Below, piece after piece: positions 1 through 64,000 of a stretch of DNA of 64,000 nucleotides. The DNA is from Hyunsoonleella jejuensis (lineage in GTDB: Bacteria; Bacteroidota; Bacteroidia; Flavobacteriales; Flavobacteriaceae), in the NCBI RefSeq assembly GCF_900111025.1, contig NZ_FOFN01000001.1, positions 248,001 through 312,000 on the forward strand, written 5' to 3'. Position 1 is the stretch's first letter. Every line of letters starts with the position of its first letter. Below the pieces are notes generated by a model. It was not told the origin of the DNA, did not search any database, and worked only from the letters and a program-made list of their open reading frames with translations. Both the position numbers and the translations under genes were made by a program.

Positions 1-1709
1 CCATTAGATTTGGCTCCTGCCACTAATGTTTGAGCTGCCGCTACACCTGAAACAACCTCTTCAGTTTCTGTATTAGTAGTTTTAGATTCTAAAACATCTA
101 TATCATCTAATTCAGCAACCTCACTTACAAAGAAACCATCATGTAATGCTTGGTTAAATGAAGTACCTTTAAGGATGTCTTCATTCCAAATTAGCTTAAT
201 ATAATCGCTGTAAGATTGATCATTATTGGTCCACGCTAATAACGCGTCCTGAAACTGTCTTGTATCAAATAAAGGACGAATTGTTGGCTGTGTTAAGGCA
301 TAATGGCCTACTTTGATTTCCGCATCACCCCATGACTCTAAATAATGAGGCGCTGCTGCAATATATTGTGTTTGAGTAGACGTTTCATCTTCTTTCATTG
401 AAAACGCTACAGATAATTCTGTTTTCTTCAATCCTTCAGCAAAATCTGCTGCATTAGCAAGAGTATATAAAGGGTTTACACCACTCATGATAATGGCCCC
501 AACTTTTCCAGCATTCATATCTGCCACAAGTTGCATAACATCTTCTACACTACCTTGTCTAGTTTTTATCGCTGTTTTAGTGTTGAAAGCCTTACTTGCC
601 AAGTACTCATTAATCTCTAATACTACAGTTTGTGCATTTACATCCTGAATTCCTGTAACTACAACACCTTTACTTCCTGCTTTTTTCAATTGAGCTGCTG
701 CACTTTTTAAAGCTGCCTCAACTTGCTCTGGCAAACCATTAACAGTAACATTATTTCCTGTTACTAAACTATAAATTTTGGCTAGAGCCAGTTTTTGTTG
801 GGTTGGTGTTAACGAAACACGTTTATCTGCATTAGCCCCTGTTAAAGACATATTAGATTCAAACTGAATATGACGAGACATTTTACCGTGATCTGGCACT
901 CTGTTTTTTGAATATCCAGCATCAAAGCCACCACCCTGCCAATCTCCTAAGAAGTCCGCACCAAAGGAAACAATGGTCATAGCTTCTGAAAAGTCATAAT
1001 CAGCCAAACCTCTTTTTCCATATTTTTTCTGAAACGCATCTGTGGCAGCTGATTCTGAAATAGCATCATAAACCACATGACGCACATTACCATATTCCTC
1101 TTTGAAATCCGCTATCAGATTTCTTGTTGATGGACTAGCATAAGTTTGTGTTAGCAGCACTATTTCCTTATCAGAACCTTTTAGGCTTTCTAAAACCTTA
1201 GTTGTTTCAGTATCGAAATCACTCCAAGAAATATCTTGTCCGTCTTTTTTAGGCCCTTTAACCCTTAAACTATCGTAAAGACCTAAAACTGAAGCATTAA
1301 CCCTAGCATTGGCACTACCATTGGTAGTAGCCATTGCATTGTTTTCTATTTTTATGGGACGCCCTTCTCGGGTTTTTACTAAAACACTTGCAAAATCAAA
1401 ACCATCAGCAATTGTTGTTGCGTAGTAATTTGCAACTCCAGGAATAATCTCTGTAGGTTGAACTACGTAAGGTATTGATTTTTTTACAGGTCCTTCACAT
1501 GCTGCCAATGAAGCAGCAGCAGTCGTAAAACCAACATACTTTAAGAAATCACGACGCGTTGTTGAAGTAGCCTCTAATGTATCTTTATCACCTAAAAATT
1601 CATCAGTAGGAATTTCTTCAACAAATTCATTTTGTTTTAGCGTCTCAACAATAGAGCTGTTTTCGTTTAGCTCTTCAACACTTTTCCAGTATTTCTTGTT
1701 TGATGACAT
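1..1709 (-). CDS. actB: Alternative complex III subunit B, molybdopterin-oxidoreductase-like Fe-S protein (3' end outside window)
   Basis: This is the N-terminal 569 residues of a protein that continues past the left edge. It has a twin-arginine motif (TTRRDFLKYVGF) near residue 50, followed by an Ala-rich segment ending in LAAC, so Tat export with possible lipidation is likely. The sequence then resembles the molybdopterin-oxidoreductase-like half of ActB, for example GGGFDAGYSKNRVPDHGKMSRHI around residue 250. In this family the half usually has no molybdopterin, and the Fe-S clusters sit in the C-terminal part, which is not visible here. ActB passes electrons from quinol within alternative complex III toward cytochrome c or oxidase. 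It lies 74 bp downstream of actA on the same strand. Family assignment is confident; the cofactor content is inferred from the family. Confidence 0.88.
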   Translation of the reverse strand, partial: MSSNKKYWKSVEELNENSSIVETLKQNEFVEEIPTDEFLGDKDTLEATSTTRRDFLKYVGFTTAAASLAACEGPVKKSIPYVVQPTEIIPGVANYYATTIADGFDFASVLVKTREGRPIKIENNAMATTNGSANARVNASVLGLYDSLRVKGPKKDGQDISWSDFDTETTKVLESLKGSDKEIVLLTQTYASPSTRNLIADFKEEYGNVRHVVYDAISESAATDAFQKKYGKRGLADYDFSEAMTIVSFGADFLGDWQGGGFDAGYSKNRVPDHGKMSRHIQFESNMSLTGANADKRVSLTPTQQKLALAKIYSLVTGNNVTVNGLPEQVEAALKSAAAQLKKAGSKGVVVTGIQDVNAQTVVLEINEYLASKAFNTKTAIKTRQGSVEDVMQLVADMNAGKVGAIIMSGVNPLYTLANAADFAEGLKKTELSVAFSMKEDETSTQTQYIAAAPHYLESWGDAEIKVGHYALTQPTIRPLFDTRQFQDALLAWTNNDQSYSDYIKLIWNEDILKGTSFNQALHDGFFVSEVAELDDIDVLESKTTNTETEEVVSGVAAAQTLVAGAKSN

Positions 1710-1783
1710 ATTGTTTACTAGTTATTAGTTGATGGTTGTTAGTTGTTAGTTTCTTTTGACTAAAAACCGTTACTTTTTAATTA

Positions 1784-3127
1784 TTAATAGTGACACTTAC
1801 CACATTCTAAACCACCCATTTGTGCAGCAGTTAAATTCTCTACACCATATTTTTTGGATAATTCTTCATGAATTTTTTCGTAATAAGCATTATCTTTTAC
1901 TGCAACGTTTGTTTCTCTATGACAGTTAATACACCAGCCCATAGTTAATGGCGAATATTGATACATTACTTCCATTTCCTCTACAGGACCATGACATGTT
2001 TGACACTCTACTCCAGCAACTGTAACGTGCTGTGAGTGGTTGAAATATGCAAAATCTGGCAGATTATGTATTCTTATCCATTTAACAGGCTTAGTTTCTC
2101 CCGTATATTTTTGATTTTCATCATCCCATCCCGCAGCAGCATAAAGCTTTTTGATCTCAGCATTATAATCAACACCATACTCCTGTAATCCTTCTTGCTG
2201 AGTCTCTTCTGCAACTTGGTAAATGGACTTGTGACAATTCATACATACATTAAGCGAAGGAATACCTGAATGCTTGCTCACTCGTGCCGAGGAATGACAG
2301 TATTTACAGTCGATACCATTTTCTCCTGCATGAATTCTATGCGAGTAATGAATAGGCTGTATTGGTTCGTAACCTTGATCCACTCCTATTTGAGATAAAT
2401 AACCATAGACAAAGTAAGCACTTGATAACAAGAAAAAGATCGCCACAACAATCATTAAAAACTGATTTTGTACAAACGCTTTCCAAAGAGGTCTTCTAGT
2501 AGATTCTGGTAAATCTATATTTTGTGCCTGTGCAAAACGACGTAATGTTTTGTTCACTAAGTACAATCCGAGAGCTAGTAAAATAAAAAGAATTGCAAGC
2601 GCGCCAAGAATTATCTCGTTTGAAATACCTCCTGCACTAGCACTAGCATCTTGCGCAGCCGCAGGAGCTGCAGCAGCGGCAGGTGCTTTCTTCTCTTCTG
2701 CTGTATAGGCTAAAATATTATTTAAATCATCATCCGATAACTGTGGAAAAGCCGTCATTGCAGCACCACCGTACTCATTATAAATCTTATTTGCATAAGT
2801 ATCCCCAGACTTGATAACTCCGGCACTGTTGCGAATCCAAGCATATAACCACTCTCTATCTAGACCTTCTTCTTCTGATAAACGCGTTTCTACATTACGC
2901 AATGCAGGCCCCGTCATCTTTTTATCTAATTGGTGACAAGCCGCACAATTGGCGTTAAATAAAGCTTTTCCTTTTGCTGGGTCTCCTTCCTGAGCCGATA
3001 TCGATGTAGTAAACGCTAATAATACAATTAAGCCTAAATGAAGAATAGAGTTGCTTAATCTTCGGTGTATCACCTGTTTCATATTGTTAGTTATATTAAC
3101 TTCTAAACTTTGGTATGATTTTTTCAT
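1784..3127 (-). CDS. actA: Alternative complex III multiheme cytochrome c subunit A (six CxxCH motifs)
   Basis: Membrane-anchored c-type cytochrome of alternative complex III, carrying electrons from the quinol-oxidising core to cytochrome c or the terminal oxidase. An N-terminal signal segment precedes a monoheme domain (CAACH), then come an Ala-rich linker, two hydrophobic membrane segments, and a domain with five more heme motifs (CKYCH, CMNCH, CQTCH, CINCH, CGKCH). That makes six motifs, whereas ActA is usually described as pentaheme. The extra one is in a separate ActE-like domain. A second possible start (MKQVIH) lies 45 nt inside, at 3082, and gives a cleaner signal peptide. A well-formed promoter lies at 3164-3194. 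actB follows on the same strand. Confidence 0.9.
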   Translation of the reverse strand: MKKSYQSLEVNITNNMKQVIHRRLSNSILHLGLIVLLAFTTSISAQEGDPAKGKALFNANCAACHQLDKKMTGPALRNVETRLSEEEGLDREWLYAWIRNSAGVIKSGDTYANKIYNEYGGAAMTAFPQLSDDDLNNILAYTAEEKKAPAAAAAPAAAQDASASAGGISNEIILGALAILFILLALGLYLVNKTLRRFAQAQNIDLPESTRRPLWKAFVQNQFLMIVVAIFFLLSSAYFVYGYLSQIGVDQGYEPIQPIHYSHRIHAGENGIDCKYCHSSARVSKHSGIPSLNVCMNCHKSIYQVAEETQQEGLQEYGVDYNAEIKKLYAAAGWDDENQKYTGETKPVKWIRIHNLPDFAYFNHSQHVTVAGVECQTCHGPVEEMEVMYQYSPLTMGWCINCHRETNVAVKDNAYYEKIHEELSKKYGVENLTAAQMGGLECGKCHY

Positions 3128-3163
3128 AAATATAGTGAAAAAACGCAGTTATAAAATCTCAGG

Positions 3164-3194
3164 CAAAAGTAATACTTAAAGTCGATTCGCAAAA
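3164..3194 (-). promoter_or_regulatory. Bacteroidota-type promoter of the act operon
   Basis: On the minus strand TACTTTTG (3171-3164) matches the TAnnTTTG -7 consensus. A TTTTG element (3194-3190) stands 18 nt upstream, where the -33 element is expected. Transcription would begin about 30 nt before the long actA start. This is the best two-part promoter match in the window. Confidence 0.6.
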
Positions 3195-3302
3195 TGTTAG
3201 CGAACTGTTAATTGTTAATTTAGAGCAATTCTAAATAATAAAATGACCAATGTTTTAGTTTATGTCGTATATATTTGTATAAGTTATTTAAAAACAAAAA
3301 CT

Positions 3303-3689
3303 ATGTATCTTAAAAACAGCTATCTTTCTTTACTTCTAGTGGTTTTCTTGTTCGGTTTTGGGCATTCTCAAGAAGGTAAAGTTACTATAAATCAGGACGA
3401 AAGAATTCCCGAACTTTTAGAATTAAAAAAGCAAATGAACCGAGACGAAACTAGTTCTCGGCGCTATAAAATTCAGGTGTATTCTGGAAACAGAAATGGT
3501 GCGCAAAACGCCCAAAATGATTTTTCTGATACTTTTGGAGAATGGCGACCGGTGATGCATTACGAAACACCTAATTTTAAAGTTTGGGCTGGTAATTTTA
3601 GCACACGTTTAGAAGCCGATAGAGCTTTGAAACGAATAAAACTTAAATTTCCTTCAGCCTTTATTTTTAAACCCAAGAAAAAGAATTAA
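3303..3689 (+). CDS. Small secreted SPOR-domain protein
   Basis: About 128 residues from the start chosen at 3303 (MYLKNSYLSLLLV), which opens a normal signal peptide ending near GHSQ. The upstream in-frame extension to 3243 encodes no recognisable signal and is ignored. After a short linker (residues 25-55), the C-terminal 70 residues (RYKIQVYSGNRNGAQNA to FKVWAGNFSTRLEADRAL and IFKPKK) form a SPOR fold, which in other bacteria binds denuded peptidoglycan glycan strands. It is a stand-alone periplasmic protein without a membrane anchor. It converges with infB across a shared terminator. Exact role unknown; a cell-wall or division-associated function is inferred from the domain. Confidence 0.8.
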   Translation: MYLKNSYLSLLLVVFLFGFGHSQEGKVTINQDERIPELLELKKQMNRDETSSRRYKIQVYSGNRNGAQNAQNDFSDTFGEWRPVMHYETPNFKVWAGNFSTRLEADRALKRIKLKFPSAFIFKPKKKN

Positions 3690-3691
3690 AC

Positions 3692-3723
3692 AAAAAAAGC
3701 GAACTTAAAAGTTCGCTTTTTTT
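3692..3723. terminator. Bidirectional rho-independent terminator
   Basis: Perfect 15-bp stem (arms 3692-3706 and 3709-3723, GCGAACTT core) with a 2-nt loop and A/T tracts on both sides. It sits between the convergent SPOR gene and infB and can end transcription in both directions. Confidence 0.85.
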
Positions 3724-3738
3724 GTATTGAAACTATAT

Positions 3739-6477
3739 TTATTTTAATTTCTTTTTTACCTCAACTTCGTGGAAGGCCTCAATTATGTCACCTTCTTTAA
3801 TGTCGTTGTAATTCTTCACTTGCATACCACAATCGTAACCTTTGGATACTTCCTTAACATCATCTTTAAATCGTTTTAATGATGACAATTCACCTGTATG
3901 CACAACAACACCATCTCTAATTAAACGTACACCCGAGTTTCTAAATATTTTACCATTGGTTACCATACAACCGGCAATACTTCCAATTTTAGAGACTTTA
4001 AACACTTGTCTGATTTCTGCAGTACCAGTAACTTCTTCCTTCAACTCTGGAGACAACATGCCTTCCATCGCATCCTTAAGATCATTAATGGCATCATAGA
4101 TAATAGAATATGTTCTAATATCTATTTCTTCCTTATCAGCAATATCTCTAGCGTTTCCAACAGGACGCACGTTAAACCCAACAATAATTGCATCTGATGC
4201 AGACGCTAACAACACATCACTTTCAGTAATAGCACCCACACCTTTATGAAGAATATTCACTTGGATTTCTTCGGTAGATAATTTTTGGAATGAATCTGTT
4301 AATGCTTCTACAGAACCATCCACATCGCCTTTAAGTATAATGTTTAATTCTTGGAAATCACCAAGTGCGATACGACGACCAATTTCATCAAGTGTGATAT
4401 GACGTTGTGTTCTAACAGATTGCTCACGTTGTAGTTGAGAACGTTTCGCCGCAATTTGTTTCGCCTCACGCTCGTCTTCAAATACATTGAACTTATCACC
4501 CGCTTGTGGCGCACCATCTAAACCTAGGATAGATACTGGTGTTGATGGGCCAGCTTCCTTAATATCGTTGCCCCTTTCATCATGCATTGCTTTAACCTTA
4601 CCACTGTGCTGACCTGCTAGCACGTAGTCGCCTACGCGAAGCGTGCCTGCTTGCACTAAAATTGTAGACACATATCCACGTCCTTTATCTAAAAATGCTT
4701 CAACCACAGTACCTACCGCAGGCTTGTCAGGATTAGCTTTTAATTCTAACAACTCTGCTTCAAGCAATACTTTTTCTAACAACTCCTTTACGCCAGTTCC
4801 AAACTTTGCCGAAATATCATGTGATTGGATTTTTCCACCCCAATCTTCTACCAGTAAGTTCATGTTGGCTAATCCTTCCTTTATTCTATCAGGATTTGCA
4901 TCTGGTTTATCTATTTTATTTATTGCAAATACAATGGGTACTCCAGCAGCTTGCGCATGCGAAATAGCCTCTTTTGTTTGCGGCATGATATCATCATCCG
5001 CAGCAGCAACAACAATTGCAATATCTGTAACCTGAGCGCCACGTGCACGCATTGCCGTAAACGCTTCGTGACCAGGCGTATCTAAGAATGCTATTTTTTG
5101 CCCGCTATCCAGTGTTACACCATAAGCACCAATATGTTGTGTAATTCCACCGGACTCTCCTGCGATAACATTTTCTTCACGGATGTAATCTAGAAGCGAT
5201 GTTTTACCATGATCCACGTGTCCCATTACTGTAACAATAGGAGCGCGCGGTTTTAAATCTTCCGGCTTATCTTCAACTTCCTCTATTGATTCTTCAATAT
5301 CTGCAGTAACGAATTCTACTTCATAACCAAACTCTTCAGCAACAATAGATAAGGTTTCAGCATCTAAACGCTGATTCATAGTTACCATCATCCCCAAGGA
5401 CATACATGCCGAAATAATCTCGGTTACACCAACATCCATCATGGTAGCTACCTCACTTGCCGTAACAAACTCTGTTACTTTAAGTACTTTACTTTCTGCT
5501 GCCTCTGCTTGTAATTCCTTTTCGGTTTGATCTCTATGTTGATCTCTTTTTTCTCTTCGGTATTTTGCGCCTTTCCCTTTTGAAGATTTTCCTTGTAATT
5601 TTTCAAGTGTTTCACGCACTTGTTTTTTTACATCTTCTTCACTAGGTTCTTCCTTAACTGGACTGCGACGCCCCTTTCCTTTAAATCTATCATTGCGGTT
5701 ACCTCCAGATCTTTGTCCTGGTCCAGCTTGTCCACCTGGACTAGCTTTACTAATACGGCGACGTTTTTTCTTAGCATCACCAGATTTGGCATCACCCTTT
5801 TTCTCTTCTTTTTTCTTTTTAGGCTTATTAAATTGAGATAAGTCAATTTTATCTCCAGCAATTTTAGGGCCTGTAAGTTTTTGATATTGTGTTTTTACCT
5901 TTTCATCAGGCGTCACTAACTCACCATCTACAACAACTTTTTTAGGAGTTTCTTTGGCAGCAGCCGGTTTTTCCTCAACAACTTTTGCTGCAGGTTTCTC
6001 TTCTTTTTTTGGTGTAGCTTCTTTTGCTTCTATTACGGGAACAGGTTTTTCTGCTTGCTTTTCTACTGGTTTTTCTGCCGGTTTTTCTGCTGGCTTTTCC
6101 ACAGCTTTTTTACCATCTAAATCTATTTTCCCAACAGTTTTAGGGCCAGAAAGTGTTTTAGCAGCCTTAACCACCTCTTCTTGCTGCGCTTTTTCAATGG
6201 CTTCTTGAGCTTTTTGCTTTTCTTCCAGCTCTTTTTCACGTTTAATACGTAGATCTTCCTTTTCCTTTAGCTTAGCTTCACTAACTTTTTGCGACCTCAT
6301 TTTCTTGTTTGCATCCGTCTCAAACTCATCTGCCAAAACATTATATGTTTCCTCAGATATTTTTGTTGTAGGACGCTTCTCTATTTCTATGCCTTTGGAA
6401 TCTAAAAATTCCACAGCACGATCTAAAGAAATATTCAGTTCGCGTAAAACTTTATTTAATCTAATTGTGTCAGCCAT
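3739..6477 (-). CDS. infB: Translation initiation factor IF-2
   Basis: Cytoplasmic GTPase that places fMet-tRNA on the 30S subunit and promotes 50S joining. The 912 residues begin with an IF2_N domain. A long Lys/Glu/Ala/Pro-rich low-complexity region follows (about 60-330, with EKPAEKP repeats), then a second IF2_N segment (about 330-390). The G domain shows [27 protein letters not shown] and NKID. Domains II, III and the C-terminal tRNA-binding region follow. The length is typical for Bacteroidota, whose IF-2 has an expanded N-terminus. It is the last gene of rimP-nusA-infB, 73 bp after nusA. Confidence 0.98.
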
Positions 6478-6550
6478 AAATTGCCTTTAAAATCTCAAAT
6501 ATACTATGAATACCTATACTGTTAAAACTTCTTTTAATTTAACTTAAGTA

Positions 6551-7783
6551 TTACTCTTCGAATTCTTCTTTAAGAATTCTAATAACATCATTAATTGTTT
6601 CTTCTTCTAAATCAGTACGTTTAACTAAATCGTCAACATCTTGCTCTAGAACACTCTTTGCGGTATCTAACCCAGCTTTACTGAATTCTTGAATGATCCA
6701 ATCTTCTATTTCGTCTGAGAATTCGCTTAACTCCACATCCTCTTCTGCGCCTTCTCTAAATACATCAATTTCGTAACCTGTTAATTGGCCTGCCAAACGA
6801 ATGTTATGACCTCCTCTACCAATAGCTTTACTTACTTCCTCTGGCTTTAAAATTACCTCGGCTCGCTTCGCTTCTTCATCAATTTTAATAGAAGTTACAC
6901 GCGCAGGACTTAATGCTCTTGTAATGAACAATTGCAGGTTATTTGTATAATTGATAACATCAATGTTTTCATTTCCTAACTCACGCACAATGCCATGAAT
7001 TCTAGAACCTTTCATTCCAACACATGCACCAACAGGGTCTATTCTATCATCATAAGAATCTACAGCTACTTTTGCTTTTTCACCAGGAATCCTTACTACT
7101 TTTTTAATGGTAATTAAGCCATCAAACACCTCTGGTATTTCTTGTTCGAATAATTTCTCAAGGAATACTGGGGAGCTTCTAGACATAATAATAGTAGGTT
7201 TTGCTCCTTTTAGTTCAACAGAATCAATTACACCTCTAACATTGTCTCCTTTTCTAAAGAAATCTGAAGGGATTTGCCTGTCTTTTGGCAATACAATTTC
7301 ATTACCTTCATCGTCTAGCAAAATTACAGCACGGTGACGAATATGGTGCACCTCTGCCGTATAAATCTCTCCTACTAAATCCTTAAACTGTTTATAGATT
7401 ATGGTATTATCGTGCTCATGAATCTTTGAAATTAGGTTTTGGCGCAATGCTAAAATAGCACGTCTTCCTAAATCTACTAATTTTACCTCTTCTGATACAT
7501 CTTCGCCAACTTCAAAATCTGGCTCTATCTTTCTTGCTTCGCTTAAGGAAATCTCCTGGTTTTCATCTTCAACCTCACCATCAGCAACCACTACACGGTT
7601 TCTCCAAATTTCTAAATCTCCCTTGTCTGGATTTACAATAATATCAAAATTATCGTCATCTCCAAATTTTCGTTTTAAAGCGCTTCTAAAAACATCTTCT
7701 AAAATCGCCATTAGCGTAACACGATCAATTAACTTATCGTCTTTGAATTCTGAAAAAGATTCAATTAACGCAACATTCTCCAT
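6551..7783 (-). CDS. nusA: Transcription termination/antitermination protein NusA
   Basis: RNA polymerase-associated factor that modulates pausing, hairpin-dependent termination and antitermination. The 410 residues contain the N-terminal polymerase-binding domain (1-130), an S1 domain (about 135-200), and two KH domains with GACVGMKGSRI and the GRGGHNIRLAGQLTG loop. The acidic C-terminal tail is short compared with the repeats of gamma-proteobacterial NusA. It lies 13 bp after rimP. Because NusA acts on RNA hairpins, the terminator-like hairpin in this operon's own leader (8267-8292) is a plausible autoregulatory target. Confidence 0.97.
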   Translation of the reverse strand: MENVALIESFSEFKDDKLIDRVTLMAILEDVFRSALKRKFGDDDNFDIIVNPDKGDLEIWRNRVVVADGEVEDENQEISLSEARKIEPDFEVGEDVSEEVKLVDLGRRAILALRQNLISKIHEHDNTIIYKQFKDLVGEIYTAEVHHIRHRAVILLDDEGNEIVLPKDRQIPSDFFRKGDNVRGVIDSVELKGAKPTIIMSRSSPVFLEKLFEQEIPEVFDGLITIKKVVRIPGEKAKVAVDSYDDRIDPVGACVGMKGSRIHGIVRELGNENIDVINYTNNLQLFITRALSPARVTSIKIDEEAKRAEVILKPEEVSKAIGRGGHNIRLAGQLTGYEIDVFREGAEEDVELSEFSDEIEDWIIQEFSKAGLDTAKSVLEQDVDDLVKRTDLEEETINDVIRILKEEFEE

Positions 7784-7796
7784 AACTCTACTTGAA

Positions 7797-8258
7797 TTAA
7801 AATTTAATCATAACTTTTGCTTCTACAATATCGTCGTAAGCCACATGGGCTTGTTTTTTTACAGTGACCTTGCCTTTTCCTACGGGTTTTGGCTCTCTAG
7901 TTTTCCACTCTAATAGGATGTTGTCATCGCTAGCCTCAGCCAAAACACCTTCTATATTGTCAGAAGAGGTTTTAACCTTTAAGGTCCTGTTTATATGTCT
8001 TTTGTACTGCCTCTTATTTACCAAAGGCGATGCTGCACCTGCCGACATCACTTCTAAAGAAAAATCTTGTTCTTCCCTATCCAAATTATGTTCAATCGCT
8101 CTGCTTAAAAACATGCAGTCTTCCACCAACACGCCGTTGTCGCCATCTACAATAACTTTAATATGATTCGCTTCATTAACGTTAAAGTCTATCAAAAACA
8201 AATCTGGACGTTCTATTAACGCCGTATCCAACAACTCTTGTACTTTGTTTTTAAACAT
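7797..8258 (-). CDS. rimP: Ribosome maturation factor RimP
   Basis: Cytoplasmic 30S assembly factor, about 153 residues. The start is placed at MFKNKVQELLD (8258). The longer frame to 8294 would be translated through the leader hairpin and gives an atypical N-terminus. The family pattern is visible in the N-terminal part (FLIDFNV and the acidic VIVDGDNGVLVEDC, then LSRAIEHNLD) and in the SAGAASPLVNKRQYKRHINR segment before the C-terminal Sm-like domain. It is first in the conserved rimP-nusA-infB operon. Confidence 0.93.
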   Translation of the reverse strand: MFKNKVQELLDTALIERPDLFLIDFNVNEANHIKVIVDGDNGVLVEDCMFLSRAIEHNLDREEQDFSLEVMSAGAASPLVNKRQYKRHINRTLKVKTSSDNIEGVLAEASDDNILLEWKTREPKPVGKGKVTVKKQAHVAYDDIVEAKVMIKF

Positions 8259-8266
8259 TTTAGTAT

Positions 8267-8292
8267 AAAAAGAGGGGACTTTCCGTCCCCTC
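8267..8292 (-). terminator. Terminator-like hairpin in the rimP-nusA-infB leader
   Basis: Read on the minus strand, GAGGGGAC and GTCCCCTC form a perfect 8-bp GC-rich stem with a GGAAA loop, followed at once by five T residues. It ends 8 nt before the rimP start and lies between the probable promoter (8321-8328) and the gene. It therefore has the form of an intrinsic terminator inside the 5' leader rather than of the end of another gene. The upstream gene is divergent, so no other transcript needs ending here. Confidence 0.65.
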
Positions 8293-8320
8293 ATAATTTA
8301 ATTTCGCCTTTTCAACGGCG

Positions 8321-8328
8321 CAAATATA
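8321..8328 (-). promoter_or_regulatory. Candidate -7 box of the rimP-nusA-infB promoter
   Basis: TATATTTG on the minus strand matches TAnnTTTG exactly. The -33 region has only a T/A-rich sequence and no clear TTG. The predicted transcript start is near 8314, giving a leader of about 55 nt that includes the hairpin at 8267-8292. Confidence 0.45.
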
Positions 8329-8425
8329 ACATATTAAATTGATTTTTAAAGAATTTATACCTATTTTTATCTTGTACTCATGTTAACTTTTCTGTCTGCT
8401 AACAAAAGGCAAAACCCTTTCAATA

Positions 8426-9250
8426 ATGAAAAAAATACTTGTTCCAACCGATTTTTCCGATCAAGCTGAAAAAGCCTTAGAAGTAGCCGCCCAACTAGCC
8501 AAACAATACCATTGTGAAATTTACTTATTAAATGTCTTAGATTTACCTTTACATGAGGTTGACCCATTAAAAGGCTACAACGATTTACCCGAAGCTGTAT
8601 TCTTTATGAAGTTGGCACATAAAAAGTTTGAAGCCTTATTAAAAAAAGAGTATTTAAAAGGTATTACTGTTCATGAAACCGTTGAATTTCATGACATTTA
8701 CAAAGCTATAAATCAAGTATGCAAAAAAAACAGTATTGATTTAATTATTATGGGGTCTCATGGTACTAGTGGGTTTAAGGAATTACTTATCGGGTCTAAT
8801 ACCGAAAAAGTAGTGCGCTCATCACAAACACCAGTACTCGTTGTAAAACAACGCCATGAGGCCTTTAAGGTAGAGCATTTTGTATTTGCTTCAGACTTTA
8901 AAGAGGAATCTAAAGTACCTTTTTTAAAAGCTCTAAAATTTGCTGAATTATTTAATGCTGAAATGCATCTGCTAATGGTGGTTACCGCCAATAAATTTGT
9001 AACAACGGCTAAAGCAAAGAATAGAATTCAAGGGTTTTTAGACACTGTAACACATAATTTCTGTACTATTCATATTTACAACGATGAAACTATAGAAAAA
9101 GGCATCATGAACTTTTCTCAATCGGTGAATGCCGACTTAATTGGCATGAGCACTCATGGACGCCAGGGGTTATCGCACTTCTTTAACGGCAGTATTAGTG
9201 AAGATTTGGTAAATCATGCAAAACGACCTGTGATAACATTTAAGATTTAA
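8426..9250 (+). CDS. Tandem universal stress protein (UspA x2)
   Basis: Cytoplasmic protein of 274 residues with two Usp domains. The first (1-145) starts MKKILVPTDFS and carries the ATP-binding loop pattern G-S-H-G-x8-G-S-N (GSHGTSGFKELLIGSNTEKV). The second (about 150-274) retains MSTHGRQGLSHFFNGSISE, so both halves may bind nucleotide. The expression condition and client are unknown. It is transcribed away from rimP and stands alone, with trhO starting 136 bp further on behind its own promoter. Confidence 0.9.
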   Translation: MKKILVPTDFSDQAEKALEVAAQLAKQYHCEIYLLNVLDLPLHEVDPLKGYNDLPEAVFFMKLAHKKFEALLKKEYLKGITVHETVEFHDIYKAINQVCKKNSIDLIIMGSHGTSGFKELLIGSNTEKVVRSSQTPVLVVKQRHEAFKVEHFVFASDFKEESKVPFLKALKFAELFNAEMHLLMVVTANKFVTTAKAKNRIQGFLDTVTHNFCTIHIYNDETIEKGIMNFSQSVNADLIGMSTHGRQGLSHFFNGSISEDLVNHAKRPVITFKI

Positions 9251-9339
9251 AACAACTACAGGCTATGTAATTAGCTGAATTTCTGTACTAATACAATCAA
9301 ATAATTAGTATTGATATTAGTGTAACTGCTAATAAATTG

Positions 9340-9347
9340 TACTTTTG
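9340..9347 (+). promoter_or_regulatory. Candidate -7 box upstream of trhO
   Basis: TACTTTTG matches TAnnTTTG. No good -33 TTG lies at the right distance. The transcript start would be near 9354, about 30 nt before the trhO ATG, so trhO-trhP-ferredoxin probably form their own unit. Confidence 0.45.
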
Positions 9348-9386
9348 CACCCTAAAATATTTCGTAACTCTTAAAATTAGTATAGC

Positions 9387-10466
9387 ATGCAACTGTACAA
9401 TACATTAAGTGCGAAAGAAAGAGCTGAATTAATCGAGAAAGCAGGCAAAGATCGATTAACGCTTTCTTTTTACCAATATGCCAAAATTAAAAACCCTCAA
9501 GATCTTAGGGACCAACTATTTATCGCGTGGAACAACCTAGATGTTCTGGGGCGGATTTATGTGGCGAACGAAGGCATAAATGCACAATTATCACTTCCTG
9601 CCGATAGATTTCAAGAATTTAAATCTCATTTAGACACCTTTGATTTTTTAAAAGATATCAGGTTGAATATTGCCATTGAGCAAGACAATATGTCGTTTTT
9701 AAAACTAAAAGTTAAGGTGCGGCACAAAATTGTCGCCGATGGTTTAAACGACGACACTTTTGATGTTACCAATAAAGGTGTGCATGTTGGGGCAGATAAA
9801 TTCAATGAACTTATTGATGACGAAAACACTGTTTTAGTGGATATGCGAAACCATTACGAGAGTGAAATTGGCCATTTTAAGAATGCCGTAACACCAGATG
9901 TTGATACGTTTAGGGAATCTTTGGATATCATTGAGGATGATTTAAAGGCACATAAAGAGGACAAGAATTTAGTAATGTACTGCACAGGCGGTATTAGATG
10001 CGAAAAGGCTAGTGCCTATTTTAAACACAAGGGTTTTAAAAATGTGTTTCAGTTAGAGGGAGGTATTATTGAGTACACTAGACAGGTGAAATCTCAAAAC
10101 CTTGAAAACAAGTTTATTGGTAAAAACTTTGTGTTTGATGAACGCAGAGCGGAAAAAATTAGTGATGATGTCATTGCGCAATGCCATCAATGTGGCGCTC
10201 CATTTGATGTGCACACTAATTGCGCCAACGATGCGTGCCATTTGTTATTCATTCAGTGTGATGCTTGTAAAGAAGAAATGGATAATTGTTGTTCTACCAC
10301 TTGCAAAGAGGTTAATGCACTACCCTACGAAAAACAAAAAGAATTACGAAAAGGCCAAGGCAATAGTAATGATATCTTTAAAAAAGGACGAGCAGACCAT
10401 TTGCCATATAAAAAGGATTTAAGGAATATTTTTGAGACTTTAAAAGCTGATAAACCAAAAATCTAA
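9387..10466 (+). CDS. trhO: Oxygen-dependent tRNA uridine(34) hydroxylase TrhO
   Basis: Rhodanese-like enzyme (YceA family) that makes 5-hydroxyuridine at tRNA wobble position 34 using O2. The N-terminal ferredoxin-like domain (1-120, with NEGINAQLSLP) is followed by a rhodanese domain with LVDMRNHYESEIGHF and the catalytic loop CTGGIRCEKA (Cys199, with Cys205). The C-terminal extension is rich in Cys (CHQCGAPFD, CANDACH, CDACKEEMDNCC, TTCKE), as in this family, and could bind metal. Length 359 is normal. It lies 3 bp before trhP, the O2-independent enzyme for the same modification. Confidence 0.92.
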   Translation: MQLYNTLSAKERAELIEKAGKDRLTLSFYQYAKIKNPQDLRDQLFIAWNNLDVLGRIYVANEGINAQLSLPADRFQEFKSHLDTFDFLKDIRLNIAIEQDNMSFLKLKVKVRHKIVADGLNDDTFDVTNKGVHVGADKFNELIDDENTVLVDMRNHYESEIGHFKNAVTPDVDTFRESLDIIEDDLKAHKEDKNLVMYCTGGIRCEKASAYFKHKGFKNVFQLEGGIIEYTRQVKSQNLENKFIGKNFVFDERRAEKISDDVIAQCHQCGAPFDVHTNCANDACHLLFIQCDACKEEMDNCCSTTCKEVNALPYEKQKELRKGQGNSNDIFKKGRADHLPYKKDLRNIFETLKADKPKI

Positions 10467-10469
10467 GTT

Positions 10470-11714
10470 ATGCAAAAGATAGAATTAATGGCACCCGCCG
10501 GAAATTTTGAGTCGTTACAGGCGGCATTAGATAATGGTGCAGACTCGGTGTATTTTGGTGTAGAACAATTGAATATGCGTGCTAGGGCATCCATAAACTT
10601 TACTTTAGATGACCTTGATGAAATTTCAAAACGATGTAAGGCAAATAACGTAAGGACATATTTAACCTTAAATACCATTATTTACGACCACGATTTATCT
10701 ATCGTAAAAACTTTGATAAACAAGGCTAAAGAAGCTGATATCACTGCCGTAATTGCCATGGATCAGGCTGTAATTGCCGCGGCAAGAGCTGTTGGCATGG
10801 AAGTGCATGTTTCTACGCAAATTAATATCACTAATATTGAAACGGTAAAATTCTACGCTATGTTTGCCGATACCATGGTATTAAGTCGTGAGTTGAGCTT
10901 ACGCCAAGTAAAAAAGATTACCGAGCAGATTGAAAAAGAGCAACTAAAAGGCCCTTCAGGAAGATTAATAGAGATAGAAATTTTTGGACATGGCGCACTT
11001 TGTATGGCTGTTTCAGGAAAGTGTTACATGAGTTTGCATTCTCAAAATTCATCGGCAAACCGGGGTGCTTGTAAACAAAATTGCAGAAAAAAATATACGG
11101 TTATTGATCAGGAAACTGGTTTTGAAATGGAGTTGGATAATGAATACATTATGTCTCCAAAAGATTTGTGTACTATTGATATTTTAGACCAAGTGGCCGA
11201 TGCTGGCATTAAAGTATTGAAAATTGAAGGCAGAGGGCGCGCACCGGAATATGTTGCAAAAGTTATTAAATGCTATCGAGAAGCTATTGATAGTATTGCA
11301 AATGGCACTTACAATAAGGAGGAAGTAGTTTCTTGGATGAAAACTCTTGAAACCGTTTATAATCGTGGTTTTTGGAATGGATATTATTTGGGGCAAAAAC
11401 TAGGCGAATGGAGTAATGGTTCAGGTTCTCATGCCACACAAAAGAAAGTATACATTGGTAAAGGCGTGCATTTTTATACTAAGGCGAGTATAGGGGAATT
11501 TCAAATTGAAGCCTATTCTGTAGCTATCGGCGACACTGTTTTGATTACTGGACCAACCACGGGGGCAAAGGAAATGAAAATCACAGAAATGCTTGTTAAT
11601 GATGCCAAATTACAAACGGCTAACAAGGGCGATTCAATTACTATACCGTTAGAATTTAGAATTCGCCCATCGGATAAAATTTATAAAATTGTTGAAAATA
11701 AAGTTGAGGTTTAA
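10470..11714 (+). CDS. trhP: U32 family protein, probable prephenate-dependent tRNA uridine(34) hydroxylase TrhP
   Basis: Peptidase-U32-type protein (414 residues) of the YegQ/TrhP branch, which forms 5-hydroxyuridine at tRNA position 34 without O2, with prephenate as oxygen source. The N-terminus (ELMAPAGNFESLQAALDNGADSVYFG) and the signature around residues 165-210 (EIFGHGALCMAVSGKCYMS, then SANRGACKQNCRKKY) match the family. The clustered Cys residues fit an Fe-S site. It is 3 bp after trhO and overlaps the ferredoxin start by one base. The TrhP reading rests on that context as well as the sequence; other U32 proteins are proteases or RlhA-type. Confidence 0.85.
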   Translation: MQKIELMAPAGNFESLQAALDNGADSVYFGVEQLNMRARASINFTLDDLDEISKRCKANNVRTYLTLNTIIYDHDLSIVKTLINKAKEADITAVIAMDQAVIAAARAVGMEVHVSTQINITNIETVKFYAMFADTMVLSRELSLRQVKKITEQIEKEQLKGPSGRLIEIEIFGHGALCMAVSGKCYMSLHSQNSSANRGACKQNCRKKYTVIDQETGFEMELDNEYIMSPKDLCTIDILDQVADAGIKVLKIEGRGRAPEYVAKVIKCYREAIDSIANGTYNKEEVVSWMKTLETVYNRGFWNGYYLGQKLGEWSNGSGSHATQKKVYIGKGVHFYTKASIGEFQIEAYSVAIGDTVLITGPTTGAKEMKITEMLVNDAKLQTANKGDSITIPLEFRIRPSDKIYKIVENKVEV

Positions 11715-11944
11715 TGGTGGTAGTTACGTTACAACGCAATAAGTGTATTGGCTGCAATTATTGTGTGGAATTGGCACCACAACAGTTTCAAATGTCTAAA
11801 AAGGATGGAAAAAGTGTGTTGTTAAAATCTACTGATAAAAAAGGGTTTTTCACTTTAAAATCTAACGACGATTTAATTTATAACGATTGTGATAATGCGG
11901 CTAAAGCATGTCCTGTTAAAATTATTTCGGTAAAACAACGATAG
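11714..11944 (+). CDS. Small 4Fe-4S ferredoxin
   Basis: A 76-residue protein with one cluster motif: CIGCNYC near the N-terminus and a remote Cys in CDNAAKACPVKII. The pattern fits a single-cluster bacterial ferredoxin. Its ATG uses the last base of the trhP stop (TAATG), so translation is probably coupled. This suggests it supplies electrons to, or helps keep, the Fe-S cluster of TrhP or another tRNA-modifying step. The family is clear from the sequence; the partner is inferred from position. Confidence 0.8.
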   Translation: MVVVTLQRNKCIGCNYCVELAPQQFQMSKKDGKSVLLKSTDKKGFFTLKSNDDLIYNDCDNAAKACPVKIISVKQR

Positions 11945-12019
11945 AGATATTGTTAATACCCTTTTTTTAGTACTGAGATAATCATATATTTACATTTCAG
12001 AAATCAGGTATGAATCTTC

Positions 12020-12047
12020 ATTCGTAATAATCTAATTATTAACGAAT
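12020..12047 (+). repeat. Imperfect inverted repeat in the ricT leader
   Basis: ATTCGTAATAAT (12020-12031) pairs with ATTATTAACGAAT (12035-12047) apart from one bulged base. It ends 14 bp before the ricT start. It could be an operator or an AT-rich leader hairpin; nothing in the sequence decides between them. Confidence 0.35.
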
Positions 12048-12061
12048 TCAATATATAACAT

Positions 12062-13312
12062 ATGGCTTGTGCAAGTTGCTCAACAAAAGACGGCTCTCCT
12101 AAGGGCTGCAAAAATAATGGTACTTGTGGAACGGACAGTTGTAATAAACTAACCGTTTTTGACTGGTTAGCCAACATGTCGCTTCCAAATGGCGAAACAC
12201 CTTTTGATTGGGTGGAAGTGCGTTATAAAAACGGTAGAAAAGATTACTATAAAAACACCGAAAATTTAACATTGAGCATTGGCGATATTGTAGCCACACA
12301 AGCGCAAGCAGGTCATGATATTGGCATGGTTACGCTTACGGGTGAATTGGTACGTGTGCAAATGAAACGTAAAAACGTTTCACCTGAAGGCGATGATGTT
12401 TTAAAGATATATAGAAAAGCTACTCAGAAGGATATTGATATTTGGCAAAAATCCAGAGATAAAGAGGAGCCCATGAAAGTCAAAGCACGTCAGTTTGCGA
12501 TTGACTTAAAGTTACAAATGAAAATCTCGGATATTGAATTTCAAGGCGATGGTAGTAAAGCCACATTTTACTACACTGCCGAAGAACGTGTAGATTTTAG
12601 GGAACTTATAAAAGTATTTGCTCGCGAATTTAGAACGCGTATTGAAATGCGTCAAGTAGGCTTTCGTCAAGAAGCGTCACGCTTAGGAGGTATCGGCTCC
12701 TGTGGGCGCGAGTTATGCTGTTCTACTTGGCTGACTGATTTTCGTTCGGTAAGTACCTCGGCCGCACGTTATCAGCAATTATCTTTAAATCCTCAAAAAT
12801 TAGCAGGCCAATGCGGAAAGCTGAAATGTTGTTTAAATTATGAGCTGGATGCTTATTTGGATGCATTAAAAGAATTTCCTAAAACCGATATAAAACTTAA
12901 AACGGAAAAAGGTATTGCAGTATGCCAAAAAACCGACATTTTTAAAGGTCATATGTGGTATGCCTATGAAGGCGAATGGATGAATTGGCATAAAATAACC
13001 GTGCAACAAGCTAATGAAATTATAGAACTAAACACTCAAAATAAACCCGTAACCAGCCTTGAAGAATATGCCTTAGATTTAGCCGAAGATACTAAAGTTG
13101 AGTTTGAAAACGTTGTTGGACAAGACAGTTTAACCCGTTTTGATAGTCCAAAACGCCATAAAAAACGTAGAAATAATAGGCGCAAGGGGAATCAAGCAAA
13201 TAAAAATAACCAAGGCAATAGAAAGCAAACGTCTAATAACAATACCAATCAAAATAAAAAAAGACGAAACAATAAAAAGAAACCGCAGAATGCTAAAAAC
13301 AATCAAAAATAG
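12062..13312 (+). CDS. ricT: PSP1/RicT family iron-sulfur regulatory protein
   Basis: Homologue of RicT/YaaT (416 residues). In Bacillus this belongs to a Fe-S-containing complex that affects RNA processing and phosphorelay. The N-terminus is Cys-rich (MACASCSTKDG, CKNNGTCGTDSC). The PSP1 core holds RLGGIGSCGRELCCSTWL and KLAGQCGKLKCCLNYELDAY, the Cys pairs typical of the family. The last 60 residues are a basic, Asn/Lys-rich low-complexity tail (KKRRNNRRKGNQ), plausibly RNA-binding and lineage-specific. Its end overlaps gldH by 23 bp. A weak TATATTTA -7-like box lies near 11985. Confidence 0.88.
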   Translation: MACASCSTKDGSPKGCKNNGTCGTDSCNKLTVFDWLANMSLPNGETPFDWVEVRYKNGRKDYYKNTENLTLSIGDIVATQAQAGHDIGMVTLTGELVRVQMKRKNVSPEGDDVLKIYRKATQKDIDIWQKSRDKEEPMKVKARQFAIDLKLQMKISDIEFQGDGSKATFYYTAEERVDFRELIKVFAREFRTRIEMRQVGFRQEASRLGGIGSCGRELCCSTWLTDFRSVSTSAARYQQLSLNPQKLAGQCGKLKCCLNYELDAYLDALKEFPKTDIKLKTEKGIAVCQKTDIFKGHMWYAYEGEWMNWHKITVQQANEIIELNTQNKPVTSLEEYALDLAEDTKVEFENVVGQDSLTRFDSPKRHKKRRNNRRKGNQANKNNQGNRKQTSNNNTNQNKKRRNNKKKPQNAKNNQK

Positions 13313-13784
13313 CGCTCTAGTATTGGCATTGGTTTTTTGTTTCACATCTTGCGATAAACATCGTGTTTTTGGTGCGTATAAAGCAGTACCAAATGCATGG
13401 CATAAAGACTCTATCGTAAGTTTTAAAATTAACCCACCAGATACTATTAACCCATATAATTTATTTGTTAACCTTAGAAACACCAATGCTTATAAATACA
13501 ACAACTTATTTTTAATTGTGGAAATGAATTTCCCTCATGGTAAAACCATTAAAGACACCTTAGAGTATCGTATGGCAGACCCTTCGGGTAAACTTTTGGG
13601 AACAGGCATTACTGACACAAAAGAAAATAAATTGTGGTATAAAGAAAATGTTATTTTTAACGAATCTGGCGAATATGTTGTAAATATTCAGCATGCTATG
13701 CGAGAAAGCGGTAAAGTGCATGGTGTTACTAATTTAGAAGGTATTACAGATGTTGGTTTTAGGATTGAAAAACCACAACAATAA
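13290..13784 (+). CDS. gldH: Gliding motility lipoprotein GldH
   Basis: Outer-membrane/periplasmic lipoprotein required for gliding in Flavobacterium. The start at 13290 (MLKTIKNSALVLALVFCFTSC) gives a lipoprotein signal peptide with the lipobox Cys at FTSC. An upstream in-frame extension lies inside ricT and is not used. The mature part (DKHRVFGAYKAVPNAWHKDSI to LEYRMADPSGKLLGTGITDTKENKLWYK and YVVNIQHAMRE) matches GldH; total length is 164. It is translationally overlapped with ricT and followed by PBP1A, an arrangement I recall from other flavobacteria. It implies the strain glides or descends from gliders. Confidence 0.92.
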   Translation: MLKTIKNSALVLALVFCFTSCDKHRVFGAYKAVPNAWHKDSIVSFKINPPDTINPYNLFVNLRNTNAYKYNNLFLIVEMNFPHGKTIKDTLEYRMADPSGKLLGTGITDTKENKLWYKENVIFNESGEYVVNIQHAMRESGKVHGVTNLEGITDVGFRIEKPQQ

Positions 13785-13794
13785 TATAAATGTC

Positions 13795-13835
13795 ACATCG
13801 AGTGATTTCGCCCAAGCGAAATAGTATCGAGATGT
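13795..13835. repeat. Dispersed imperfect palindrome between gldH and PBP1A
   Basis: ACATCGAGTGATTTCG and CGAAATAGTATCGAGATGT face each other across a short CCCAAG spacer, with two small mismatched steps. It resembles the short non-coding palindromes scattered in Bacteroidota genomes and is not needed for either gene. It lies 10 bp after the gldH stop. Confidence 0.5.
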
Positions 13836-13851
13836 ATTAAAATTGCATTAC

Positions 13852-16200
13852 ATGGCAAAAACAAAAAAACAAACTGGGGAAGTTCAATCGTTTTCAAAAT
13901 ACGTTAGATGGTTTTGGATGGTTTTTTTAGGTGGAACTCTTGCAGTGATACTCATATTTTTATTGGCCTCTTGGGGCGTTTTTGGTGAAATGCCAGACCA
14001 TACTGTTCTTGAAAATCCGAAAACAAATCTAGCAACTGAAATAATTTCTTCCGATGGAAAAACTTTAGGGAAATTCTATTTTAATGATAATAGGACACCT
14101 GTTGGATATGAAGAATTACCGGGAAATTTAGTTGATGCATTAATTGCTACCGAAGATGCTCGATTCCACGATCATGCTGGTATTGATGCTAGAGGCACTT
14201 TGAGAGCAGCTATTTTTCTTGGCAGAAACGGTGGGGCGAGCACCATATCTCAACAACTTGCTAAGCAACTTTTTCATAGAAGAGAAAAGGCGAATTTAGT
14301 CGAAAAATTATCTCAAAAAGTACGGGAATGGATTATTGCTACACGTTTAGAGCGACAATACACCAAAGAAGAAATAATTGCACAATACTTCAATATTTAT
14401 GATTTCGGTAATAACGCCGATGGTATAAGAAGTGCTGCTAGTATATATTTTGACAAGGAACCTAACGAATTGGCATTAAAAGAATCTGCAATGTTGGTTG
14501 GTATGTTTAAAAATTCATCCTTGTACAATCCTAGAAGAAATCCTGTTGGTGTTAAAAATAGACGCAATGTAGTTTTAGCTCAAATGGAGAAGTATGGATA
14601 TATTGACGAGAAATTAAGAGATTCATTACAACAAACGGAGCTTGATTTAAAATACACTCCGCAATCGCATCGTGATGGTATGGCTACCTACTTTAGAGGG
14701 TATTTAGCTGGTTTTATGAAAGATTGGATAATGAAAAACCCAAAACCAGACGGTACAAAGTGGAGTTTATACAATGATGGATTAACGATTTACACTACTA
14801 TCGATTCACGGATGCAAAAATATGCAGAGGATGCAGTACAACAACATATGCCAAGGTTACAAGCTGAGTTTTTTGTACAGAATACACCAAAACGAAATCC
14901 TACTGCACCGTTTTTAGAATTGGAAAAAGAAGAAATCAAGGACTTAATGAATCGCTCTATGAAGCAATCTGAACGTTGGCGACATATGAAGTACGATTTA
15001 AAGAAATCCGATAAAGAAATTGTAGAGTCGTTCCAAAAACCTGTACCAATGTCAGTTTTTGCATGGATAGATGGTGAACCAAGTGAGATAGATACCATAA
15101 TGAAGCCAATGGATTCTATGCGGTACTATAAGTCGTTTTTGAGAACAGGAATGATGTCTATGGATCCACGAACAGGACACGTAAAAGCTTGGGTTGGCGG
15201 AATGGACTATAAGCATTTTCAATATGATATGGTAAAGCAAGGGAAGCGACAAATAGGTTCTACCTTTAAACCATTGGTGTATACCGCAGCTATTGATCAA
15301 TTACATTTTTCGCCCTGTGATGAATTTCCTGACACACCCTTTTGTATTGAGGCCAACAAATATGGCAACCCTGAGGAATGGTGCCCAAAGAATTCTAATA
15401 ATGATTATGGGGGCAATCGTACCCTAAAAAATGCCTTGGCGAATTCGGTAAATACGGTTACTGCGCGTTTAATTGATAAAGTTGGACCACAAACAGTAGC
15501 AGATTTAGCTGCTAAATTAGGTATAGAGTCTGAAGTTCCTCCAGTACCTTCTATTGCCTTAGGAACACCAGATATTAGCGTTTATGAAATGGTAGGAGCA
15601 TATGCCACATTTGCTAACAAGGGTGTTTACACAAAACCTGTGATGGTTACTAGTATTGAGGATAAGAACGGTACTATTTTATATCAATTTAAGCCTGAAA
15701 CTAGAGATGTATTAAGCGAAGAAACAGCTTATGTGGCTACAAAATTGATGGAAGGTGTAACACAATCTGGTTCTGGTGCCAGGTTAAGAACTCGCGGTGC
15801 AGATTCATACAGAGCAGATTATAAAGAGATTGTTACTGGATACCCGTATGAGTTTACCAATCCTATTGCCGGTAAAACAGGAACAACCCAAAACCAAAGT
15901 GATGGCTGGTTTATGGGCATGGTACCAAATTTAGTTACTGGTGTTTGGGTAGGTGGTGAAGACAGAGCTGTACATTTTAGAACGATTACTTATGGCCAAG
16001 GAGCTGCAATGGCCTTGCCTATCTGGGGTATTTACATGAAAAGTTGTTATGCAGATGAATCTTTAGATATTTCAAAAGAAGATTTTGAGGAACCTGAGAA
16101 CCTCTCTATCATAGTAGATTGCTCTAAAACTACCGGTAAAACAGTAATTAATTCTGACGATCAGTTGGAAGATGACGTACCAGAAGATTTAGAGTTTTAA
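13852..16200 (+). CDS. Class A penicillin-binding protein 1A (transglycosylase/transpeptidase)
   Basis: Bifunctional peptidoglycan synthase, 782 residues from ATG 13852 (MAKTKKQ); the apparent start three codons earlier is TTG. One membrane anchor lies at about 25-48. The GT51 domain carries ATEDARFHDHAGIDARGTLRA, GGASTISQQLAKQLFHRRE and RQYTKEEIIAQYFN. The transpeptidase domain carries the active serine motif GSTFKPLVYTAA, the SVN motif in LANSVNTVTARL, and KTGTTQNQSDGWFMG. The acidic C-terminus (DDQLEDDVPEDLEF) is unremarkable. Its stop codon abuts the stop of the convergent aacS with no base between. Confidence 0.95.
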   Translation: MAKTKKQTGEVQSFSKYVRWFWMVFLGGTLAVILIFLLASWGVFGEMPDHTVLENPKTNLATEIISSDGKTLGKFYFNDNRTPVGYEELPGNLVDALIATEDARFHDHAGIDARGTLRAAIFLGRNGGASTISQQLAKQLFHRREKANLVEKLSQKVREWIIATRLERQYTKEEIIAQYFNIYDFGNNADGIRSAASIYFDKEPNELALKESAMLVGMFKNSSLYNPRRNPVGVKNRRNVVLAQMEKYGYIDEKLRDSLQQTELDLKYTPQSHRDGMATYFRGYLAGFMKDWIMKNPKPDGTKWSLYNDGLTIYTTIDSRMQKYAEDAVQQHMPRLQAEFFVQNTPKRNPTAPFLELEKEEIKDLMNRSMKQSERWRHMKYDLKKSDKEIVESFQKPVPMSVFAWIDGEPSEIDTIMKPMDSMRYYKSFLRTGMMSMDPRTGHVKAWVGGMDYKHFQYDMVKQGKRQIGSTFKPLVYTAAIDQLHFSPCDEFPDTPFCIEANKYGNPEEWCPKNSNNDYGGNRTLKNALANSVNTVTARLIDKVGPQTVADLAAKLGIESEVPPVPSIALGTPDISVYEMVGAYATFANKGVYTKPVMVTSIEDKNGTILYQFKPETRDVLSEETAYVATKLMEGVTQSGSGARLRTRGADSYRADYKEIVTGYPYEFTNPIAGKTGTTQNQSDGWFMGMVPNLVTGVWVGGEDRAVHFRTITYGQGAAMALPIWGIYMKSCYADESLDISKEDFEEPENLSIIVDCSKTTGKTVINSDDQLEDDVPEDLEF

Positions 16201-18159
16201 TTACATCTGTTTTGCGAATTCGATAAAAAAGTCAACCGACTCAGGATTACGCATTGCATCTAAATTGATTGAGGTTTCAAGAGGCATCTTCATTAAAATC
16301 TTTTTCACAGGAGCTTCCATTTTTTTGCCACTTATGGTATATGGAATATCGTTTACCTCAATAATGTCGTCAGGAATATGGCGAGGAGAATAATCAGTTT
16401 TTAGCTGTTGGTTTATTTCCGACTTTAATGTTTCAGTAAGCTCAAAATTAGGTTTAAGCTTTACAAACAATGGCATATAATGCTTACCCTTGTCTAACTC
16501 AATATTCACTATTAAGGCATCTTCCACAGCACTAATCTTATTTACACCACTATAAATTTCACTGGTACCAATTCTAATACCGTGACGGTTTAATGTAGCA
16601 TCCGAACGTCCGTAAATCACTAGTCCGTTTGTTTTTGAATTTACTTTGATGAAGTCGCCATGACGCCATTTCCCCGGATAATCTTCAAAATAGCTTGATA
16701 TATAGCGCGCATTGTTTTCATCATTCCAAAAATAAATAGGCATTGAGGGCATAGGTTTATCGATAACCATTTCACCTAATTCATCGGTAACAGCCTCTCC
16801 TTTATGATTTAAAGCATGTAACGAAACGCCCAAAGCCCTACATTGTATTTCCCCAGAATATACAGCATACGTTGGAGTACCTCCTACAAAGGCAGTACAA
16901 ACATCGGTACCACCAGCCATGGAGCATAACCAAACATCGGTTTTTATGGCATTGTAAACATAATCAAATGCTTCTGAAGGTAAAGGCGCTCCTGTAGAAC
17001 TTATGGATCGCACAGAGGACAAATCATGATTAGCGTTTGGTTGTATATTCTTTTTCATATTGGCAACTAAGTACGGTGCACTTGTTCCAAAATGATTGAT
17101 GTTAAGCGTATCTGAAAACGCCCAAAGCGCATCAAATTTTGGATAGGTTGGAGAACCATCATACAATACAATAGAAGCACCCATTAATAACGCAGACTGT
17201 AAAAAGTTCCACATCATCCAACCCGTTGTTGTAAACCAAAAATATCGTTCGCCTTCATGAACATCATTATGAAATGCCATGTACTTGTAATGTTCTAACA
17301 AAATACCGCCGTGTGAATGCACAATAGCCTTAGGTAATCCTGTTGTACCAGAAGAATAGAGTACCCAGATAGGATCGTTAAAATCTACTGGTTGAAATTG
17401 TAACGGTTCCCCTCCCTTTTCAAAAACAGAATTAATATCAACAAAATCACTAGAAAATTTATCTAAAGCAGCTTTATTCAAATAAGGTAAAACAATAACT
17501 TTTTTTAAAGTTGGTAGTTCTGAAACAATGGCTTGTACAATATCAGTTTTATCGTAAGATTTACCATTGTAACAATAACCATCAACTGCAATAAGTACTT
17601 TAGGCTTTATTTGCGCAAACCGATTTACCACACTTTCAGTACCAAAATCTGGTGACGTACTGGACCAAATAGCACCTAATGCATTGGCGGCCAAAAAGCA
17701 TATGGTAGCTTCAGGTACATTTGGTAAAAAAGCAACCACTCTATCTCCTTTTGAAACGCCTAAAGACCTTAAGTAAGTGGCCATAGCCGCAACTTTTTGT
17801 TCCAATTCATGCCACGAAATTTCTTGGTAAACACCACTTTCGCTACTAAAAAAAATGGCAGTTTCCTTTGGTTTTGAGGCTCTAAAAATATGTTCAGCAT
17901 AATTTAAAGTAGCTCCTTCAAACCACTTACAGTTTGGCATGTTGTAAGTTGACAATACTTTAGAATACGGCGTATGTGATTTTATTTTGAAATAATACCA
18001 AACACTCTCCCAAAAATCTTCAACATTATCTGTAGACCATTGCCATAATTCATGATAATTCGCAAATTTTAAATCACGCTTATCTTCTAGCCATTTAATG
18101 TAAGCGTATAAATTACTTTTTGATTTGAATGTATGTGACCCTTCCCAAAGTTTCTTCAT
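16201..18159 (-). CDS. Acetoacetate-CoA ligase (acetoacetyl-CoA synthetase)
   Basis: Cytoplasmic ANL-superfamily enzyme (652 residues) that activates acetoacetate with ATP and CoA. The N-terminal family segment (MKKLWEGS, then NYHELWQWSTDNVEDFWESVW) distinguishes it from acetyl-CoA synthetase. The P-loop-like motif is YSSGTTGLPKAIVHSHGG near residue 275, followed by TTTGWMMWNF and CSMAGGTDVCTAFVGG. The YGRSDATLNRHGIRIGTSEIY hinge and the C-terminal ISGKKMEAPVKK lysine complete the catalytic set. It is a single gene, convergent with PBP1A. It probably feeds ketone bodies or leucine-derived acetoacetate into acetyl-CoA. Confidence 0.93.
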   Translation of the reverse strand: MKKLWEGSHTFKSKSNLYAYIKWLEDKRDLKFANYHELWQWSTDNVEDFWESVWYYFKIKSHTPYSKVLSTYNMPNCKWFEGATLNYAEHIFRASKPKETAIFFSSESGVYQEISWHELEQKVAAMATYLRSLGVSKGDRVVAFLPNVPEATICFLAANALGAIWSSTSPDFGTESVVNRFAQIKPKVLIAVDGYCYNGKSYDKTDIVQAIVSELPTLKKVIVLPYLNKAALDKFSSDFVDINSVFEKGGEPLQFQPVDFNDPIWVLYSSGTTGLPKAIVHSHGGILLEHYKYMAFHNDVHEGERYFWFTTTGWMMWNFLQSALLMGASIVLYDGSPTYPKFDALWAFSDTLNINHFGTSAPYLVANMKKNIQPNANHDLSSVRSISSTGAPLPSEAFDYVYNAIKTDVWLCSMAGGTDVCTAFVGGTPTYAVYSGEIQCRALGVSLHALNHKGEAVTDELGEMVIDKPMPSMPIYFWNDENNARYISSYFEDYPGKWRHGDFIKVNSKTNGLVIYGRSDATLNRHGIRIGTSEIYSGVNKISAVEDALIVNIELDKGKHYMPLFVKLKPNFELTETLKSEINQQLKTDYSPRHIPDDIIEVNDIPYTISGKKMEAPVKKILMKMPLETSINLDAMRNPESVDFFIEFAKQM

Positions 18160-18364
18160 AACATAAGTGTTTATTTCGTGTTATCAAAGATAAAGATTTA
18201 TGTGTGCTATACATAGCTAAATACTAGCGTGGATTTTGAATTTAACTATGCCTCATTCAGACAAATTTGTTAAAATAAAATGTATTTCATCGATTTTATA
18301 TGTTTTTTGTCGTATATTTTGAAAATAAAGTAGATATTAGCAGTCCCTAAATCAACCTATAAAA

Positions 18365-18385
18365 ATAGATTTTCCCCAAATCTAT
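18365..18385 (+). promoter_or_regulatory. Leader stem-loop before a possible small gene
   Basis: ATAGATTT (18365-18372) and AAATCTAT (18378-18385) form a perfect 8-bp stem around a TCCCC loop, 24 bp before the ATG at 18410. It lies in the 450-bp gap between the divergent aacS start and the ABC gene's 3' end, which otherwise holds the small ORF and terminators described separately. Confidence 0.4.
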
Positions 18386-18409
18386 CATAAACTTAAAAAA
18401 CTTATAGAT

Positions 18410-18532
18410 ATGGCACCAAATCTACCTGAACAACCTACAAGAAAGGAGAGTAAAATTAAGGAAACTTTAAACGAGCAAATACGATTTGTAAAAGGGTTTC
18501 TTTACCTTACAAAAAAAATATTTATGCTTTAG
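18410..18532 (+). CDS. Possible 40-residue basic protein, function unknown
   Basis: ATG to TAG reading MAPNLPEQPTRKESKIKETL and a further 20 residues ending LYLTKKIFML. It is Lys-rich and not recognised. The case for a gene is its placement in an otherwise empty 450-bp gap, between a leader hairpin (18365-18385) and two hairpins, the second a good terminator (18568-18606). This layout looks like a small transcription unit. Its 3' end overlaps the first hairpin. An alternative is a non-coding RNA with a chance ORF. No clear promoter match; GTATATTTTG near 18313-18322 is one base off the consensus spacing. Confidence 0.4.
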   Translation: MAPNLPEQPTRKESKIKETLNEQIRFVKGFLYLTKKIFML

Positions 18533-18557
18533 TCATTAACTGTAAAGCATAAATATT
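18517..18557. repeat. 15-bp perfect inverted repeat overlapping the small ORF stop
   Basis: AATATTTATGCTTTA (18517-18531) and TAAAGCATAAATATT (18543-18557) with an 11-nt loop. It is AT-rich and lacks a T tract on the plus strand, so on its own it is a weak terminator. It may stabilise a 3' end together with the next hairpin. Confidence 0.5.
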
Positions 18558-18567
18558 CTATAAAAAT

Positions 18568-18606
18568 CCTTGCTCTAGTTTTTTAAAAACTTTTGCAAGG
18601 TTTTTT
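18568..18606. terminator. Terminator, probably bidirectional
   Basis: CCTTGC (18568-18573) pairs with GCAAGG (18595-18600), with an inner AGTTTTT/AAAAACT stem, followed by six T residues on the plus strand and ATTTTTA on the minus strand. It can end the ABC transporter gene (minus) and any small plus-strand transcript. Confidence 0.7.
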
Positions 18607-18609
18607 GGT

Positions 18610-20283
18610 TTATACTCCTTTTGGAATGGCGTCAATCAATTTTTTGGTGTATGCTTTTTTGGGTTTGGCATATATATCGTCGGCATCACCTAGTTCCTCT
18701 ATTTGTCCTTTATTCATTACTAAAAGTTGATCTGCCATATACTTTACAACTGCCAAATCGTGAGATATAAAAATATATGTAAATCCAAAATCTGCTTTTA
18801 ACTCATTTAATAAATTCAATACCTGTGCCTGTACGGATATATCTAAAGCAGAAACAGACTCGTCGCAAACAATTAATTTTGGTTGAAGCGCAATAGTTCT
18901 GGCAATACCAATACGTTGGCGTTGTCCGCCAGAAAACTCATGAGGATATCTATTGAAATGGACTTTGGATAAGCCTACACGTTGTAAAATTTCTAACACT
19001 TTTTCTTGACGTTCTTCATCTGAATTAAAAAGCTGATGTACTTTCATGGGTTCCATGATAGCTTTTCCTATTGGTATTCTTGGGTTTAGAGATGCAAACG
19101 GGTCTTGAAAAATAATTTGAATATCTTTTCTCAATTTCCGAGTATCAATTGCCGATAATTTAGTGATGTCAACACCCTGATACAAAATAGTTCCGGAAGT
19201 AGCTTTATCTAATTGCAATATGGCATTTCCAAGTGTTGATTTACCGCAGCCTGATTCTCCAACCAAACCTAAGGTTTCACCTTCATAAAGTTTAAAACTT
19301 ACGCCATTTACTGCTTTAAACATTTTAGGCTTAGAAAACCATCCTGATTTTGAAATATATGTTTTCTCTACATTATGCACTTCTAACAATGGAGGCTTAC
19401 TATACAACACAGCATGCGCTTTTTTCCTTTCTTCCGAAGTTATGATTTCAGACTTAGGTTTTTTGTTTAAAAAATCTTGAATTGTTGGTAATACTTTAAG
19501 TCGCTCATTAAGAGAGGGACGGGAATTTATTAGCGCTTTTGTATAATTATTTTTTGGGTTTTTAAAAATGCGCTCTACATTTCCCTGTTCCACAATTTCA
19601 CCTTTATACATTACTAACACTCTATCTGCAATTTCAGAGATTAAAGCCAAATCATGTGATATAAAAATAATGCTCATTTTAGTATCCTCCTGCAGTTCTT
19701 TTAGTAAGCCAATAATTTCATTTTGAACTGTCACGTCCAAGGCCGTTGTTGGTTCATCAGCAATTAAAACATCTGGCTTACAGGCAATAGCCATAGCAAT
19801 CATTACCCGTTGCTTTTGTCCACCAGAAATTTCATGTGGGTAAGAGGAAAACACACGCGCGATATTAGGCAGCTTCACCTTATCAAATAAGGATAAGGTT
19901 TCGTTCTTAGCTTCAGTATTTGAAAGATTAGTGTGCTGTAATAGAATTTCTTGTACCTGTTTCCCACAGGTCATAGATGGATTTAACGAACTCATTGGTT
20001 CTTGAAAAATCATCGCTATTTTATGCCCTCTAATATTTTGAAGCCCTTTATTTGAAAGTTGTGTTAAATCCAAGCCATTAAAAGAAATACTACCAGTTGG
20101 AATAGTAGCAATACCTTTTGGAAGCAATCCTAAAATAGCCAAAGATGACACCGATTTTCCAGAACCGGATTCACCAACAATACCAAGAATTTCATTTTTT
20201 TTAAGGTGATATGAAATGTTGTGTATCACTTCATTTCCTTTAAAGGCAATAGAAAGATTATTTATTGATAAAATGGAATTCAT
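18610..20283 (-). CDS. Peptide/nickel-type ABC transporter, fused dual ATPase
   Basis: Cytoplasmic ATP-binding protein with two NBDs in one chain, like DppD-DppF or YejF, energising uptake of peptides or similar solutes. The start is set at [16 protein letters not shown] (20283); the in-frame 16 residues before it look non-family. NBD1 has [24 protein letters not shown] and [14 protein letters not shown]2 (from about residue 300) has [11 protein letters not shown], the [10 protein letters not shown] segment, [16 protein letters not shown] and [10 protein letters not shown]. The oligopeptide-binding C-terminal motif follows each domain. No permease or binding-protein gene is adjacent, so partners are encoded elsewhere. 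Confidence 0.92.
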
Positions 20284-20491
20284 TAAAAAGCTTATGGCTA
20301 CAATCCCAAAGATACTCATTTGAGTCATCACGGTGCAATGTAGAATAAAATTTAAACGTAAGTTTTTTCTTCAGTATAAATAAGGATAACCCATAAATTA
20401 CACATTCATCTGAAAATCAACAAATAAAGTCAGGGTTTTCTGAAATAAAAATACTATTTTCATCACCTATTAACCTTGTTAACCAACCCAA

Positions 20492-23400
20492 ATGAAAAAG
20501 ATTGCTTTTACCCTCGTGGTAGTCTTCAATGTTTTGTTTACTTTTTCTCAACAAAACCAAAGTCCAAAAAGAATATCAATTGCTAACCCTTCGCAAAACA
20601 CCCTTCAAAAAATTCAAAAAGCAGGTATAGACTTATCCTGTGGCCCAAGATTTATTAATAATAATTTAGAAATGGAGCTGGGATATGAAGAACTACAAGC
20701 TTTAAAGAAAAATGGCATATCCTATCAAGTGCTCATCAATAATCTAACAAAGTATTATAGCGATAGAAATACTTTTGATTTACCGATTGCTAAAAATGAA
20801 TTAAGAAGCTTAAAGAAAAAACCAAAGAAACAATTTGACGGTTCTACATCAACCCAAAAAAGTTTAAGCCTTCAAAATATTTTGGTTGGTAACCCAACAC
20901 AACATGATGAGTGTAGCGAAATCAATTGGCCAGTTCCTTCAAACTTTCAATTGGGAAGTATGGGAGGCTGCTTAACAGTTAGTGAAGCTCTGGCCCAGTT
21001 AGATTTAATGCGCAGCTTATATCCCAATATTATTTCAGTTAAAACAGATGCTTCCCCTACAGGACAAACTACTCACGGGAATTCAACTGGAAGCACTACA
21101 TGGCCAGGACAGACAGTTTATTATGTTAGGATTTCTGATAATCCAGATATTGACGAACCATCAGAACCTGAAACACTAATTACAGGAATGACGCACTCGA
21201 GAGAAGTGAATAGTTTAATGAATGTAATGTACTTCATGTGGTATATCCTTGAAAATTATAATAGTGATCCTTTTATAAAAAATGTTGTTGATAACCAAGA
21301 ACTATACTTCATTCCTATTGTTAATCCTGATGGTTTGAGATGGAACGAGGTAATTGCTCCTAATGGAGGCGGTTTGCAACGTAAAAATTTAAGACCTGGA
21401 GTTGCAGATAACGGTTCAACTGGAACCTCAAATAACGTTAGAGGAGTAGATTTAAATAGAAATTTCAATTACTATTGGGGTTGGGATGATGCAGGCTCAT
21501 CTCCAACATCTAGCAGTAACACCTACAGAGGACCTTCTGCAGGTTCTGAACCAGAAACACAAATATTACAAGATTTCGTGCTAAATCATGACATAAAAGT
21601 AGCTGTTAACCATCATGGTGGACTAAACTCAATAGTAACGTCATCCTACAATGGTAGTGTTTCAGCAGCCGATTCTGGCAGAGAAGATGAATATGCTAAA
21701 ATATGTCATGATTTAACCCACTACAACAGATATATTTATGGATCTGCTCCAAACACGTTATATGAAGCTAACGGAGACACAAATGATTGGATGCTTGGAG
21801 GTTCACCCGTATCATCGGGTGGACAAACTAGTTCTGGTTCAGGAAAGGATGTTTTAGCATTTGCTCCCGAAAATGGAGATGATTTTTGGCCTGCTCCTTC
21901 TCAAATTACACCTATTGCACAAAGAGCATTACGAATGAATTTTCTTTCCGTATTATATTCTGGAAAATTTGCCAAACTTCATGACTTAAACTTAAGTACT
22001 ATTTCTTCCACTTCCGGAAATTTAACGTTTGGTGTTGAATACTTAGGAAAAACGTACGATGATATAACACTAAGCGTAACTCCTGTTTCTTCAAATATAA
22101 CCTCTATCAGCTCCCCTTCAACCCAATCTGGATGGACAAAACTAGAACAAAGAAACTTAAGTGTGCCATATACTCTTGATCCCGGTATTCTACCTAATGA
22201 TGAAATAGAATTTCAGGTAACTTTGAGTAATAATGAATTTGTACTTTATCAGGCTAACTATGTTAAATATTATCAGGCTAACGTATTATTTTCTGATAAT
22301 CCTGATGTTACCGGTACTTCTAACTGGACGACCTCAGGAGGCAGTTGGGGAACAACTTCAGATGCTTATTCTGGTTCTACAGCTATTACAGATTCTCCAT
22401 CAGGCTCATACAATAACAATGAAAATAAATCCATAACCTTAAATTCAACTATTGACTTATCAGGAACTTCACAGGTGTTAGTTCAATATTATGCAAAATG
22501 GGATTTAGAACGTAATTATGATTTAGTACAAATTGAGGCTAGTACAAATAGTGGTGGCAGTTGGACAGCTCTTTGTGGCAATTACAATAAACCTGCTGCT
22601 GGATTTGATACCAATTTTCATTTAAACAAAAATACCTCAACCTTTAGAAACCATCAATCCGCCAATGGAGATATAATTTATGACGGAGATACCATGGATA
22701 AATGGGTGATGGAAGAAATTTATATTAATGCTACAGAAAACACGTTTCTGCTAGGGCAAAACAATGTACAATTTCGTTTTAGATTAAAAAGTGATAGCCT
22801 AAACAGAGAAGATGACCTAACCACTACTTTTGATGGCTTCATTTTTGATGATTTTAAGATAATAAGTATTCAAACACCTTGTGTTTTATCAGTTCCTGCA
22901 GCGGTTGCAATAAACAGTATAGCGGAAGCTTCAGCTGCTATTTCATGGGATCTTATTCCATCTGCGACATACGATTTAAGATATCGCGAAGTTGGTTCTC
23001 AAAACTGGACAGATGTAAACGGATTATCTACCCCGAATTATGATATCACAGGTTTAACAAACGTAACTGATTACGAAGTGCAAGTACGTTCAAACTGTAG
23101 CACTAATAGTTCAGCTTATTCTAGCGTAATTACATTCACCACTTTAGATGTTCAATTAAATTATTGCGCCTCTGCAAGCACCAATGTAAACGACGAGTTT
23201 ATTAGTAGAGTACAACTAAATACGATAAATAATACCTCTGGAGCCCAATTTTATTCAGATTTCACTAATATTTCTACATCATTAGAAAAGGGTACTCAGT
23301 ATACTATTACAATCACCCCAACTTGGACTGGACAGGTATATACTGAAGCTTACTCTGTTTGGATAGATTACAATAGAGATGGAGATTTTGAGGATGCAGG

Positions 23401-26119
23401 GGAACAAGTCTTTACCCAAAGTCCTACTAATGCCTCAAGTGTTAGTGGAAGTTTTACTGTTCCTGCAAGTGCGGTGGAAAATTCAACAAGAATGCGTGTA
23501 TCTATGCAGTATAATGCTATACCAACTTCTTGTCAAACCTTCCAATTTGGTGAGGTAGAAGATTATACAATAATCGTTGAAGGTGCTGGTCCAGATGTTA
23601 CACCACCTGTTATTACCTTAAATGGAGCATCACCCGTAAGCGTTACAATCGGAGGAACATATTCAGAAGAAGGCGCTACTGCAACAGATAATATAGATGG
23701 AGATATTTCGGCAAACATAGTTGTTGGTGGAGATACTATTGATGTTAACACATTAGGAAGCTACACTATAACGTATGATGTGAGCGATGCAGCAGGAAAT
23801 GCAGCAACACAAGTAACTAGGACTGTAAATGTAGTAGAAGCTGTTCCTGGATGTTCTGGAGGTATTGCCGTATTTCCGTACACACAAGGTTTTGAAGGCT
23901 CTATTGGGGATTGGAGTCAATCTTCAGCTGATGACTTAGATTGGTTGGTAAATTCAAATAATACACCATCTAATAACACAGGACCTTCTGGAGCAGTTCA
24001 AGGGAGTAGTTATATTTATGTAGAAGCATCAGGAAACAATACAGGATACCCAAACAAAAGAGCCATTATTAATTCACCTTGTTTTGATTTGTCAAATGCA
24101 ACAGGAGCAGATTTTTCATTTCAGTACCATATGTTTGGAGCTGCTGATATGGGAACAATCGATTTGGAAATTAGTAATGATGATGGTGCTTCTTGGATTA
24201 GTATTTGGAATCAATCTGGAAATCAAGGCAATTCATGGTTTGTAGTTAATTTAGACTTGAGCACCTATGCAGGTGGAAGCATCCAACTTAGATTTAATCG
24301 ATTCGTTGGAAGTACATGGCAAGCAGATATTGCCATAGATGATATAAACTTAACAACTATTGAAGAAGATACTATAGCTCCGGTGATTACATTAATAGGC
24401 GCTTCGAGCATAGATCTAGATGTTGGAGGCACCTATAACGAACAGGGAGCTACCGCAACCGATAACATTGATGGCGATATCTCTGCAAGTATCGTAATTG
24501 GTGGTGATGTCGTGGATACTAATATTGCAGGTACATATATGGTTACCTATAACGTTAGCGATGCCGCTGGAAATGCTGCAACGCAGGTAACACGAACCGT
24601 AAACGTTATTCCGGATACCACCGCGCCAGTGATTACCTTAATAGGCGCTTCGAGCATAGATCTAGATGTTGGAGGTACGTATAATGAACAAGGCGCTACC
24701 GCATCCGATAACATTGATGGCAATATCTCTGCAAGTATCGTAATTGGTGGTGATGTCGTGGATACTAATATTGCCGGCACCTATGTGGTTACCTATAATG
24801 TAAGCGATGCCGCTGGAAATGCTGCAACACAAGTAACACGAACCGTAAACGTTATTCCGGATACCACCGCGCCAGTGATTACCTTAATAGGCGCTTCGAG
24901 CATAGATCTAGATGTTGGAGGTACATATACCGAACAGGGCGCTACCGCAACCGATAACATTGATGGCGATATCTCTGCAAGCATTGTAATTGGTGGTGAT
25001 GTCGTGGATACTAATATTGCAGGTACCTTTATTGTTACCTATAACGTTAGCGATGCCGCTGGAAATGCTGCAACACAAGTTACACGAACCGTAAACGTTA
25101 TTCCGGATACTACAGCTCCGGTGATTGCCTTAATAGGTGCTTCAAGCATAGATCTAAATGTAGGAGGTACATATACCGAACAGGGCGCTACCGCAACCGA
25201 TAACATTGATGGCGATATCTCTGCAAGTATCGTAATTGGTGGTGATGTCGTGGATACTAATATTGCAGGTACATATATGGTTACCTATAACGTTAGCGAT
25301 GCCGCTGGAAATGCTGCAACGCAGGTTGCTCGAACTATAAATGTAAATGCCATTCCAACAGATGTTGTACTCCATCAAGGTTTCTTTGAAACAGGACTTG
25401 ACGGCTGGACAGACGGAGGAAGTGATTGTGCACGACGTCAGGACACAAGGTCTTATGAAGGAATTTATTCAGTAAGAATACGGGATAATTCTGGTACAGC
25501 TTCAGCAATGACATATTCAAATGTTGATATAACAGGATTCGCAGAAGTGCAGGTTAACTTTTATTTCTATGTGGTTAGTATGGAAAATAATGAAGACTTT
25601 TGGTTGCGTTACTATAATGGATCGTCTTGGACTACTATAGAAACATGGGCTAGAGGTATAGATATCAACAATGACACGTTTTACAATGCTACCGTTGTGA
25701 TTCCTGCTTCTGTTTACAATTTTGCTTCTAATTCAGGGTTTAGATTCCAATGTGATGCATCAGGTAATAACGACCAGATTTTTATTGATCAGGTAACAAT
25801 TACCGGGTTGTCTTCAGCAAGTGGAAGTAATAATACCTTAACTAACTTAGGAGGAACTACCAAAACAGGTACCGATAAATATTTTGATGAAGAAGAGGAA
25901 TTCATAGTTTATCCAAATCCGGTTAAAGGTATTGAACTTAATGTATTTGTACCTGGAACAGATATCTTTGACTTCAAGATTATAAATATGCTAGGACAAA
26001 TAGTAGCAGAAGGAAAATCTGAAGGCAAGATTATGGTTGATAGAATAGAAAGTGGCGTCTATATCATAGAAGTTAATGATGGTGATGAATTAATGACCAA
26101 GCGCTTTATTAAGGAATAA
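20492..26119 (+). CDS. Secreted M14 zinc carboxypeptidase with Ig-like repeats and T9SS sorting tail
   Basis: An 1875-residue exported protein. Signal peptide 1-20; pro-region to about 150; M14 domain about 160-490 with likely zinc ligands H235 and E238 (THSREVNSL), GVDLNRNF near 318, a third histidine in NHHGG (374-375), and catalytic Glu 460 (FAPENG). Then come a MAM-like jelly roll (about 600-790), a fibronectin-III-like domain (about 800-890), and a GEVEDY-type domain ending near 1030. One DUF5011-like Ig domain (about 1035-1110), another MAM-like segment, and four near-identical 82-residue Ig-like repeats (1293-1620) follow. The last 75 residues (YPNPVKG, LGQIVAEG, ESGVYIIEV, KRFIKE) are a type IX secretion tail. 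Probably cell-surface or secreted peptide degradation. Confidence 0.9.
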   Translation: MKKIAFTLVVVFNVLFTFSQQNQSPKRISIANPSQNTLQKIQKAGIDLSCGPRFINNNLEMELGYEELQALKKNGISYQVLINNLTKYYSDRNTFDLPIAKNELRSLKKKPKKQFDGSTSTQKSLSLQNILVGNPTQHDECSEINWPVPSNFQLGSMGGCLTVSEALAQLDLMRSLYPNIISVKTDASPTGQTTHGNSTGSTTWPGQTVYYVRISDNPDIDEPSEPETLITGMTHSREVNSLMNVMYFMWYILENYNSDPFIKNVVDNQELYFIPIVNPDGLRWNEVIAPNGGGLQRKNLRPGVADNGSTGTSNNVRGVDLNRNFNYYWGWDDAGSSPTSSSNTYRGPSAGSEPETQILQDFVLNHDIKVAVNHHGGLNSIVTSSYNGSVSAADSGREDEYAKICHDLTHYNRYIYGSAPNTLYEANGDTNDWMLGGSPVSSGGQTSSGSGKDVLAFAPENGDDFWPAPSQITPIAQRALRMNFLSVLYSGKFAKLHDLNLSTISSTSGNLTFGVEYLGKTYDDITLSVTPVSSNITSISSPSTQSGWTKLEQRNLSVPYTLDPGILPNDEIEFQVTLSNNEFVLYQANYVKYYQANVLFSDNPDVTGTSNWTTSGGSWGTTSDAYSGSTAITDSPSGSYNNNENKSITLNSTIDLSGTSQVLVQYYAKWDLERNYDLVQIEASTNSGGSWTALCGNYNKPAAGFDTNFHLNKNTSTFRNHQSANGDIIYDGDTMDKWVMEEIYINATENTFLLGQNNVQFRFRLKSDSLNREDDLTTTFDGFIFDDFKIISIQTPCVLSVPAAVAINSIAEASAAISWDLIPSATYDLRYREVGSQNWTDVNGLSTPNYDITGLTNVTDYEVQVRSNCSTNSSAYSSVITFTTLDVQLNYCASASTNVNDEFISRVQLNTINNTSGAQFYSDFTNISTSLEKGTQYTITITPTWTGQVYTEAYSVWIDYNRDGDFEDAGEQVFTQSPTNASSVSGSFTVPASAVENSTRMRVSMQYNAIPTSCQTFQFGEVEDYTIIVEGAGPDVTPPVITLNGASPVSVTIGGTYSEEGATATDNIDGDISANIVVGGDTIDVNTLGSYTITYDVSDAAGNAATQVTRTVNVVEAVPGCSGGIAVFPYTQGFEGSIGDWSQSSADDLDWLVNSNNTPSNNTGPSGAVQGSSYIYVEASGNNTGYPNKRAIINSPCFDLSNATGADFSFQYHMFGAADMGTIDLEISNDDGASWISIWNQSGNQGNSWFVVNLDLSTYAGGSIQLRFNRFVGSTWQADIAIDDINLTTIEEDTIAPVITLIGASSIDLDVGGTYNEQGATATDNIDGDISASIVIGGDVVDTNIAGTYMVTYNVSDAAGNAATQVTRTVNVIPDTTAPVITLIGASSIDLDVGGTYNEQGATASDNIDGNISASIVIGGDVVDTNIAGTYVVTYNVSDAAGNAATQVTRTVNVIPDTTAPVITLIGASSIDLDVGGTYTEQGATATDNIDGDISASIVIGGDVVDTNIAGTFIVTYNVSDAAGNAATQVTRTVNVIPDTTAPVIALIGASSIDLNVGGTYTEQGATATDNIDGDISASIVIGGDVVDTNIAGTYMVTYNVSDAAGNAATQVARTINVNAIPTDVVLHQGFFETGLDGWTDGGSDCARRQDTRSYEGIYSVRIRDNSGTASAMTYSNVDITGFAEVQVNFYFYVVSMENNEDFWLRYYNGSSWTTIETWARGIDINNDTFYNATVVIPASVYNFASNSGFRFQCDASGNNDQIFIDQVTITGLSSASGSNNTLTNLGGTTKTGTDKYFDEEEEFIVYPNPVKGIELNVFVPGTDIFDFKIINMLGQIVAEGKSEGKIMVDRIESGVYIIEVNDGDELMTKRFIKE
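24368..25351 (+). repeat. Four tandem 246-bp repeats (82 residues each)
   Basis: Units begin at 24368, 24614, 24860 and 25106, exactly 246 bp apart with no indels. Each encodes D-T-x-A-P-V-I-x-LIGASSIDL at the start and DAAGNAATQV near the end. The nucleotide sequence is nearly the same in all four, including synonymous positions, while the fifth domain copy at about 23596 is clearly diverged. That fits recent tandem expansion or homogenisation. Confidence 0.95.
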
Positions 26120-26136
26120 TTAATAGCAATTATTAC

Positions 26137-26171
26137 AAAAAAAGTCCAGATTTAAAATCTGGACTTTTTTT
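26137..26171. terminator. Bidirectional terminator
   Basis: Perfect 17-bp stem (arms 26137-26153 and 26155-26171, GTCCAGATTT core) with a 1-nt loop and A/T tracts at both ends. It lies between the convergent M14 gene and the exonuclease gene, whose stop codon overlaps its right edge. Confidence 0.88.
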
Positions 26172-26883
26172 ATATATGAATAATTTCATCTTCATTTAAT
26201 AAGTCATCTCCTCTTAGCCTCAGAAATATCTGCGCTACAGCAATAGTATCTTTTTCGCAATAGGTAATAATTCTATCAATATTACCTTCCTCATAATACA
26301 CACTATAAACTTCGCTGCCATCAATATCATCTTTAGGCGATGGAATGCCTAAAACGTTAGTTAATAATTTTAAGGAGGTATACGTTTTATAATCACCAAA
26401 CTTCCAAAGCTCTAGTGTATCTAGATGTGGAACTTCCCATGGCTTTTTACCAAAAAGGTTCAATTTATATGGCAGTTCGATATTATGGATAATCATACGG
26501 CGGGCGATATATGGAAAGTCAAATTCCTTGCCATTATGTGCGCACAATAGGTGTTTGTTTTGACTAAAATGTGTGATTAGCAGATTTTTAAAGTCTTTTA
26601 GAATTGTAATTTCGTCACCATAAAATGAGGTGCCTCTAAACATGCGTCGCTGTCCTTGAAAATTAAAATACCCTACCGAAATACATATAATTTTTCCAAA
26701 TTCTGCCCAAATTCCAGCTCTATCGTAAAACTCTTCAGGTGTAAATTCGTCTTTTCTTTGATATTGCGATTTACTCTCCCAAAGCGACTGCTTTACTTCA
26801 TCTAACTCAGAAAAATATCGGGTTTCTGGGACCGTTTCAATATCTAAAAATAATATGTCTTCAAGATTAAGTTTACGAATCAT
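26170..26883 (-). CDS. DnaQ/PolB-like 3'-5' exonuclease
   Basis: A 237-residue cytoplasmic RNase H-fold nuclease, related to the stand-alone PolB-type exonuclease domain (PF10108-like). The three exo motifs are visible: FLDIETVPE near residue 13 (Asp/Glu), CAHNGKEFDFPYIARR near 115 (Asp), and YCEKDTIAVAQIFLRL near 210 (Asp). A polymerase domain is absent. It probably trims DNA 3' ends in repair, but the substrate is not evident. Its start overlaps the upstream serine hydrolase gene by 11 bp, so the two are co-transcribed. Confidence 0.82.
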   Translation of the reverse strand: MIRKLNLEDILFLDIETVPETRYFSELDEVKQSLWESKSQYQRKDEFTPEEFYDRAGIWAEFGKIICISVGYFNFQGQRRMFRGTSFYGDEITILKDFKNLLITHFSQNKHLLCAHNGKEFDFPYIARRMIIHNIELPYKLNLFGKKPWEVPHLDTLELWKFGDYKTYTSLKLLTNVLGIPSPKDDIDGSEVYSVYYEEGNIDRIITYCEKDTIAVAQIFLRLRGDDLLNEDEIIHI

Positions 26884-28030
26884 TATGCATCATTTTATAA
26901 GCTTCTTCAATATAAATATCAACGTCAGACTGAAATTCTCCAACGTACGATTGAGGCACTCGTTTATGGCCCAACCGAACAATAATTACATTATCTTTTC
27001 TATTAACGATTACCAACTGGCCTAAATGCCCTCGCATTACAAAAAAATCGTTCCCTTTTGAGTTATAAAGCCACATCCCATATCCATATTCTGGACTTTC
27101 AGGAAAACGTGGTTTTATGGATGTTTCAATAAAAGTAGAATCCAACAATTCCTTATCTTTCCATTTACCATGGTCTTTATAAAGCTTTCCTAATCGCGCA
27201 AAATCTTTGGCATTACTAGCTATACAGCAATAGGCTTTTACCAAATCGTTTTCCTCACTATCTATTTGCCAAAGCGCCTCGTTTTCTGAACCTAAAGGTT
27301 TCCAGAGCTTATCTTCTAAATACTTATAAAGTTTTTGGCCTGTTGCCTTTTCTATAACTAATGCTAACAATTGTGTGTCTCCACTAGCATATTTAAACCG
27401 TTGCCCCGGCTCGTCGACAACCTTTAGCCCAAGCATTACTTTTTTTAAATCATCATCAAAGTAAGCTCTAGTGGTAATTGACAATGGTGAGTAGTAAGCT
27501 TCGTCCCAATTGGTACCTGAGGCCATAGAAGATAAATCTCCTACCGTCATTTTTTTTGCTTTTCCTTCACAAAATTCTGGTAGAAAATCACAAACAGGCT
27601 GATTTAAACTCTTTATATACCCTTCCATAATGGCTTTTCCTAACATGGCAGACACATAGCTTTTTGCCATGGAAAAAGAATTGGATTTAGAATTTTCATC
27701 AAAACCATCATAATAGTTTTCAAACCAAATACTATCGTTTTTAATTATAACATAAGCAATGGTGCCATATTCATTATTTACTTCTTTTAAAGCTTCGGTT
27801 TCAGAAACGATATTATAATTTTTATGATTTGGCCATGGCTGAGGTGTAGCATTTTCAATTAGTTGATTATCGAAATACTGGTAGTCTTCTAAATAAGCAG
27901 TTGTGTGCCCCTTTAAATATATAGTTCTTACGGCTTTGATGAGGTAATCTGTATCAGTGATGTATAATATGATAATTAGCGCAACAATAAATATGAGTAC
28001 CCATTTAAGAATTTTTCTTAAGAATTTCAT
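26873..28030 (-). CDS. Serine hydrolase, beta-lactamase class C/esterase family
   Basis: A 385-residue protein with an N-terminal membrane anchor (WVLIFIVALIIILYI, about 10-26), so membrane-attached with an extracytoplasmic catalytic domain. The nucleophile motif is SMAKSYVSAMLGKA (S-x-x-K) near residue 123. YASGDTQLL near 215 stands where the YxN motif is expected, with Ser-Gly in place of Asn. GHLGQLVIV near 330 replaces the KTG box. This fits the broad beta-lactamase-related group (esterases, D-aminopeptidases) rather than a true resistance enzyme. Substrate unknown. Gene pair with the exonuclease. Confidence 0.82.
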   Translation of the reverse strand: MKFLRKILKWVLIFIVALIIILYITDTDYLIKAVRTIYLKGHTTAYLEDYQYFDNQLIENATPQPWPNHKNYNIVSETEALKEVNNEYGTIAYVIIKNDSIWFENYYDGFDENSKSNSFSMAKSYVSAMLGKAIMEGYIKSLNQPVCDFLPEFCEGKAKKMTVGDLSSMASGTNWDEAYYSPLSITTRAYFDDDLKKVMLGLKVVDEPGQRFKYASGDTQLLALVIEKATGQKLYKYLEDKLWKPLGSENEALWQIDSEENDLVKAYCCIASNAKDFARLGKLYKDHGKWKDKELLDSTFIETSIKPRFPESPEYGYGMWLYNSKGNDFFVMRGHLGQLVIVNRKDNVIIVRLGHKRVPQSYVGEFQSDVDIYIEEAYKMMHNDS

Positions 28031-28080
28031 TATGTAAAATTAAACGTACATAAATATAGGAATTAAAGTTGAACCTACGC

Positions 28081-28554
28081 TTAAAATAAAGATTGCTGTT
28101 TATAAGGGCTCTCAAGCTCTAACAACCATTGTTTTCTATGAATTCCGCCTGCATATCCCATTAAACTACCATCACTCCCAATCACGCGATGGCAAGGCAC
28201 TACAATCCATAACGGATTTTTACCATTGGCATTGGCCACAGCTCTAATAGCCTTTATATCTCCGTATTGTTGTGCCAACTCCAGATACGAGATGGTTTTA
28301 CCATATGGTATCGTTTTAATTATGTCCCAAATTTTATTTTGAAAATCAGTACCTATTGGATTTAATTTTAGATGGAATACTTTTCGGGTACCATCAAAAT
28401 ATTCATTTAATTGTATGACGCAATCTTCGAGTATCTCAGGAATGACGTCTGTAATTTTTTCTTCGGAATTTAAAATGGAAACAGAAGAAATCCCATTTGC
28501 ATCACCAATAATTTTGGTATAACCCAAGGGGGAGTTGATGATGCACTCTTCCAT
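28081..28554 (-). CDS. ogt: Methylated-DNA--[protein]-cysteine S-methyltransferase
   Basis: DNA repair protein that removes alkyl groups from O6-alkylguanine by suicidal transfer to its own Cys. The 157 residues show the helix-turn-helix region (GKTISYLELAQQYGDIKAIRAVANANGKNP, about 85-114), with the Arg finger in it, and the acceptor Cys121 in IVVPCHRVIGSDGSLMGYAGG. It is Ogt-like, without an Ada metal domain. Its ATG overlaps the stop codon of the CNNM gene by one base (TAATG on the minus strand). Confidence 0.95.
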   Translation of the reverse strand: MEECIINSPLGYTKIIGDANGISSVSILNSEEKITDVIPEILEDCVIQLNEYFDGTRKVFHLKLNPIGTDFQNKIWDIIKTIPYGKTISYLELAQQYGDIKAIRAVANANGKNPLWIVVPCHRVIGSDGSLMGYAGGIHRKQWLLELESPYKQQSLF

Positions 28555-29639
28555 TATTTTGTAGGCTTATCCTCTTCTAAAATACCTAATTTTTTAGCAC
28601 GTGCTTCCCAACTTTTTCTTGCTAAACTTTGAAGATCTGAAACGTTATCGCTTTCATCCATAATCTCTAAACCTAATAAGGTTTCAATCACGTCTTCCAT
28701 AGTAACCAAACCACTTACAGAACCATATTCATCAACAACAAGCGCCATATGATTTCTACTTTCTACCAATTTTTCAAATAAGGTTGGAATAGGTAAATTT
28801 CTGCTAACAACAATAATATTTCGTTTTAATTCAGACAGCTTTTTGGAGTTATTATCCAAAGCCATTTCCTTAAAAATTTCATCTTTAAGAACAAGCCCCG
28901 TAATATTATCTGTATCGTCTGTATAAACAGGAATTCTGGAAAAACGAAGGTTTAAATTACGTTTAAAAAAATCCTCAACCGTTGTGTCTTCATTTTCAGT
29001 TTTCATTACCGTTCTGGGTGTCATCACATCTTTGGCAAAAATTTCTTTAAACGTCAATAAGTTTTTAATAATCTTACTTTCGTTTTCTTGAAATACACCT
29101 TCTTCATGTGCAATTTCAGTCATTGCCATAAAGCCTTCTCTACTCAAAACACTACCATGCCCCTTACCGCCAATGAGTTTTGTCGTTAATTGGAGTAACC
29201 ATAAAATCCCTGTCCATTTCAAAGGAAAAATTAAAATTATCAATGTTTTTGAAGCAAAATTTGCCAATCCTTTCCAATAGGTTGCTCCAATAGTTTTAGG
29301 TATAATTTCAGAGGCAACCAAAATTAAAAACGTCATAATTGCAGAAACTACGCCAACCGTATTTATGCCCCAAAGTTCAATTTTATAAGGTAAACTTTCA
29401 GCTTCAATACCTACCATCATAGCACCTAAAGTGTGCGCAATTGTATTTAGTGTAAGTATGGCAATTAGCGGTTTATCTACGTCTTTTTTTAATTCTTCTA
29501 AAGTGGTTGCATAATCTTTACCTTCCTGTTTTTTAACATTAATAAATGTTGGCGTTACGCTTAATAGAACAGCCTCAAGGATAGAACATAAAAAAGAAAA
29601 GAAAATGGAGATTGTTGCCCAAAAAATTAGTGCACTCAT
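28554..29639 (-). CDS. CNNM/CorC-type membrane protein with CBS pair
   Basis: A 361-residue inner-membrane protein. The N-terminal CNNM (DUF21) domain (about 1-180) has four hydrophobic segments, including FWATISIFFSFLCSILEAV and AIMTFLILVASEIIPKTIG. The cytoplasmic CBS pair (about 205-335) begins MTPRTVMKTEN and includes RFSRIPVYTDDTDNITGLV and MALVVDEYGSVSGLVTMEDV. It stops soon after, so the CorC_HlyC domain seen in longer members is missing. Members are linked to magnesium/cobalt efflux or membrane damage tolerance; the role here is inferred. Overlaps ogt. Confidence 0.86.
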   Translation of the reverse strand: MSALIFWATISIFFSFLCSILEAVLLSVTPTFINVKKQEGKDYATTLEELKKDVDKPLIAILTLNTIAHTLGAMMVGIEAESLPYKIELWGINTVGVVSAIMTFLILVASEIIPKTIGATYWKGLANFASKTLIILIFPLKWTGILWLLQLTTKLIGGKGHGSVLSREGFMAMTEIAHEEGVFQENESKIIKNLLTFKEIFAKDVMTPRTVMKTENEDTTVEDFFKRNLNLRFSRIPVYTDDTDNITGLVLKDEIFKEMALDNNSKKLSELKRNIIVVSRNLPIPTLFEKLVESRNHMALVVDEYGSVSGLVTMEDVIETLLGLEIMDESDNVSDLQSLARKSWEARAKKLGILEEDKPTK

Positions 29640-29664
29640 TGAATATGTTTTAGTTAAGGCTAAT

Positions 29665-30654
29665 TTACGAAATCAATTTTACAACATCCTTAGCAAAGTA
29701 AGAAGCAATAATATCCGCGCCAGCACGCTTAAAGGCAGTTGTGGTTTCTAGCATAATTTGGTCGTGGTCTAGCCAGCCTTTTTCAGCAGCAGCTTTTATC
29801 ATAGCATATTCACCAGATACTTGATATACGGCTACTGGCACATCAACTTCATTCTTAATTTCACGAAGAATATCTAAATAGGAAATTCCAGGTTTTACCA
29901 TCACAATATCTGCACCTTCATCAATATCCATTTCAGTTTCTTTAATGGCTTCAAAACGGTTACCATAATCCATTTGATAGCTTTTTTTATCTTTTGGAAT
30001 ATCTTGGATATCTACAGGAGCAGAATCTAAAGCATCACGAAAAGGACCATAAAAAGCCGATGCATATTTAGCCGAATAACTCATAATGCCTGTGTTTATA
30101 AAACCTTCATCTTCCAGAGCTTCACGAATGGTTAAAATACGACCATCCATCATGTCACTTGGTGCCACAAAATCAGCTCCGGCTTGGGCGTGTGATAAAC
30201 TCATTTCTGCTAAAACCTCAGCAGTTTCATCGTTGATGATTTGTCCATTTTCAATGATGCCGTCATGTCCATAAGCCGAATATGGGTCTAGAGCAACATC
30301 AGTCATTACTAGCATTTCTGGGCACACGTTTTTAACTGTTTTAATGGCGCGTTGCATCAGCCCGTTTGGATTTAACGCTTCAGTACCTTTATTGTCTTTT
30401 AAGTTGTCAGGTACTTTAACAAAAAGTAACACCGATTTTAAACCTAGTTTCCAAAGTTCTTTTACTTCGGCTTCCAATAAATCTAAACTGTAACGAAAGT
30501 AATTTGGCATTGATGGAATTTCATCTTTTACGCCCTTACCTTCTACAACAAAAAGAGGTACTAAAAAATCGTTTGGTGTTATAATGGTTTCACGAACTAA
30601 AGCGCGAATAGCTTCGTTGGTTCTTAATCTTCTATTTCTTCTAAGTGGATACAT
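29665..30654 (-). CDS. hemB: Delta-aminolevulinic acid dehydratase (porphobilinogen synthase)
   Basis: Cytoplasmic enzyme joining two 5-aminolevulinate to porphobilinogen, the second committed heme step. The 329 residues start MYPLRRNRRLRTNEAIR. The two Schiff-base lysines lie in SAKYASAFYGPFRDA (near 195) and MVKPGISYLDILRE (near 250). The metal region reads MTDVALDPYSAYGHDGI without the Cys triad of zinc enzymes, so this is the Mg-type variety. It is 27 bp after the RAYT-hemF ORF on the same strand, in the minus-strand hem series. Confidence 0.96.
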   Translation of the reverse strand: MYPLRRNRRLRTNEAIRALVRETIITPNDFLVPLFVVEGKGVKDEIPSMPNYFRYSLDLLEAEVKELWKLGLKSVLLFVKVPDNLKDNKGTEALNPNGLMQRAIKTVKNVCPEMLVMTDVALDPYSAYGHDGIIENGQIINDETAEVLAEMSLSHAQAGADFVAPSDMMDGRILTIREALEDEGFINTGIMSYSAKYASAFYGPFRDALDSAPVDIQDIPKDKKSYQMDYGNRFEAIKETEMDIDEGADIVMVKPGISYLDILREIKNEVDVPVAVYQVSGEYAMIKAAAEKGWLDHDQIMLETTTAFKRAGADIIASYFAKDVVKLIS

Positions 30655-30681
30655 TGCGTAAATGTTTATTTGTTAATACGT

Positions 30682-31611
30682 TTATTTGTTAACCCAATCA
30701 ACAGGATTTTGTAAAACGGCTATTAATTTTTCTTCATCACTCCCAGTTTCTGGGTGGTGGTCGTACACCCATTGTACATGCGGCGGTAAACTCATTAGAA
30801 TACTTTCTATACGACCGTTGGTTTTCAATCCAAATAATGTGCCTTTGTCATGTACTAAATTGAATTCTACATAACGTCCGCGACGGATTTCTTGCCAGTC
30901 GCGTTGTGCTTCGGTATATGGCAATGCTTTTCGTTTTTCAACAATAGGCACATATGCCTCTAAGAAACTATCGCCCACTTCGGTTACAAAGTTATACCAA
31001 TTTTCCATTGTCATGGTTTCTGAAGCTTTACAATAATCGAAAAATAGTCCGCCTATGCCTCTGCCTTCGTTACGGTGAGCATTGTAAAAGTATTCATCAC
31101 AACGTTTTTTATACATTGGATAAAACTCCGGATTGTGTTTGTCACAAGCAGTTTTACAGATTTGATGAAAGTGTTTAGCATCTTCTTCAAACAGATAATA
31201 AGGTGTTAAATCTTGTCCGCCACCAAACCATTGGGCTATAATTTCTCTTGGCTCACCTGCCCTGAGCGGAGTCGAAGGGTACATTTCAAAATAACGCCAA
31301 TTTGCATGAACGGTTGGCACCATTGGATTTTTTGGATGTAACACCAAACTCAGTCCACAGGCAAAAAAATCAACATCACCTACTTTAAAATACGCTTGCA
31401 TAGATTTTGGAAGTTTCCCATGAACACCTGAAATATTTACACCACCTTTTTCAAAAACGTTACCGTTTTCAATCACGCGAGTACGCCCACCGCCGCCTTC
31501 TGGTCGTTTCCAAATATCTTCTTGAAATTTAGCTTTTCCATCAATGTCTTCCAGTTTAGAAGTAATGCGGTCTTGCAATTCTTGGATGTATTGGTAGAAT
31601 TTATCTTTCAT
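30682..31611 (-). other. hemF: HemF portion with its own probable start codon
   Basis: ATG at 31611 opens MKDKFYQYIQELQDRITSKL, where stand-alone HemF proteins of about 300 residues are expected to begin. From here the product is 309 residues, a normal HemF length once the repeat-encoded insertion is allowed for. This is likely the ancestral gene start before the RAYT element arrived. No clear TAnnTTTG box directly upstream was recognised, so expression of the short form may depend on the upstream transcript. Confidence 0.7.
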
Positions 31612-32226
31612 TGATTGATTGTCTTTCAAACCTACAAGTTCTTTGAGACCTTTCAGGTTAAGTGAAGAATTAGAGTTTTCATGACCTGCAAGGTTTTCAA
31701 AACCTTGCAGGTCTTCTTTATGCGCGTATTGAAAATTATCAATATCTTCAAATAAGCCTAAGATATATTCTTTTTCTTTAGCTACTGTGTTTTCTAAATA
31801 AGAATGAAAAGAAGTGAATTCATAGTTTTCAAAATTTTCAACTAACCCATGATTTTCGGGGTTTTTATGAACATAGATAATTAAATTTTTCAGGTAATTT
31901 TCATCTTGTATTTTTTTTCTTTTGAAGTGTTTTTCAAAGAGGCTTCCAGTTCTATTTTGTTGTTTATTATAAGCTTTAGCGTAAGCATTAAAGAGATTTG
32001 AAAATGATTGGATTGCTAATGATTCTTCCGAAATAATTTTTACAACTAGATGAAAATGATTGTTCATCAAACAATATGCAATAATATCAACTTTATTATT
32101 TAAATGTTTTTCAATCAATTTTAAGAAATAAAACATATTATCTTCATTCTGAAAAATAATATCGCTATTAATTCCTCGATTAAAAATATGATAATAATGA
32201 TCTTTTTCTAATATTTCGAGGTTCAT
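30682..32226 (-). CDS. hemF: In-frame fusion of REP-associated tyrosine transposase (RAYT) and oxygen-dependent coproporphyrinogen III oxidase
   Basis: One uninterrupted 514-codon ORF. Residues 1-175 are a Y1/HUH transposase of the RAYT type: YYHIFNRGIN, the HUH motif NNHFHLVVKI, GSLFEKHFKRKKI, and the Tyr region YLKNLIIYVHKNPE. Residues about 176-205 are a linker that includes two translated REP palindromes (DLQGFENLAG, NLKGLKELVG). From residue 206 (MKDKFYQYIQELQD, DNA 31611) the sequence is a full HemF of 309 residues: RPEGGGGRTRVIENGNVFEKGG, VPTVHANWRYF, QWFGGGQDLTPYY, RGIGGLFFDYC. HemF has a foreign PSTPLRAGEP insertion near residue 322. HemF oxidises coproporphyrinogen III to protoporphyrinogen IX. 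Either a fused protein is made or HemF initiates at 31611; the sequence does not decide. Confidence 0.9.
   Translation of the reverse strand: MNLEILEKDHYYHIFNRGINSDIIFQNEDNMFYFLKLIEKHLNNKVDIIAYCLMNNHFHLVVKIISEESLAIQSFSNLFNAYAKAYNKQQNRTGSLFEKHFKRKKIQDENYLKNLIIYVHKNPENHGLVENFENYEFTSFHSYLENTVAKEKEYILGLFEDIDNFQYAHKEDLQGFENLAGHENSNSSLNLKGLKELVGLKDNQSMKDKFYQYIQELQDRITSKLEDIDGKAKFQEDIWKRPEGGGGRTRVIENGNVFEKGGVNISGVHGKLPKSMQAYFKVGDVDFFACGLSLVLHPKNPMVPTVHANWRYFEMYPSTPLRAGEPREIIAQWFGGGQDLTPYYLFEEDAKHFHQICKTACDKHNPEFYPMYKKRCDEYFYNAHRNEGRGIGGLFFDYCKASETMTMENWYNFVTEVGDSFLEAYVPIVEKRKALPYTEAQRDWQEIRRGRYVEFNLVHDKGTLFGLKTNGRIESILMSLPPHVQWVYDHHPETGSDEEKLIAVLQNPVDWVNK
31260..31279. repeat. Dispersed repeat inside hemF
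   Basis: CCCTGAGCGGAGTCGAAGGG (plus strand) is, from memory, a short repeat very common between genes in Bacteroidota. Here it is in frame in hemF and translated as PSTPLRAG, between the WRYFEMY and QWFGGGQDLTPYY motifs, which normally are separated by a short loop. Confidence 0.75.
31629..31659. repeat. REP palindrome copy 3 (diverged, translated)
   Basis: Same 31-nt length and layout as the copy at 31683-31713 (ACCT-x-x-AAG at one end, AGGTT at the other) but with several substitutions that break the stem. On the minus strand it encodes NLKGLKELVG. It starts 18 bp upstream of the hemF internal ATG and is separated by 23 bp from the next copy. Confidence 0.6.
31683..31713. repeat. REP palindrome copy 2 (perfect, translated)
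   Basis: GACCTGCAAGGTTTT and AAAACCTTGCAGGTC make a perfect 15-bp stem around one base. It is inside the fusion ORF and encodes DLQGFENLAG. Confidence 0.9.
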
Positions 32227-32243
32227 TTTAATCTTTAGATTTA

Positions 32244-32274
32244 GACCTACAAGGTTTTTAAAACCTCGCAGGTC
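32244..32274. repeat. REP palindrome copy 1, upstream of RAYT
   Basis: GACCTACAAGGTTTT and AAAACCTCGCAGGTC, 13 of 15 positions paired. The two mismatches become G-U pairs in RNA read from the minus strand, so the hairpin is kept in the RAYT transcript. Lies between the GNAT stop and the RAYT start. Confidence 0.88.
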
Positions 32275-32298
32275 TTATTAAGCTTATAGGTTAAATAT

Positions 32299-32841
32299 TT
32301 ACTCAATCTCTTTATACAATTCATACAAATCCATATCCAACGGCGCTTCTCCTAGAGGTGTATGTTCGTTTTTTAATGTCTTAATGTATGTGAAATTACA
32401 ATTATCGGCAACTTTTACACTGCCTATATTACTTTTGTGTACAATAATTTGAAGTGTTTCTATGCCTAAATTTTCAAAAGCATATTCTGATAGTTGCTGA
32501 ATAGCCTCCGTCATGATGCCTTTGCCTTCTACATTATAATCAATACAATAGGCAAACTCACCCTTTTTTTTAGTCCAATCTAGCGCTTTTATATAAATTA
32601 AACCGACTAACTTATTCGATTCATTTTTCTTAATAGTAAATAGAAATTCTGCTTTAGTGTTGAATTGTTTTACTTTCTTTTGAACAAAAATATTCGATAA
32701 ATCTGGGGTTAAATTTTGCTCTAAAGTTTTAGGGAAATAACGCTTTAAACGGTCTTCATTGGCTACAACAAGGTTGCAGATGTGCCATGCGTCTCTTAAT
32801 TCTATTGGTGATATGTAATACGACCCTAAACTAAGCTGCAT
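32299..32841 (-). CDS. GNAT family N-acetyltransferase, RimJ/RimL type
   Basis: A 180-residue cytoplasmic acetyl-CoA-dependent acetyltransferase. The RimJ/L-like layout is seen in IELRDAWHICNLV at the N-terminus, VGLIYIKALDWTKKKGEFAYCID in the middle strands, the acetyl-CoA loop region around VEGKGIMTEAIQQLSEYAFENLG, and IVHKSNIGSVKVADNCNFT before the end. The substrate could be a ribosomal protein, a small amine or an antibiotic; nothing here tells. It overlaps the EI24 gene by 11 bp and so belongs to the hemE-trkH-EI24 string. Confidence 0.85.
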   Translation of the reverse strand: MQLSLGSYYISPIELRDAWHICNLVVANEDRLKRYFPKTLEQNLTPDLSNIFVQKKVKQFNTKAEFLFTIKKNESNKLVGLIYIKALDWTKKKGEFAYCIDYNVEGKGIMTEAIQQLSEYAFENLGIETLQIIVHKSNIGSVKVADNCNFTYIKTLKNEHTPLGEAPLDMDLYELYKEIE

Positions 32842-33589
32842 GTACAGGTTTGTTTTTAAGTTCTAAGGCTTCTACTGTTCGTGTAGAAGCAGCAGTTACT
32901 GACAAGGGTAAAACTAAAATAACACCAATAACCGGAATTAATAAAAATAGAATAAACACAATACCATTGCCAATGGCTAAACCACGATGTTTACGCACAA
33001 ATTGCAGGCTTTCTTTATATTGAAAATGACGTTCTAATGTATAATCCATATTACCAAAACCTGCATAATAGGCTTGTACCATAAACAACAAAACGGTTGA
33101 AAATATATTGACAATAGGAATGAACTTTAAAAGTAAAATAGGAATAGTAAGTAATAATTCCATTAATAAGTTTCTACCATTAATGCGGATACCACGCCAA
33201 AGTTGTTGCATAAAGGTAGTGTCTCTATGTGAATGCGGTGGGTTTCCTGTAAAGTGAGCTTCAATTTTTTCTGAAACGGGACTCATAAAAGGCGCTGATA
33301 ATGCCATTATGATGTGTTTAAAGAGAATAAGACCGATAACTATAATAATAAGTCCGCCTATAAAATTACTAATAGACGAAAAGGCGTCCTTACCCCAATC
33401 CCAAATCCAAATTTTTGAAATGAAGCCACCTATATTATCTGATAATCCATAAGCTGATCCAAAAATAATAATCGCTGTTACAAAACTAATAAGCATAGGA
33501 ATAGCAAAATACTTCCAGAGTTTTAATTTTGAAATTAAACTGAAAGCACCGAAGTATGCTTTAATTCCAGAAATGATGTTTTTTATCAT
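32831..33589 (-). CDS. EI24/CysZ-like integral membrane protein
   Basis: 252 residues with about four to five membrane segments (for example YFAIPMLISFVTAIIIFGSA, FIGGLIIIVIGLILFKHIIMAL, IPILLLKFIPIVNIFSTVLL, IVFILFLLIPVIGVILVLPL). The sequence around FMSPVSEKIEAHFTG and the AYYAGFGNMDYTLERHF region is typical of the EI24 domain family, which includes the sulfate permease CysZ. Substrate unknown; the name CysZ should not be taken as function. It lies 3 bp after trkH and overlaps the GNAT gene. Confidence 0.82.
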   Translation of the reverse strand: MIKNIISGIKAYFGAFSLISKLKLWKYFAIPMLISFVTAIIIFGSAYGLSDNIGGFISKIWIWDWGKDAFSSISNFIGGLIIIVIGLILFKHIIMALSAPFMSPVSEKIEAHFTGNPPHSHRDTTFMQQLWRGIRINGRNLLMELLLTIPILLLKFIPIVNIFSTVLLFMVQAYYAGFGNMDYTLERHFQYKESLQFVRKHRGLAIGNGIVFILFLLIPVIGVILVLPLSVTAASTRTVEALELKNKPVHAA

Positions 33590-33592
33590 AGT

Positions 33593-34951
33593 CTAAACCG
33601 CTATATCATCCTTTAAAAACGAAGTTTCATTCTCGTCTTTTGTACTTCTAGACCAAATAGCCAAACCAAAAGTTAATACACCTAATCTCCCTATAAACAT
33701 TAATACAATTATAACAATTTTACCAAATGTATTAATGTCTCCAGTAATGCCTGTGCTGATTCCTACTGTTCCTAAGGCTGAAGCTACTTCAAATAATATG
33801 TTTTCAAATTTAAAATCGTTTGTAATGGTAATCAAAAATGTACCAATTAAAATAATAACTGTATAAAAAATAAAGGCTGATGTGGCAATATATAGCCTTT
33901 CAAACGGAATTATTCTCCCTAAGAATGTTATGTTTTTACTGCCCGTTAACTGACTTTTCATTATAGCGAATACAGCGGTTAATGTTGTTATTTTTATACC
34001 TCCAGCAGTTCCTGAAGGTGATGCACCTATATACATTAAAAAGATACAAATAAGCATCATAGCTTGTGTAAACAAACCAAAATCTACAGTGTTAAATCCA
34101 ACCGTTGTCATTGCTGTCATAGTTTGAAAAAATGCGCCTAAGAAACGTGATGAACCCGATAGCTCTGAAATAGTAGGCTCAAAGAAATAAAAGAATGTTG
34201 TTCCGAAAGTTAGCAGTATTAAAAAACCGTACAGAATAATTTTGGTTGTAAAACTAAGTTCGTGTGCTTTCTTCTTTATCCATAAACCAAAGTCGGTAAT
34301 CACAATAAACCCTAAAGAACCACAAATAGCAAGCATGGATATAATGAAATTGATGAAATGGTCATCAACATAATCCATAAAGCTATTGTTGAACAAGCTA
34401 AAACCAGCGGTACAAAACGTACTCACACTATGAAATACTGAAGACCAAACAGCTTCCCAAAGTGGCATACCATTACTTTTAAAAGCTATAAAAAATAGAA
34501 TTGCTCCGATAAGTTCCATAATTAAAGTAAAGAGAATTACGGATTTTATAAAGTCGTTAATCTTTATGGTTTTTGGTAATGTAAATTCTGTAGAAAGAAT
34601 TTTTTTGTGCCATAGGGTCATTTTTCTGGTGGTAGATAGCAACATAAATGTAGTAAAGGTTAAGTAACCAATACCACCAAGTTGAATCAAAATCATGATA
34701 ATTAGCTGACCAAAAAAATTGTAAGTATCAAAAATTGAAACCGTCACTAATCCCGTTGTTGAGACAGCCGAAGTTGAAATAAATAAGTGATCTAAAATAG
34801 AGGCATTTCCTTTTTGAAAAATCGGCAGGCATAGTAGAATGAAACCTAAAATAATATATGTTGAAAACCCATAAAACAAATTTTGTTGTGGTGTCCAACC
34901 CTTTTTTAATAAGGCATATTTTTTAGCAAGCTGCTGAAATTTATTAGGCAT
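33593..34951 (-). CDS. TrkH/KtrB family potassium transporter subunit
   Basis: A 452-residue inner-membrane K+ translocating subunit. Four pore-loop repeats are visible: SAVSTTGLVTVS, VSTFCTAGFSLFN, TAMTTVGFNTVDF and SALGTVGISTGIT, each with the selectivity-filter glycine. The chain is KtrB-sized, with an N-terminal cytoplasmic segment and pairs of membrane helices around each loop. The regulatory RCK partner (TrkA/KtrA) is not in the window. It lies 4 bp after hemE and 3 bp before the EI24 gene, so co-expression with heme genes is likely, though a functional link is not obvious. Confidence 0.92.
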   Translation of the reverse strand: MPNKFQQLAKKYALLKKGWTPQQNLFYGFSTYIILGFILLCLPIFQKGNASILDHLFISTSAVSTTGLVTVSIFDTYNFFGQLIIMILIQLGGIGYLTFTTFMLLSTTRKMTLWHKKILSTEFTLPKTIKINDFIKSVILFTLIMELIGAILFFIAFKSNGMPLWEAVWSSVFHSVSTFCTAGFSLFNNSFMDYVDDHFINFIISMLAICGSLGFIVITDFGLWIKKKAHELSFTTKIILYGFLILLTFGTTFFYFFEPTISELSGSSRFLGAFFQTMTAMTTVGFNTVDFGLFTQAMMLICIFLMYIGASPSGTAGGIKITTLTAVFAIMKSQLTGSKNITFLGRIIPFERLYIATSAFIFYTVIILIGTFLITITNDFKFENILFEVASALGTVGISTGITGDINTFGKIVIIVLMFIGRLGVLTFGLAIWSRSTKDENETSFLKDDIAV

Positions 34952-34955
34952 GACT

Positions 34956-35978
34956 CTACATATTATACTCTTTTACAGCATCAATAAACGCCTTGGCATT
35001 GTCTAAGCCAATGTTAGGTAAAATACCATGGCCAAGGTTTACGATATATTTGTCTTTACCAAATTCGTTAATCATTTGGTGTACCATTTTTTTGATTTCA
35101 GCAGGCGGAGAAAACAGACGGGTAGGATCAAAATTGCCCTGCAATGTAATATTGCCTCCTGTTAAATAACGTGCGTTTTTTGGAGAACAGGTCCAGTCTA
35201 CTCCTAAAGCTGAAGCACCAGATTTTGCCATTTCGCCGAGTGCAAACCAGCAGCCTTTTCCGAAAGCGATAACAGGTGCGTCGTCCTTTAAAGCATCAAT
35301 AATTTGCTGGATATACTGCCACGAAAATTCTTGATAATCAACCGGAGACAGCATCCCTCCCCAAGAATCGAACACCTGAACAGCGTTACAACCTGCTTTT
35401 ACTTTTTCCTTTAAATAAGCAATAGTTGTATCAGTAATTTTTTGTAATAATTGGTGTGCTGCAACTGGGTTTGTAAAACAAAACTCTTTGGCTTTATCGA
35501 AGTTTTTACTGCCTTGTCCTTGCACACAATAGCATAAAATAGTCCAAGGTGAACCTGCAAAACCTATCAACGGGATTTCATCATTAAGCTTTTCTTTAGT
35601 TGCTTTTATAGCTTGATACACGTAATCTAATTCTACAGTAACGTCTGGCACAATAACATTATCCACATCTTTTTGAGAGCGCACAGGGTTTGGCAAATAC
35701 GGTCCAAAATTAGGTTTCATTTGTACCTCAATATTCATCGCTTGTGGAATCACTAATATATCACTGAATAGGATTGCAGCATCCATACCATAACGTCGTA
35801 TTGGCTGCACGGTAATTTCACTGGCTAATTCTGGCGTTTGGCAACGTGTAAAGAAATCGTATTTTGCCTTTATTTCCATGAATTCTGGCAAGTAACGACC
35901 TGCTTGACGCATCATCCATACTGGTGGGCGGTCTACAGTTTCTCCTTTTAATGCTCTTAAAAATAAGTCGTTCTTCAT
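34956..35978 (-). CDS. hemE: Uroporphyrinogen decarboxylase
   Basis: Cytoplasmic enzyme that removes four acetate carboxyls from uroporphyrinogen III to give coproporphyrinogen III. The 340 residues have the N-terminal signature [17 protein letters not shown] with the substrate-binding arginines, [12 protein letters not shown] with the catalytic Asp, GFAGSPWTI, and [16 protein letters not shown], all family hallmarks. It is first in a tight string with trkH, EI24 and GNAT. Its upstream gap holds AGC-rich repeats and the four-helix-bundle gene that separates it from hemCD. Confidence 0.97.
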
Positions 35979-35980
35979 AA

Positions 35981-36029
35981 CTGGCTTTTGGCTGTTAGCC
36001 TTTAGCTTTTAGCTCAAGGTTATCAGCTA
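35981..36029. repeat. Degenerate GGCTTTTGGCTGTTAGC-type repeats
   Basis: Short iterations of GGCTTTTGG, GCTGTTAGCC, TTTAGCTTTTAGCTC and TATCAGCTA fill the gap between hemE and the four-helix-bundle gene and run into the last codon and stop of the latter. The same vocabulary recurs on its other side at 36386-36468. Confidence 0.6.
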
Positions 36030-36379
36030 TTTTTGATTTTATTTATTAAACTATTTATCATTCTTGCTTCTTTTTGTATTAAAGTAAAAATGGTTTCGAG
36101 TTTATTTACTGTTATAAAATTTAATTCTTGTGCGATAACTAATTGTGTTTCAACTTCAAATAAAGAACCTATTGCAATTTCTAAAAATCGTTTAAATTCA
36201 ATATCACTATTTCTACTGCAACCTTCTGCAATATTTGATGGAATAGAAACTACTGCTCTTGTTATTTGACTTCTTAAACCAAACTTTTCTTCGGAAGGCA
36301 ATTCATCAGATAGTTGATAAACTTGTTTTACAAGTTCAATGCCGTTTTTCCAAATGTCTAGTTTTCTAAAGTCTCTCAT
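36023..36379 (-). CDS. Four-helix-bundle protein (23S rRNA intervening-sequence protein family)
   Basis: A 118-residue all-helical protein: MRDFRKLDIWKNGIELVKQVY, then FGLRSQITRAVVSIPSNIAEGCSR, FKRFLEIAIGSLFEVETQLVIA, ending in a Lys/Asn-rich helix. This is the typical pattern of the S23/IVP family, first found in intervening sequences of 23S rRNA genes. Its function is not established. Here it interrupts the hem series between hemCD and hemE and is bracketed by AGC-rich repeats on both sides, which suggests it travels with them as a mobile cassette. Confidence 0.85.
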   Translation of the reverse strand: MRDFRKLDIWKNGIELVKQVYQLSDELPSEEKFGLRSQITRAVVSIPSNIAEGCSRNSDIEFKRFLEIAIGSLFEVETQLVIAQELNFITVNKLETIFTLIQKEARMINSLINKIKNS

Positions 36380-36385
36380 GTTTTC

Positions 36386-36468
36386 TAGCTTTTGGCTATT
36401 GACCTCCAGCTATTAGCTTTTTTCGTAATCGCGATGCTAACAGCTAAGAGCTAATGGCTAAAAGCCAT
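36386..36468. repeat. AGC-rich quasi-palindromic repeats between hemCD and the four-helix-bundle gene
   Basis: TAGCTTTTGGCTATT and CCAGCTATTAGC (36386-36417) face GCTAACAGCTAAGAGC and TAATGGCTAAAAGCCAT (36436-36468) in opposite orientation, so the block is roughly self-complementary. It ends at the hemCD stop codon. The unit resembles that at 35981-36029. Confidence 0.6.
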
Positions 36469-38042
36469 CACACGTAATGTTCATTAACCAACTCAATTAC
36501 ACTCTCCACAGTTGGTACCTTTGCAATCCTAACATCCTTAAAGTGCTTTTTAGCTTCTTTCGCTGTGGTTTCACCAATACAAAAAGCAATCACTTCGCAT
36601 TTATTACTGCGTACAAAACTTTCTACCGTTGAGGGACTGTAAAACATAGCGCCTTCAACAGTGTCATCAACTTTGTGTCCATCATATTTTGTTTGGTAGG
36701 CTTCTACCTCGTTTACCGTGATATTGTTGTCACTTAAAATTGTCGGCAAAGCATCTAATCTAATATCACTGCAAAAATAAGTTACTGCTGTACCTTCAAT
36801 ATATTCTACTAAATATTCGGCCAGTTTTTTAGCATTCTTTTCAGAGTGTTTAACCTTACCTATTTTCTTTTCTATAAGGCGTTTTGTTCTACGACCTACA
36901 CAGTATATATTTTTGAATTGTAACTCTACCGCTGAATAGTTTGTCACCAAAGCTTCAACAGCATTTTTACTGGTAATAATCACATTTTCTATTTCAGATT
37001 TTAAGATTTGTGGCCGAATACGATTCAAACTTATCTTAATGAAATCATCACTTTTAGAGGTAACCTTTTCATGAAATAGTTTTCTCTGATCTTCAGTTAA
37101 CTTTTTAGTAGAAAACACATTGGTTACTCTGTGCGAGTATTTAATATCATCCATTAAGCGTTTGCCGCCACGTTCGATAATATAATCTGCACAAAATACA
37201 GCTAAGTCCTCATGTTTACCTAAAGGTTCAGTACGTTCTATTTGTATTTTTTTAGAACCATCTTTACTTAAAAGGACACCTTTAAAATTGACTTCCTCAT
37301 TTTTAATATAAGCCAAAGCCCCTATAGGTGCTGTACATCCACCTTCTAATCGGTTTAAAAACTTGCGTTCTATGGTTGTGCAAATTTCGGTTTCCTCATG
37401 GTTAAGTGGCGCACAAGCTTCTTTTGTAAAATCATCTTCTTCTAACGCCGTAATCATAATGGCACCTTGGGCTGGTGCAGGAATCATCCAGTCCAAATTA
37501 ATGGCCTCTTCTGGTCTAACACCAATTCTGCCAATACCTGCAGCGGCGAAAATAGCACCATTCCAATTGCTATCTTGAAGTTTTTGCAAACGGGAATTAA
37601 CGTTACCACGTAAATCTGTAATAGTGTGCGTTGGATATCTGTTGAGCCATTGTGCTTTTCTACGTAAACTACCCGTAGCAATTACTGCATCTTTTGCACT
37701 TAAAAACTCTTCATTATCCTTAAACACCAGAGTATCATTTACATTACCGCGTTTTAAAACGGCGGCCTGAATAATACCTTTTGGCAAAACTGTTGGTACG
37801 TCTTTTAGTGAGTGTACCGCAATATCGATATCATGATTTAACATGGCAATATCTAAAGTGCGCGTAAAAATACCGGTAATGCCTAATTCGTACAGCGGTT
37901 TATCCAGCACTAAATCACCAGTAGATTTCACGGGGACCAATTCGGTTTGATGGCCTTCTTTTTCGAGTAAACTTTGTACAATTTTGGCTTGCCACAGTGC
38001 TAATTCACTGTCGCGCGTACCAATTCTAATGGTTTTAGACAT
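36468..38042 (-). CDS. hemC: Fused hydroxymethylbilane synthase (HemC) and uroporphyrinogen-III synthase (HemD)
   Basis: A 524-residue cytoplasmic protein doing two successive steps, porphobilinogen to hydroxymethylbilane to uroporphyrinogen III. HemC (1-305) begins IRIGTRDSELALWQA and contains HSLKDVPT, ATGSLRRKAQWL and the dipyrromethane-cofactor cysteine in LEGGCTAPIGALA (near 235). HemD (about 320-524) shows VIITSKNAVEAL, YCVGRRTKRLI, AYQTKYD, FYSPSTVESF and CIGETTAKEAKKH. The fusion channels an unstable intermediate. Its start overlaps the end of hemA by 8 bp. Confidence 0.93.
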   Translation of the reverse strand: MSKTIRIGTRDSELALWQAKIVQSLLEKEGHQTELVPVKSTGDLVLDKPLYELGITGIFTRTLDIAMLNHDIDIAVHSLKDVPTVLPKGIIQAAVLKRGNVNDTLVFKDNEEFLSAKDAVIATGSLRRKAQWLNRYPTHTITDLRGNVNSRLQKLQDSNWNGAIFAAAGIGRIGVRPEEAINLDWMIPAPAQGAIMITALEEDDFTKEACAPLNHEETEICTTIERKFLNRLEGGCTAPIGALAYIKNEEVNFKGVLLSKDGSKKIQIERTEPLGKHEDLAVFCADYIIERGGKRLMDDIKYSHRVTNVFSTKKLTEDQRKLFHEKVTSKSDDFIKISLNRIRPQILKSEIENVIITSKNAVEALVTNYSAVELQFKNIYCVGRRTKRLIEKKIGKVKHSEKNAKKLAEYLVEYIEGTAVTYFCSDIRLDALPTILSDNNITVNEVEAYQTKYDGHKVDDTVEGAMFYSPSTVESFVRSNKCEVIAFCIGETTAKEAKKHFKDVRIAKVPTVESVIELVNEHYV

Positions 38043-39300
38043 TTGTTTTCTGAGGTTCTTCTAATTGGAACACTTTTTTAATAAGTTCCAAGCTATCATC
38101 GGTAGAAACAGCATCATCCTTTAAATGATGTGCAAAATGATTCGTGATTTTTTGAATGATTTTATTGCTGATTAATTCGGCTTGAGCCTCATTAAAATCG
38201 CTTAACTTTTTCCGTTGCGTATCTAATTCTGCAGCTGCAAAACCATTAAGTTTATGCTTCAATGCTTTTATTGTGGGTGCAAACTTTCTAGTTTCTAGCC
38301 AATTATTAAATTCTCCTTTCACCTCTTCAATAATAGCCTCTGCTACAGGAATATCTTCTTTTCGCTTTTCTAAAGTCTCATCGGTAATTTTAGAAAGATG
38401 GTCTAAATGCACCAACGAAACATTGTCTAATTCCTGAACGTTTTCATTTACATTCTTTGGAATAGATAAATCTAGAATTAAAAGTGGTTTTTTTGTTTGA
38501 ATGATGTACTTGTCAATTGTAGGGCGATGTGCTCCAGTAGCTACAATCAAGATATCTGATTTTCCGATTTCTTCCTGTAGATTCGCATAATCCTTTACAA
38601 TTAAATTAAATTTTCCAGCAATACGCTCTGCTCTGTCTTTAGTTCTATTTATTAAGGTAATATGCTCGTTTTCTGTATGTTTTACTAGATTTTCACACGT
38701 GTTTCGCCCTATTTTCCCAGTTCCAAATAATAAAATATCTTTATTGGAAATATCTTCAACATTATTAAAAATATACTGCACCGAAGCAAAAGATACTGAT
38801 GTTGCCCCAGAAGATATATTTGTTTCAGTTTTAATACGTTTACTTGCTTGAATCACTGCATTTATCAAACGTTCGGAAAAGTGGTTTAATAAGTTGTAAG
38901 ATCTAGATAGTTTACTACTTGCTTTAAGTTGACTAATAATTTCAAAATCACCTAAAATTTGACTATCTAACCCAGAGCCAACACGAAACATATGGGCTAT
39001 GGCTTCTTTGTTTTTATAAATGTAAGCTACATCCCTAAATTCTTCAACTGTTCCGCTTGTATTATCGCAAAGCAATTCAATAAGTTGGTAAGGGTGTTGT
39101 GAAAAACCATAAATTTCAGTACGGTTGCAGGTAGACGTAACAATTAAGCTCTCAATGCCATTTTCTTTAGCTTGACGCAATAACGCATGCTTAGCGTCTT
39201 CGTCTAAACTAAAACGACCTCTAATATCGGCATCCGCTTTTTTATAACTTAAGCCAATGGCGTAAAAAGAACTACTTCTGCTAATATTATACTGATGCAT
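38035..39300 (-). CDS. hemA: Glutamyl-tRNA reductase
   Basis: Entry enzyme of C5-pathway heme synthesis: NADPH-dependent reduction of Glu-tRNA(Glu) to glutamate-1-semialdehyde. ATG at 39300 (MHQYNISRSSSFYAIGLSYK) is chosen over a TTG four codons upstream. The nucleophile is Cys58 in VTSTCNRTEIYG. GLDSQILGDFEIISQLK is the substrate-site signature, and LFGTGKIGRNTCENL the NADPH-binding loop. The C-terminal dimerisation helix is present (421 residues). It overlaps hemCD and is divergent from the AraC-type gene. The GSA aminotransferase hemL is not in the window. Confidence 0.96.
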   Translation of the reverse strand: MHQYNISRSSSFYAIGLSYKKADADIRGRFSLDEDAKHALLRQAKENGIESLIVTSTCNRTEIYGFSQHPYQLIELLCDNTSGTVEEFRDVAYIYKNKEAIAHMFRVGSGLDSQILGDFEIISQLKASSKLSRSYNLLNHFSERLINAVIQASKRIKTETNISSGATSVSFASVQYIFNNVEDISNKDILLFGTGKIGRNTCENLVKHTENEHITLINRTKDRAERIAGKFNLIVKDYANLQEEIGKSDILIVATGAHRPTIDKYIIQTKKPLLILDLSIPKNVNENVQELDNVSLVHLDHLSKITDETLEKRKEDIPVAEAIIEEVKGEFNNWLETRKFAPTIKALKHKLNGFAAAELDTQRKKLSDFNEAQAELISNKIIQKITNHFAHHLKDDAVSTDDSLELIKKVFQLEEPQKTNV

Positions 39301-39323
39301 TGCTATACCCAAAAATTACCACA

Positions 39324-39331
39324 CAAAAGTA
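39324..39331 (-). promoter_or_regulatory. Candidate -7 box of hemA
   Basis: TACTTTTG on the minus strand matches TAnnTTTG. The transcript would start about 17 nt before the hemA ATG. The -33 region is T-rich without a clear TTG. Confidence 0.5.
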
Positions 39332-39406
39332 GAGCGATTGATAATAAAAAAATAACGCTAGAAGAACTTTTAATATCGTTTGTGGTTTTTTAAGCCTTTT
39401 TCTATT

Positions 39407-39432
39407 AAAAATATGATATTTGTCATATTTTT
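39407..39432. promoter_or_regulatory. 10-bp perfect palindrome, candidate operator between hemA and the AraC-type gene
   Basis: AAAAATATGA (39407-39416), spacer TATTTG, TCATATTTTT (39423-39432). Its right arm contains the -7 box (39426-39433) of the plus-strand AraC-type gene, so a bound regulator would block that promoter. It lies about 80 bp upstream of the hemA -7 box. The binding protein is unknown. Confidence 0.5.
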
Positions 39433-39433
39433 G
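39426..39433 (+). promoter_or_regulatory. Candidate -7 box of the AraC-type regulator gene
   Basis: TATTTTTG matches TAnnTTTG, with predicted start near 39440 and a leader of about 50 nt. It is embedded in the palindrome at 39407-39432. Confidence 0.45.
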
Positions 39434-39492
39434 CAGTGTATTTGCGTGTTTCGAATGCTTTAATTTAGAATAAATCTAAATAAAACGAAAAA

Positions 39493-40389
39493 ATGACTGG
39501 TCAAAATCATATAAAAAGTGTCGCTAAAAGTACTTTTGAAGAAACAAAGGTAGATGAAGGGTTTTTAATATTAATGTTTAAAAACGAAAAAAGTGTCGCG
39601 CAAAGTGTTGCAAAAGAAATAGATAGCTCCTTTATTCAATTTCATTTTTGCATTAAGGGTGGCACTAGGTTTGTTTTTAACCAAGGACGCTATAGCTTAA
39701 ATATTAGCGAAGAAAACTCGTTATTATTATATAACCCCCAGCGCGAATTACCTGTAAATCTTGAGGTAGAGCCTAATTCTTGGATAGTATCCATATTAAT
39801 ATCCATTCAGAAGTTCCATGGACTATTCTCGCAAGAAGCCGATTACATTTCGTTCTTAAATTCTGAAAACAAAGACAAAAAATATTATAAAGATGGTGTA
39901 ATTACACCGTCTATGGCTATTGTTTTAAATCAATTAATCAATTACAGCTTAAACTCATCCATAAAACAATTGTATTTTAAAGGAAAAGCGTACGAGTTAT
40001 TAAGCTTGTACTTTAATAGAAGTGAAGACGCCGATATTGAACAGTGTCCGTTTTTAGTAGATGAAGGCAGCGTTACCAAGATTAGAAAAGCAAAAGATAT
40101 TATTGTATCTAGAATGGCGGAACCCCCAACGTTGCAGGAACTGGCCGACGAAATAGGTTTGAATATTAAAAAATTAAAAGAAGGCTTTAAACAAATTTAT
40201 GGCGATTCGGTATTTAGTTTTTTATTTGACTATAAAATGGAAGTGGCTCGTAAATTACTAGAATCTGGCACACACAATGTTAACGAAGTAGGCCATAAAG
40301 TTGGTTATAGTACATCCAGTCATTTTATTGCAGCATTTAAAAAAAAGTATGGTACAACGCCTAAAAAATACGTGATGTCGCTAAATTAA
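39493..40389 (+). CDS. AraC-family transcriptional regulator
   Basis: A 298-residue cytoplasmic DNA-binding protein. The N-terminal ligand/dimer domain (about 30-180, with FHFCIKGGTRFVFNQGRYSL) is of the type seen in PchR-like regulators. The C-terminal AraC double helix-turn-helix (about 205-298) has LQELADEIGLNIKKLKEGFKQ and HNVNEVGHKVGYSTSSHFIAAFKKKYG. It is transcribed divergently from hemA and upstream of hemH, with a palindrome in the shared intergenic region. This suggests control of heme or iron genes; that is inference from position. Confidence 0.87.
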   Translation: MTGQNHIKSVAKSTFEETKVDEGFLILMFKNEKSVAQSVAKEIDSSFIQFHFCIKGGTRFVFNQGRYSLNISEENSLLLYNPQRELPVNLEVEPNSWIVSILISIQKFHGLFSQEADYISFLNSENKDKKYYKDGVITPSMAIVLNQLINYSLNSSIKQLYFKGKAYELLSLYFNRSEDADIEQCPFLVDEGSVTKIRKAKDIIVSRMAEPPTLQELADEIGLNIKKLKEGFKQIYGDSVFSFLFDYKMEVARKLLESGTHNVNEVGHKVGYSTSSHFIAAFKKKYGTTPKKYVMSLN

Positions 40390-40440
40390 AAATATTAATA
40401 TTTATATTTTATTTTTGACTATACCCCAAAACTAGTAATT

Positions 40441-40596
40441 ATGAAGTTTTTATCCCCAGAAATAGAAGCACTCTCAAAACAATTTATAGAAGGTAAATCG
40501 CTAGCCAGAACTAACGTGTCTTGTGGTATTTTTCAAGATTGCGACCCTTCCGAAGATCGCCCTAAGCTAAAACACCTGCAAAATATAAAAAGCTAA
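40441..40596 (+). CDS. Possible 51-residue protein, function unknown
   Basis: ATG to TAA encoding MKFLSPEIEALSKQFIEGKS, then LARTNVSCGIFQDCDPSEDR and a short basic end. It has codon use like its neighbours, two Cys (CGIFQDC), and no signal peptide or membrane segment. A TATTTTTG -7-like box at 40410-40417 would give a short leader. It lies 51 bp after the AraC-type gene, on the same strand. I do not recognise a family. Confidence 0.5.
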   Translation: MKFLSPEIEALSKQFIEGKSLARTNVSCGIFQDCDPSEDRPKLKHLQNIKS

Positions 40597-40720
40597 CGGT
40601 AGGTCTTTTAAAAATTTCCAGCTATTTAAAAACACAAAAGCATTACGCTTTCAGAATACTTTAATAGATTTTATCAATTAGCGATGATTTAATTCATTCT
40701 ATTTTGTGGATTATCTATCG

Positions 40721-40728
40721 TATTTTTG
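40721..40728 (+). promoter_or_regulatory. Candidate -7 box before the NTF2-like secreted protein gene
   Basis: TATTTTTG matches TAnnTTTG, 15 nt before the ATG at 40744, which would leave a very short leader. No convincing -33 element. Confidence 0.3.
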
Positions 40729-40743
40729 CTACAAACAAATATT

Positions 40744-41343
40744 ATGATGAAATTATTTACAACGTTGGTTATTGCCTTTTTAATTACAATATCTGGTTTT
40801 TCTCAAACGCACACCGCTACCATAAAAACCGAGGCAGAAACATACTATAACCATATGACCGCCATGAATCTTGATGGCGTTTTAGATTACATGCACCCAA
40901 AAATGTTTGAAATGGCTTCTAGAGAGCAAATGAAGGCGGGCATGGAACAAATGTTTAATTCGCCACAAATGAAGATTGAGTTTATATCTAACGATGTTAC
41001 AAGCATTAGTGACGATATGGAAGAAGAGGGTATTACTTATGCTGTTGTGTTTTATAACAGTAAAATGCGAATGACGTTTTTAACCGAAAAAGATAAGCCT
41101 GCAGAGGAGCAAAAAGCCTATTTAGAATTAATGAAATCCACAATGGCTTCTCAGTTTGGCGCAGAAAACGTATCTGTAGATGAAGATACCTTATCTTTAG
41201 TAATAAACAACAATTCTAGCATGTTCGCTATTAAAGACCCTAGTTTTAATGGGTGGAAGTTTTTAGGAAACGAAGAAAATATGACGGCTTTTGTAAATTC
41301 AGTTGTACCAGAAACAGTTAGAACTGCTTTATTAAAGTCTTAA
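40744..41343 (+). CDS. Secreted protein of unknown function, NTF2/SnoaL-like in outline
   Basis: About 199 residues from ATG 40744 (a second ATG follows immediately; the longer frame begins with a TTG inside the promoter). Signal peptide MMKLFTTLVIAFLITISGFSQ. The mature protein alternates helix and strand, with YYNHMTAMNLDGVLDYMHPKMFE at the start (like the first helices of NTF2-type folds) and MFAIKDPSFNGWKFLGNEEN near the end (typical of their last strand). No catalytic residue can be named. It lies 41 bp before hemH, so they may be co-transcribed. Confidence 0.65.
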   Translation: MMKLFTTLVIAFLITISGFSQTHTATIKTEAETYYNHMTAMNLDGVLDYMHPKMFEMASREQMKAGMEQMFNSPQMKIEFISNDVTSISDDMEEEGITYAVVFYNSKMRMTFLTEKDKPAEEQKAYLELMKSTMASQFGAENVSVDEDTLSLVINNNSSMFAIKDPSFNGWKFLGNEENMTAFVNSVVPETVRTALLKS

Positions 41344-41383
41344 AAGACAGCAAAACCTTCTCAATAAAGAATAAAAAATAGTT

Positions 41384-42421
41384 ATGAAAGGAATTCTTTT
41401 AGTTAACTTAGGTTCACCTGACAGTCCAGAACCTAAAGATGTTAAAAAATATCTAGGTGAGTTTTTAATGGACGAACGTGTGATTGATGTACCCTTATGG
41501 GCGAGAAACTTGCTTGTAAAAGGCATCATACTAAACACCCGTCCAAAAGCTTCGGCTAAGGCTTACAAAAAAATTTGGTGGGAAGAAGGGTCGCCATTAA
41601 TTGTAATTTCAGAAAGACTTCAGAAAAAAGTACAAGAAAAGGTTAAATACCCTGTTGCCCTAGCCATGAGGTATGGGAGCATGACCATTAAAAAAGGGCT
41701 GCAAGAATTAGTGGATAAAGGTTGTACCGAAATAAAAACGATACCGCTATATCCGCAATTTGCAATGGCCACTACCGAGACTATCGATGTTAAGGTAGAT
41801 GAATTAGTTACTAAATATTTTCCGCAAGTAGAAATCACGAGCACGCCGGCCTTTTACTGGCGAGAAGATTATATCGATTTGCTTTCAAAAAGTATCAGTG
41901 AAACACTTGATGGATTAGATTATGAGCACATCCTTTTTAGTTATCACGGTGTTCCGGAACGTCATATTCGCAAAAGCGATGTTACCAATGGCAACTGCAA
42001 GATGGACGGCAAATGTTGTTTTAAAAAAGGAAGTCCTCAACACGAGTTTTGTTACCGTCACCAATGTGAAATCACCACGGTTAACGTCGCAAAAAAACTA
42101 GGTTTGAAAAATGGCACCTATTCAACATCATTTCAATCCCGACTCGGATTTGATCCATGGCTAAAGCCTTATACAGACCGAACTATTGAACGCATGGGTA
42201 AAGCAGGCATTAAAAAAATGGCCATTGTAACTCCAGCATTTGTAAGCGATTGTTTAGAGACGTTGGAAGAGATAGCCATGGAAGGGGAAGAAATATTCCA
42301 TGAAGTTGGAGGCAAAGAGTTTACAGTTATTCCATGCTTAAATGAACGTGAAGATTTTGCCCAAGTTTTAGCCAATATAGCCGAAGAATGGGCCACCGTT
42401 AAAAAGCCTAAAATTGCTTAA
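41384..42421 (+). CDS. hemH: Ferrochelatase
   Basis: Inserts Fe2+ into protoporphyrin IX to make protoheme, at the membrane face. The 345 residues begin MKGILLVNLGSPDSPEPKDV. They show RPKASAKAYKKIWWEEGSPL, the catalytic-His segment FSYHGVPERH, YSTSFQSRLGFDPWLKPYT, and the C-terminal VTPAFVSDCLETLEEI. A Cys-rich insert (NCKMDGKCCFKKGSPQHEFC) lies between the catalytic His and the SFQSR segment and could bind an Fe-S cluster or metal. Its stop overlaps the ATG of the MATE gene (TAATG). Confidence 0.96.
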   Translation: MKGILLVNLGSPDSPEPKDVKKYLGEFLMDERVIDVPLWARNLLVKGIILNTRPKASAKAYKKIWWEEGSPLIVISERLQKKVQEKVKYPVALAMRYGSMTIKKGLQELVDKGCTEIKTIPLYPQFAMATTETIDVKVDELVTKYFPQVEITSTPAFYWREDYIDLLSKSISETLDGLDYEHILFSYHGVPERHIRKSDVTNGNCKMDGKCCFKKGSPQHEFCYRHQCEITTVNVAKKLGLKNGTYSTSFQSRLGFDPWLKPYTDRTIERMGKAGIKKMAIVTPAFVSDCLETLEEIAMEGEEIFHEVGGKEFTVIPCLNEREDFAQVLANIAEEWATVKKPKIA

Positions 42422-43773
42422 TGGCTAAGGTATCATCACAAGATTTAGGCACACAACCCATAGGCAAGCTTCTGGTAATGCAGGCTGTTCCTGCATCTAT
42501 TGGTATTTTGGTGATGTCCTTAAACATCTTGGTAGATACTATTTTTGTAGGGCAATGGATTGGCGCTACGGCTATTGCAGCCATTAATGTAGTTTTACCG
42601 GTATCCTTCTTTATTGCAGCTCTAGGAATGGCAATTGGTATCGGCGGTTCGTCCATAATTTCACGTGCGCTTGGAGCTGACAATATTAAAAAAGCACGCA
42701 TAACTTTCGGCAATCAAATTACCCTTACCCTTTTGGTAACCATTGTTATGGTGATATTCGGGTTATGGTTTATAGATGGTATCATTCCTGCATTTGGTGG
42801 TAAAGGCGCTATTTTAGAGCCTGCAACTATTTATTATAGAATTGTTTTGTACGGGGTGCCCTTTTTGGCCTTGTGTATGATGGGAAATACGGTAATTCGC
42901 GCAGAAGGCAAACCAAAATTTGCCATGTATGCCATGATGATCCCTTCGGTTGGCAATCTGCTTCTAGACTATATTTTTATCAATGTTTTAGATTGGGGTA
43001 TGATGGGAGCCGCTTGGGCAACTACAGGTTCTTACCTGTTGTGTTTTGGATTTATTTTTTGGTTTTTCTTATCGAAACACTCAGAGCTTAAATTATTAAA
43101 ATGTCATTTTGGACTACAAAGACGTATCGTTTCAGAAATAGGATCTTTAGGTTTTGTAACGCTTTCCCGACAAGCCGTGGTGAGTATCACCTATTTATTT
43201 ATGAATAATATTTTATTCGATTTAGGAGGCGAAACCTCGGTTACAGCTTACGCTATCGTTGGGCGCATGCTTATGTTTGCATTGTTTCCTGTATATGGTA
43301 TTACACAAGGGTTTTTACCCATTGCCGGTTTTAATTATGGTGCATCCAAATTCCAGCGTGTACAAAAAACAATAATAACCGCCATATTATATGCGTCTGG
43401 GTTGGCAACTCTGGTATTTATAATGCTAATGGTGTTTCCAGAAGCCATCACCCGTTTATTCACCAAAGACCAAAACGTGATTTTAGAAACACCGTCTGCA
43501 ATGCGATGGGTGTTTGCAGCAACACCAATTATTGCCATTCAACTTATTGGAGCAGCCTATTTTCAAGCTGTGGGTAAAGCTATTCCAGCGTTATTGCTTA
43601 CCTTAACGCGTCAAGGGTTTTTCTTTATTCCATTAATATTAATTTTACCGAAATTTTACGGAGAAATTGGGGTTTGGATGTCCTTCCCGATTGCCGATGT
43701 ACTTTCTACCATCGTAACCGCTATTTTTTTACATAGAGAAGTGAAACAGAATCTTTTGCCGAATACAGCATAA
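42421..43773 (+). CDS. MATE family efflux transporter
   Basis: A 450-residue inner-membrane antiporter with twelve hydrophobic segments in two related halves. The first half has PIGKLLVMQAVPASIGILVMSL, VDTIFVGQWIGATAIAAINVV and MAIGIGGSSIISRALGADN. The second half has GFVTLSRQAVVSITYLFMNN and GITQGFLPIAGFNYGASKFQRV, the conserved MATE entry motif. It probably exports drugs or metabolites with Na+ or H+. Translational coupling to hemH raises the possibility of porphyrin or heme-intermediate export, which is speculative. Confidence 0.92.
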   Translation: MAKVSSQDLGTQPIGKLLVMQAVPASIGILVMSLNILVDTIFVGQWIGATAIAAINVVLPVSFFIAALGMAIGIGGSSIISRALGADNIKKARITFGNQITLTLLVTIVMVIFGLWFIDGIIPAFGGKGAILEPATIYYRIVLYGVPFLALCMMGNTVIRAEGKPKFAMYAMMIPSVGNLLLDYIFINVLDWGMMGAAWATTGSYLLCFGFIFWFFLSKHSELKLLKCHFGLQRRIVSEIGSLGFVTLSRQAVVSITYLFMNNILFDLGGETSVTAYAIVGRMLMFALFPVYGITQGFLPIAGFNYGASKFQRVQKTIITAILYASGLATLVFIMLMVFPEAITRLFTKDQNVILETPSAMRWVFAATPIIAIQLIGAAYFQAVGKAIPALLLTLTRQGFFFIPLILILPKFYGEIGVWMSFPIADVLSTIVTAIFLHREVKQNLLPNTA

Positions 43774-43817
43774 TATGTTTAACTTTAAACACTGAAAACA
43801 CCTCTTATAAACAACCA

Positions 43818-44363
43818 ATGGCATATTTCTATTTAAAAGCATTTCATCTCATTTTTGTTATTACTTGGTTTGCGGGTTTGTTTTACATTCCAAGGCTTTT
43901 TGTGTACCAAATAGAAGCCTTTCATAAACCATCTCCCGATAAAGAGATTTTGGGCAAACAGCTTAAACTTATGGCAAAACGCCTGTGGTTTATCATTACA
44001 TGGCCGTCCGCTATTTTAGCATTACTTTTTGGTTTAGCATTATTTCACCTCAACCCAACATTGTTGTATCAGCCATGGATGCAAGTGAAACTCGCTTTTA
44101 TTTTACTGCTGTTTATTTATCATATAAAAACACATAAATACTACCAACAACTACAAAACGATGTGGTTAAAAAATCATCAAGCTACATGCGTATCTGGAA
44201 CGAGGGTGCTACATTTATCCTTTTTGCAGTCATCTTTTTAGTGATTCTAAAAAGTGCTATTAATTGGATTTGGGGTGTTATCGGAATTCTTGTTTTGGGC
44301 ATGCTCATCATGCTTGGTTTTAAACTTTACAAAAACATCAGAGAAAAAAACCCAGACGCTTAA
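43818..44363 (+). CDS. hemJ: Protoporphyrinogen oxidase HemJ
   Basis: A 181-residue inner-membrane protein (UPF0093/HemJ) oxidising protoporphyrinogen IX to protoporphyrin IX. Four to five membrane helices are visible, starting MAYFYLKAFHLIFVITWFAGLFYIPRLF with the conserved His and Arg. WMQVKLAFILLLFIYHI (Lys and His) and YMRIWNEGATFILF (Arg-x-x-Asn-Glu) complete the family pattern. It supplies the step between HemF and HemH, both encoded nearby, giving a protoporphyrin-dependent route. Confidence 0.92.
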   Translation: MAYFYLKAFHLIFVITWFAGLFYIPRLFVYQIEAFHKPSPDKEILGKQLKLMAKRLWFIITWPSAILALLFGLALFHLNPTLLYQPWMQVKLAFILLLFIYHIKTHKYYQQLQNDVVKKSSSYMRIWNEGATFILFAVIFLVILKSAINWIWGVIGILVLGMLIMLGFKLYKNIREKNPDA

Positions 44364-44547
44364 AACTTTTGGTGCTGTGGGAGTTTTGTTTCATAACGAC
44401 TATAATTTTAGGCAGAATTTGTTTTCATAGAAAAAAGCCTTCTTAATATTGAAATGTTCCTAACGCTCTTTGGTGCGATTATTGTTATCTTTAGTCCATC
44501 AACATTTTCAAAACAATAGCTTAATATTACCTGTGGGCATCTTGCAA

Positions 44548-46011
44548 ATGAAATTAAAAAAACTCTCTTTACGTACCCGTATTTTTATAGTAATGATCGT
44601 GCTGGTATTAATCGCATCGGTATTTATAGCCGCCGTCGCTATCTACCAATACAACGAAGAAACGACCGATTACCATACACAACGGCTAGAACGCAAGGAA
44701 CAAAACATTAAAACCCATTTAAAGCGGGTTTTAAATGGCAGACAAAATACTTGGGAAGTAAAGACCAGAAATATTCCGTTAATCTTTAAAGACGAAATAA
44801 GCAACATAGCCGATATACATAAACTACAAATTAATCTTTACGATTTAGAAGGCAACCTACTTATTACATCGAAGGCTGATTTAAAGCCAGACGAAGAAGA
44901 CAAGTCTATCGAACCACATATTTTAGAGGCTATTGCAAATACTGCTGCCCATAGATATGTGGATAAGCTTACCGAAAATGGCTTAACCTACCAATCGTCT
45001 TACTTTTTTATTTACGACAACAAGTCTAAACCATTGGCCATACTAAATTTACCTTATTTAGAGCGTGATGACTTTTTAGCAAAAGAACTCAACGAATTTT
45101 TAGGAAGATTGGGTATTGCCTACCTCTTTGTGCTCATTATTGCCATTGCCATTGCTTTTTTACTTTCTAAATACATCACAAAATCGCTAAAAACCATTAG
45201 TGAAAAAATTATTGCGACACGTTTGGAAAAGCGCAACGAAAAAATAATGATAGAAGATTCCAGTCAAGAGATTTCTACCTTGATAGACTCTTACAATAGC
45301 ATGATTGATGAGTTGGAAGATAGTGCTATAAAACTAGCAAGAAGTGAGCGCGAACAAGCGTGGAGGGAAATGGCAAAACAAGTGGCACACGAGATTAAAA
45401 ACCCCTTAACGCCTATGCGATTAACGGTGCAAAACTTCCAAAGGAAATTTGATCCGAACGATGAAAACATTCACGCCAAATTAGAAGAATATAGCAAAAC
45501 ACTCATTCAACAAATAGATACCATGAGCTCTATTGCCTCGGCATTTTCAAACTTTGCAAAAATGCCTGCGCAACAAAATGAAACCCTTAATGTGGTGAAC
45601 ATTACAAAATTAGCGCTTGATATTTTTAATGAAAACTATATAATATTTACATCGGATGCTGAAGAAATTATTGCAGAGTTCGATAGAACACAACTGATTA
45701 GAGTGGTAACCAATTTGGTGAAAAATGGCATACAAGCCATCCCTAAAGATAAAACACCACAAGTTTTGGTTAATGTTGGGCAAGATGATGATAATGTGAT
45801 TATTACTGTGGCCGATAACGGAGCAGGAATCTCAGAAGAGAATACAAACAAAATATTCGAACCAAAATTCACCACCAAAACCAGTGGTATGGGGCTAGGG
45901 TTGGCCATGGTAAAAAATATTGTAGAAAACTATAAAGGCACTATTTCCTTTACTACAGAAGCCGATAAAGGCACAGTATTTAAAGTGGTGTTTCCAAAAG
46001 ATAAATCTTGA
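44548..46011 (+). CDS. Membrane sensor histidine kinase, NtrY-like
   Basis: About 487 residues from ATG 44548 (MKLKKLSLRTRIFIVMIVLV); earlier in-frame codons give no plausible start. One membrane helix lies near the N-terminus. An extracytoplasmic sensor domain (about 35-200) is followed by a second helix (LFVLIIAIAIAFLLSKYI) and a HAMP domain. The HisKA box REMAKQVAHEIKNPLTPMRL has phospho-acceptor His281. The ATPase domain has NLVKNGIQAIP, VADNGAGISEENTNKIF and TSGMGLGLAMVKNIV. No response regulator is adjacent. It is followed 15 bp later by the enoyl-CoA hydratase gene. Confidence 0.88.
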   Translation: MKLKKLSLRTRIFIVMIVLVLIASVFIAAVAIYQYNEETTDYHTQRLERKEQNIKTHLKRVLNGRQNTWEVKTRNIPLIFKDEISNIADIHKLQINLYDLEGNLLITSKADLKPDEEDKSIEPHILEAIANTAAHRYVDKLTENGLTYQSSYFFIYDNKSKPLAILNLPYLERDDFLAKELNEFLGRLGIAYLFVLIIAIAIAFLLSKYITKSLKTISEKIIATRLEKRNEKIMIEDSSQEISTLIDSYNSMIDELEDSAIKLARSEREQAWREMAKQVAHEIKNPLTPMRLTVQNFQRKFDPNDENIHAKLEEYSKTLIQQIDTMSSIASAFSNFAKMPAQQNETLNVVNITKLALDIFNENYIIFTSDAEEIIAEFDRTQLIRVVTNLVKNGIQAIPKDKTPQVLVNVGQDDDNVIITVADNGAGISEENTNKIFEPKFTTKTSGMGLGLAMVKNIVENYKGTISFTTEADKGTVFKVVFPKDKS

Positions 46012-46026
46012 TAAAAACAAAAAGTG

Positions 46027-46806
46027 ATGTATACTAACTTAATTGTAGATTCAAAACAACATATCACGACGATTACCATAAATCGTCCTAAAAAATTAAA
46101 TGCCTTAAATCAGGAAACCATACAAGAACTGCATGAGGCGTTTAAAGCTGCGGATGCTAACGAAAACACAAAAGTAATTATAGTTACCGGTAGTGGCGAA
46201 AAGGCATTTGTTGCAGGAGCCGATATTAGCGAATTTGCCGATTTTAGTGTTGAAGAAGGCATGCACTTAGCTGCAAACGGACAAAGAATACTCTTCGATT
46301 TTGTAGAAAACTTATCTACACCAGTAATTGCTGCTGTAAATGGTTTTGCTCTTGGTGGCGGTTTAGAGCTCGCCATGGCCTGCCATTTTAGAGTGGCTAG
46401 TGATAATGCCAAAATGGGTTTGCCCGAAGTGTCTCTGGGTGTTATTCCAGGATACGGTGGCACACAACGCCTAACGCAATTGGTGGGGAAAGGGCGCGCC
46501 TTAGAAATGATTATGACGGCAGGCATGATTGATGCCAACAAAGCTTTAAGCTATGGTTTGGTAAACCATGTAGTGCCACAAGACCAATTGTTGGAGTTAT
46601 GCGACACACTTGCCGCAAAAATAATAAAGAACTCCTCAGTAGCTATTAGTGCTGCCATTAGAGCCGTAAATGCTAATTTTAAAGAAGGGGTTAACGGTTA
46701 CCAAGCCGAAATTACCGAATTTGGAAATTGCTTCGGTACCGAAGATTTCGAGGAAGGTACAACGGCATTTTTAGAAAAACGAAAAGCGGAGTTTCCGGGG
46801 AGGTAG
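46027..46806 (+). CDS. Enoyl-CoA hydratase/isomerase
   Basis: A 259-residue cytoplasmic crotonase-fold enzyme of fatty-acid or amino-acid degradation. ATG 46027 is used; a GTG immediately precedes it. Oxyanion-hole residues lie in GEKAFVAGADISEFAD (about 60-75) and GFALGGGLELAMACHFRVAS (about 103-122). The catalytic Glu pair is at LELAMAC (the Glu in GGGLE) and LPEVSLGVIPGYGGTQRL. This matches short-chain enoyl-CoA hydratase, though other crotonases such as methylglutaconyl-CoA hydratase cannot be excluded. Confidence 0.9.
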   Translation: MYTNLIVDSKQHITTITINRPKKLNALNQETIQELHEAFKAADANENTKVIIVTGSGEKAFVAGADISEFADFSVEEGMHLAANGQRILFDFVENLSTPVIAAVNGFALGGGLELAMACHFRVASDNAKMGLPEVSLGVIPGYGGTQRLTQLVGKGRALEMIMTAGMIDANKALSYGLVNHVVPQDQLLELCDTLAAKIIKNSSVAISAAIRAVNANFKEGVNGYQAEITEFGNCFGTEDFEEGTTAFLEKRKAEFPGR

Positions 46807-46843
46807 GTTTTTTAGTTTCGTTTAGCGGTTACTTAAATTAAAT

Positions 46844-46904
46844 GTTGCGTGTTTGTGTGCTAGGATTTTCCGAAGGAAAATAAGAAACTAGCAAACAAAG
46901 CAAC
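46844..46904. repeat. Nested imperfect inverted repeat, possible non-autonomous element end
   Basis: Outer arms GTTGC-GTG-TTTG-TGT-GCTAG and CTAGC-AAA-CAAA-GCAAC pair with small bulges. An inner perfect 7-bp stem ATTTTCC (46865-46871) and GGAAAAT (46875-46881) encloses GAA. It lies in the 168-bp gap before the small outer-membrane gene. It could also act as a terminator for the enoyl-CoA hydratase gene, but has no T tract. Confidence 0.45.
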
Positions 46905-46974
46905 TAACATTGGTTAAGAACAAAATAGAAATTTTTACTTGTTTTTTACCTCAGTTCCTTGTTGTAGGTAGTTT

Positions 46975-47553
46975 TTATATTTTAAGTCCGATTCCAATTT
47001 TCAGTAAATTCACATTAGTGTTAAATTTTATGTCAGGAACATCGTCTGCATTTAGCTTTGTGAAATCATATTGAACTTGGACGAAAATTTTATTGCTGAT
47101 ATCATAAGCAACACCAAAATTGAATCCAAATCCACTTAAATTGTCAGATTCACCAGATACATTCATTCCGTTGTTAGAACCTGACAGTTGAAAATTCATG
47201 AATGTATATCCTAAACCTAAAAAAGGGTGGAGTTTTTCTACAGATTCGACATTAAGTTCAGCAAAAACTTTGGGTTGAATTATATATATAGTTACCAAAA
47301 AGTCTTGAGGTGAATTATTTTGATTAGAATTGTCTATCAGAACACCACCATTTAAACTAACTCCAATTTTTATAGGATTTAATTCTGTAAATCTGTATTT
47401 CAATCCAAGGTCTATGATTCCGTATGAGTCGTCTCCTAAAAAATTGTTGTCAATGGTTATTGGATAGTTAGCTTCGATGCTAAATTTTGAATTTTGAGAA
47501 AAACTACTAAATGTAAAAATCAGTAAAAAACCAAATAATAAATTTTGTTTCAT
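46975..47553 (-). CDS. Small outer-membrane beta-barrel protein, function unknown
   Basis: A 192-residue exported protein: signal peptide MKQNLLFGFLLIFTFSSFSQ, then alternating hydrophobic/polar strands (KFSIEANYPITID, IDLGLKYRFTELN, VFAELNVESVEKLHPFLGLGYTFMN, GFGFNFGVAYDISNKIFVQVQYDF). It ends NLLKIGIGLKI, typical of an OmpA/OmpX-like eight-stranded barrel. It stands alone on the minus strand between longer than usual gaps, one with an inverted repeat at 46844-46904, so it may be a laterally gained gene. No specific ligand can be suggested. Confidence 0.72.
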   Translation of the reverse strand: MKQNLLFGFLLIFTFSSFSQNSKFSIEANYPITIDNNFLGDDSYGIIDLGLKYRFTELNPIKIGVSLNGGVLIDNSNQNNSPQDFLVTIYIIQPKVFAELNVESVEKLHPFLGLGYTFMNFQLSGSNNGMNVSGESDNLSGFGFNFGVAYDISNKIFVQVQYDFTKLNADDVPDIKFNTNVNLLKIGIGLKI

Positions 47554-47744
47554 AGTTCTGTTCTTAAATTATCTACAATGGGTTGACGGATATGCGCCTT
47601 TAAACGAAGGTAGAGGAAAATTTCTACAAAGTCAAGACGTAAGTCAAATTGTTAACAACCCATTTTTACTTTAACAGTTTTCAAAAGAAATTATATCTAA
47701 TTTTAGAGAGCTTCTCAAAGCATTTCAACCTATATTTTTTTAGA

Positions 47745-48818
47745 ATGAACCCAAAATCTGCCATAAAAGGACGTGGCGCGCAGCTAAACGCCCCTAATCG
47801 TTTCTTCGAATTACACCACGAAATGCGTGATGATTTCTTGGAGTTTTGCCAAAAAGAAGGCGAAAACCACGATAACAATAAAACCCAATATTTAGAAGCA
47901 TTTCCTAAAACTATAGTCAATAAAGTTACAAGTCCCGATGTTGGTATGCAATATTCTATGAACCCTTACCAAGGGTGCGAACATGGTTGTGTATACTGTT
48001 ACGCCAGAAACACCCATGAGTTTTGGGGTTATAGTGCGGGATTAGATTTTGAGCGCCGCATTCTAGTAAAAAAAGATGCGCCTAAACTTTTAGAGCAGCA
48101 TTTGAAAAAGAAAAATTGGAAAGCCCAAACTATTGTAATGTCTGGAAATACCGATTGCTACCAACCTGCCGAACAAAAGTTTAGAATTACCAGGCAGTGT
48201 TTAGAGGTGTTTTTAAAATACAAGCATCCTGTGGGTATTATCACTAAAAATTCTAGAATTTTAGAAGATTTAGACCTGCTAAAAGCACTTGCTGAAGACC
48301 ATTTAATTGCTGTTAACATATCCATCACCTCACTATCTGAAAACACAAGACGTCTTTTAGAACCTAGAACCGCAACCACAAAAAAGCGCTTAGAAACCGT
48401 TAAGGTATTAACTGAACATGGTATTCCTGTAAATGTGATGTTAGCACCAATTATTCCTTCAATAAACAGCCATGAGATTTTACCTTTAGCAAAGGCTGCA
48501 TCAGAGCATGGAGCTGTATCCATAGGGCATACCATTGTGAGACTAAATGGCGCAATAGGTGAAATTTTTACCGATTGGATTAAAAAAAGCATGCCCGATC
48601 GGGCAGAAAAAGTGTTACGCCAAATTGAAAATTGCCATGGCGGCACTTTAAAAGATTCTCGCTATGGCGCACGAATGCGAGGTGAAGGAAAAATAGCGGA
48701 ACAGCTTAATGATTTGGTGAAATTGGCACGACAAAAATATTTTAAGAACAAAGGCATGCCAACCCTAAACTGCAAACTTCATGATACTTATAAAAACGGA
48801 CAGTTTAAATTATTTTAA
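47745..48818 (+). CDS. PA0069-family radical SAM protein (SplB-related)
   Basis: About 357 residues from ATG 47745 (MNPKSAIKGRGAQLNAPNRFFE); the in-frame extension upstream is not family-like. The radical SAM 4Fe-4S motif C-x3-C-x2-C is in NPYQGCEHGCVYCYARNTHEFW. It is followed by AQTIVMSGNTDCYQPAE, VGIITKNSRILEDLDLL, NVMLAPIIPSINSHE and RYGARMRGEGKIAEQLNDL, as in the widely conserved PA0069/Rv2578c group. The reaction is unknown; family relatives include spore photoproduct lyase. A terminator follows its stop. Confidence 0.88.
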   Translation: MNPKSAIKGRGAQLNAPNRFFELHHEMRDDFLEFCQKEGENHDNNKTQYLEAFPKTIVNKVTSPDVGMQYSMNPYQGCEHGCVYCYARNTHEFWGYSAGLDFERRILVKKDAPKLLEQHLKKKNWKAQTIVMSGNTDCYQPAEQKFRITRQCLEVFLKYKHPVGIITKNSRILEDLDLLKALAEDHLIAVNISITSLSENTRRLLEPRTATTKKRLETVKVLTEHGIPVNVMLAPIIPSINSHEILPLAKAASEHGAVSIGHTIVRLNGAIGEIFTDWIKKSMPDRAEKVLRQIENCHGGTLKDSRYGARMRGEGKIAEQLNDLVKLARQKYFKNKGMPTLNCKLHDTYKNGQFKLF

Positions 48819-48820
48819 TA

Positions 48821-48847
48821 AAAAAGCGGGCAAATTGCCCGCTCTTT
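48821..48847. terminator. Rho-independent terminator
   Basis: AGCGGGC (48825-48831) and GCCCGCT (48837-48843), loop AAATT, with an A tract before and a CTTTC run after. Ends the radical SAM gene and, in reverse with its A5/T5 side, the convergent gene at 48877. Confidence 0.78.
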
Positions 48848-48876
48848 CAAAAATAATTGAGTTAGTCTTGAAGTAA

Positions 48877-49485
48877 TTAAATAAATTCTACAAAAGTTTT
48901 ACCTTCTGTCTTGTATACTATCTTATAATCTCCTTTAGTAAAATCCTTTATCTTATATACCTTTCTGATATAATTCCCTTCACTAGTTAAAATTTCAGAG
49001 TGAATTAATTCATAGCTAGTAAAAGCACCTCCGCTGTTAAAATAAATTCTTATTTCTACAGGCGCTTGATTCATTGATAAGCGGTTTACAAAAACCATAT
49101 CGTCTTTTACACGTGTTGAAGGTTTAAAAATAGTTTTGCTATTTTCTTTTTCAAAAGTAACCTTGTTTGAATAAACTGTAAACGGCATGATTGTGATTTC
49201 CATGTCTTTATCCAGTTCAAAAAAGTAATCACCATCTGGAAGTGCTGTTAGATCAAATCCCTGTGTATAGATACCTGTTTGCTCTATAAAGTCCTTATAA
49301 AGGATAATTCCGTTTTCATCTTTAATTGTAAAGAGGTTACCTTCTTTAACATCTATAGAGAGCAACGTTTTGTTAGCCTCTCCTTTTCTAATAAAGAATG
49401 TGTTGTCGTTCGCGTATCCAATAACCGTAGCAAGTAAAGCTACCATTAATAATACTTTTTTAGAGTTGTTCATTGCGTTTTTCAT
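48877..49485 (-). CDS. Secreted protein of unknown function
   Basis: 202 residues with a signal peptide (KKVLLMVALLATVIGYA). The mature part is strand-rich: TLLSIDVKEGNLFTIKDENG, LYKDFIEQTGIYTQGFDLTALPDGDYFFELD, a form common in flavobacterial periplasmic proteins whose C-terminal halves mimic secretion-tail strands. The second half (VEIRIYFNSGGAFTSYEL, IRKVYKIKDFTKGDYKIVYKT) repeats that outline, so two beta-sandwich subdomains are likely. No enzyme motif. It is single, between two radical SAM genes on the other strand. Confidence 0.7.
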   Translation of the reverse strand: MKNAMNNSKKVLLMVALLATVIGYANDNTFFIRKGEANKTLLSIDVKEGNLFTIKDENGIILYKDFIEQTGIYTQGFDLTALPDGDYFFELDKDMEITIMPFTVYSNKVTFEKENSKTIFKPSTRVKDDMVFVNRLSMNQAPVEIRIYFNSGGAFTSYELIHSEILTSEGNYIRKVYKIKDFTKGDYKIVYKTEGKTFVEFI

Positions 49486-49692
49486 GATTTGGATTTATTA
49501 ACGTTTAACACTCCAAAAGTATAGCAACTCACCGACGTGCAAAACATTGATATTGACTAATTTATATGCAAAATTACCTGTTAATTCTATGTTATCATTT
49601 TGTAAAGTCAATATGGTATATTATAAGGGTAATATTACATAATTAGCCCTATGTGATGCGATTTAATGTACATTGACTATTTTTGCAACGCT

Positions 49693-51633
49693 ATGCAGGA
49701 GTTAAAACTTTCAAATTGGTTACCTACCACAAACAAAGAGGTGAAAATTCGCGGATGGGATACGCTAGACGTTATTCTATTCAGTGGTGACGCCTATGTA
49801 GATCATCCCACATTTGGTCCTGCCGTTATTGGACGTTTACTAGAAAGTTTTGGGTTGCGCGTAGCTATTGTGCCTCAGCCTAATGTAAATGACAACCTTC
49901 AGGATTTTGTAAAGCTAGGAAAGCCCAGGTTGTTCTTTGGCGTTACTGGTGGATGTATGGACCCAATGGTGAGCAACTACAACGCCAATAAAAAACGACG
50001 CGACAAGGATGCTTACACACCTAATGGCGATATTGGTTTTAGGCCAGATTATGCCTCAACAGTTTACAGTAAAATTTTAAAAGAAAAGTGGCCTGAGGTT
50101 CCTGTGTTAATTGGCGGTATTGAGGGCTCTTTAAGACGCGTAACCCATTACGATTACTGGAGCGACACACTAATGCCTACCATTTTAGAAACTTCTAAAG
50201 CGGATATGTTGGTGTATGGTATGGGCGAGCAACCGCTTCGGGAAATTGTTAGATTGCTAGAAAAGGGTGTACCCTTTAGTAGCATAAACACCGTAAACCA
50301 AACGGCAGTATTGTTAGATGCCACAGATAAAATCCCCAAAAATAGTAATTGGGAAGATGTAGAGATTGCGTCCCACGACGTTTGCTTGAAGGACAAAAAA
50401 GCCTACGCATCTAATTTTAAGATTATCGAACAAGAGAGCAATAAGCTGGCAGCACGACGGATTTTTCAAAAGGTGGGAGATAAAACCTTGATGATTAATC
50501 CACCATATCCAACCATGACAGAAGAAGAGATTGATGCTTCTTTTGATTTGCCTTATACCAGATTGCCTCATCCTAAATATAATAAGCGCGGGCCCATACC
50601 TGCTTTTGAAATGATTAAGTTCTCTATAAACATTCACCGCGGGTGTTTTGGAGGTTGTAGCTTTTGTACCATTTCTGCGCACCAAGGAAAATTTATTGCA
50701 TCTAGAAGTAAAGCGTCTATTTTAAAGGAAGTAGATACTGTGGCAAACATGCCGGATTTTAAAGGCTATTTATCTGATATAGGTGGCCCTAGTGCCAATA
50801 TGTATAAAATGAAAGGCAAGGTGCAGGAAATTTGTGATAAATGTGTGGCACCATCTTGCATTTCTCCAGTAATTTGTAGCAATTTAGACACATCTCACAA
50901 ACCACTTACAGAATTATACCAGGCAGTAGACAGTCACCCAAAAGTAAAAAAATCATTTATTGGTAGTGGTATTCGCCATGATATGTTGGTGCCTGAGTTC
51001 AATAAAAATGCTGACGCTAAAGAACTTGACGATTATACGGAAGAGGTAATGACAAAACATGTGTCTGGTCGTTTAAAAGTAGCTCCAGAGCATACCAGTG
51101 ACCCCGTATTAAAGTTAATGCGAAAGCCGTCGTTTAGCTATTTTCACAAGTTTAAGGAGCGCTTTGACAAAATTAATGTTAAGCATAAACTGAAGTTACA
51201 ACTCATCCCCTATTTTATTTCGAATCATCCAGCTTGTGAAGCTGAGGACATGGCAAATTTAGCTGCCGAAACTAAAGATATGGGCTTTCAATTGGAACAA
51301 GTACAAGGCTTTACACCAACACCAATGACAGTGGCTACTGTGATTTACTACAGCGGTTACCATCCATATACGCTTAAAAAAGTAAAAACACCTAAAACCA
51401 GAAAAGAAAAGGATGAACAACACCGCTTTTTCTTTTGGTATAAGGATGAAAACAAAGCATGGATTAAAAACACCTTGAATAAACTGGGGCGCCAAGATTT
51501 ATTGGACGTATTACTTCCTAAAAAAGAAGAAAAATGGCGTAAAAACAAACCAGGAAAACCTAAGCATACCTTTGATGATGCGGTGCCTTTTAATAAAAGG
51601 AAAAGAAAGGCTAAGTTTAGACCAAAAAAATAA
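49693..51633 (+). CDS. YgiQ-family radical SAM protein
   Basis: About 646 residues from ATG 49693 (MQELKLSNWLPTTNKEV); an ATG nine codons upstream is less family-like. The N-terminal half has SGDAYVDHPTFGPAVIGRLLE and GGIEGSLRRVTHYDYW. The radical SAM cluster motif is NIHRGCFGGCSFCTISAHQGK near residue 325, then SDIGGPSANMY, KVAPEHTSDPVLKLMRKPS and GFTPTPMTVATVIYYSG. The basic C-terminal tail is Lys/Arg/Pro-rich. Biochemical role unknown. A degraded copy of its last 180 codons lies beyond the alcohol dehydrogenase gene at 53002-53474. Confidence 0.92.
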   Translation: MQELKLSNWLPTTNKEVKIRGWDTLDVILFSGDAYVDHPTFGPAVIGRLLESFGLRVAIVPQPNVNDNLQDFVKLGKPRLFFGVTGGCMDPMVSNYNANKKRRDKDAYTPNGDIGFRPDYASTVYSKILKEKWPEVPVLIGGIEGSLRRVTHYDYWSDTLMPTILETSKADMLVYGMGEQPLREIVRLLEKGVPFSSINTVNQTAVLLDATDKIPKNSNWEDVEIASHDVCLKDKKAYASNFKIIEQESNKLAARRIFQKVGDKTLMINPPYPTMTEEEIDASFDLPYTRLPHPKYNKRGPIPAFEMIKFSINIHRGCFGGCSFCTISAHQGKFIASRSKASILKEVDTVANMPDFKGYLSDIGGPSANMYKMKGKVQEICDKCVAPSCISPVICSNLDTSHKPLTELYQAVDSHPKVKKSFIGSGIRHDMLVPEFNKNADAKELDDYTEEVMTKHVSGRLKVAPEHTSDPVLKLMRKPSFSYFHKFKERFDKINVKHKLKLQLIPYFISNHPACEAEDMANLAAETKDMGFQLEQVQGFTPTPMTVATVIYYSGYHPYTLKKVKTPKTRKEKDEQHRFFFWYKDENKAWIKNTLNKLGRQDLLDVLLPKKEEKWRKNKPGKPKHTFDDAVPFNKRKRKAKFRPKK

Positions 51634-51666
51634 AACCCCAAAAACTTAAACGTATTCGGGGTTTTT
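51632..51666. terminator. Bidirectional terminator between ygiQ and the alcohol dehydrogenase
   Basis: AAAACCCC (51632-51639) and GGGGTTTT (51658-51665) with an 18-nt loop and a T run. The left arm includes the last two bases of the ygiQ stop codon. Convergent genes end on either side. Confidence 0.75.
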
Positions 51667-51686
51667 AAACATTCTAAAAAATATAT

Positions 51687-52841
51687 TTACATAGCAGCTT
51701 CGTAGATACCAATTGTATCACTTAAAGTTACCTCTCTAGGATTTCCTCCAGTACAAACATCATCTAATGCATTTTTTGACATTAATTCAAAATCTTTTTC
51801 TTTAACACCAAGTTCTTTTAACCCTGACGGAATGCCAACTGCTTTAGATAGATTTTTAATAGCTTCAATAGCTGCATTTGCCCCTTCGGTATCATTCATT
51901 TCTGAAACATCAACACCCATAGCTTCTGCCACTTTTTTTAATTTAGGTGCACATTCTGGAATATTAAATTTTTCGACATGAGGCAACAAAACGGCATTAG
52001 CAACCCCATGAGGTAAATCGTAAACACCTCCTAATTGATGTGCCATAGAGTGTACATAACCTAAACCTGCATTTGAAAATGCTTGACCTGCAATAAACTG
52101 CCCCCACGCCATTTGATTTCGAGCTTCTAAATCTTGCCCATTATGAACTGCTTTTTCTAAACTTTTAGAAATTAGCTTAATAGCTTCTAAGGCTAAAACA
52201 TCGGACCATTCGAATGCACCTTTTGTTACATAAGTTTCAATAGCATGCGTTAAAGCATCCATTCCTGTAGCAGCAGTTAAATCGGCAGGTTTACCTAACA
52301 TCAATTCAGGATCGTTCACAGCGATAGACACTAAACAATTCTTGTCTACCATTACCATTTTTTTATGTAGTTTTTCGTCGGTAATAACATAGTTTATTGT
52401 TACTTCACTAGCTGTACCTGCTGTAGTATTTATTGCTATGATAGGTAGTGATACATGCTTTGACAAATGAATGCCCTCGTAATCTTCTATATTTCCACCA
52501 TTCGTTGCAAGAATACCAATAGCTTTACCACAATCTTGCGGAGATCCTCCTCCAAGGGTTATAATAAAATCACAATCGTTTTCCTTTAGTAATTCAAGTC
52601 CGTTGTTAACATTTTTAACTGTTGGATTCGGTTTTACATCATCAAATACTATTGTTTTAATATTTGATGATTCTAGAACTTTAAGTACGCTTTCCGCAAC
52701 GCCAATTTGCATCAAGACTTTATCTGTAACAAAAAGTGCTTTTTTGTAAGGAAGACTTTTAAGTTCTTCTGCTAAATCATTTAAAGCTCCAGGACCTATC
52801 ATACTAAGAGGTGGCAGGTATATTCTTCTATTCTGTAACAT
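51687..52841 (-). CDS. Iron-containing alcohol dehydrogenase
   Basis: A 384-residue cytoplasmic group III dehydrogenase. NAD-binding glycine motif GGGSPQDCGKAIGI near residue 97; metal-binding Asp/His set in AATGMDALTHAIETYV, GYVHSMAHQLGGVYDLPHGVANAVLLPHV. The family works on lactaldehyde, 1,3-propanediol, butanol or similar short alcohols; the substrate cannot be fixed from sequence. It starts MLQNRRIYLPPLSMIGPGAL. It is enclosed by ygiQ on one side and a decayed ygiQ fragment on the other. Confidence 0.92.
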   Translation of the reverse strand: MLQNRRIYLPPLSMIGPGALNDLAEELKSLPYKKALFVTDKVLMQIGVAESVLKVLESSNIKTIVFDDVKPNPTVKNVNNGLELLKENDCDFIITLGGGSPQDCGKAIGILATNGGNIEDYEGIHLSKHVSLPIIAINTTAGTASEVTINYVITDEKLHKKMVMVDKNCLVSIAVNDPELMLGKPADLTAATGMDALTHAIETYVTKGAFEWSDVLALEAIKLISKSLEKAVHNGQDLEARNQMAWGQFIAGQAFSNAGLGYVHSMAHQLGGVYDLPHGVANAVLLPHVEKFNIPECAPKLKKVAEAMGVDVSEMNDTEGANAAIEAIKNLSKAVGIPSGLKELGVKEKDFELMSKNALDDVCTGGNPREVTLSDTIGIYEAAM

Positions 52842-53001
52842 GTTTAGATTATTTAATTATTTTCATGCAAAATTGAAGAATATTTTAACCCTATTAAATG
52901 ACTTTTATCACTTAATGATGAGAAGTTATATATTTTAAGCTTTCTTTTTTATAACTACTACCATTCTCTTTGGACTTATTTTCATTATTCAGTCTTTATT
53001 A

Positions 53002-53474
53002 GCGCCAAAACACACTAGTGGTCCTTTATTTAAATTAATACGCAAGCCATTGTTTAGTTATTTCCACAGGTTTAAGGAGCGCTTTGATAGCATTAATGTA
53101 AAACACAAACTGAAGTTACAACTCATTTCCTATTTAATTTCGAATCATCCAGCTTGTGAAGCTGAGGACATAGCAAATTTAGTTGCTGAAACGAATGATA
53201 TGGGCTTTCAACTTGGAACAAGTACAGGGCTTTATACCAACCCTATAAAATTGGCTAACGCAATTTGCTACAGCGGTTACCATCCATATGCGCTTAAAAA
53301 ACAAAAACACCTTGAGTAAACTAGGACGCCAAGACTTGCTTGTCTTACTTCTTATTACGGAAGATAAATGGCCTAAAAACAAACCAAGAAAACCTAAAAT
53401 ACACTTTTAATGAAACAGTGCCTTTTAACGAACGAAAGAATAAGGCTAAGTTTAGGAAAAAGAAACGTAGGTAA
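53002..53474 (+). pseudogene. Decayed partial duplicate of the ygiQ 3' end
   Basis: Aligns with ygiQ from about 51082 (APEHTSDPVLKLMRKPS region) to its stop. The readable piece 53050-53319 gives FSYFHRFKERFDSINVKHKL and SNHPACEAEDIANLVAETND, close to the parent. It lacks the radical SAM core and start. After KKQKHLE the frame shifts, because about 82 bp corresponding to 51383-51464 are missing. The parent has AAAAACACCT at both ends of that stretch and the copy keeps one, so the loss looks like slippage between short direct repeats. An in-frame stop follows in KIHF-stop before the basic tail. No function expected. Confidence 0.88.
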
Positions 53475-53567
53475 TTCGCTTTCTACAAGGCCTTGAAATT
53501 TTTCATAAACTTTTATGATGACATTTTTTAATTGAACCGATGGGATATAAACTTTAAAATATATCAC

Positions 53568-54092
53568 ATGAAAACTATTAAAATTGTTGCCCTATTAATA
53601 TTGTTAATTACACTATCATGTTCAAAATCATCAGATGAGGAAGAAATACAAGACAAAGAAGCAGCTATTGAAGGGGTTTGGTTGTTAAGGGATATTACCG
53701 AAATTAATTTGGAGGGTAATGCTGTTCCTGCTGAACTTTCTCGAGAAATATGTGCTGTTGTAGAATTGATAATAATTGAGGGCTGCGAATTAATGGCTTT
53801 TGAATTTAAACCTGATCAATCATTTATACTAGAACAATATGATGTAAATGATTACAACCCTTCAGAAGATGAAGTAGAGTATGTGGTAAATTGTGAAAAT
53901 ATAGACCTATTTATTGGTACATGGGGCTTGCAGGATGGTCAACTTGTTCTTTCAGGAGAAGAGAATGAGTCCAACTCTTTTTCCATTAAATTAGAATCTA
54001 GCTTAATGATTTGGGAAGATGTTCCACTTGGAGCAATTTTACCTATAGATGGACAAGGAGATTTTGTTTTTGAAAAACTGGGTAACGGGTAA
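53568..54092 (+). CDS. Putative lipoprotein, lipocalin-like outline
   Basis: 174 residues from ATG 53568 (MKTIKIVALLILLITLSCSK), a lipoprotein signal peptide with the lipobox Cys in TLSC; the earlier TTG start is rejected. After an acidic linker (SSDEEEIQDKEAA), the mature domain begins IEGVWLLRDITEINLEG and ends SLMIWEDVPLGAILPIDGQGDFVFEKL, a pattern frequent in flavobacterial lipocalin-like lipoproteins. Two Cys pairs (EICAV, EGCEL, NCEN) may form disulfides. No ligand can be inferred. Confidence 0.72.
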   Translation: MKTIKIVALLILLITLSCSKSSDEEEIQDKEAAIEGVWLLRDITEINLEGNAVPAELSREICAVVELIIIEGCELMAFEFKPDQSFILEQYDVNDYNPSEDEVEYVVNCENIDLFIGTWGLQDGQLVLSGEENESNSFSIKLESSLMIWEDVPLGAILPIDGQGDFVFEKLGNG

Positions 54093-54227
54093 ATAAATTT
54101 ATACAGAACCCACCTTTTTAAAATCAGAAGGTGGATGGATTCTAATAATTTACTGCGCACTCTAATTAAAAATAAGTCTTACGCATAAATAATATCTGTT
54201 TAAATTGTGTAGCAATTTTATTTTGGT

Positions 54228-55241
54228 TTAGTATTCAGAAATCTTGTCTACTTCTAACTGTCTCAAGGCTTCACCCTCAACCAGTTTATAGGTTATTTGT
54301 CTTGTACCTCCTGTTGGATTCGAATCCGCATCGCCTTCCTTATAAATAGGGAAGCGTTGGCCTAATCTGTTTTCTATAAGCGTAAAAGTGTCGTTCCCAC
54401 GATAGCCATTGTTTATGCTCTTGTTTTCTGATGTTGGTTGAAAATAAACCTCGCTCATTGATTTTTTATTATTTACAGAAAACGCATAAACATTCCCGTA
54501 CTTTTGTTTAGCACTAGATTGTGTAAACACAAAAAGTTCTGGGGAGCCATCGCTATTCAAGTCTTCTACTGCTGCGTCAACGACTTCCTCGTTGTTAATA
54601 TTTAACGTTTCGTTGTATTCGCGTTCTTCTAAACCGAATGTGAAAATCGTTAAGGTGTTCTTGCCGTCTTTTTCTATAGACGACACATTAAACCCTACGC
54701 CTTGCAAGTTTAAAACTTTTATAAACTTTGTTAAATCTACTTGATTTTGGTCTAGTTCTGTATCAATTTTTTGGTACGTTCCGGCAATGGATGCACCGCC
54801 ACTGCAAAAGTAGTATAGTATATTTGAGTTTTCTGGGGTTTCACCCGAAATGGTAATAGTTCCTTTTGCAAATAAAAACCTGATGGGCTTACCATCAAAA
54901 ATTGATTCATAAAGATTTTCATCTTTTTTATAGGCTTTTGTATCATAGGTGCAGGTTGGCGATTTCTTGTCGGCACGAGACCTAATAGAAACAAAAATTG
55001 ATTCTTCCTCAAGTTTTTCTACTATTACTCCTATCCAATCGTAGCCTTGGTTTCTGTCTTTATAACTAGAATCAACATAATTCCCGTAAATTGAAGCATC
55101 TAACTGTGCAGCTTCTTCTTGTTTGGGAGTACCTTCAGGCTGCTCTCCTCTGTTTGTTTTTGAATTATTTTTACAGGCTAATAAGGATACGCTTATAAAC
55201 GTAATTACAACAATTCTAATAATTCCTTTATTTATGTTCAT
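54228..55241 (-). CDS. Lipoprotein with a C-terminal PliI-like (lysozyme inhibitor) domain
   Basis: A 337-residue lipoprotein: signal IIRIVVITFISVSLLAC with lipobox Cys, then a polar linker (NNSKTNRGEQPEGTPKQEE). Domain 1 (about 50-165, IYGNYVDSSYKDRNQGYDWIG to SGGASIAGTYQKI) has four Cys. Domain 2 (about 165-337) contains DAAVEDLNSDGSPELFVFTQS, NGYRGNDTFTLIENRLGQRFPIY and PTGGTRQITYKL. These resemble PliI-type inhibitors of invertebrate lysozyme, a resemblance recalled from memory and not searched. If right, it protects against lysozyme of hosts or predators. Otherwise call it a hypothetical lipoprotein. Confidence 0.55.
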   Translation of the reverse strand: MNINKGIIRIVVITFISVSLLACKNNSKTNRGEQPEGTPKQEEAAQLDASIYGNYVDSSYKDRNQGYDWIGVIVEKLEEESIFVSIRSRADKKSPTCTYDTKAYKKDENLYESIFDGKPIRFLFAKGTITISGETPENSNILYYFCSGGASIAGTYQKIDTELDQNQVDLTKFIKVLNLQGVGFNVSSIEKDGKNTLTIFTFGLEEREYNETLNINNEEVVDAAVEDLNSDGSPELFVFTQSSAKQKYGNVYAFSVNNKKSMSEVYFQPTSENKSINNGYRGNDTFTLIENRLGQRFPIYKEGDADSNPTGGTRQITYKLVEGEALRQLEVDKISEY

Positions 55242-55612
55242 CTAATTGAGTTTTAGCTATTAAACTGTGTTTTTATTTATCGTTGCTTTCGTGAATGTTA
55301 TCCTGATTTGGTTAAATTTAGGTTTTAAATTAATATTTATACTGCTCCCTCAATTAAGATTTCGTCATCTCATCATTTAAAGCTGCTAACTTATCTGAAA
55401 AAAAACGGAATTCATGTCACCATATCCAAGAATTATTACAGCTTCAGTTCAATAAAATCCAGTTAATTTTTCTTAAATTGCTATTTCCTTTAAAGGGATA
55501 TTAAACAGGAAACTACGAAACTGTAATTCTTAACTAGATAAAGTTATACATTCTGAATTATTCTAAATTTCCTTAAATTTACAAAAAACGCTATAATCAT
55601 ATTTTCTTATTG
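55242..55612. other. 371-bp intergenic region
   Basis: Divergent gap between the lipoprotein and the giant surface protein. It is AT-rich, with no ORF, clear -7 box, stable hairpin or repeat that I can support. It presumably holds the promoters of both genes. Confidence 0.5.
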
Positions 55613-58600
55613 ATGAAATTTATACCCTCTATCTTTCGTTTTTGTGCAACTGTTATTTTAAAAAACAGATTTACCGCACTAGTCTTTCTGAGTTCTTTTG
55701 CATTACTAAATGCCCAAAACCTGGTTCATAATTTTGAATTCAATGGAAATTTAAATGATACAAAGGCTACTGGCATCACTCTTGCCACGTTTAATATAGC
55801 CAGTTCTAGTTATGGCACTAATCCCAATCGGTTTAATTGGTCCCAACCTGCAAGTCCGGGAGGTGGTTTGGTTTTGGAGACCGACCAACTGACTAATCCC
55901 GGAAGTTATTCTGTAGGCTTTAGAATTTCATTTAATGAAACAGGACCAGGTTATAAAAAAATATTGTCGTTTTTAGGGCAATCAAGTGATAATGGTTTTT
56001 ACTATTTTAATAATGGCTTGGTGCTTTATCCTTTTACGGGGAATCAAAATGTCGCATATCAACCGAACACAATTTACGATTTTGTTCTTACAAGAAATGC
56101 AGCCGACAAAAAAATTATTGTGTTTGTTGTAGAAGCTAACGGCACAGTAAATAAAGTTTATGAGGAAACAGATAGTTCAGATTCATCCATCCCCCAAGCA
56201 TTAAACGGCAAACGTGAGTTTCGTTTTTTCATGAATGATAATGCCGCTACCGAACACACAACAGGCGGCTCGGTCTATGGGATTCGTATGTGGGATCGTC
56301 CTTTAACGCAATCTCAAGTAGGTGCTGCTTTATCTTCTGTAACAACGGGAGATGCTACAAACGTTACCGTTACAAGTGCTTTACTCACGGGTGAAGTTAA
56401 CCCTCAGGGTTCAGCTTCTTCATTTGAATTTGAGTATGGCACAGATACCAATTATGGGCAAACCATTACATCTGTACCTTCTACAAGCTCCGCCAGTAGT
56501 GCAGTTAGTGTGCAAGCGCAACTAAACAACTTAAAAGCAGAAACTACTTATCATTACCGATTAAAATCTTCTAACCCTGCAGGTGATGCTTTTGGTTCCG
56601 ATAAAACATTTACAACGAACGCTGTTGGTGGTGTGCCAGGAATAAAACTTTGGTTAAAAGGTGATTCTGGGGTATTGAATGGATCTTCCTCAGCATCAGA
56701 TGGTCAGGCAGTTAATAGCTGGGTTGATCAATCTGGCGTGAGAACAAACGATGCCACAGATGCACAACTAGCCCCACCTACTTATAAATCTACTGGTACC
56801 GATATTATCAACTTTAACCCAGTAGTTGATTTTGATGGAACAGATGACGGTCTCGATTTCGGGAATGATTATATTTTTGCCGAAGCCGCAGATGGTGGTA
56901 TGACGTGGTTTACGGTTTCCATGCCAGATGATAATTTAAATAAGCAAGATCCTTTTATTTTTGATTTTGGGCTGTATTCTAATAGTGGTTATGGTCTTGT
57001 TTATGGAAACAATACATATGGTATTTATTCTGCACCAGGCAGTGGTGGTGCACAAGATATTAGGAAATCCCATACTAAAGGTACATCCGCTGCCCTAAAT
57101 AGATTTACGATAGATTTTGGGACAAATCATGCGCTTTACTTCAATGGAGCCACTTCAGCTGTTGTGACCGCTAATATAACTTTGCCTAAACTTACAGCAG
57201 CAGAAATCCAAGAGAGTTCCAATCACACAACAGGCTCAGGACCTTTCACCATTGGTCAACAAAGTAAAACAGACCAAGCTTCCGCTCGAATTCAAGATGG
57301 AAGTATTGCCGAAATCTTAGGGTATAAAGGTGTTTTATCCAGTAACGATTACAAAAAAATAGAATCTTACTTAGCCATAAAATATGGAATCTCCTTGGGC
57401 GATAATAAAGAAGCTGTTTCTTACGTATCCTCATCAGGAGCACCTATTTGGGAGGCTAACACCACTTATAAATATGACATTTTTGGTATTGGTAAAGATG
57501 ATGCATTTTTTCTAAACCAGACCCAAAGTAACAGTATGAATACTGGTAGCGGCGATGGCACTGGTCAAACAGGTAAAGGTAATATCATAATTAGCAATCC
57601 GGCTCTTTTAGATGATGGTGATTTTTTAATTATAGGAAATGATGGTGGAGCTTTGAATGAGCAATTGAACGATTTGCCGGCAGGTTTGTCAGTGTATCGG
57701 TTAGGAAGGGAATGGAAAGTGAAGCGTACTGGAGATCCAGGTTCTGTAGATTTGGAATTTGATTTTAATGGTTTGATTACTTCAGGAGGAACCACTGATG
57801 TTAACAATTACCTTCTCTTGATCGATGGAGATGGAGATGGAGATTTTAGCACAGGAACAGTCCAGCAAATTGTCCCAAATGCATTTGGTAGCTCCAAACT
57901 AATTTTTAATGGGATAAATCTACCAGATGGTGCAGTATTCACTTTTGCCACAGGCAAAGCTACTGGTCCTGGTGTTGTAGGTGCGAATCTTTGGCTTAAA
58001 GCCGATGATGGTGCATCAAACAGTGGAAACAACCTGACTGGGTGGACCGACCAAACCGGGATCAACACTTTTACACTAAATGGCACTCCAGCCTTTGCGA
58101 CAGACCAAATTAATTTCAATCCAACAGTAAATTTTGATAACGCTGAAGCTTCCACTGCCTTGCCTGGAGATTATTTGGCAGGTGATGAACAAATCACTTT
58201 TATTGAAGGTTTTGCAGTTTATCTTAAATCAGATGCAACTTCAGGTGCGCTCATTGGTGGGGCAAATCCAGCATCCATATATGGAAAGCAGATTTTTGGT
58301 GGGTTTAGTGGTAATGAGGCTTATTTTGCGGAAGGCAATGCGTTCCATCAGGTCAATGATGGCAGATTAGCGGCAAACCAGCCAGCAGCTATAGTAAATT
58401 ATAGCATTAAGGCATCTAATACCTATTTTTCTATAAACGGTGAAAGTCTAACACCCGCAAACGTGCCTCTTTCTTCAATTAGTCTTACACCATGGATTGG
58501 AGGTACCAATAATATTGGAGGTGCCCAACCCCAATCTGGTTGGCGTCACTTTAGAGGCCAGGTGGCTGAAATGGTATTATACCCCGATGAAGTTACACCC

Positions 58601-61600
58601 ACAGATCGACTAAAGATTCAATCTTACTTCGCCATAAAATACGGAATAACCCTCGATCCTTCTCTGACGAATTATGTGGACTCAGACGGAAATGTAGTCT
58701 GGAATGATACTAATTATTGGAATGATGTATTTGGAATTGGTCGGGACGATGCCAGCAGTTTAAATCAAACCCAATCGAATAGTATCAATACTGGAAGTGG
58801 AGACGGTACAGGTAAGTCAGGAGCCGGTAATATTAGCTTTTTTACCCCTTCATCAATGGATGATGGGGATTTTCTGATGATCGGTCACGATAATGGCGGG
58901 CTTACAGAGCAGGCGACAGATTTGCCAGCCGGATTGGACTTTTTCAGACTGGGAAGAGAATGGAAAGTGAAGCGTACGAATGACGTAGGAACGATAAGTC
59001 TTTCTTTTGATCTGGAGGGGATCGCAGTAAGCGGAAATGAGGCCTCAGATTTTCGCCTAATTATCGATACGGATGGAGATGGTGATTTTTCTAATAGTAC
59101 AACAGTCATTACACCAGATTTTTTGCTAAACGATGTTATCGCCTTCACCAATGTAACCCTTCCTGATGGAGCTGTTATCGCCTTCGCCACTGGACAACAG
59201 ATTGGCCCAGGAGTTCTTGGTGCCAATCTTTGGCTTAAGGGTGATGCCGGCTTAAGCCCTGCTACCGGTACACTAACGGGCTGGATCGATCAAACTGGAA
59301 ACAATTCATTTACTGTGAATGGTGGTTTTATTGGGATTGTTCCTCTTGGTTTTAATTTTAACCCATCGGTGCGCTTTAATGGAATAAATGATTACTTGCA
59401 AGGTGATAACTCGATTAAATTTCAGACTGTTTATGCAGTCTACAAAATAGACGATAGTAATTCCGGCACTGTAATCGGGATTGATCCAGCTGTAGAATTA
59501 TTCAGTGGAGCCATGTTGACAGGTTCCGACTTGCTAACCACCAGCGATGTTACCGGCAATGCATCAGTCTTTATTTCCACAGGTCAACTGGGTACAGAGA
59601 AAGCCAGAATAGCCATTACCCAAATAAACCCTGGAGGGGATCTTAGTAGCCAATATACCTCTATCGATGGGAAAGTTTTTGCCACTCAGGGAATAACAGG
59701 GTCTACTTTCCAACCCTTTAACGGTATCCCGATTGTCGGTAGCACTCTTGCTGTAGGTGGTCCTTCTTATTTTGATGGAGAGCTTGCGGAACTGATCATG
59801 TATCCGGTAGAACATAGTGACTCAGAAAGGGCAAGTATACAATCTTATCTTGCTATTAAATATGGTATCACTCTAGACCCATCTGTAGGGAGCTATGTCA
59901 ATTCATCTGGAGCCACAATTTGGAATGATGCCACATATTGGAATGATGTATTTGGAATAGGGAAAGATGATGCTAGTAGCTTAAATCAAACCCAATCCAA
60001 TAGTATCAATACAGGTAGCGGTCCTGGGACCGGCCAAAGCGGAGAAGCAAATATTTTGGTTTCGAACCCATCTAGTCTGGATGACGGGGATTTTTTGATG
60101 ACAGGTAATGATGGTGGAGCATTGAATGAGCAATTGAATGATTTACCGGCAGATTTGTCAGTGTATCGGTTAGGGAGGGAATGGAAAGTGAAACGTACTG
60201 GGGATCCAGGAACTGTAGATTTAGAATTTGATTTCAATGGTTTGATTACTTCAGGAGGAACCACTGATGTTAATAATTACCTACTTTTGATCGATGTAGA
60301 TGGGGACGGAGATTTTACCACAGGAACAATCCAGCAAATTATCCCAAATGCATTTGGCAGCTCCAAACTAATTTTTAATGGGGTAAATCTAACGGATGGG
60401 GCGGTATTTACTTTTGCTACAGGCAAAGCTATTGGTCCTGGTGTCGCAGGTGCGAATCTATGGTTGAAATCTACAAACCCTGCTTTAAATAATCAAAACG
60501 ACTTATCAGCTTGGGAAGACGTAACTGGAACCAACACTTTTACTATCAATGGAGATCCAAAAAATAGGGTAAAGAAAGTAAACTTTAATCCGGTTTTAGA
60601 ACTAGATGGAGCGGGGGATTATTTAGAGGGAAATTCTCCAATTACTTTTCAAACCTTATATGCAGTTGTTAAGAAAAATATTGATCAGAATACTGATCCG
60701 CTTATTTCTGTAAATTCTCCTTTTACAGGGTTTATGATGTCAGGAGTCAGAATGCTCACATCATCAAGCGAGTCTGGTCAGGCAAATTCTTTCAGATCAA
60801 CAGGCAATTTAGGCACACAAAAGGTAAGGATTGGAACACTTGAAATTATACCCAATAATTCTTTGACAAATCAAAAGTCTTTTATTGATGGGAAGTCTTT
60901 TCCGACAGCAGCGGTAACAGGCACAACCATCAACCCATTTCAGGGAATACCTTTTATAGGAAGTAGTCAAGAGGCAGTGCCTAGATATTTTAATGGTCAA
61001 ATTGCTGAATTGATCATGTATCCTGCAAGCCATACTGATGACGAGCGAAATAAAATCCAGTCTTATTTAGCTCTTAAATATGGCATCAGTTTAGATCCTT
61101 CTGTTGGAAATTATGTCAATTCATCTGGAACCACAATTTGGGATGATACTGCCTTTTGGAACGATGTATTTGGTATAGGTAAAGATGATGGTTCAAGCTT
61201 AAACCAAGTCGAATCAAATAGTATTAATACGGGTGATGGAGTCGGTCAGAGCCAACCAAACAAACTAAATTTGACGATCAGAAATCCATCTTCCTTAGAT
61301 GATGGAGATTATTTGCTATTAGGACATAATAATGATGCTGTAGCAGAACAAAATACGGATTTACCTGCGAATTTACCTCTGGCAAGAAGGTTAAGTAGAG
61401 AATGGAGAGTAAAACGAACCGGGGATGTAGGTACGGTTACCTTAGCGATCGATTTTTTTAGTTTTTCGTTGCTAGGTGCTGCTGCTGAAGATTTCAAATT
61501 ATTGGTAGATACCGATGGCGATGGAGATTTTACCACAGGTAGTCCAATAGTAGTGGATGCTACCTCTTATAGTTCTTTCTTAAAAATCTTAACTTTTCAA

Positions 61601-64000
61601 GGGCTCAATTTACCAGATAATGCAGTTTTTACCCTGATCACCGGATTCCTAAAACCTGGAGGAGTACCAGGAGGAAAAATGTGGCTATGGACAGAGTCTG
61701 GAATTACATCTTCAGGTTCAGATATCAATACCTGGACTGATCAAATCTCAAAAAATTCTTTTTCAGCATCTGGTAACCCTCAATTGATCCAGAATGGAAT
61801 TAATTTTAATAATACAGTTGATTTTAATGGGACCTCAAATTATTTCATTGGTACTGACCCGGTACTTTTCCAAACCTTATATGCTGTTGTAAAACGAGAT
61901 GTAGCCGATGATGAAGGTACTATCATTTCGGTTTCTACACCTGATAATAGCGCTTCAGGAAATACTGGTTATATGATGAAAGGGCAGTCCATGTGGACTG
62001 GAAACAATCTGATTAACCCCAACTCATTATTTGCAGGTTCGTCTGGGAGTTTAGGAGCAGATAAAGCCAGAATTGGCGTATATGAGGTGGTTGCGGGACA
62101 GCCTGCAACGGCACAAAAATCCTTTATTGATGGCCTATTTTTCCCTACTGTTCAAATAAGTGGTTCGGGTACTACTATGGAGACATATAGTGATATCCCT
62201 TATGTAGGAAGAAGCCAAAGGACAGGAGAGGAGAGTTATTTCGATGGCCAAATTGCAGAACTACTTATGTATGAGCAACCTCATACAGATACTGAAAGAA
62301 TAAAAGTTCAAACTTACTTGGCATTAAAATTTGGAATCACATTAGACCAATCAGTTTCCAATTATCTATCGTCTGCAGGTACAATAATTTGGTCTGATCC
62401 AACTAATTTTTATTGGAATGACATTTTTGGAATTGGAAGAGACGACGTCAGTGGTTTGAACCAAGAAAAATCAAATAGCATCAATACTGGTAGCGGAGAT
62501 GGAACAGGACAAACTGGAGCGGGTAATTTGGTGATTTCAAATCCTTCCAATCTTGATAATAATGAATTTTTAATTATTGGTCATGATAATGCAGTTTTAT
62601 CAGAAACGACTGATAGGCTTCCAGCGTCTCTGGCTGGGTTAAGGCGCTTGGGAAGACAATGGTTTGCCGAACATACAGGAGATGTTGGTACGCTAGATTT
62701 GAGTTTTGACTTAAATGGATTAACAGTTTCAGGGACAGAACCTACTCAATTTAGGCTTTTGATTGATGGCGATGGTGATGGAGATTTGACTACAGGACAA
62801 CCAATTTTGATAGAGCCAAATAATTTGACCTCGAATATTATATCCTTCATCGGAATTTCTTTCCCTGCAAATGAAAAAAGATCTTTTGCACTAATAACGG
62901 AAGTTCCTACTCCTGGAGGTGTTGCTAATGAAAGTTTATGGCTTGAAGCCAATGCTGGAGTAAGTCAAACTGGTGGTGTAATTACCTCATGGGCAGATCA
63001 GACTGCTATAAACTTCTTTACAGTGGTTGGTACTGGTCCAACTTTCAATTCCAATGCGATCAATTTTAATCCATCAGTTTCTTTCTCAAATACTGACAAC
63101 CCAGAAGACATCCCATCCTCCAATATAACTGGAAATACTGCGATTCCTTCAGTTTCTGGATTTGCTGTGATGCGGAGCAATACAAATACTTCGACCCTTT
63201 TGGGCAGTAATTTGGCCGGAAATGATTATGGTCCAGCATTTTTTGGATATCGTGGCGATGATAATTTAAGTGCTGGCACAGGAACCACTGGAGAAATTAA
63301 ATATTTTGCCAATTCTGAAAGAGATAATTTTTCTATAGTTCATTTTGATATTGGTTCAAGCCCTGGAAATTATACCTTAAATGGTTTTGAAGGTTCTCTT
63401 ATCCAAAGCGGGGGTGACTTTCTCAGCATGCCACTCGTCCCTATGATTGGTGGGACAATTAACGGAGCAGGGACAAATAGTGTAGGTTGGGCTCCATTTA
63501 ATGGAGATGTTGCGGAAATCATCGTTTATCCGACCTCTCTAACTTCTGGAGACAGAATAGAGGTTGAATCTTATTTAGCGGTTAAATATGGAATTACCTT
63601 AGATCTCTCAGCAGTAAATTACGTAGACTCTAATAGTAACCCTATTTGGAATGATGTAACCTATTGGAACGATGTGTTTGGAATTGGTCGTGATGACGCA
63701 AGTGGTTTATTACAAACTGTATCTAATAGCATTAATACGGGTTCTGGAGATGGAACAGGTCAATCTGGTCTTGGTAATATTGTTATTCTTAATAAAGAAA
63801 AATTAGACGATGGCGATTATCTCATGATTGGCAATGATAGCGCTGTTCTTTCTGAAACCGAGCTAGGACTGCCTTCGGCCTATAGTTGCTATTCAAGGAT
63901 TGTACGTGAATGGAAGGTACAACATACAGGCGATGTGGGAACTATAGATTTATCTTTTGACATTTCTGGTTTGAGCTTAAGTGGATCCGTATTAGCCGAT
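55613..64000 (+). CDS. Giant modular surface protein with LamG-like/concanavalin modules (3' end outside window)
   Basis: The frame stays open from ATG 55613 to the window end (2796 codons, incomplete). Signal region to about residue 35 ([11 protein letters not shown]). A first LamG-like domain (about 40-245) and a fibronectin-like domain (about 250-338, [13 protein letters not shown]) precede six copies of a composite module starting near 56627, 57970, 59209, 60440, 61663 and 62914. Each opens G-x-x-L-W-L-x-A/G ([11 protein letters not shown]). It has a jelly-roll part ending in [10 protein letters not shown] second part follows with [51 protein letters not shown] and the Ca-binding-like [11 protein letters not shown]. 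Probably exported by T9SS and used for adhesion or glycan binding; the sorting tail would be beyond the window. Confidence 0.85.
57970..64000 (+). repeat. Imperfect coding repeat of about 1.23 kb in the giant surface protein
   Basis: The LWLK-type module opening recurs at spacings of roughly 1240, 1230, 1230 and 1255 bp after a first copy near 56627. The blocks differ in divergence: 57641-57990 and 60110-60459 align without gaps at a fixed 2469-bp offset and are much closer to each other than either is to the intervening copy. Confidence 0.85.

Follow-up and report, generated by a model that had tools for sequence, protein, structure and literature searches.

A REP-associated transposase gene in frame with hemF in the heme gene cluster of Hyunsoonleella jejuensis and other Flavobacteriaceae

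The window, a stretch of 64,000 nucleotides from the genome of Hyunsoonleella jejuensis, contains between positions 29665 and 42421 most of a heme gene cluster, in which hemB, hemF and a GNAT acetyltransferase gene were identified by Pfam (Table 1). We take the order of the cluster to be hemA, hemCD, hemE, TrkH, EI24, GNAT, RAYT-hemF and hemB, with hemH on the other strand. The genes at 36468-38042, presumably hemC and hemD as judged from similarity, appear to be joined in one frame of 524 aa; they are two separate frames in relatives such as L173.

Table 1. Features at the RAYT-hemF locus, in positions of the window
Feature	Position	Strand	Basis or remark
hemB, downstream neighbour	29665..30654	minus	Pfam
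RAYT-HemF fusion gene, 514 aa	30682..32226	minus	ORF and Pfam/NCBIfam searches, relatives
HemF part, from its ATG at 31611 to the stop	30682..31611	minus	Pfam; the genome has no other hemF
Linker (residues 166-205), translated from REP sequence	31612..31731	minus	translation, model
Degenerate second REP in the linker, ahead of the HemF start	31630..31658
REP palindrome within the coding linker	31683..31713		two fully complementary 15-nt arms, 1-nt centre
RAYT part (TnpA-REP-like, HUH/Y1), residues 1-165	31732..32226	minus	Pfam, NCBIfam, model, alignment
REP palindrome upstream of the RAYT start	32244..32274
GNAT acetyltransferase gene	32299..32841	minus	Pfam

The frame that carries hemF runs through its 514 codons without an internal stop. 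When its product was searched with Pfam, Y1_Tnp matched residues 9-121 with 20.7 bits, below the 23-bit cut-off, and Coprogen_oxidas matched residues 210-511 with 446 bits; with NCBIfam the RAYT part reached 52-55 bits to REP_Tyr_transpos, under the cut-off of 80, and the protein scored 418 bits to HemF, above the cut-off of 297. Pfam, NCBIfam and the closest solved chains all indicate that the conserved HemF domain is complete. The RAYT part retains the HUH motif N56-H57-F58-H59 (codons of H57 to H59 at 32058-32050) and Tyr118 (codon 31875-31873), which we take to be the RAYT tyrosine from its position in a Y-x-H-x-N-P motif, and the ATG of HemF is retained as the codon of Met206 at 31611-31609. 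A preliminary description of this DNA had reported one open frame joining a RAYT with intact HUH motif and Tyr region to a full-length HemF whose normal start was still visible, and had seen no second hemF; each of these statements holds, the genome containing a single hemF. At E 0.001, Pfam and NCBIfam found transposase and HemF domains only in the window protein, and no protein splicing domain. Other genomes contribute 35 more distinct sequences with the same continuous frame, which makes chance or an assembly error unlikely. A second, different RAYT-family gene lies outside the window, at G000:C2:208250-208729 (L002), and scores 87 bits to REP_Tyr_transpos.

In a predicted structure of the protein, the RAYT part matched 4er8, the structure of a REP-associated transposase in complex with a REP hairpin (E 1.9e-6, 17% identity, TMt 0.68), and the nearest solved chains to the HemF part were HemFs (e.g. 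8t7w and 1tkl). The model was built on a shallow alignment (28 rows), with a pTM of 0.53 and a poor C-terminal HemF part; only the RAYT part, the linker and the general folds were relied on.

Altogether, parsing gave 36 distinct fused genes and 76 unfused ones, which make up 112 distinct hemF loci (154 loci minus 21 without a complete hemF and 21 duplicates). The fused fraction is not a prevalence, because the scan ordered loci by total match, which gives an advantage to those that have a RAYT. A scan of named genomes found the fusion in nine genera of Flavobacteriaceae, namely Algibacter, Flavivirga, Hanstruepera, Winogradskyella, Mariniflexile, Maribacter, Polaribacter, Aequorivita and Luteirhabdus, and it occurs in relatives as well; the preliminary description had proposed looking for the same fusion in related Flavobacteriaceae, where it is indeed found. 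In a sample of 199 Flavobacteriaceae genomes, approximately one per genus, nine were fused (G000, G047, G136, G163, G144, G178, G167, G085 and G145), and in G172 and G148 a RAYT lay directly upstream of hemF yet unfused. Four of 12 genomes in the window's genus group have the continuous frame. The hemF of G167 falls with those of Winogradskyella, and in the genus to which G167 belongs a table of matches gave a continuous match in 26 of 68 species, with frames of 490-532 aa; nine of these 26 show one stop, assumed to be terminal as in the parsed G167. A match in G513, starting at residue 87 and containing one stop, was excluded from the count of fusions. Matches in unfused genomes that start at query residues 155-204 correspond to GNAT or another stretch preceding hemF (some were judged by eye) and were rejected as fusions. 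Among fused relatives, the RAYT parts reach down to 48% identity with that of the window. In one search with the RAYT part alone, matches not joined to hemF had frames of 75-240 aa, so that no other fusion partner was encountered there; in a search of the order, in which 51 of 296 genomes matched and the top loci were examined, no frame exceeded 265 aa among the listed matches outside the window's family, and viral contigs gave no match.

The preliminary description had also suggested searching for a second hemF or a hemN. Only the latter is there: a hemN of full length, scoring above its cut-off, lies at C4:679510-680865 in the window genome, and HemF is therefore not its sole coproporphyrinogen oxidase. 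Of 12 fused genomes checked, all contain a single hemF and 11 contain hemN, the twelfth being an assembly 87% complete. Without oxygen, HemF may be dispensable where hemN is present.

The linker of the window protein (DLQGFENLAG...NLKGLKELVGL) is translated REP sequence, and its residues 179-204 have a pLDDT under 50. REP palindromes flank the window RAYT on both sides. Allowing up to two mismatches, the genome contains five REP sites, four of them at this locus (two for the reversed-pattern control), and the REPs form no amplified population in it. Thirty-two of the 36 fused genes have the palindrome in the linker, with 11-15 of its 15 pairs kept. Strong mRNA hairpins were predicted in the three linkers folded (z -4.4 for the window, -4.9 and -8.6), and the one empty junction folded gave none (z 0.1). 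The fused linkers measure 21-110 codons, and the frame is maintained throughout; either alternative frame meets a stop in 35 of 36 linkers and the coding frame in none, the latter being a consequence of how fused genes were defined. The unfused RAYT of L073 ends at a TAA created by the REP centre, a position at which fused genes carry GAA, CAA or AAA. Of the 43 REP centres in fused linkers, 39 share this phase, and all 39 are without a T, compared with a T at the centre in 6 of 40 upstream REPs; these counts come from matches with up to three mismatches, so that a few could be chance.

The start codon of HemF differs markedly between fused and unfused genes: the ATG is gone in 24 of the 36 fused genes versus 5 of the 76 unfused loci (Fisher test, p 4e-11, kinship ignored). 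A phylogenetic pairwise test of the same association was not significant (median p 0.5), with five usable pairs and no power; on well-supported branches, 2.2 pairs on average went the same way, 0.0 the opposite way and 2.7 made no difference. The replacing codons are ATC (10), ATA (3), GTC (2), GTG (2) and, once each, ACC, TTT, GTT, TTA, CTA, CTC and TTG, a variety that argues for several separate losses. Among unfused genes, 71 have ATG and three TTG, and the other two (L087 and L120) have an ATG 9 to 13 codons upstream; the ATG is also kept at all five loci where an unfused RAYT lies no more than 400 nt from hemF (L065, L069, L073, L126 and L133). At the HemF start of 21 fused genes there is no ATG, GTG or TTG; nine of these lack such a codon from the start of the linker as far as 20 codons into HemF, and in the remaining 12 one occurs farther up the linker or in early HemF. 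Flavivirga amylovorans (L049) and Winogradskyella litoriviva (L053) are examples of start-less fusions whose linkers contain no other start.

Since the ATG is lost in most fused genes, HemF would often have to be made as a chimera, and in the start-less genes it is apparently makeable only as part of the hybrid protein. The preliminary description had considered either such a chimera or expression of HemF from an internal start behind a mobile element. Its chimera agrees with the sequences of the 24 genes devoid of the HemF ATG, and its internal start is possible in the window, where A-rich sequence precedes the ATG at 31611; the 12 fused genes that retain the ATG, the window's among them, could yield two products. 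However, that codon cannot serve in the 21 genes without ATG, GTG or TTG, ten of which have ATC, and nine of the 21 have no such codon nearby. The strong hairpin in the linker and the frame held across linkers of such different lengths also speak against HemF being initiated internally, with the continuous frame incidental and the RAYT a separate product or unmade, and we regard this explanation as quite improbable.

The RAYTs adjacent to hemF or within the hem cluster, 49 in number and obtained in part from a scan requiring hemF, form one clade (support 100/99), and 22 RAYTs from elsewhere fall outside it. The 18 clade members found by searching with the RAYT part alone were all hemF- or hem-linked. 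Members occur between hemC/D and hemE (L171 and L174), between hemE and hemF (L169, L170, L172 and L173) and near hemF (L192), L173 and L174 having been dropped from the tree as duplicates; those sited elsewhere in the hem cluster are unfused. No hem gene was found in the 7-12.5 kb around 16 of the 22 outside RAYTs and around one more not in the tree, and hemF and hemB were absent from the 2.0-3.3 kb loci of the other six (L148-L153). L144 was omitted from one RAYT analysis on account of a stop in its RAYT.

Comparison of an empty with a filled locus locates the insertion site: L075 reads GAATAG|ATG and L046 reads GAATAG-REP-RAYT-REP-ATG, the two being 96-97% identical beside the site and 88-89% over 4-kb flanks. 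A second comparison (L048/L078) gave the same result, so that both put the cassette immediately ahead of the start of hemF; W. undariae (L109), with a different sequence upstream, allows no clean empty-site comparison. The preliminary description had raised the idea of a recent insertion that lost its stop. The L046/L075 difference implies that single gains or losses can be fairly recent. As a general account, however, an insertion beside hemF with a stop lost in this lineage only is highly improbable, given that the fusion is found in nine genera with RAYT parts as distant as 48% identity, and that two thirds of the fused genes have lost the HemF start codon.

The cassette is not simply inherited along with its neighbours; judging from these alignments and trees, it is present, absent or swapped among close relatives. 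In six Winogradskyella pairs the stretch upstream is 78-90% identical and HemF 87-90%, and RAYT only 58-66%; in three pairs within one RAYT lineage the RAYTs are 78-87% identical, and L050/L051 show the reverse situation (RAYT 89%, upstream 43%). RAYT and HemF data reject each other's grouping (p-AU 0.00025 and 0.006). A single clade of all fused genes was rejected on the RAYT tree (p-AU 8.75e-5), along which the genes switch five times between the fused and the unfused state; for the HemF tree the fusion label needs 25 changes, at least five of them forced by well-supported branches. Gain and loss of the cassette are indistinguishable on the trees. Codons resembling the linker (KFDIT) precede hemF without a RAYT in L095 (upstream of 4052), which also has two REPs, and in L087 (upstream of 4076); these stretches are probable scars of a lost cassette. 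One remnant of a RAYT, of 29 residues, was found above an unfused hemF, in two copies of one locus (L013/L097).

The catalytic residues of the fused RAYTs are almost invariant: H59 and Tyr118 are conserved in 36 of 36 and H57 in 35, the exception being L064, with Q in place of H57. In 20 of the 30 closest pairs the dN/dS of the RAYT is 0.06-0.26 (dS was saturated in the other 10), that of HemF is 0.03-0.12 in these 30 pairs, and that of the linker is generally above both. These values indicate that the RAYT half is under purifying selection; what its role may be, we infer from such features of the sequence. A true domestication, with the RAYT serving the host, for instance by binding REPs in hemF DNA or mRNA and tuning heme synthesis, would agree with a dN/dS well under 1, with palindromes retained beside the RAYT and with a clade observed only beside hemF or in the hem cluster. 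We nevertheless consider it unlikely, because patchy presence, swapping between close relatives and the probable scars of loss suggest a dispensable tenant, and because RAYTs elsewhere retain the same residues in most rows. The stabilised domestication event mentioned in the preliminary description agrees partly with the data, although a single fixed event does not, the fused genes not forming one clade on the RAYT tree.

The explanation that we favour, and consider probable, is that a REP-RAYT-REP cassette bound to the hem cluster has settled in frame at the N-terminus of HemF, probably more than once, and has thereby become hard to lose. The cassette lies in the heme cluster of Flavobacteriaceae just upstream of hemF, in the window between GNAT and hemF. 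In four of eight unfused relatives of the genus, the hemF ATG directly adjoins or overlaps the stop codon of GNAT, an arrangement that is generally a sign of coupled translation. The terminal hairpin of the cassette would disrupt the coupling of hemF to the upstream gene, and a RAYT frame continuing through its own 3' REP into hemF, thereby encoding RAYT and HemF as one chimera with a short, probably flexible linker, would restore HemF and could become the favoured route of hemF translation. The chimera would be a working HemF and might still act as a single-strand endonuclease on the flanking REPs, and the RAYT parts would move between species at the hemF site. The internal start of HemF would then be free to decay; once decayed, loss of the RAYT without a new start would mean loss of HemF, so that the fusion would anchor the RAYT. 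A benefit of the RAYT domain to the host is possible.

More tentatively, and with some doubt on our part, the system could be a putative homing-like HUH element, in which a RAYT lineage spreads between species into the start of hemF and settles as an in-frame N-terminal tenant. The host start codon would decay, deletion would cost aerobic heme synthesis, and addiction would thus arise through translational fusion rather than through a toxin or splicing. In inteins and homing endonucleases, a nuclease-type gene occupies a fixed in-frame site of a gene that the cell needs, and its distribution is patchy. The RAYT-HemF genes resemble them in the in-frame nuclease-type gene, the patchiness and the apparent exchange between species, and differ in having an N-terminal linked domain, HUH chemistry and no splicing domain found.

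With TnpA-REP/RAYT proteins (4er8) the window RAYT shares the HUH motif and single Tyr, the TnpA-REP fold and the REP palindromes on both sides; unlike them, it is fused in frame to a metabolic enzyme instead of free-standing, and it is bound to one gene cluster, with no dispersed REP population in the window genome. As for HemF (8t7w and 1tkl), the domain is full-length, with its 446 bits to Pfam, but it carries 205 extra N-terminal residues in the window, and its own ATG is gone in most fused genes. RAYTs have been described as single-copy, vertically inherited, domesticated transposases of unknown exact function (PMC8049555). In a 2018 survey of the superfamily, subclasses 2.4 and 2.6 are those rich in Bacteroidetes, and unexpectedly long proteins were dropped as gene fusions or annotation errors (PMC6006769). 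The portion of PMC2817692 that was available mentions neither hemF nor coproporphyrinogen, and no description of a RAYT-HemF fusion was found in the titles and abstract openings of the open-access literature. A RAYT lineage locked in frame to a heme enzyme of which there is one copy suggests a testable mechanism by which a RAYT can be kept. Alleles that are fused, unfused, start-lost or probably scarred occur naturally, in part in named isolates, and are available for testing RAYT retention.

Two further palindromic or REP-like stretches deserve mention. A palindrome of another type, CCCTGAGCGGAGTCGAAGGG, lies at 31260-31279 within the HemF coding part and has seven sites in the genome with up to two mismatches (control, 0); at this position the HemF of the window has an insertion of seven residues (PSTPLRAGE region), absent from the other 35 fused HemFs. 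In a relative, L005, a further REP-like in-frame stretch, DLSGFQNLTGL, is found at about 2937-3030, just before hemB.
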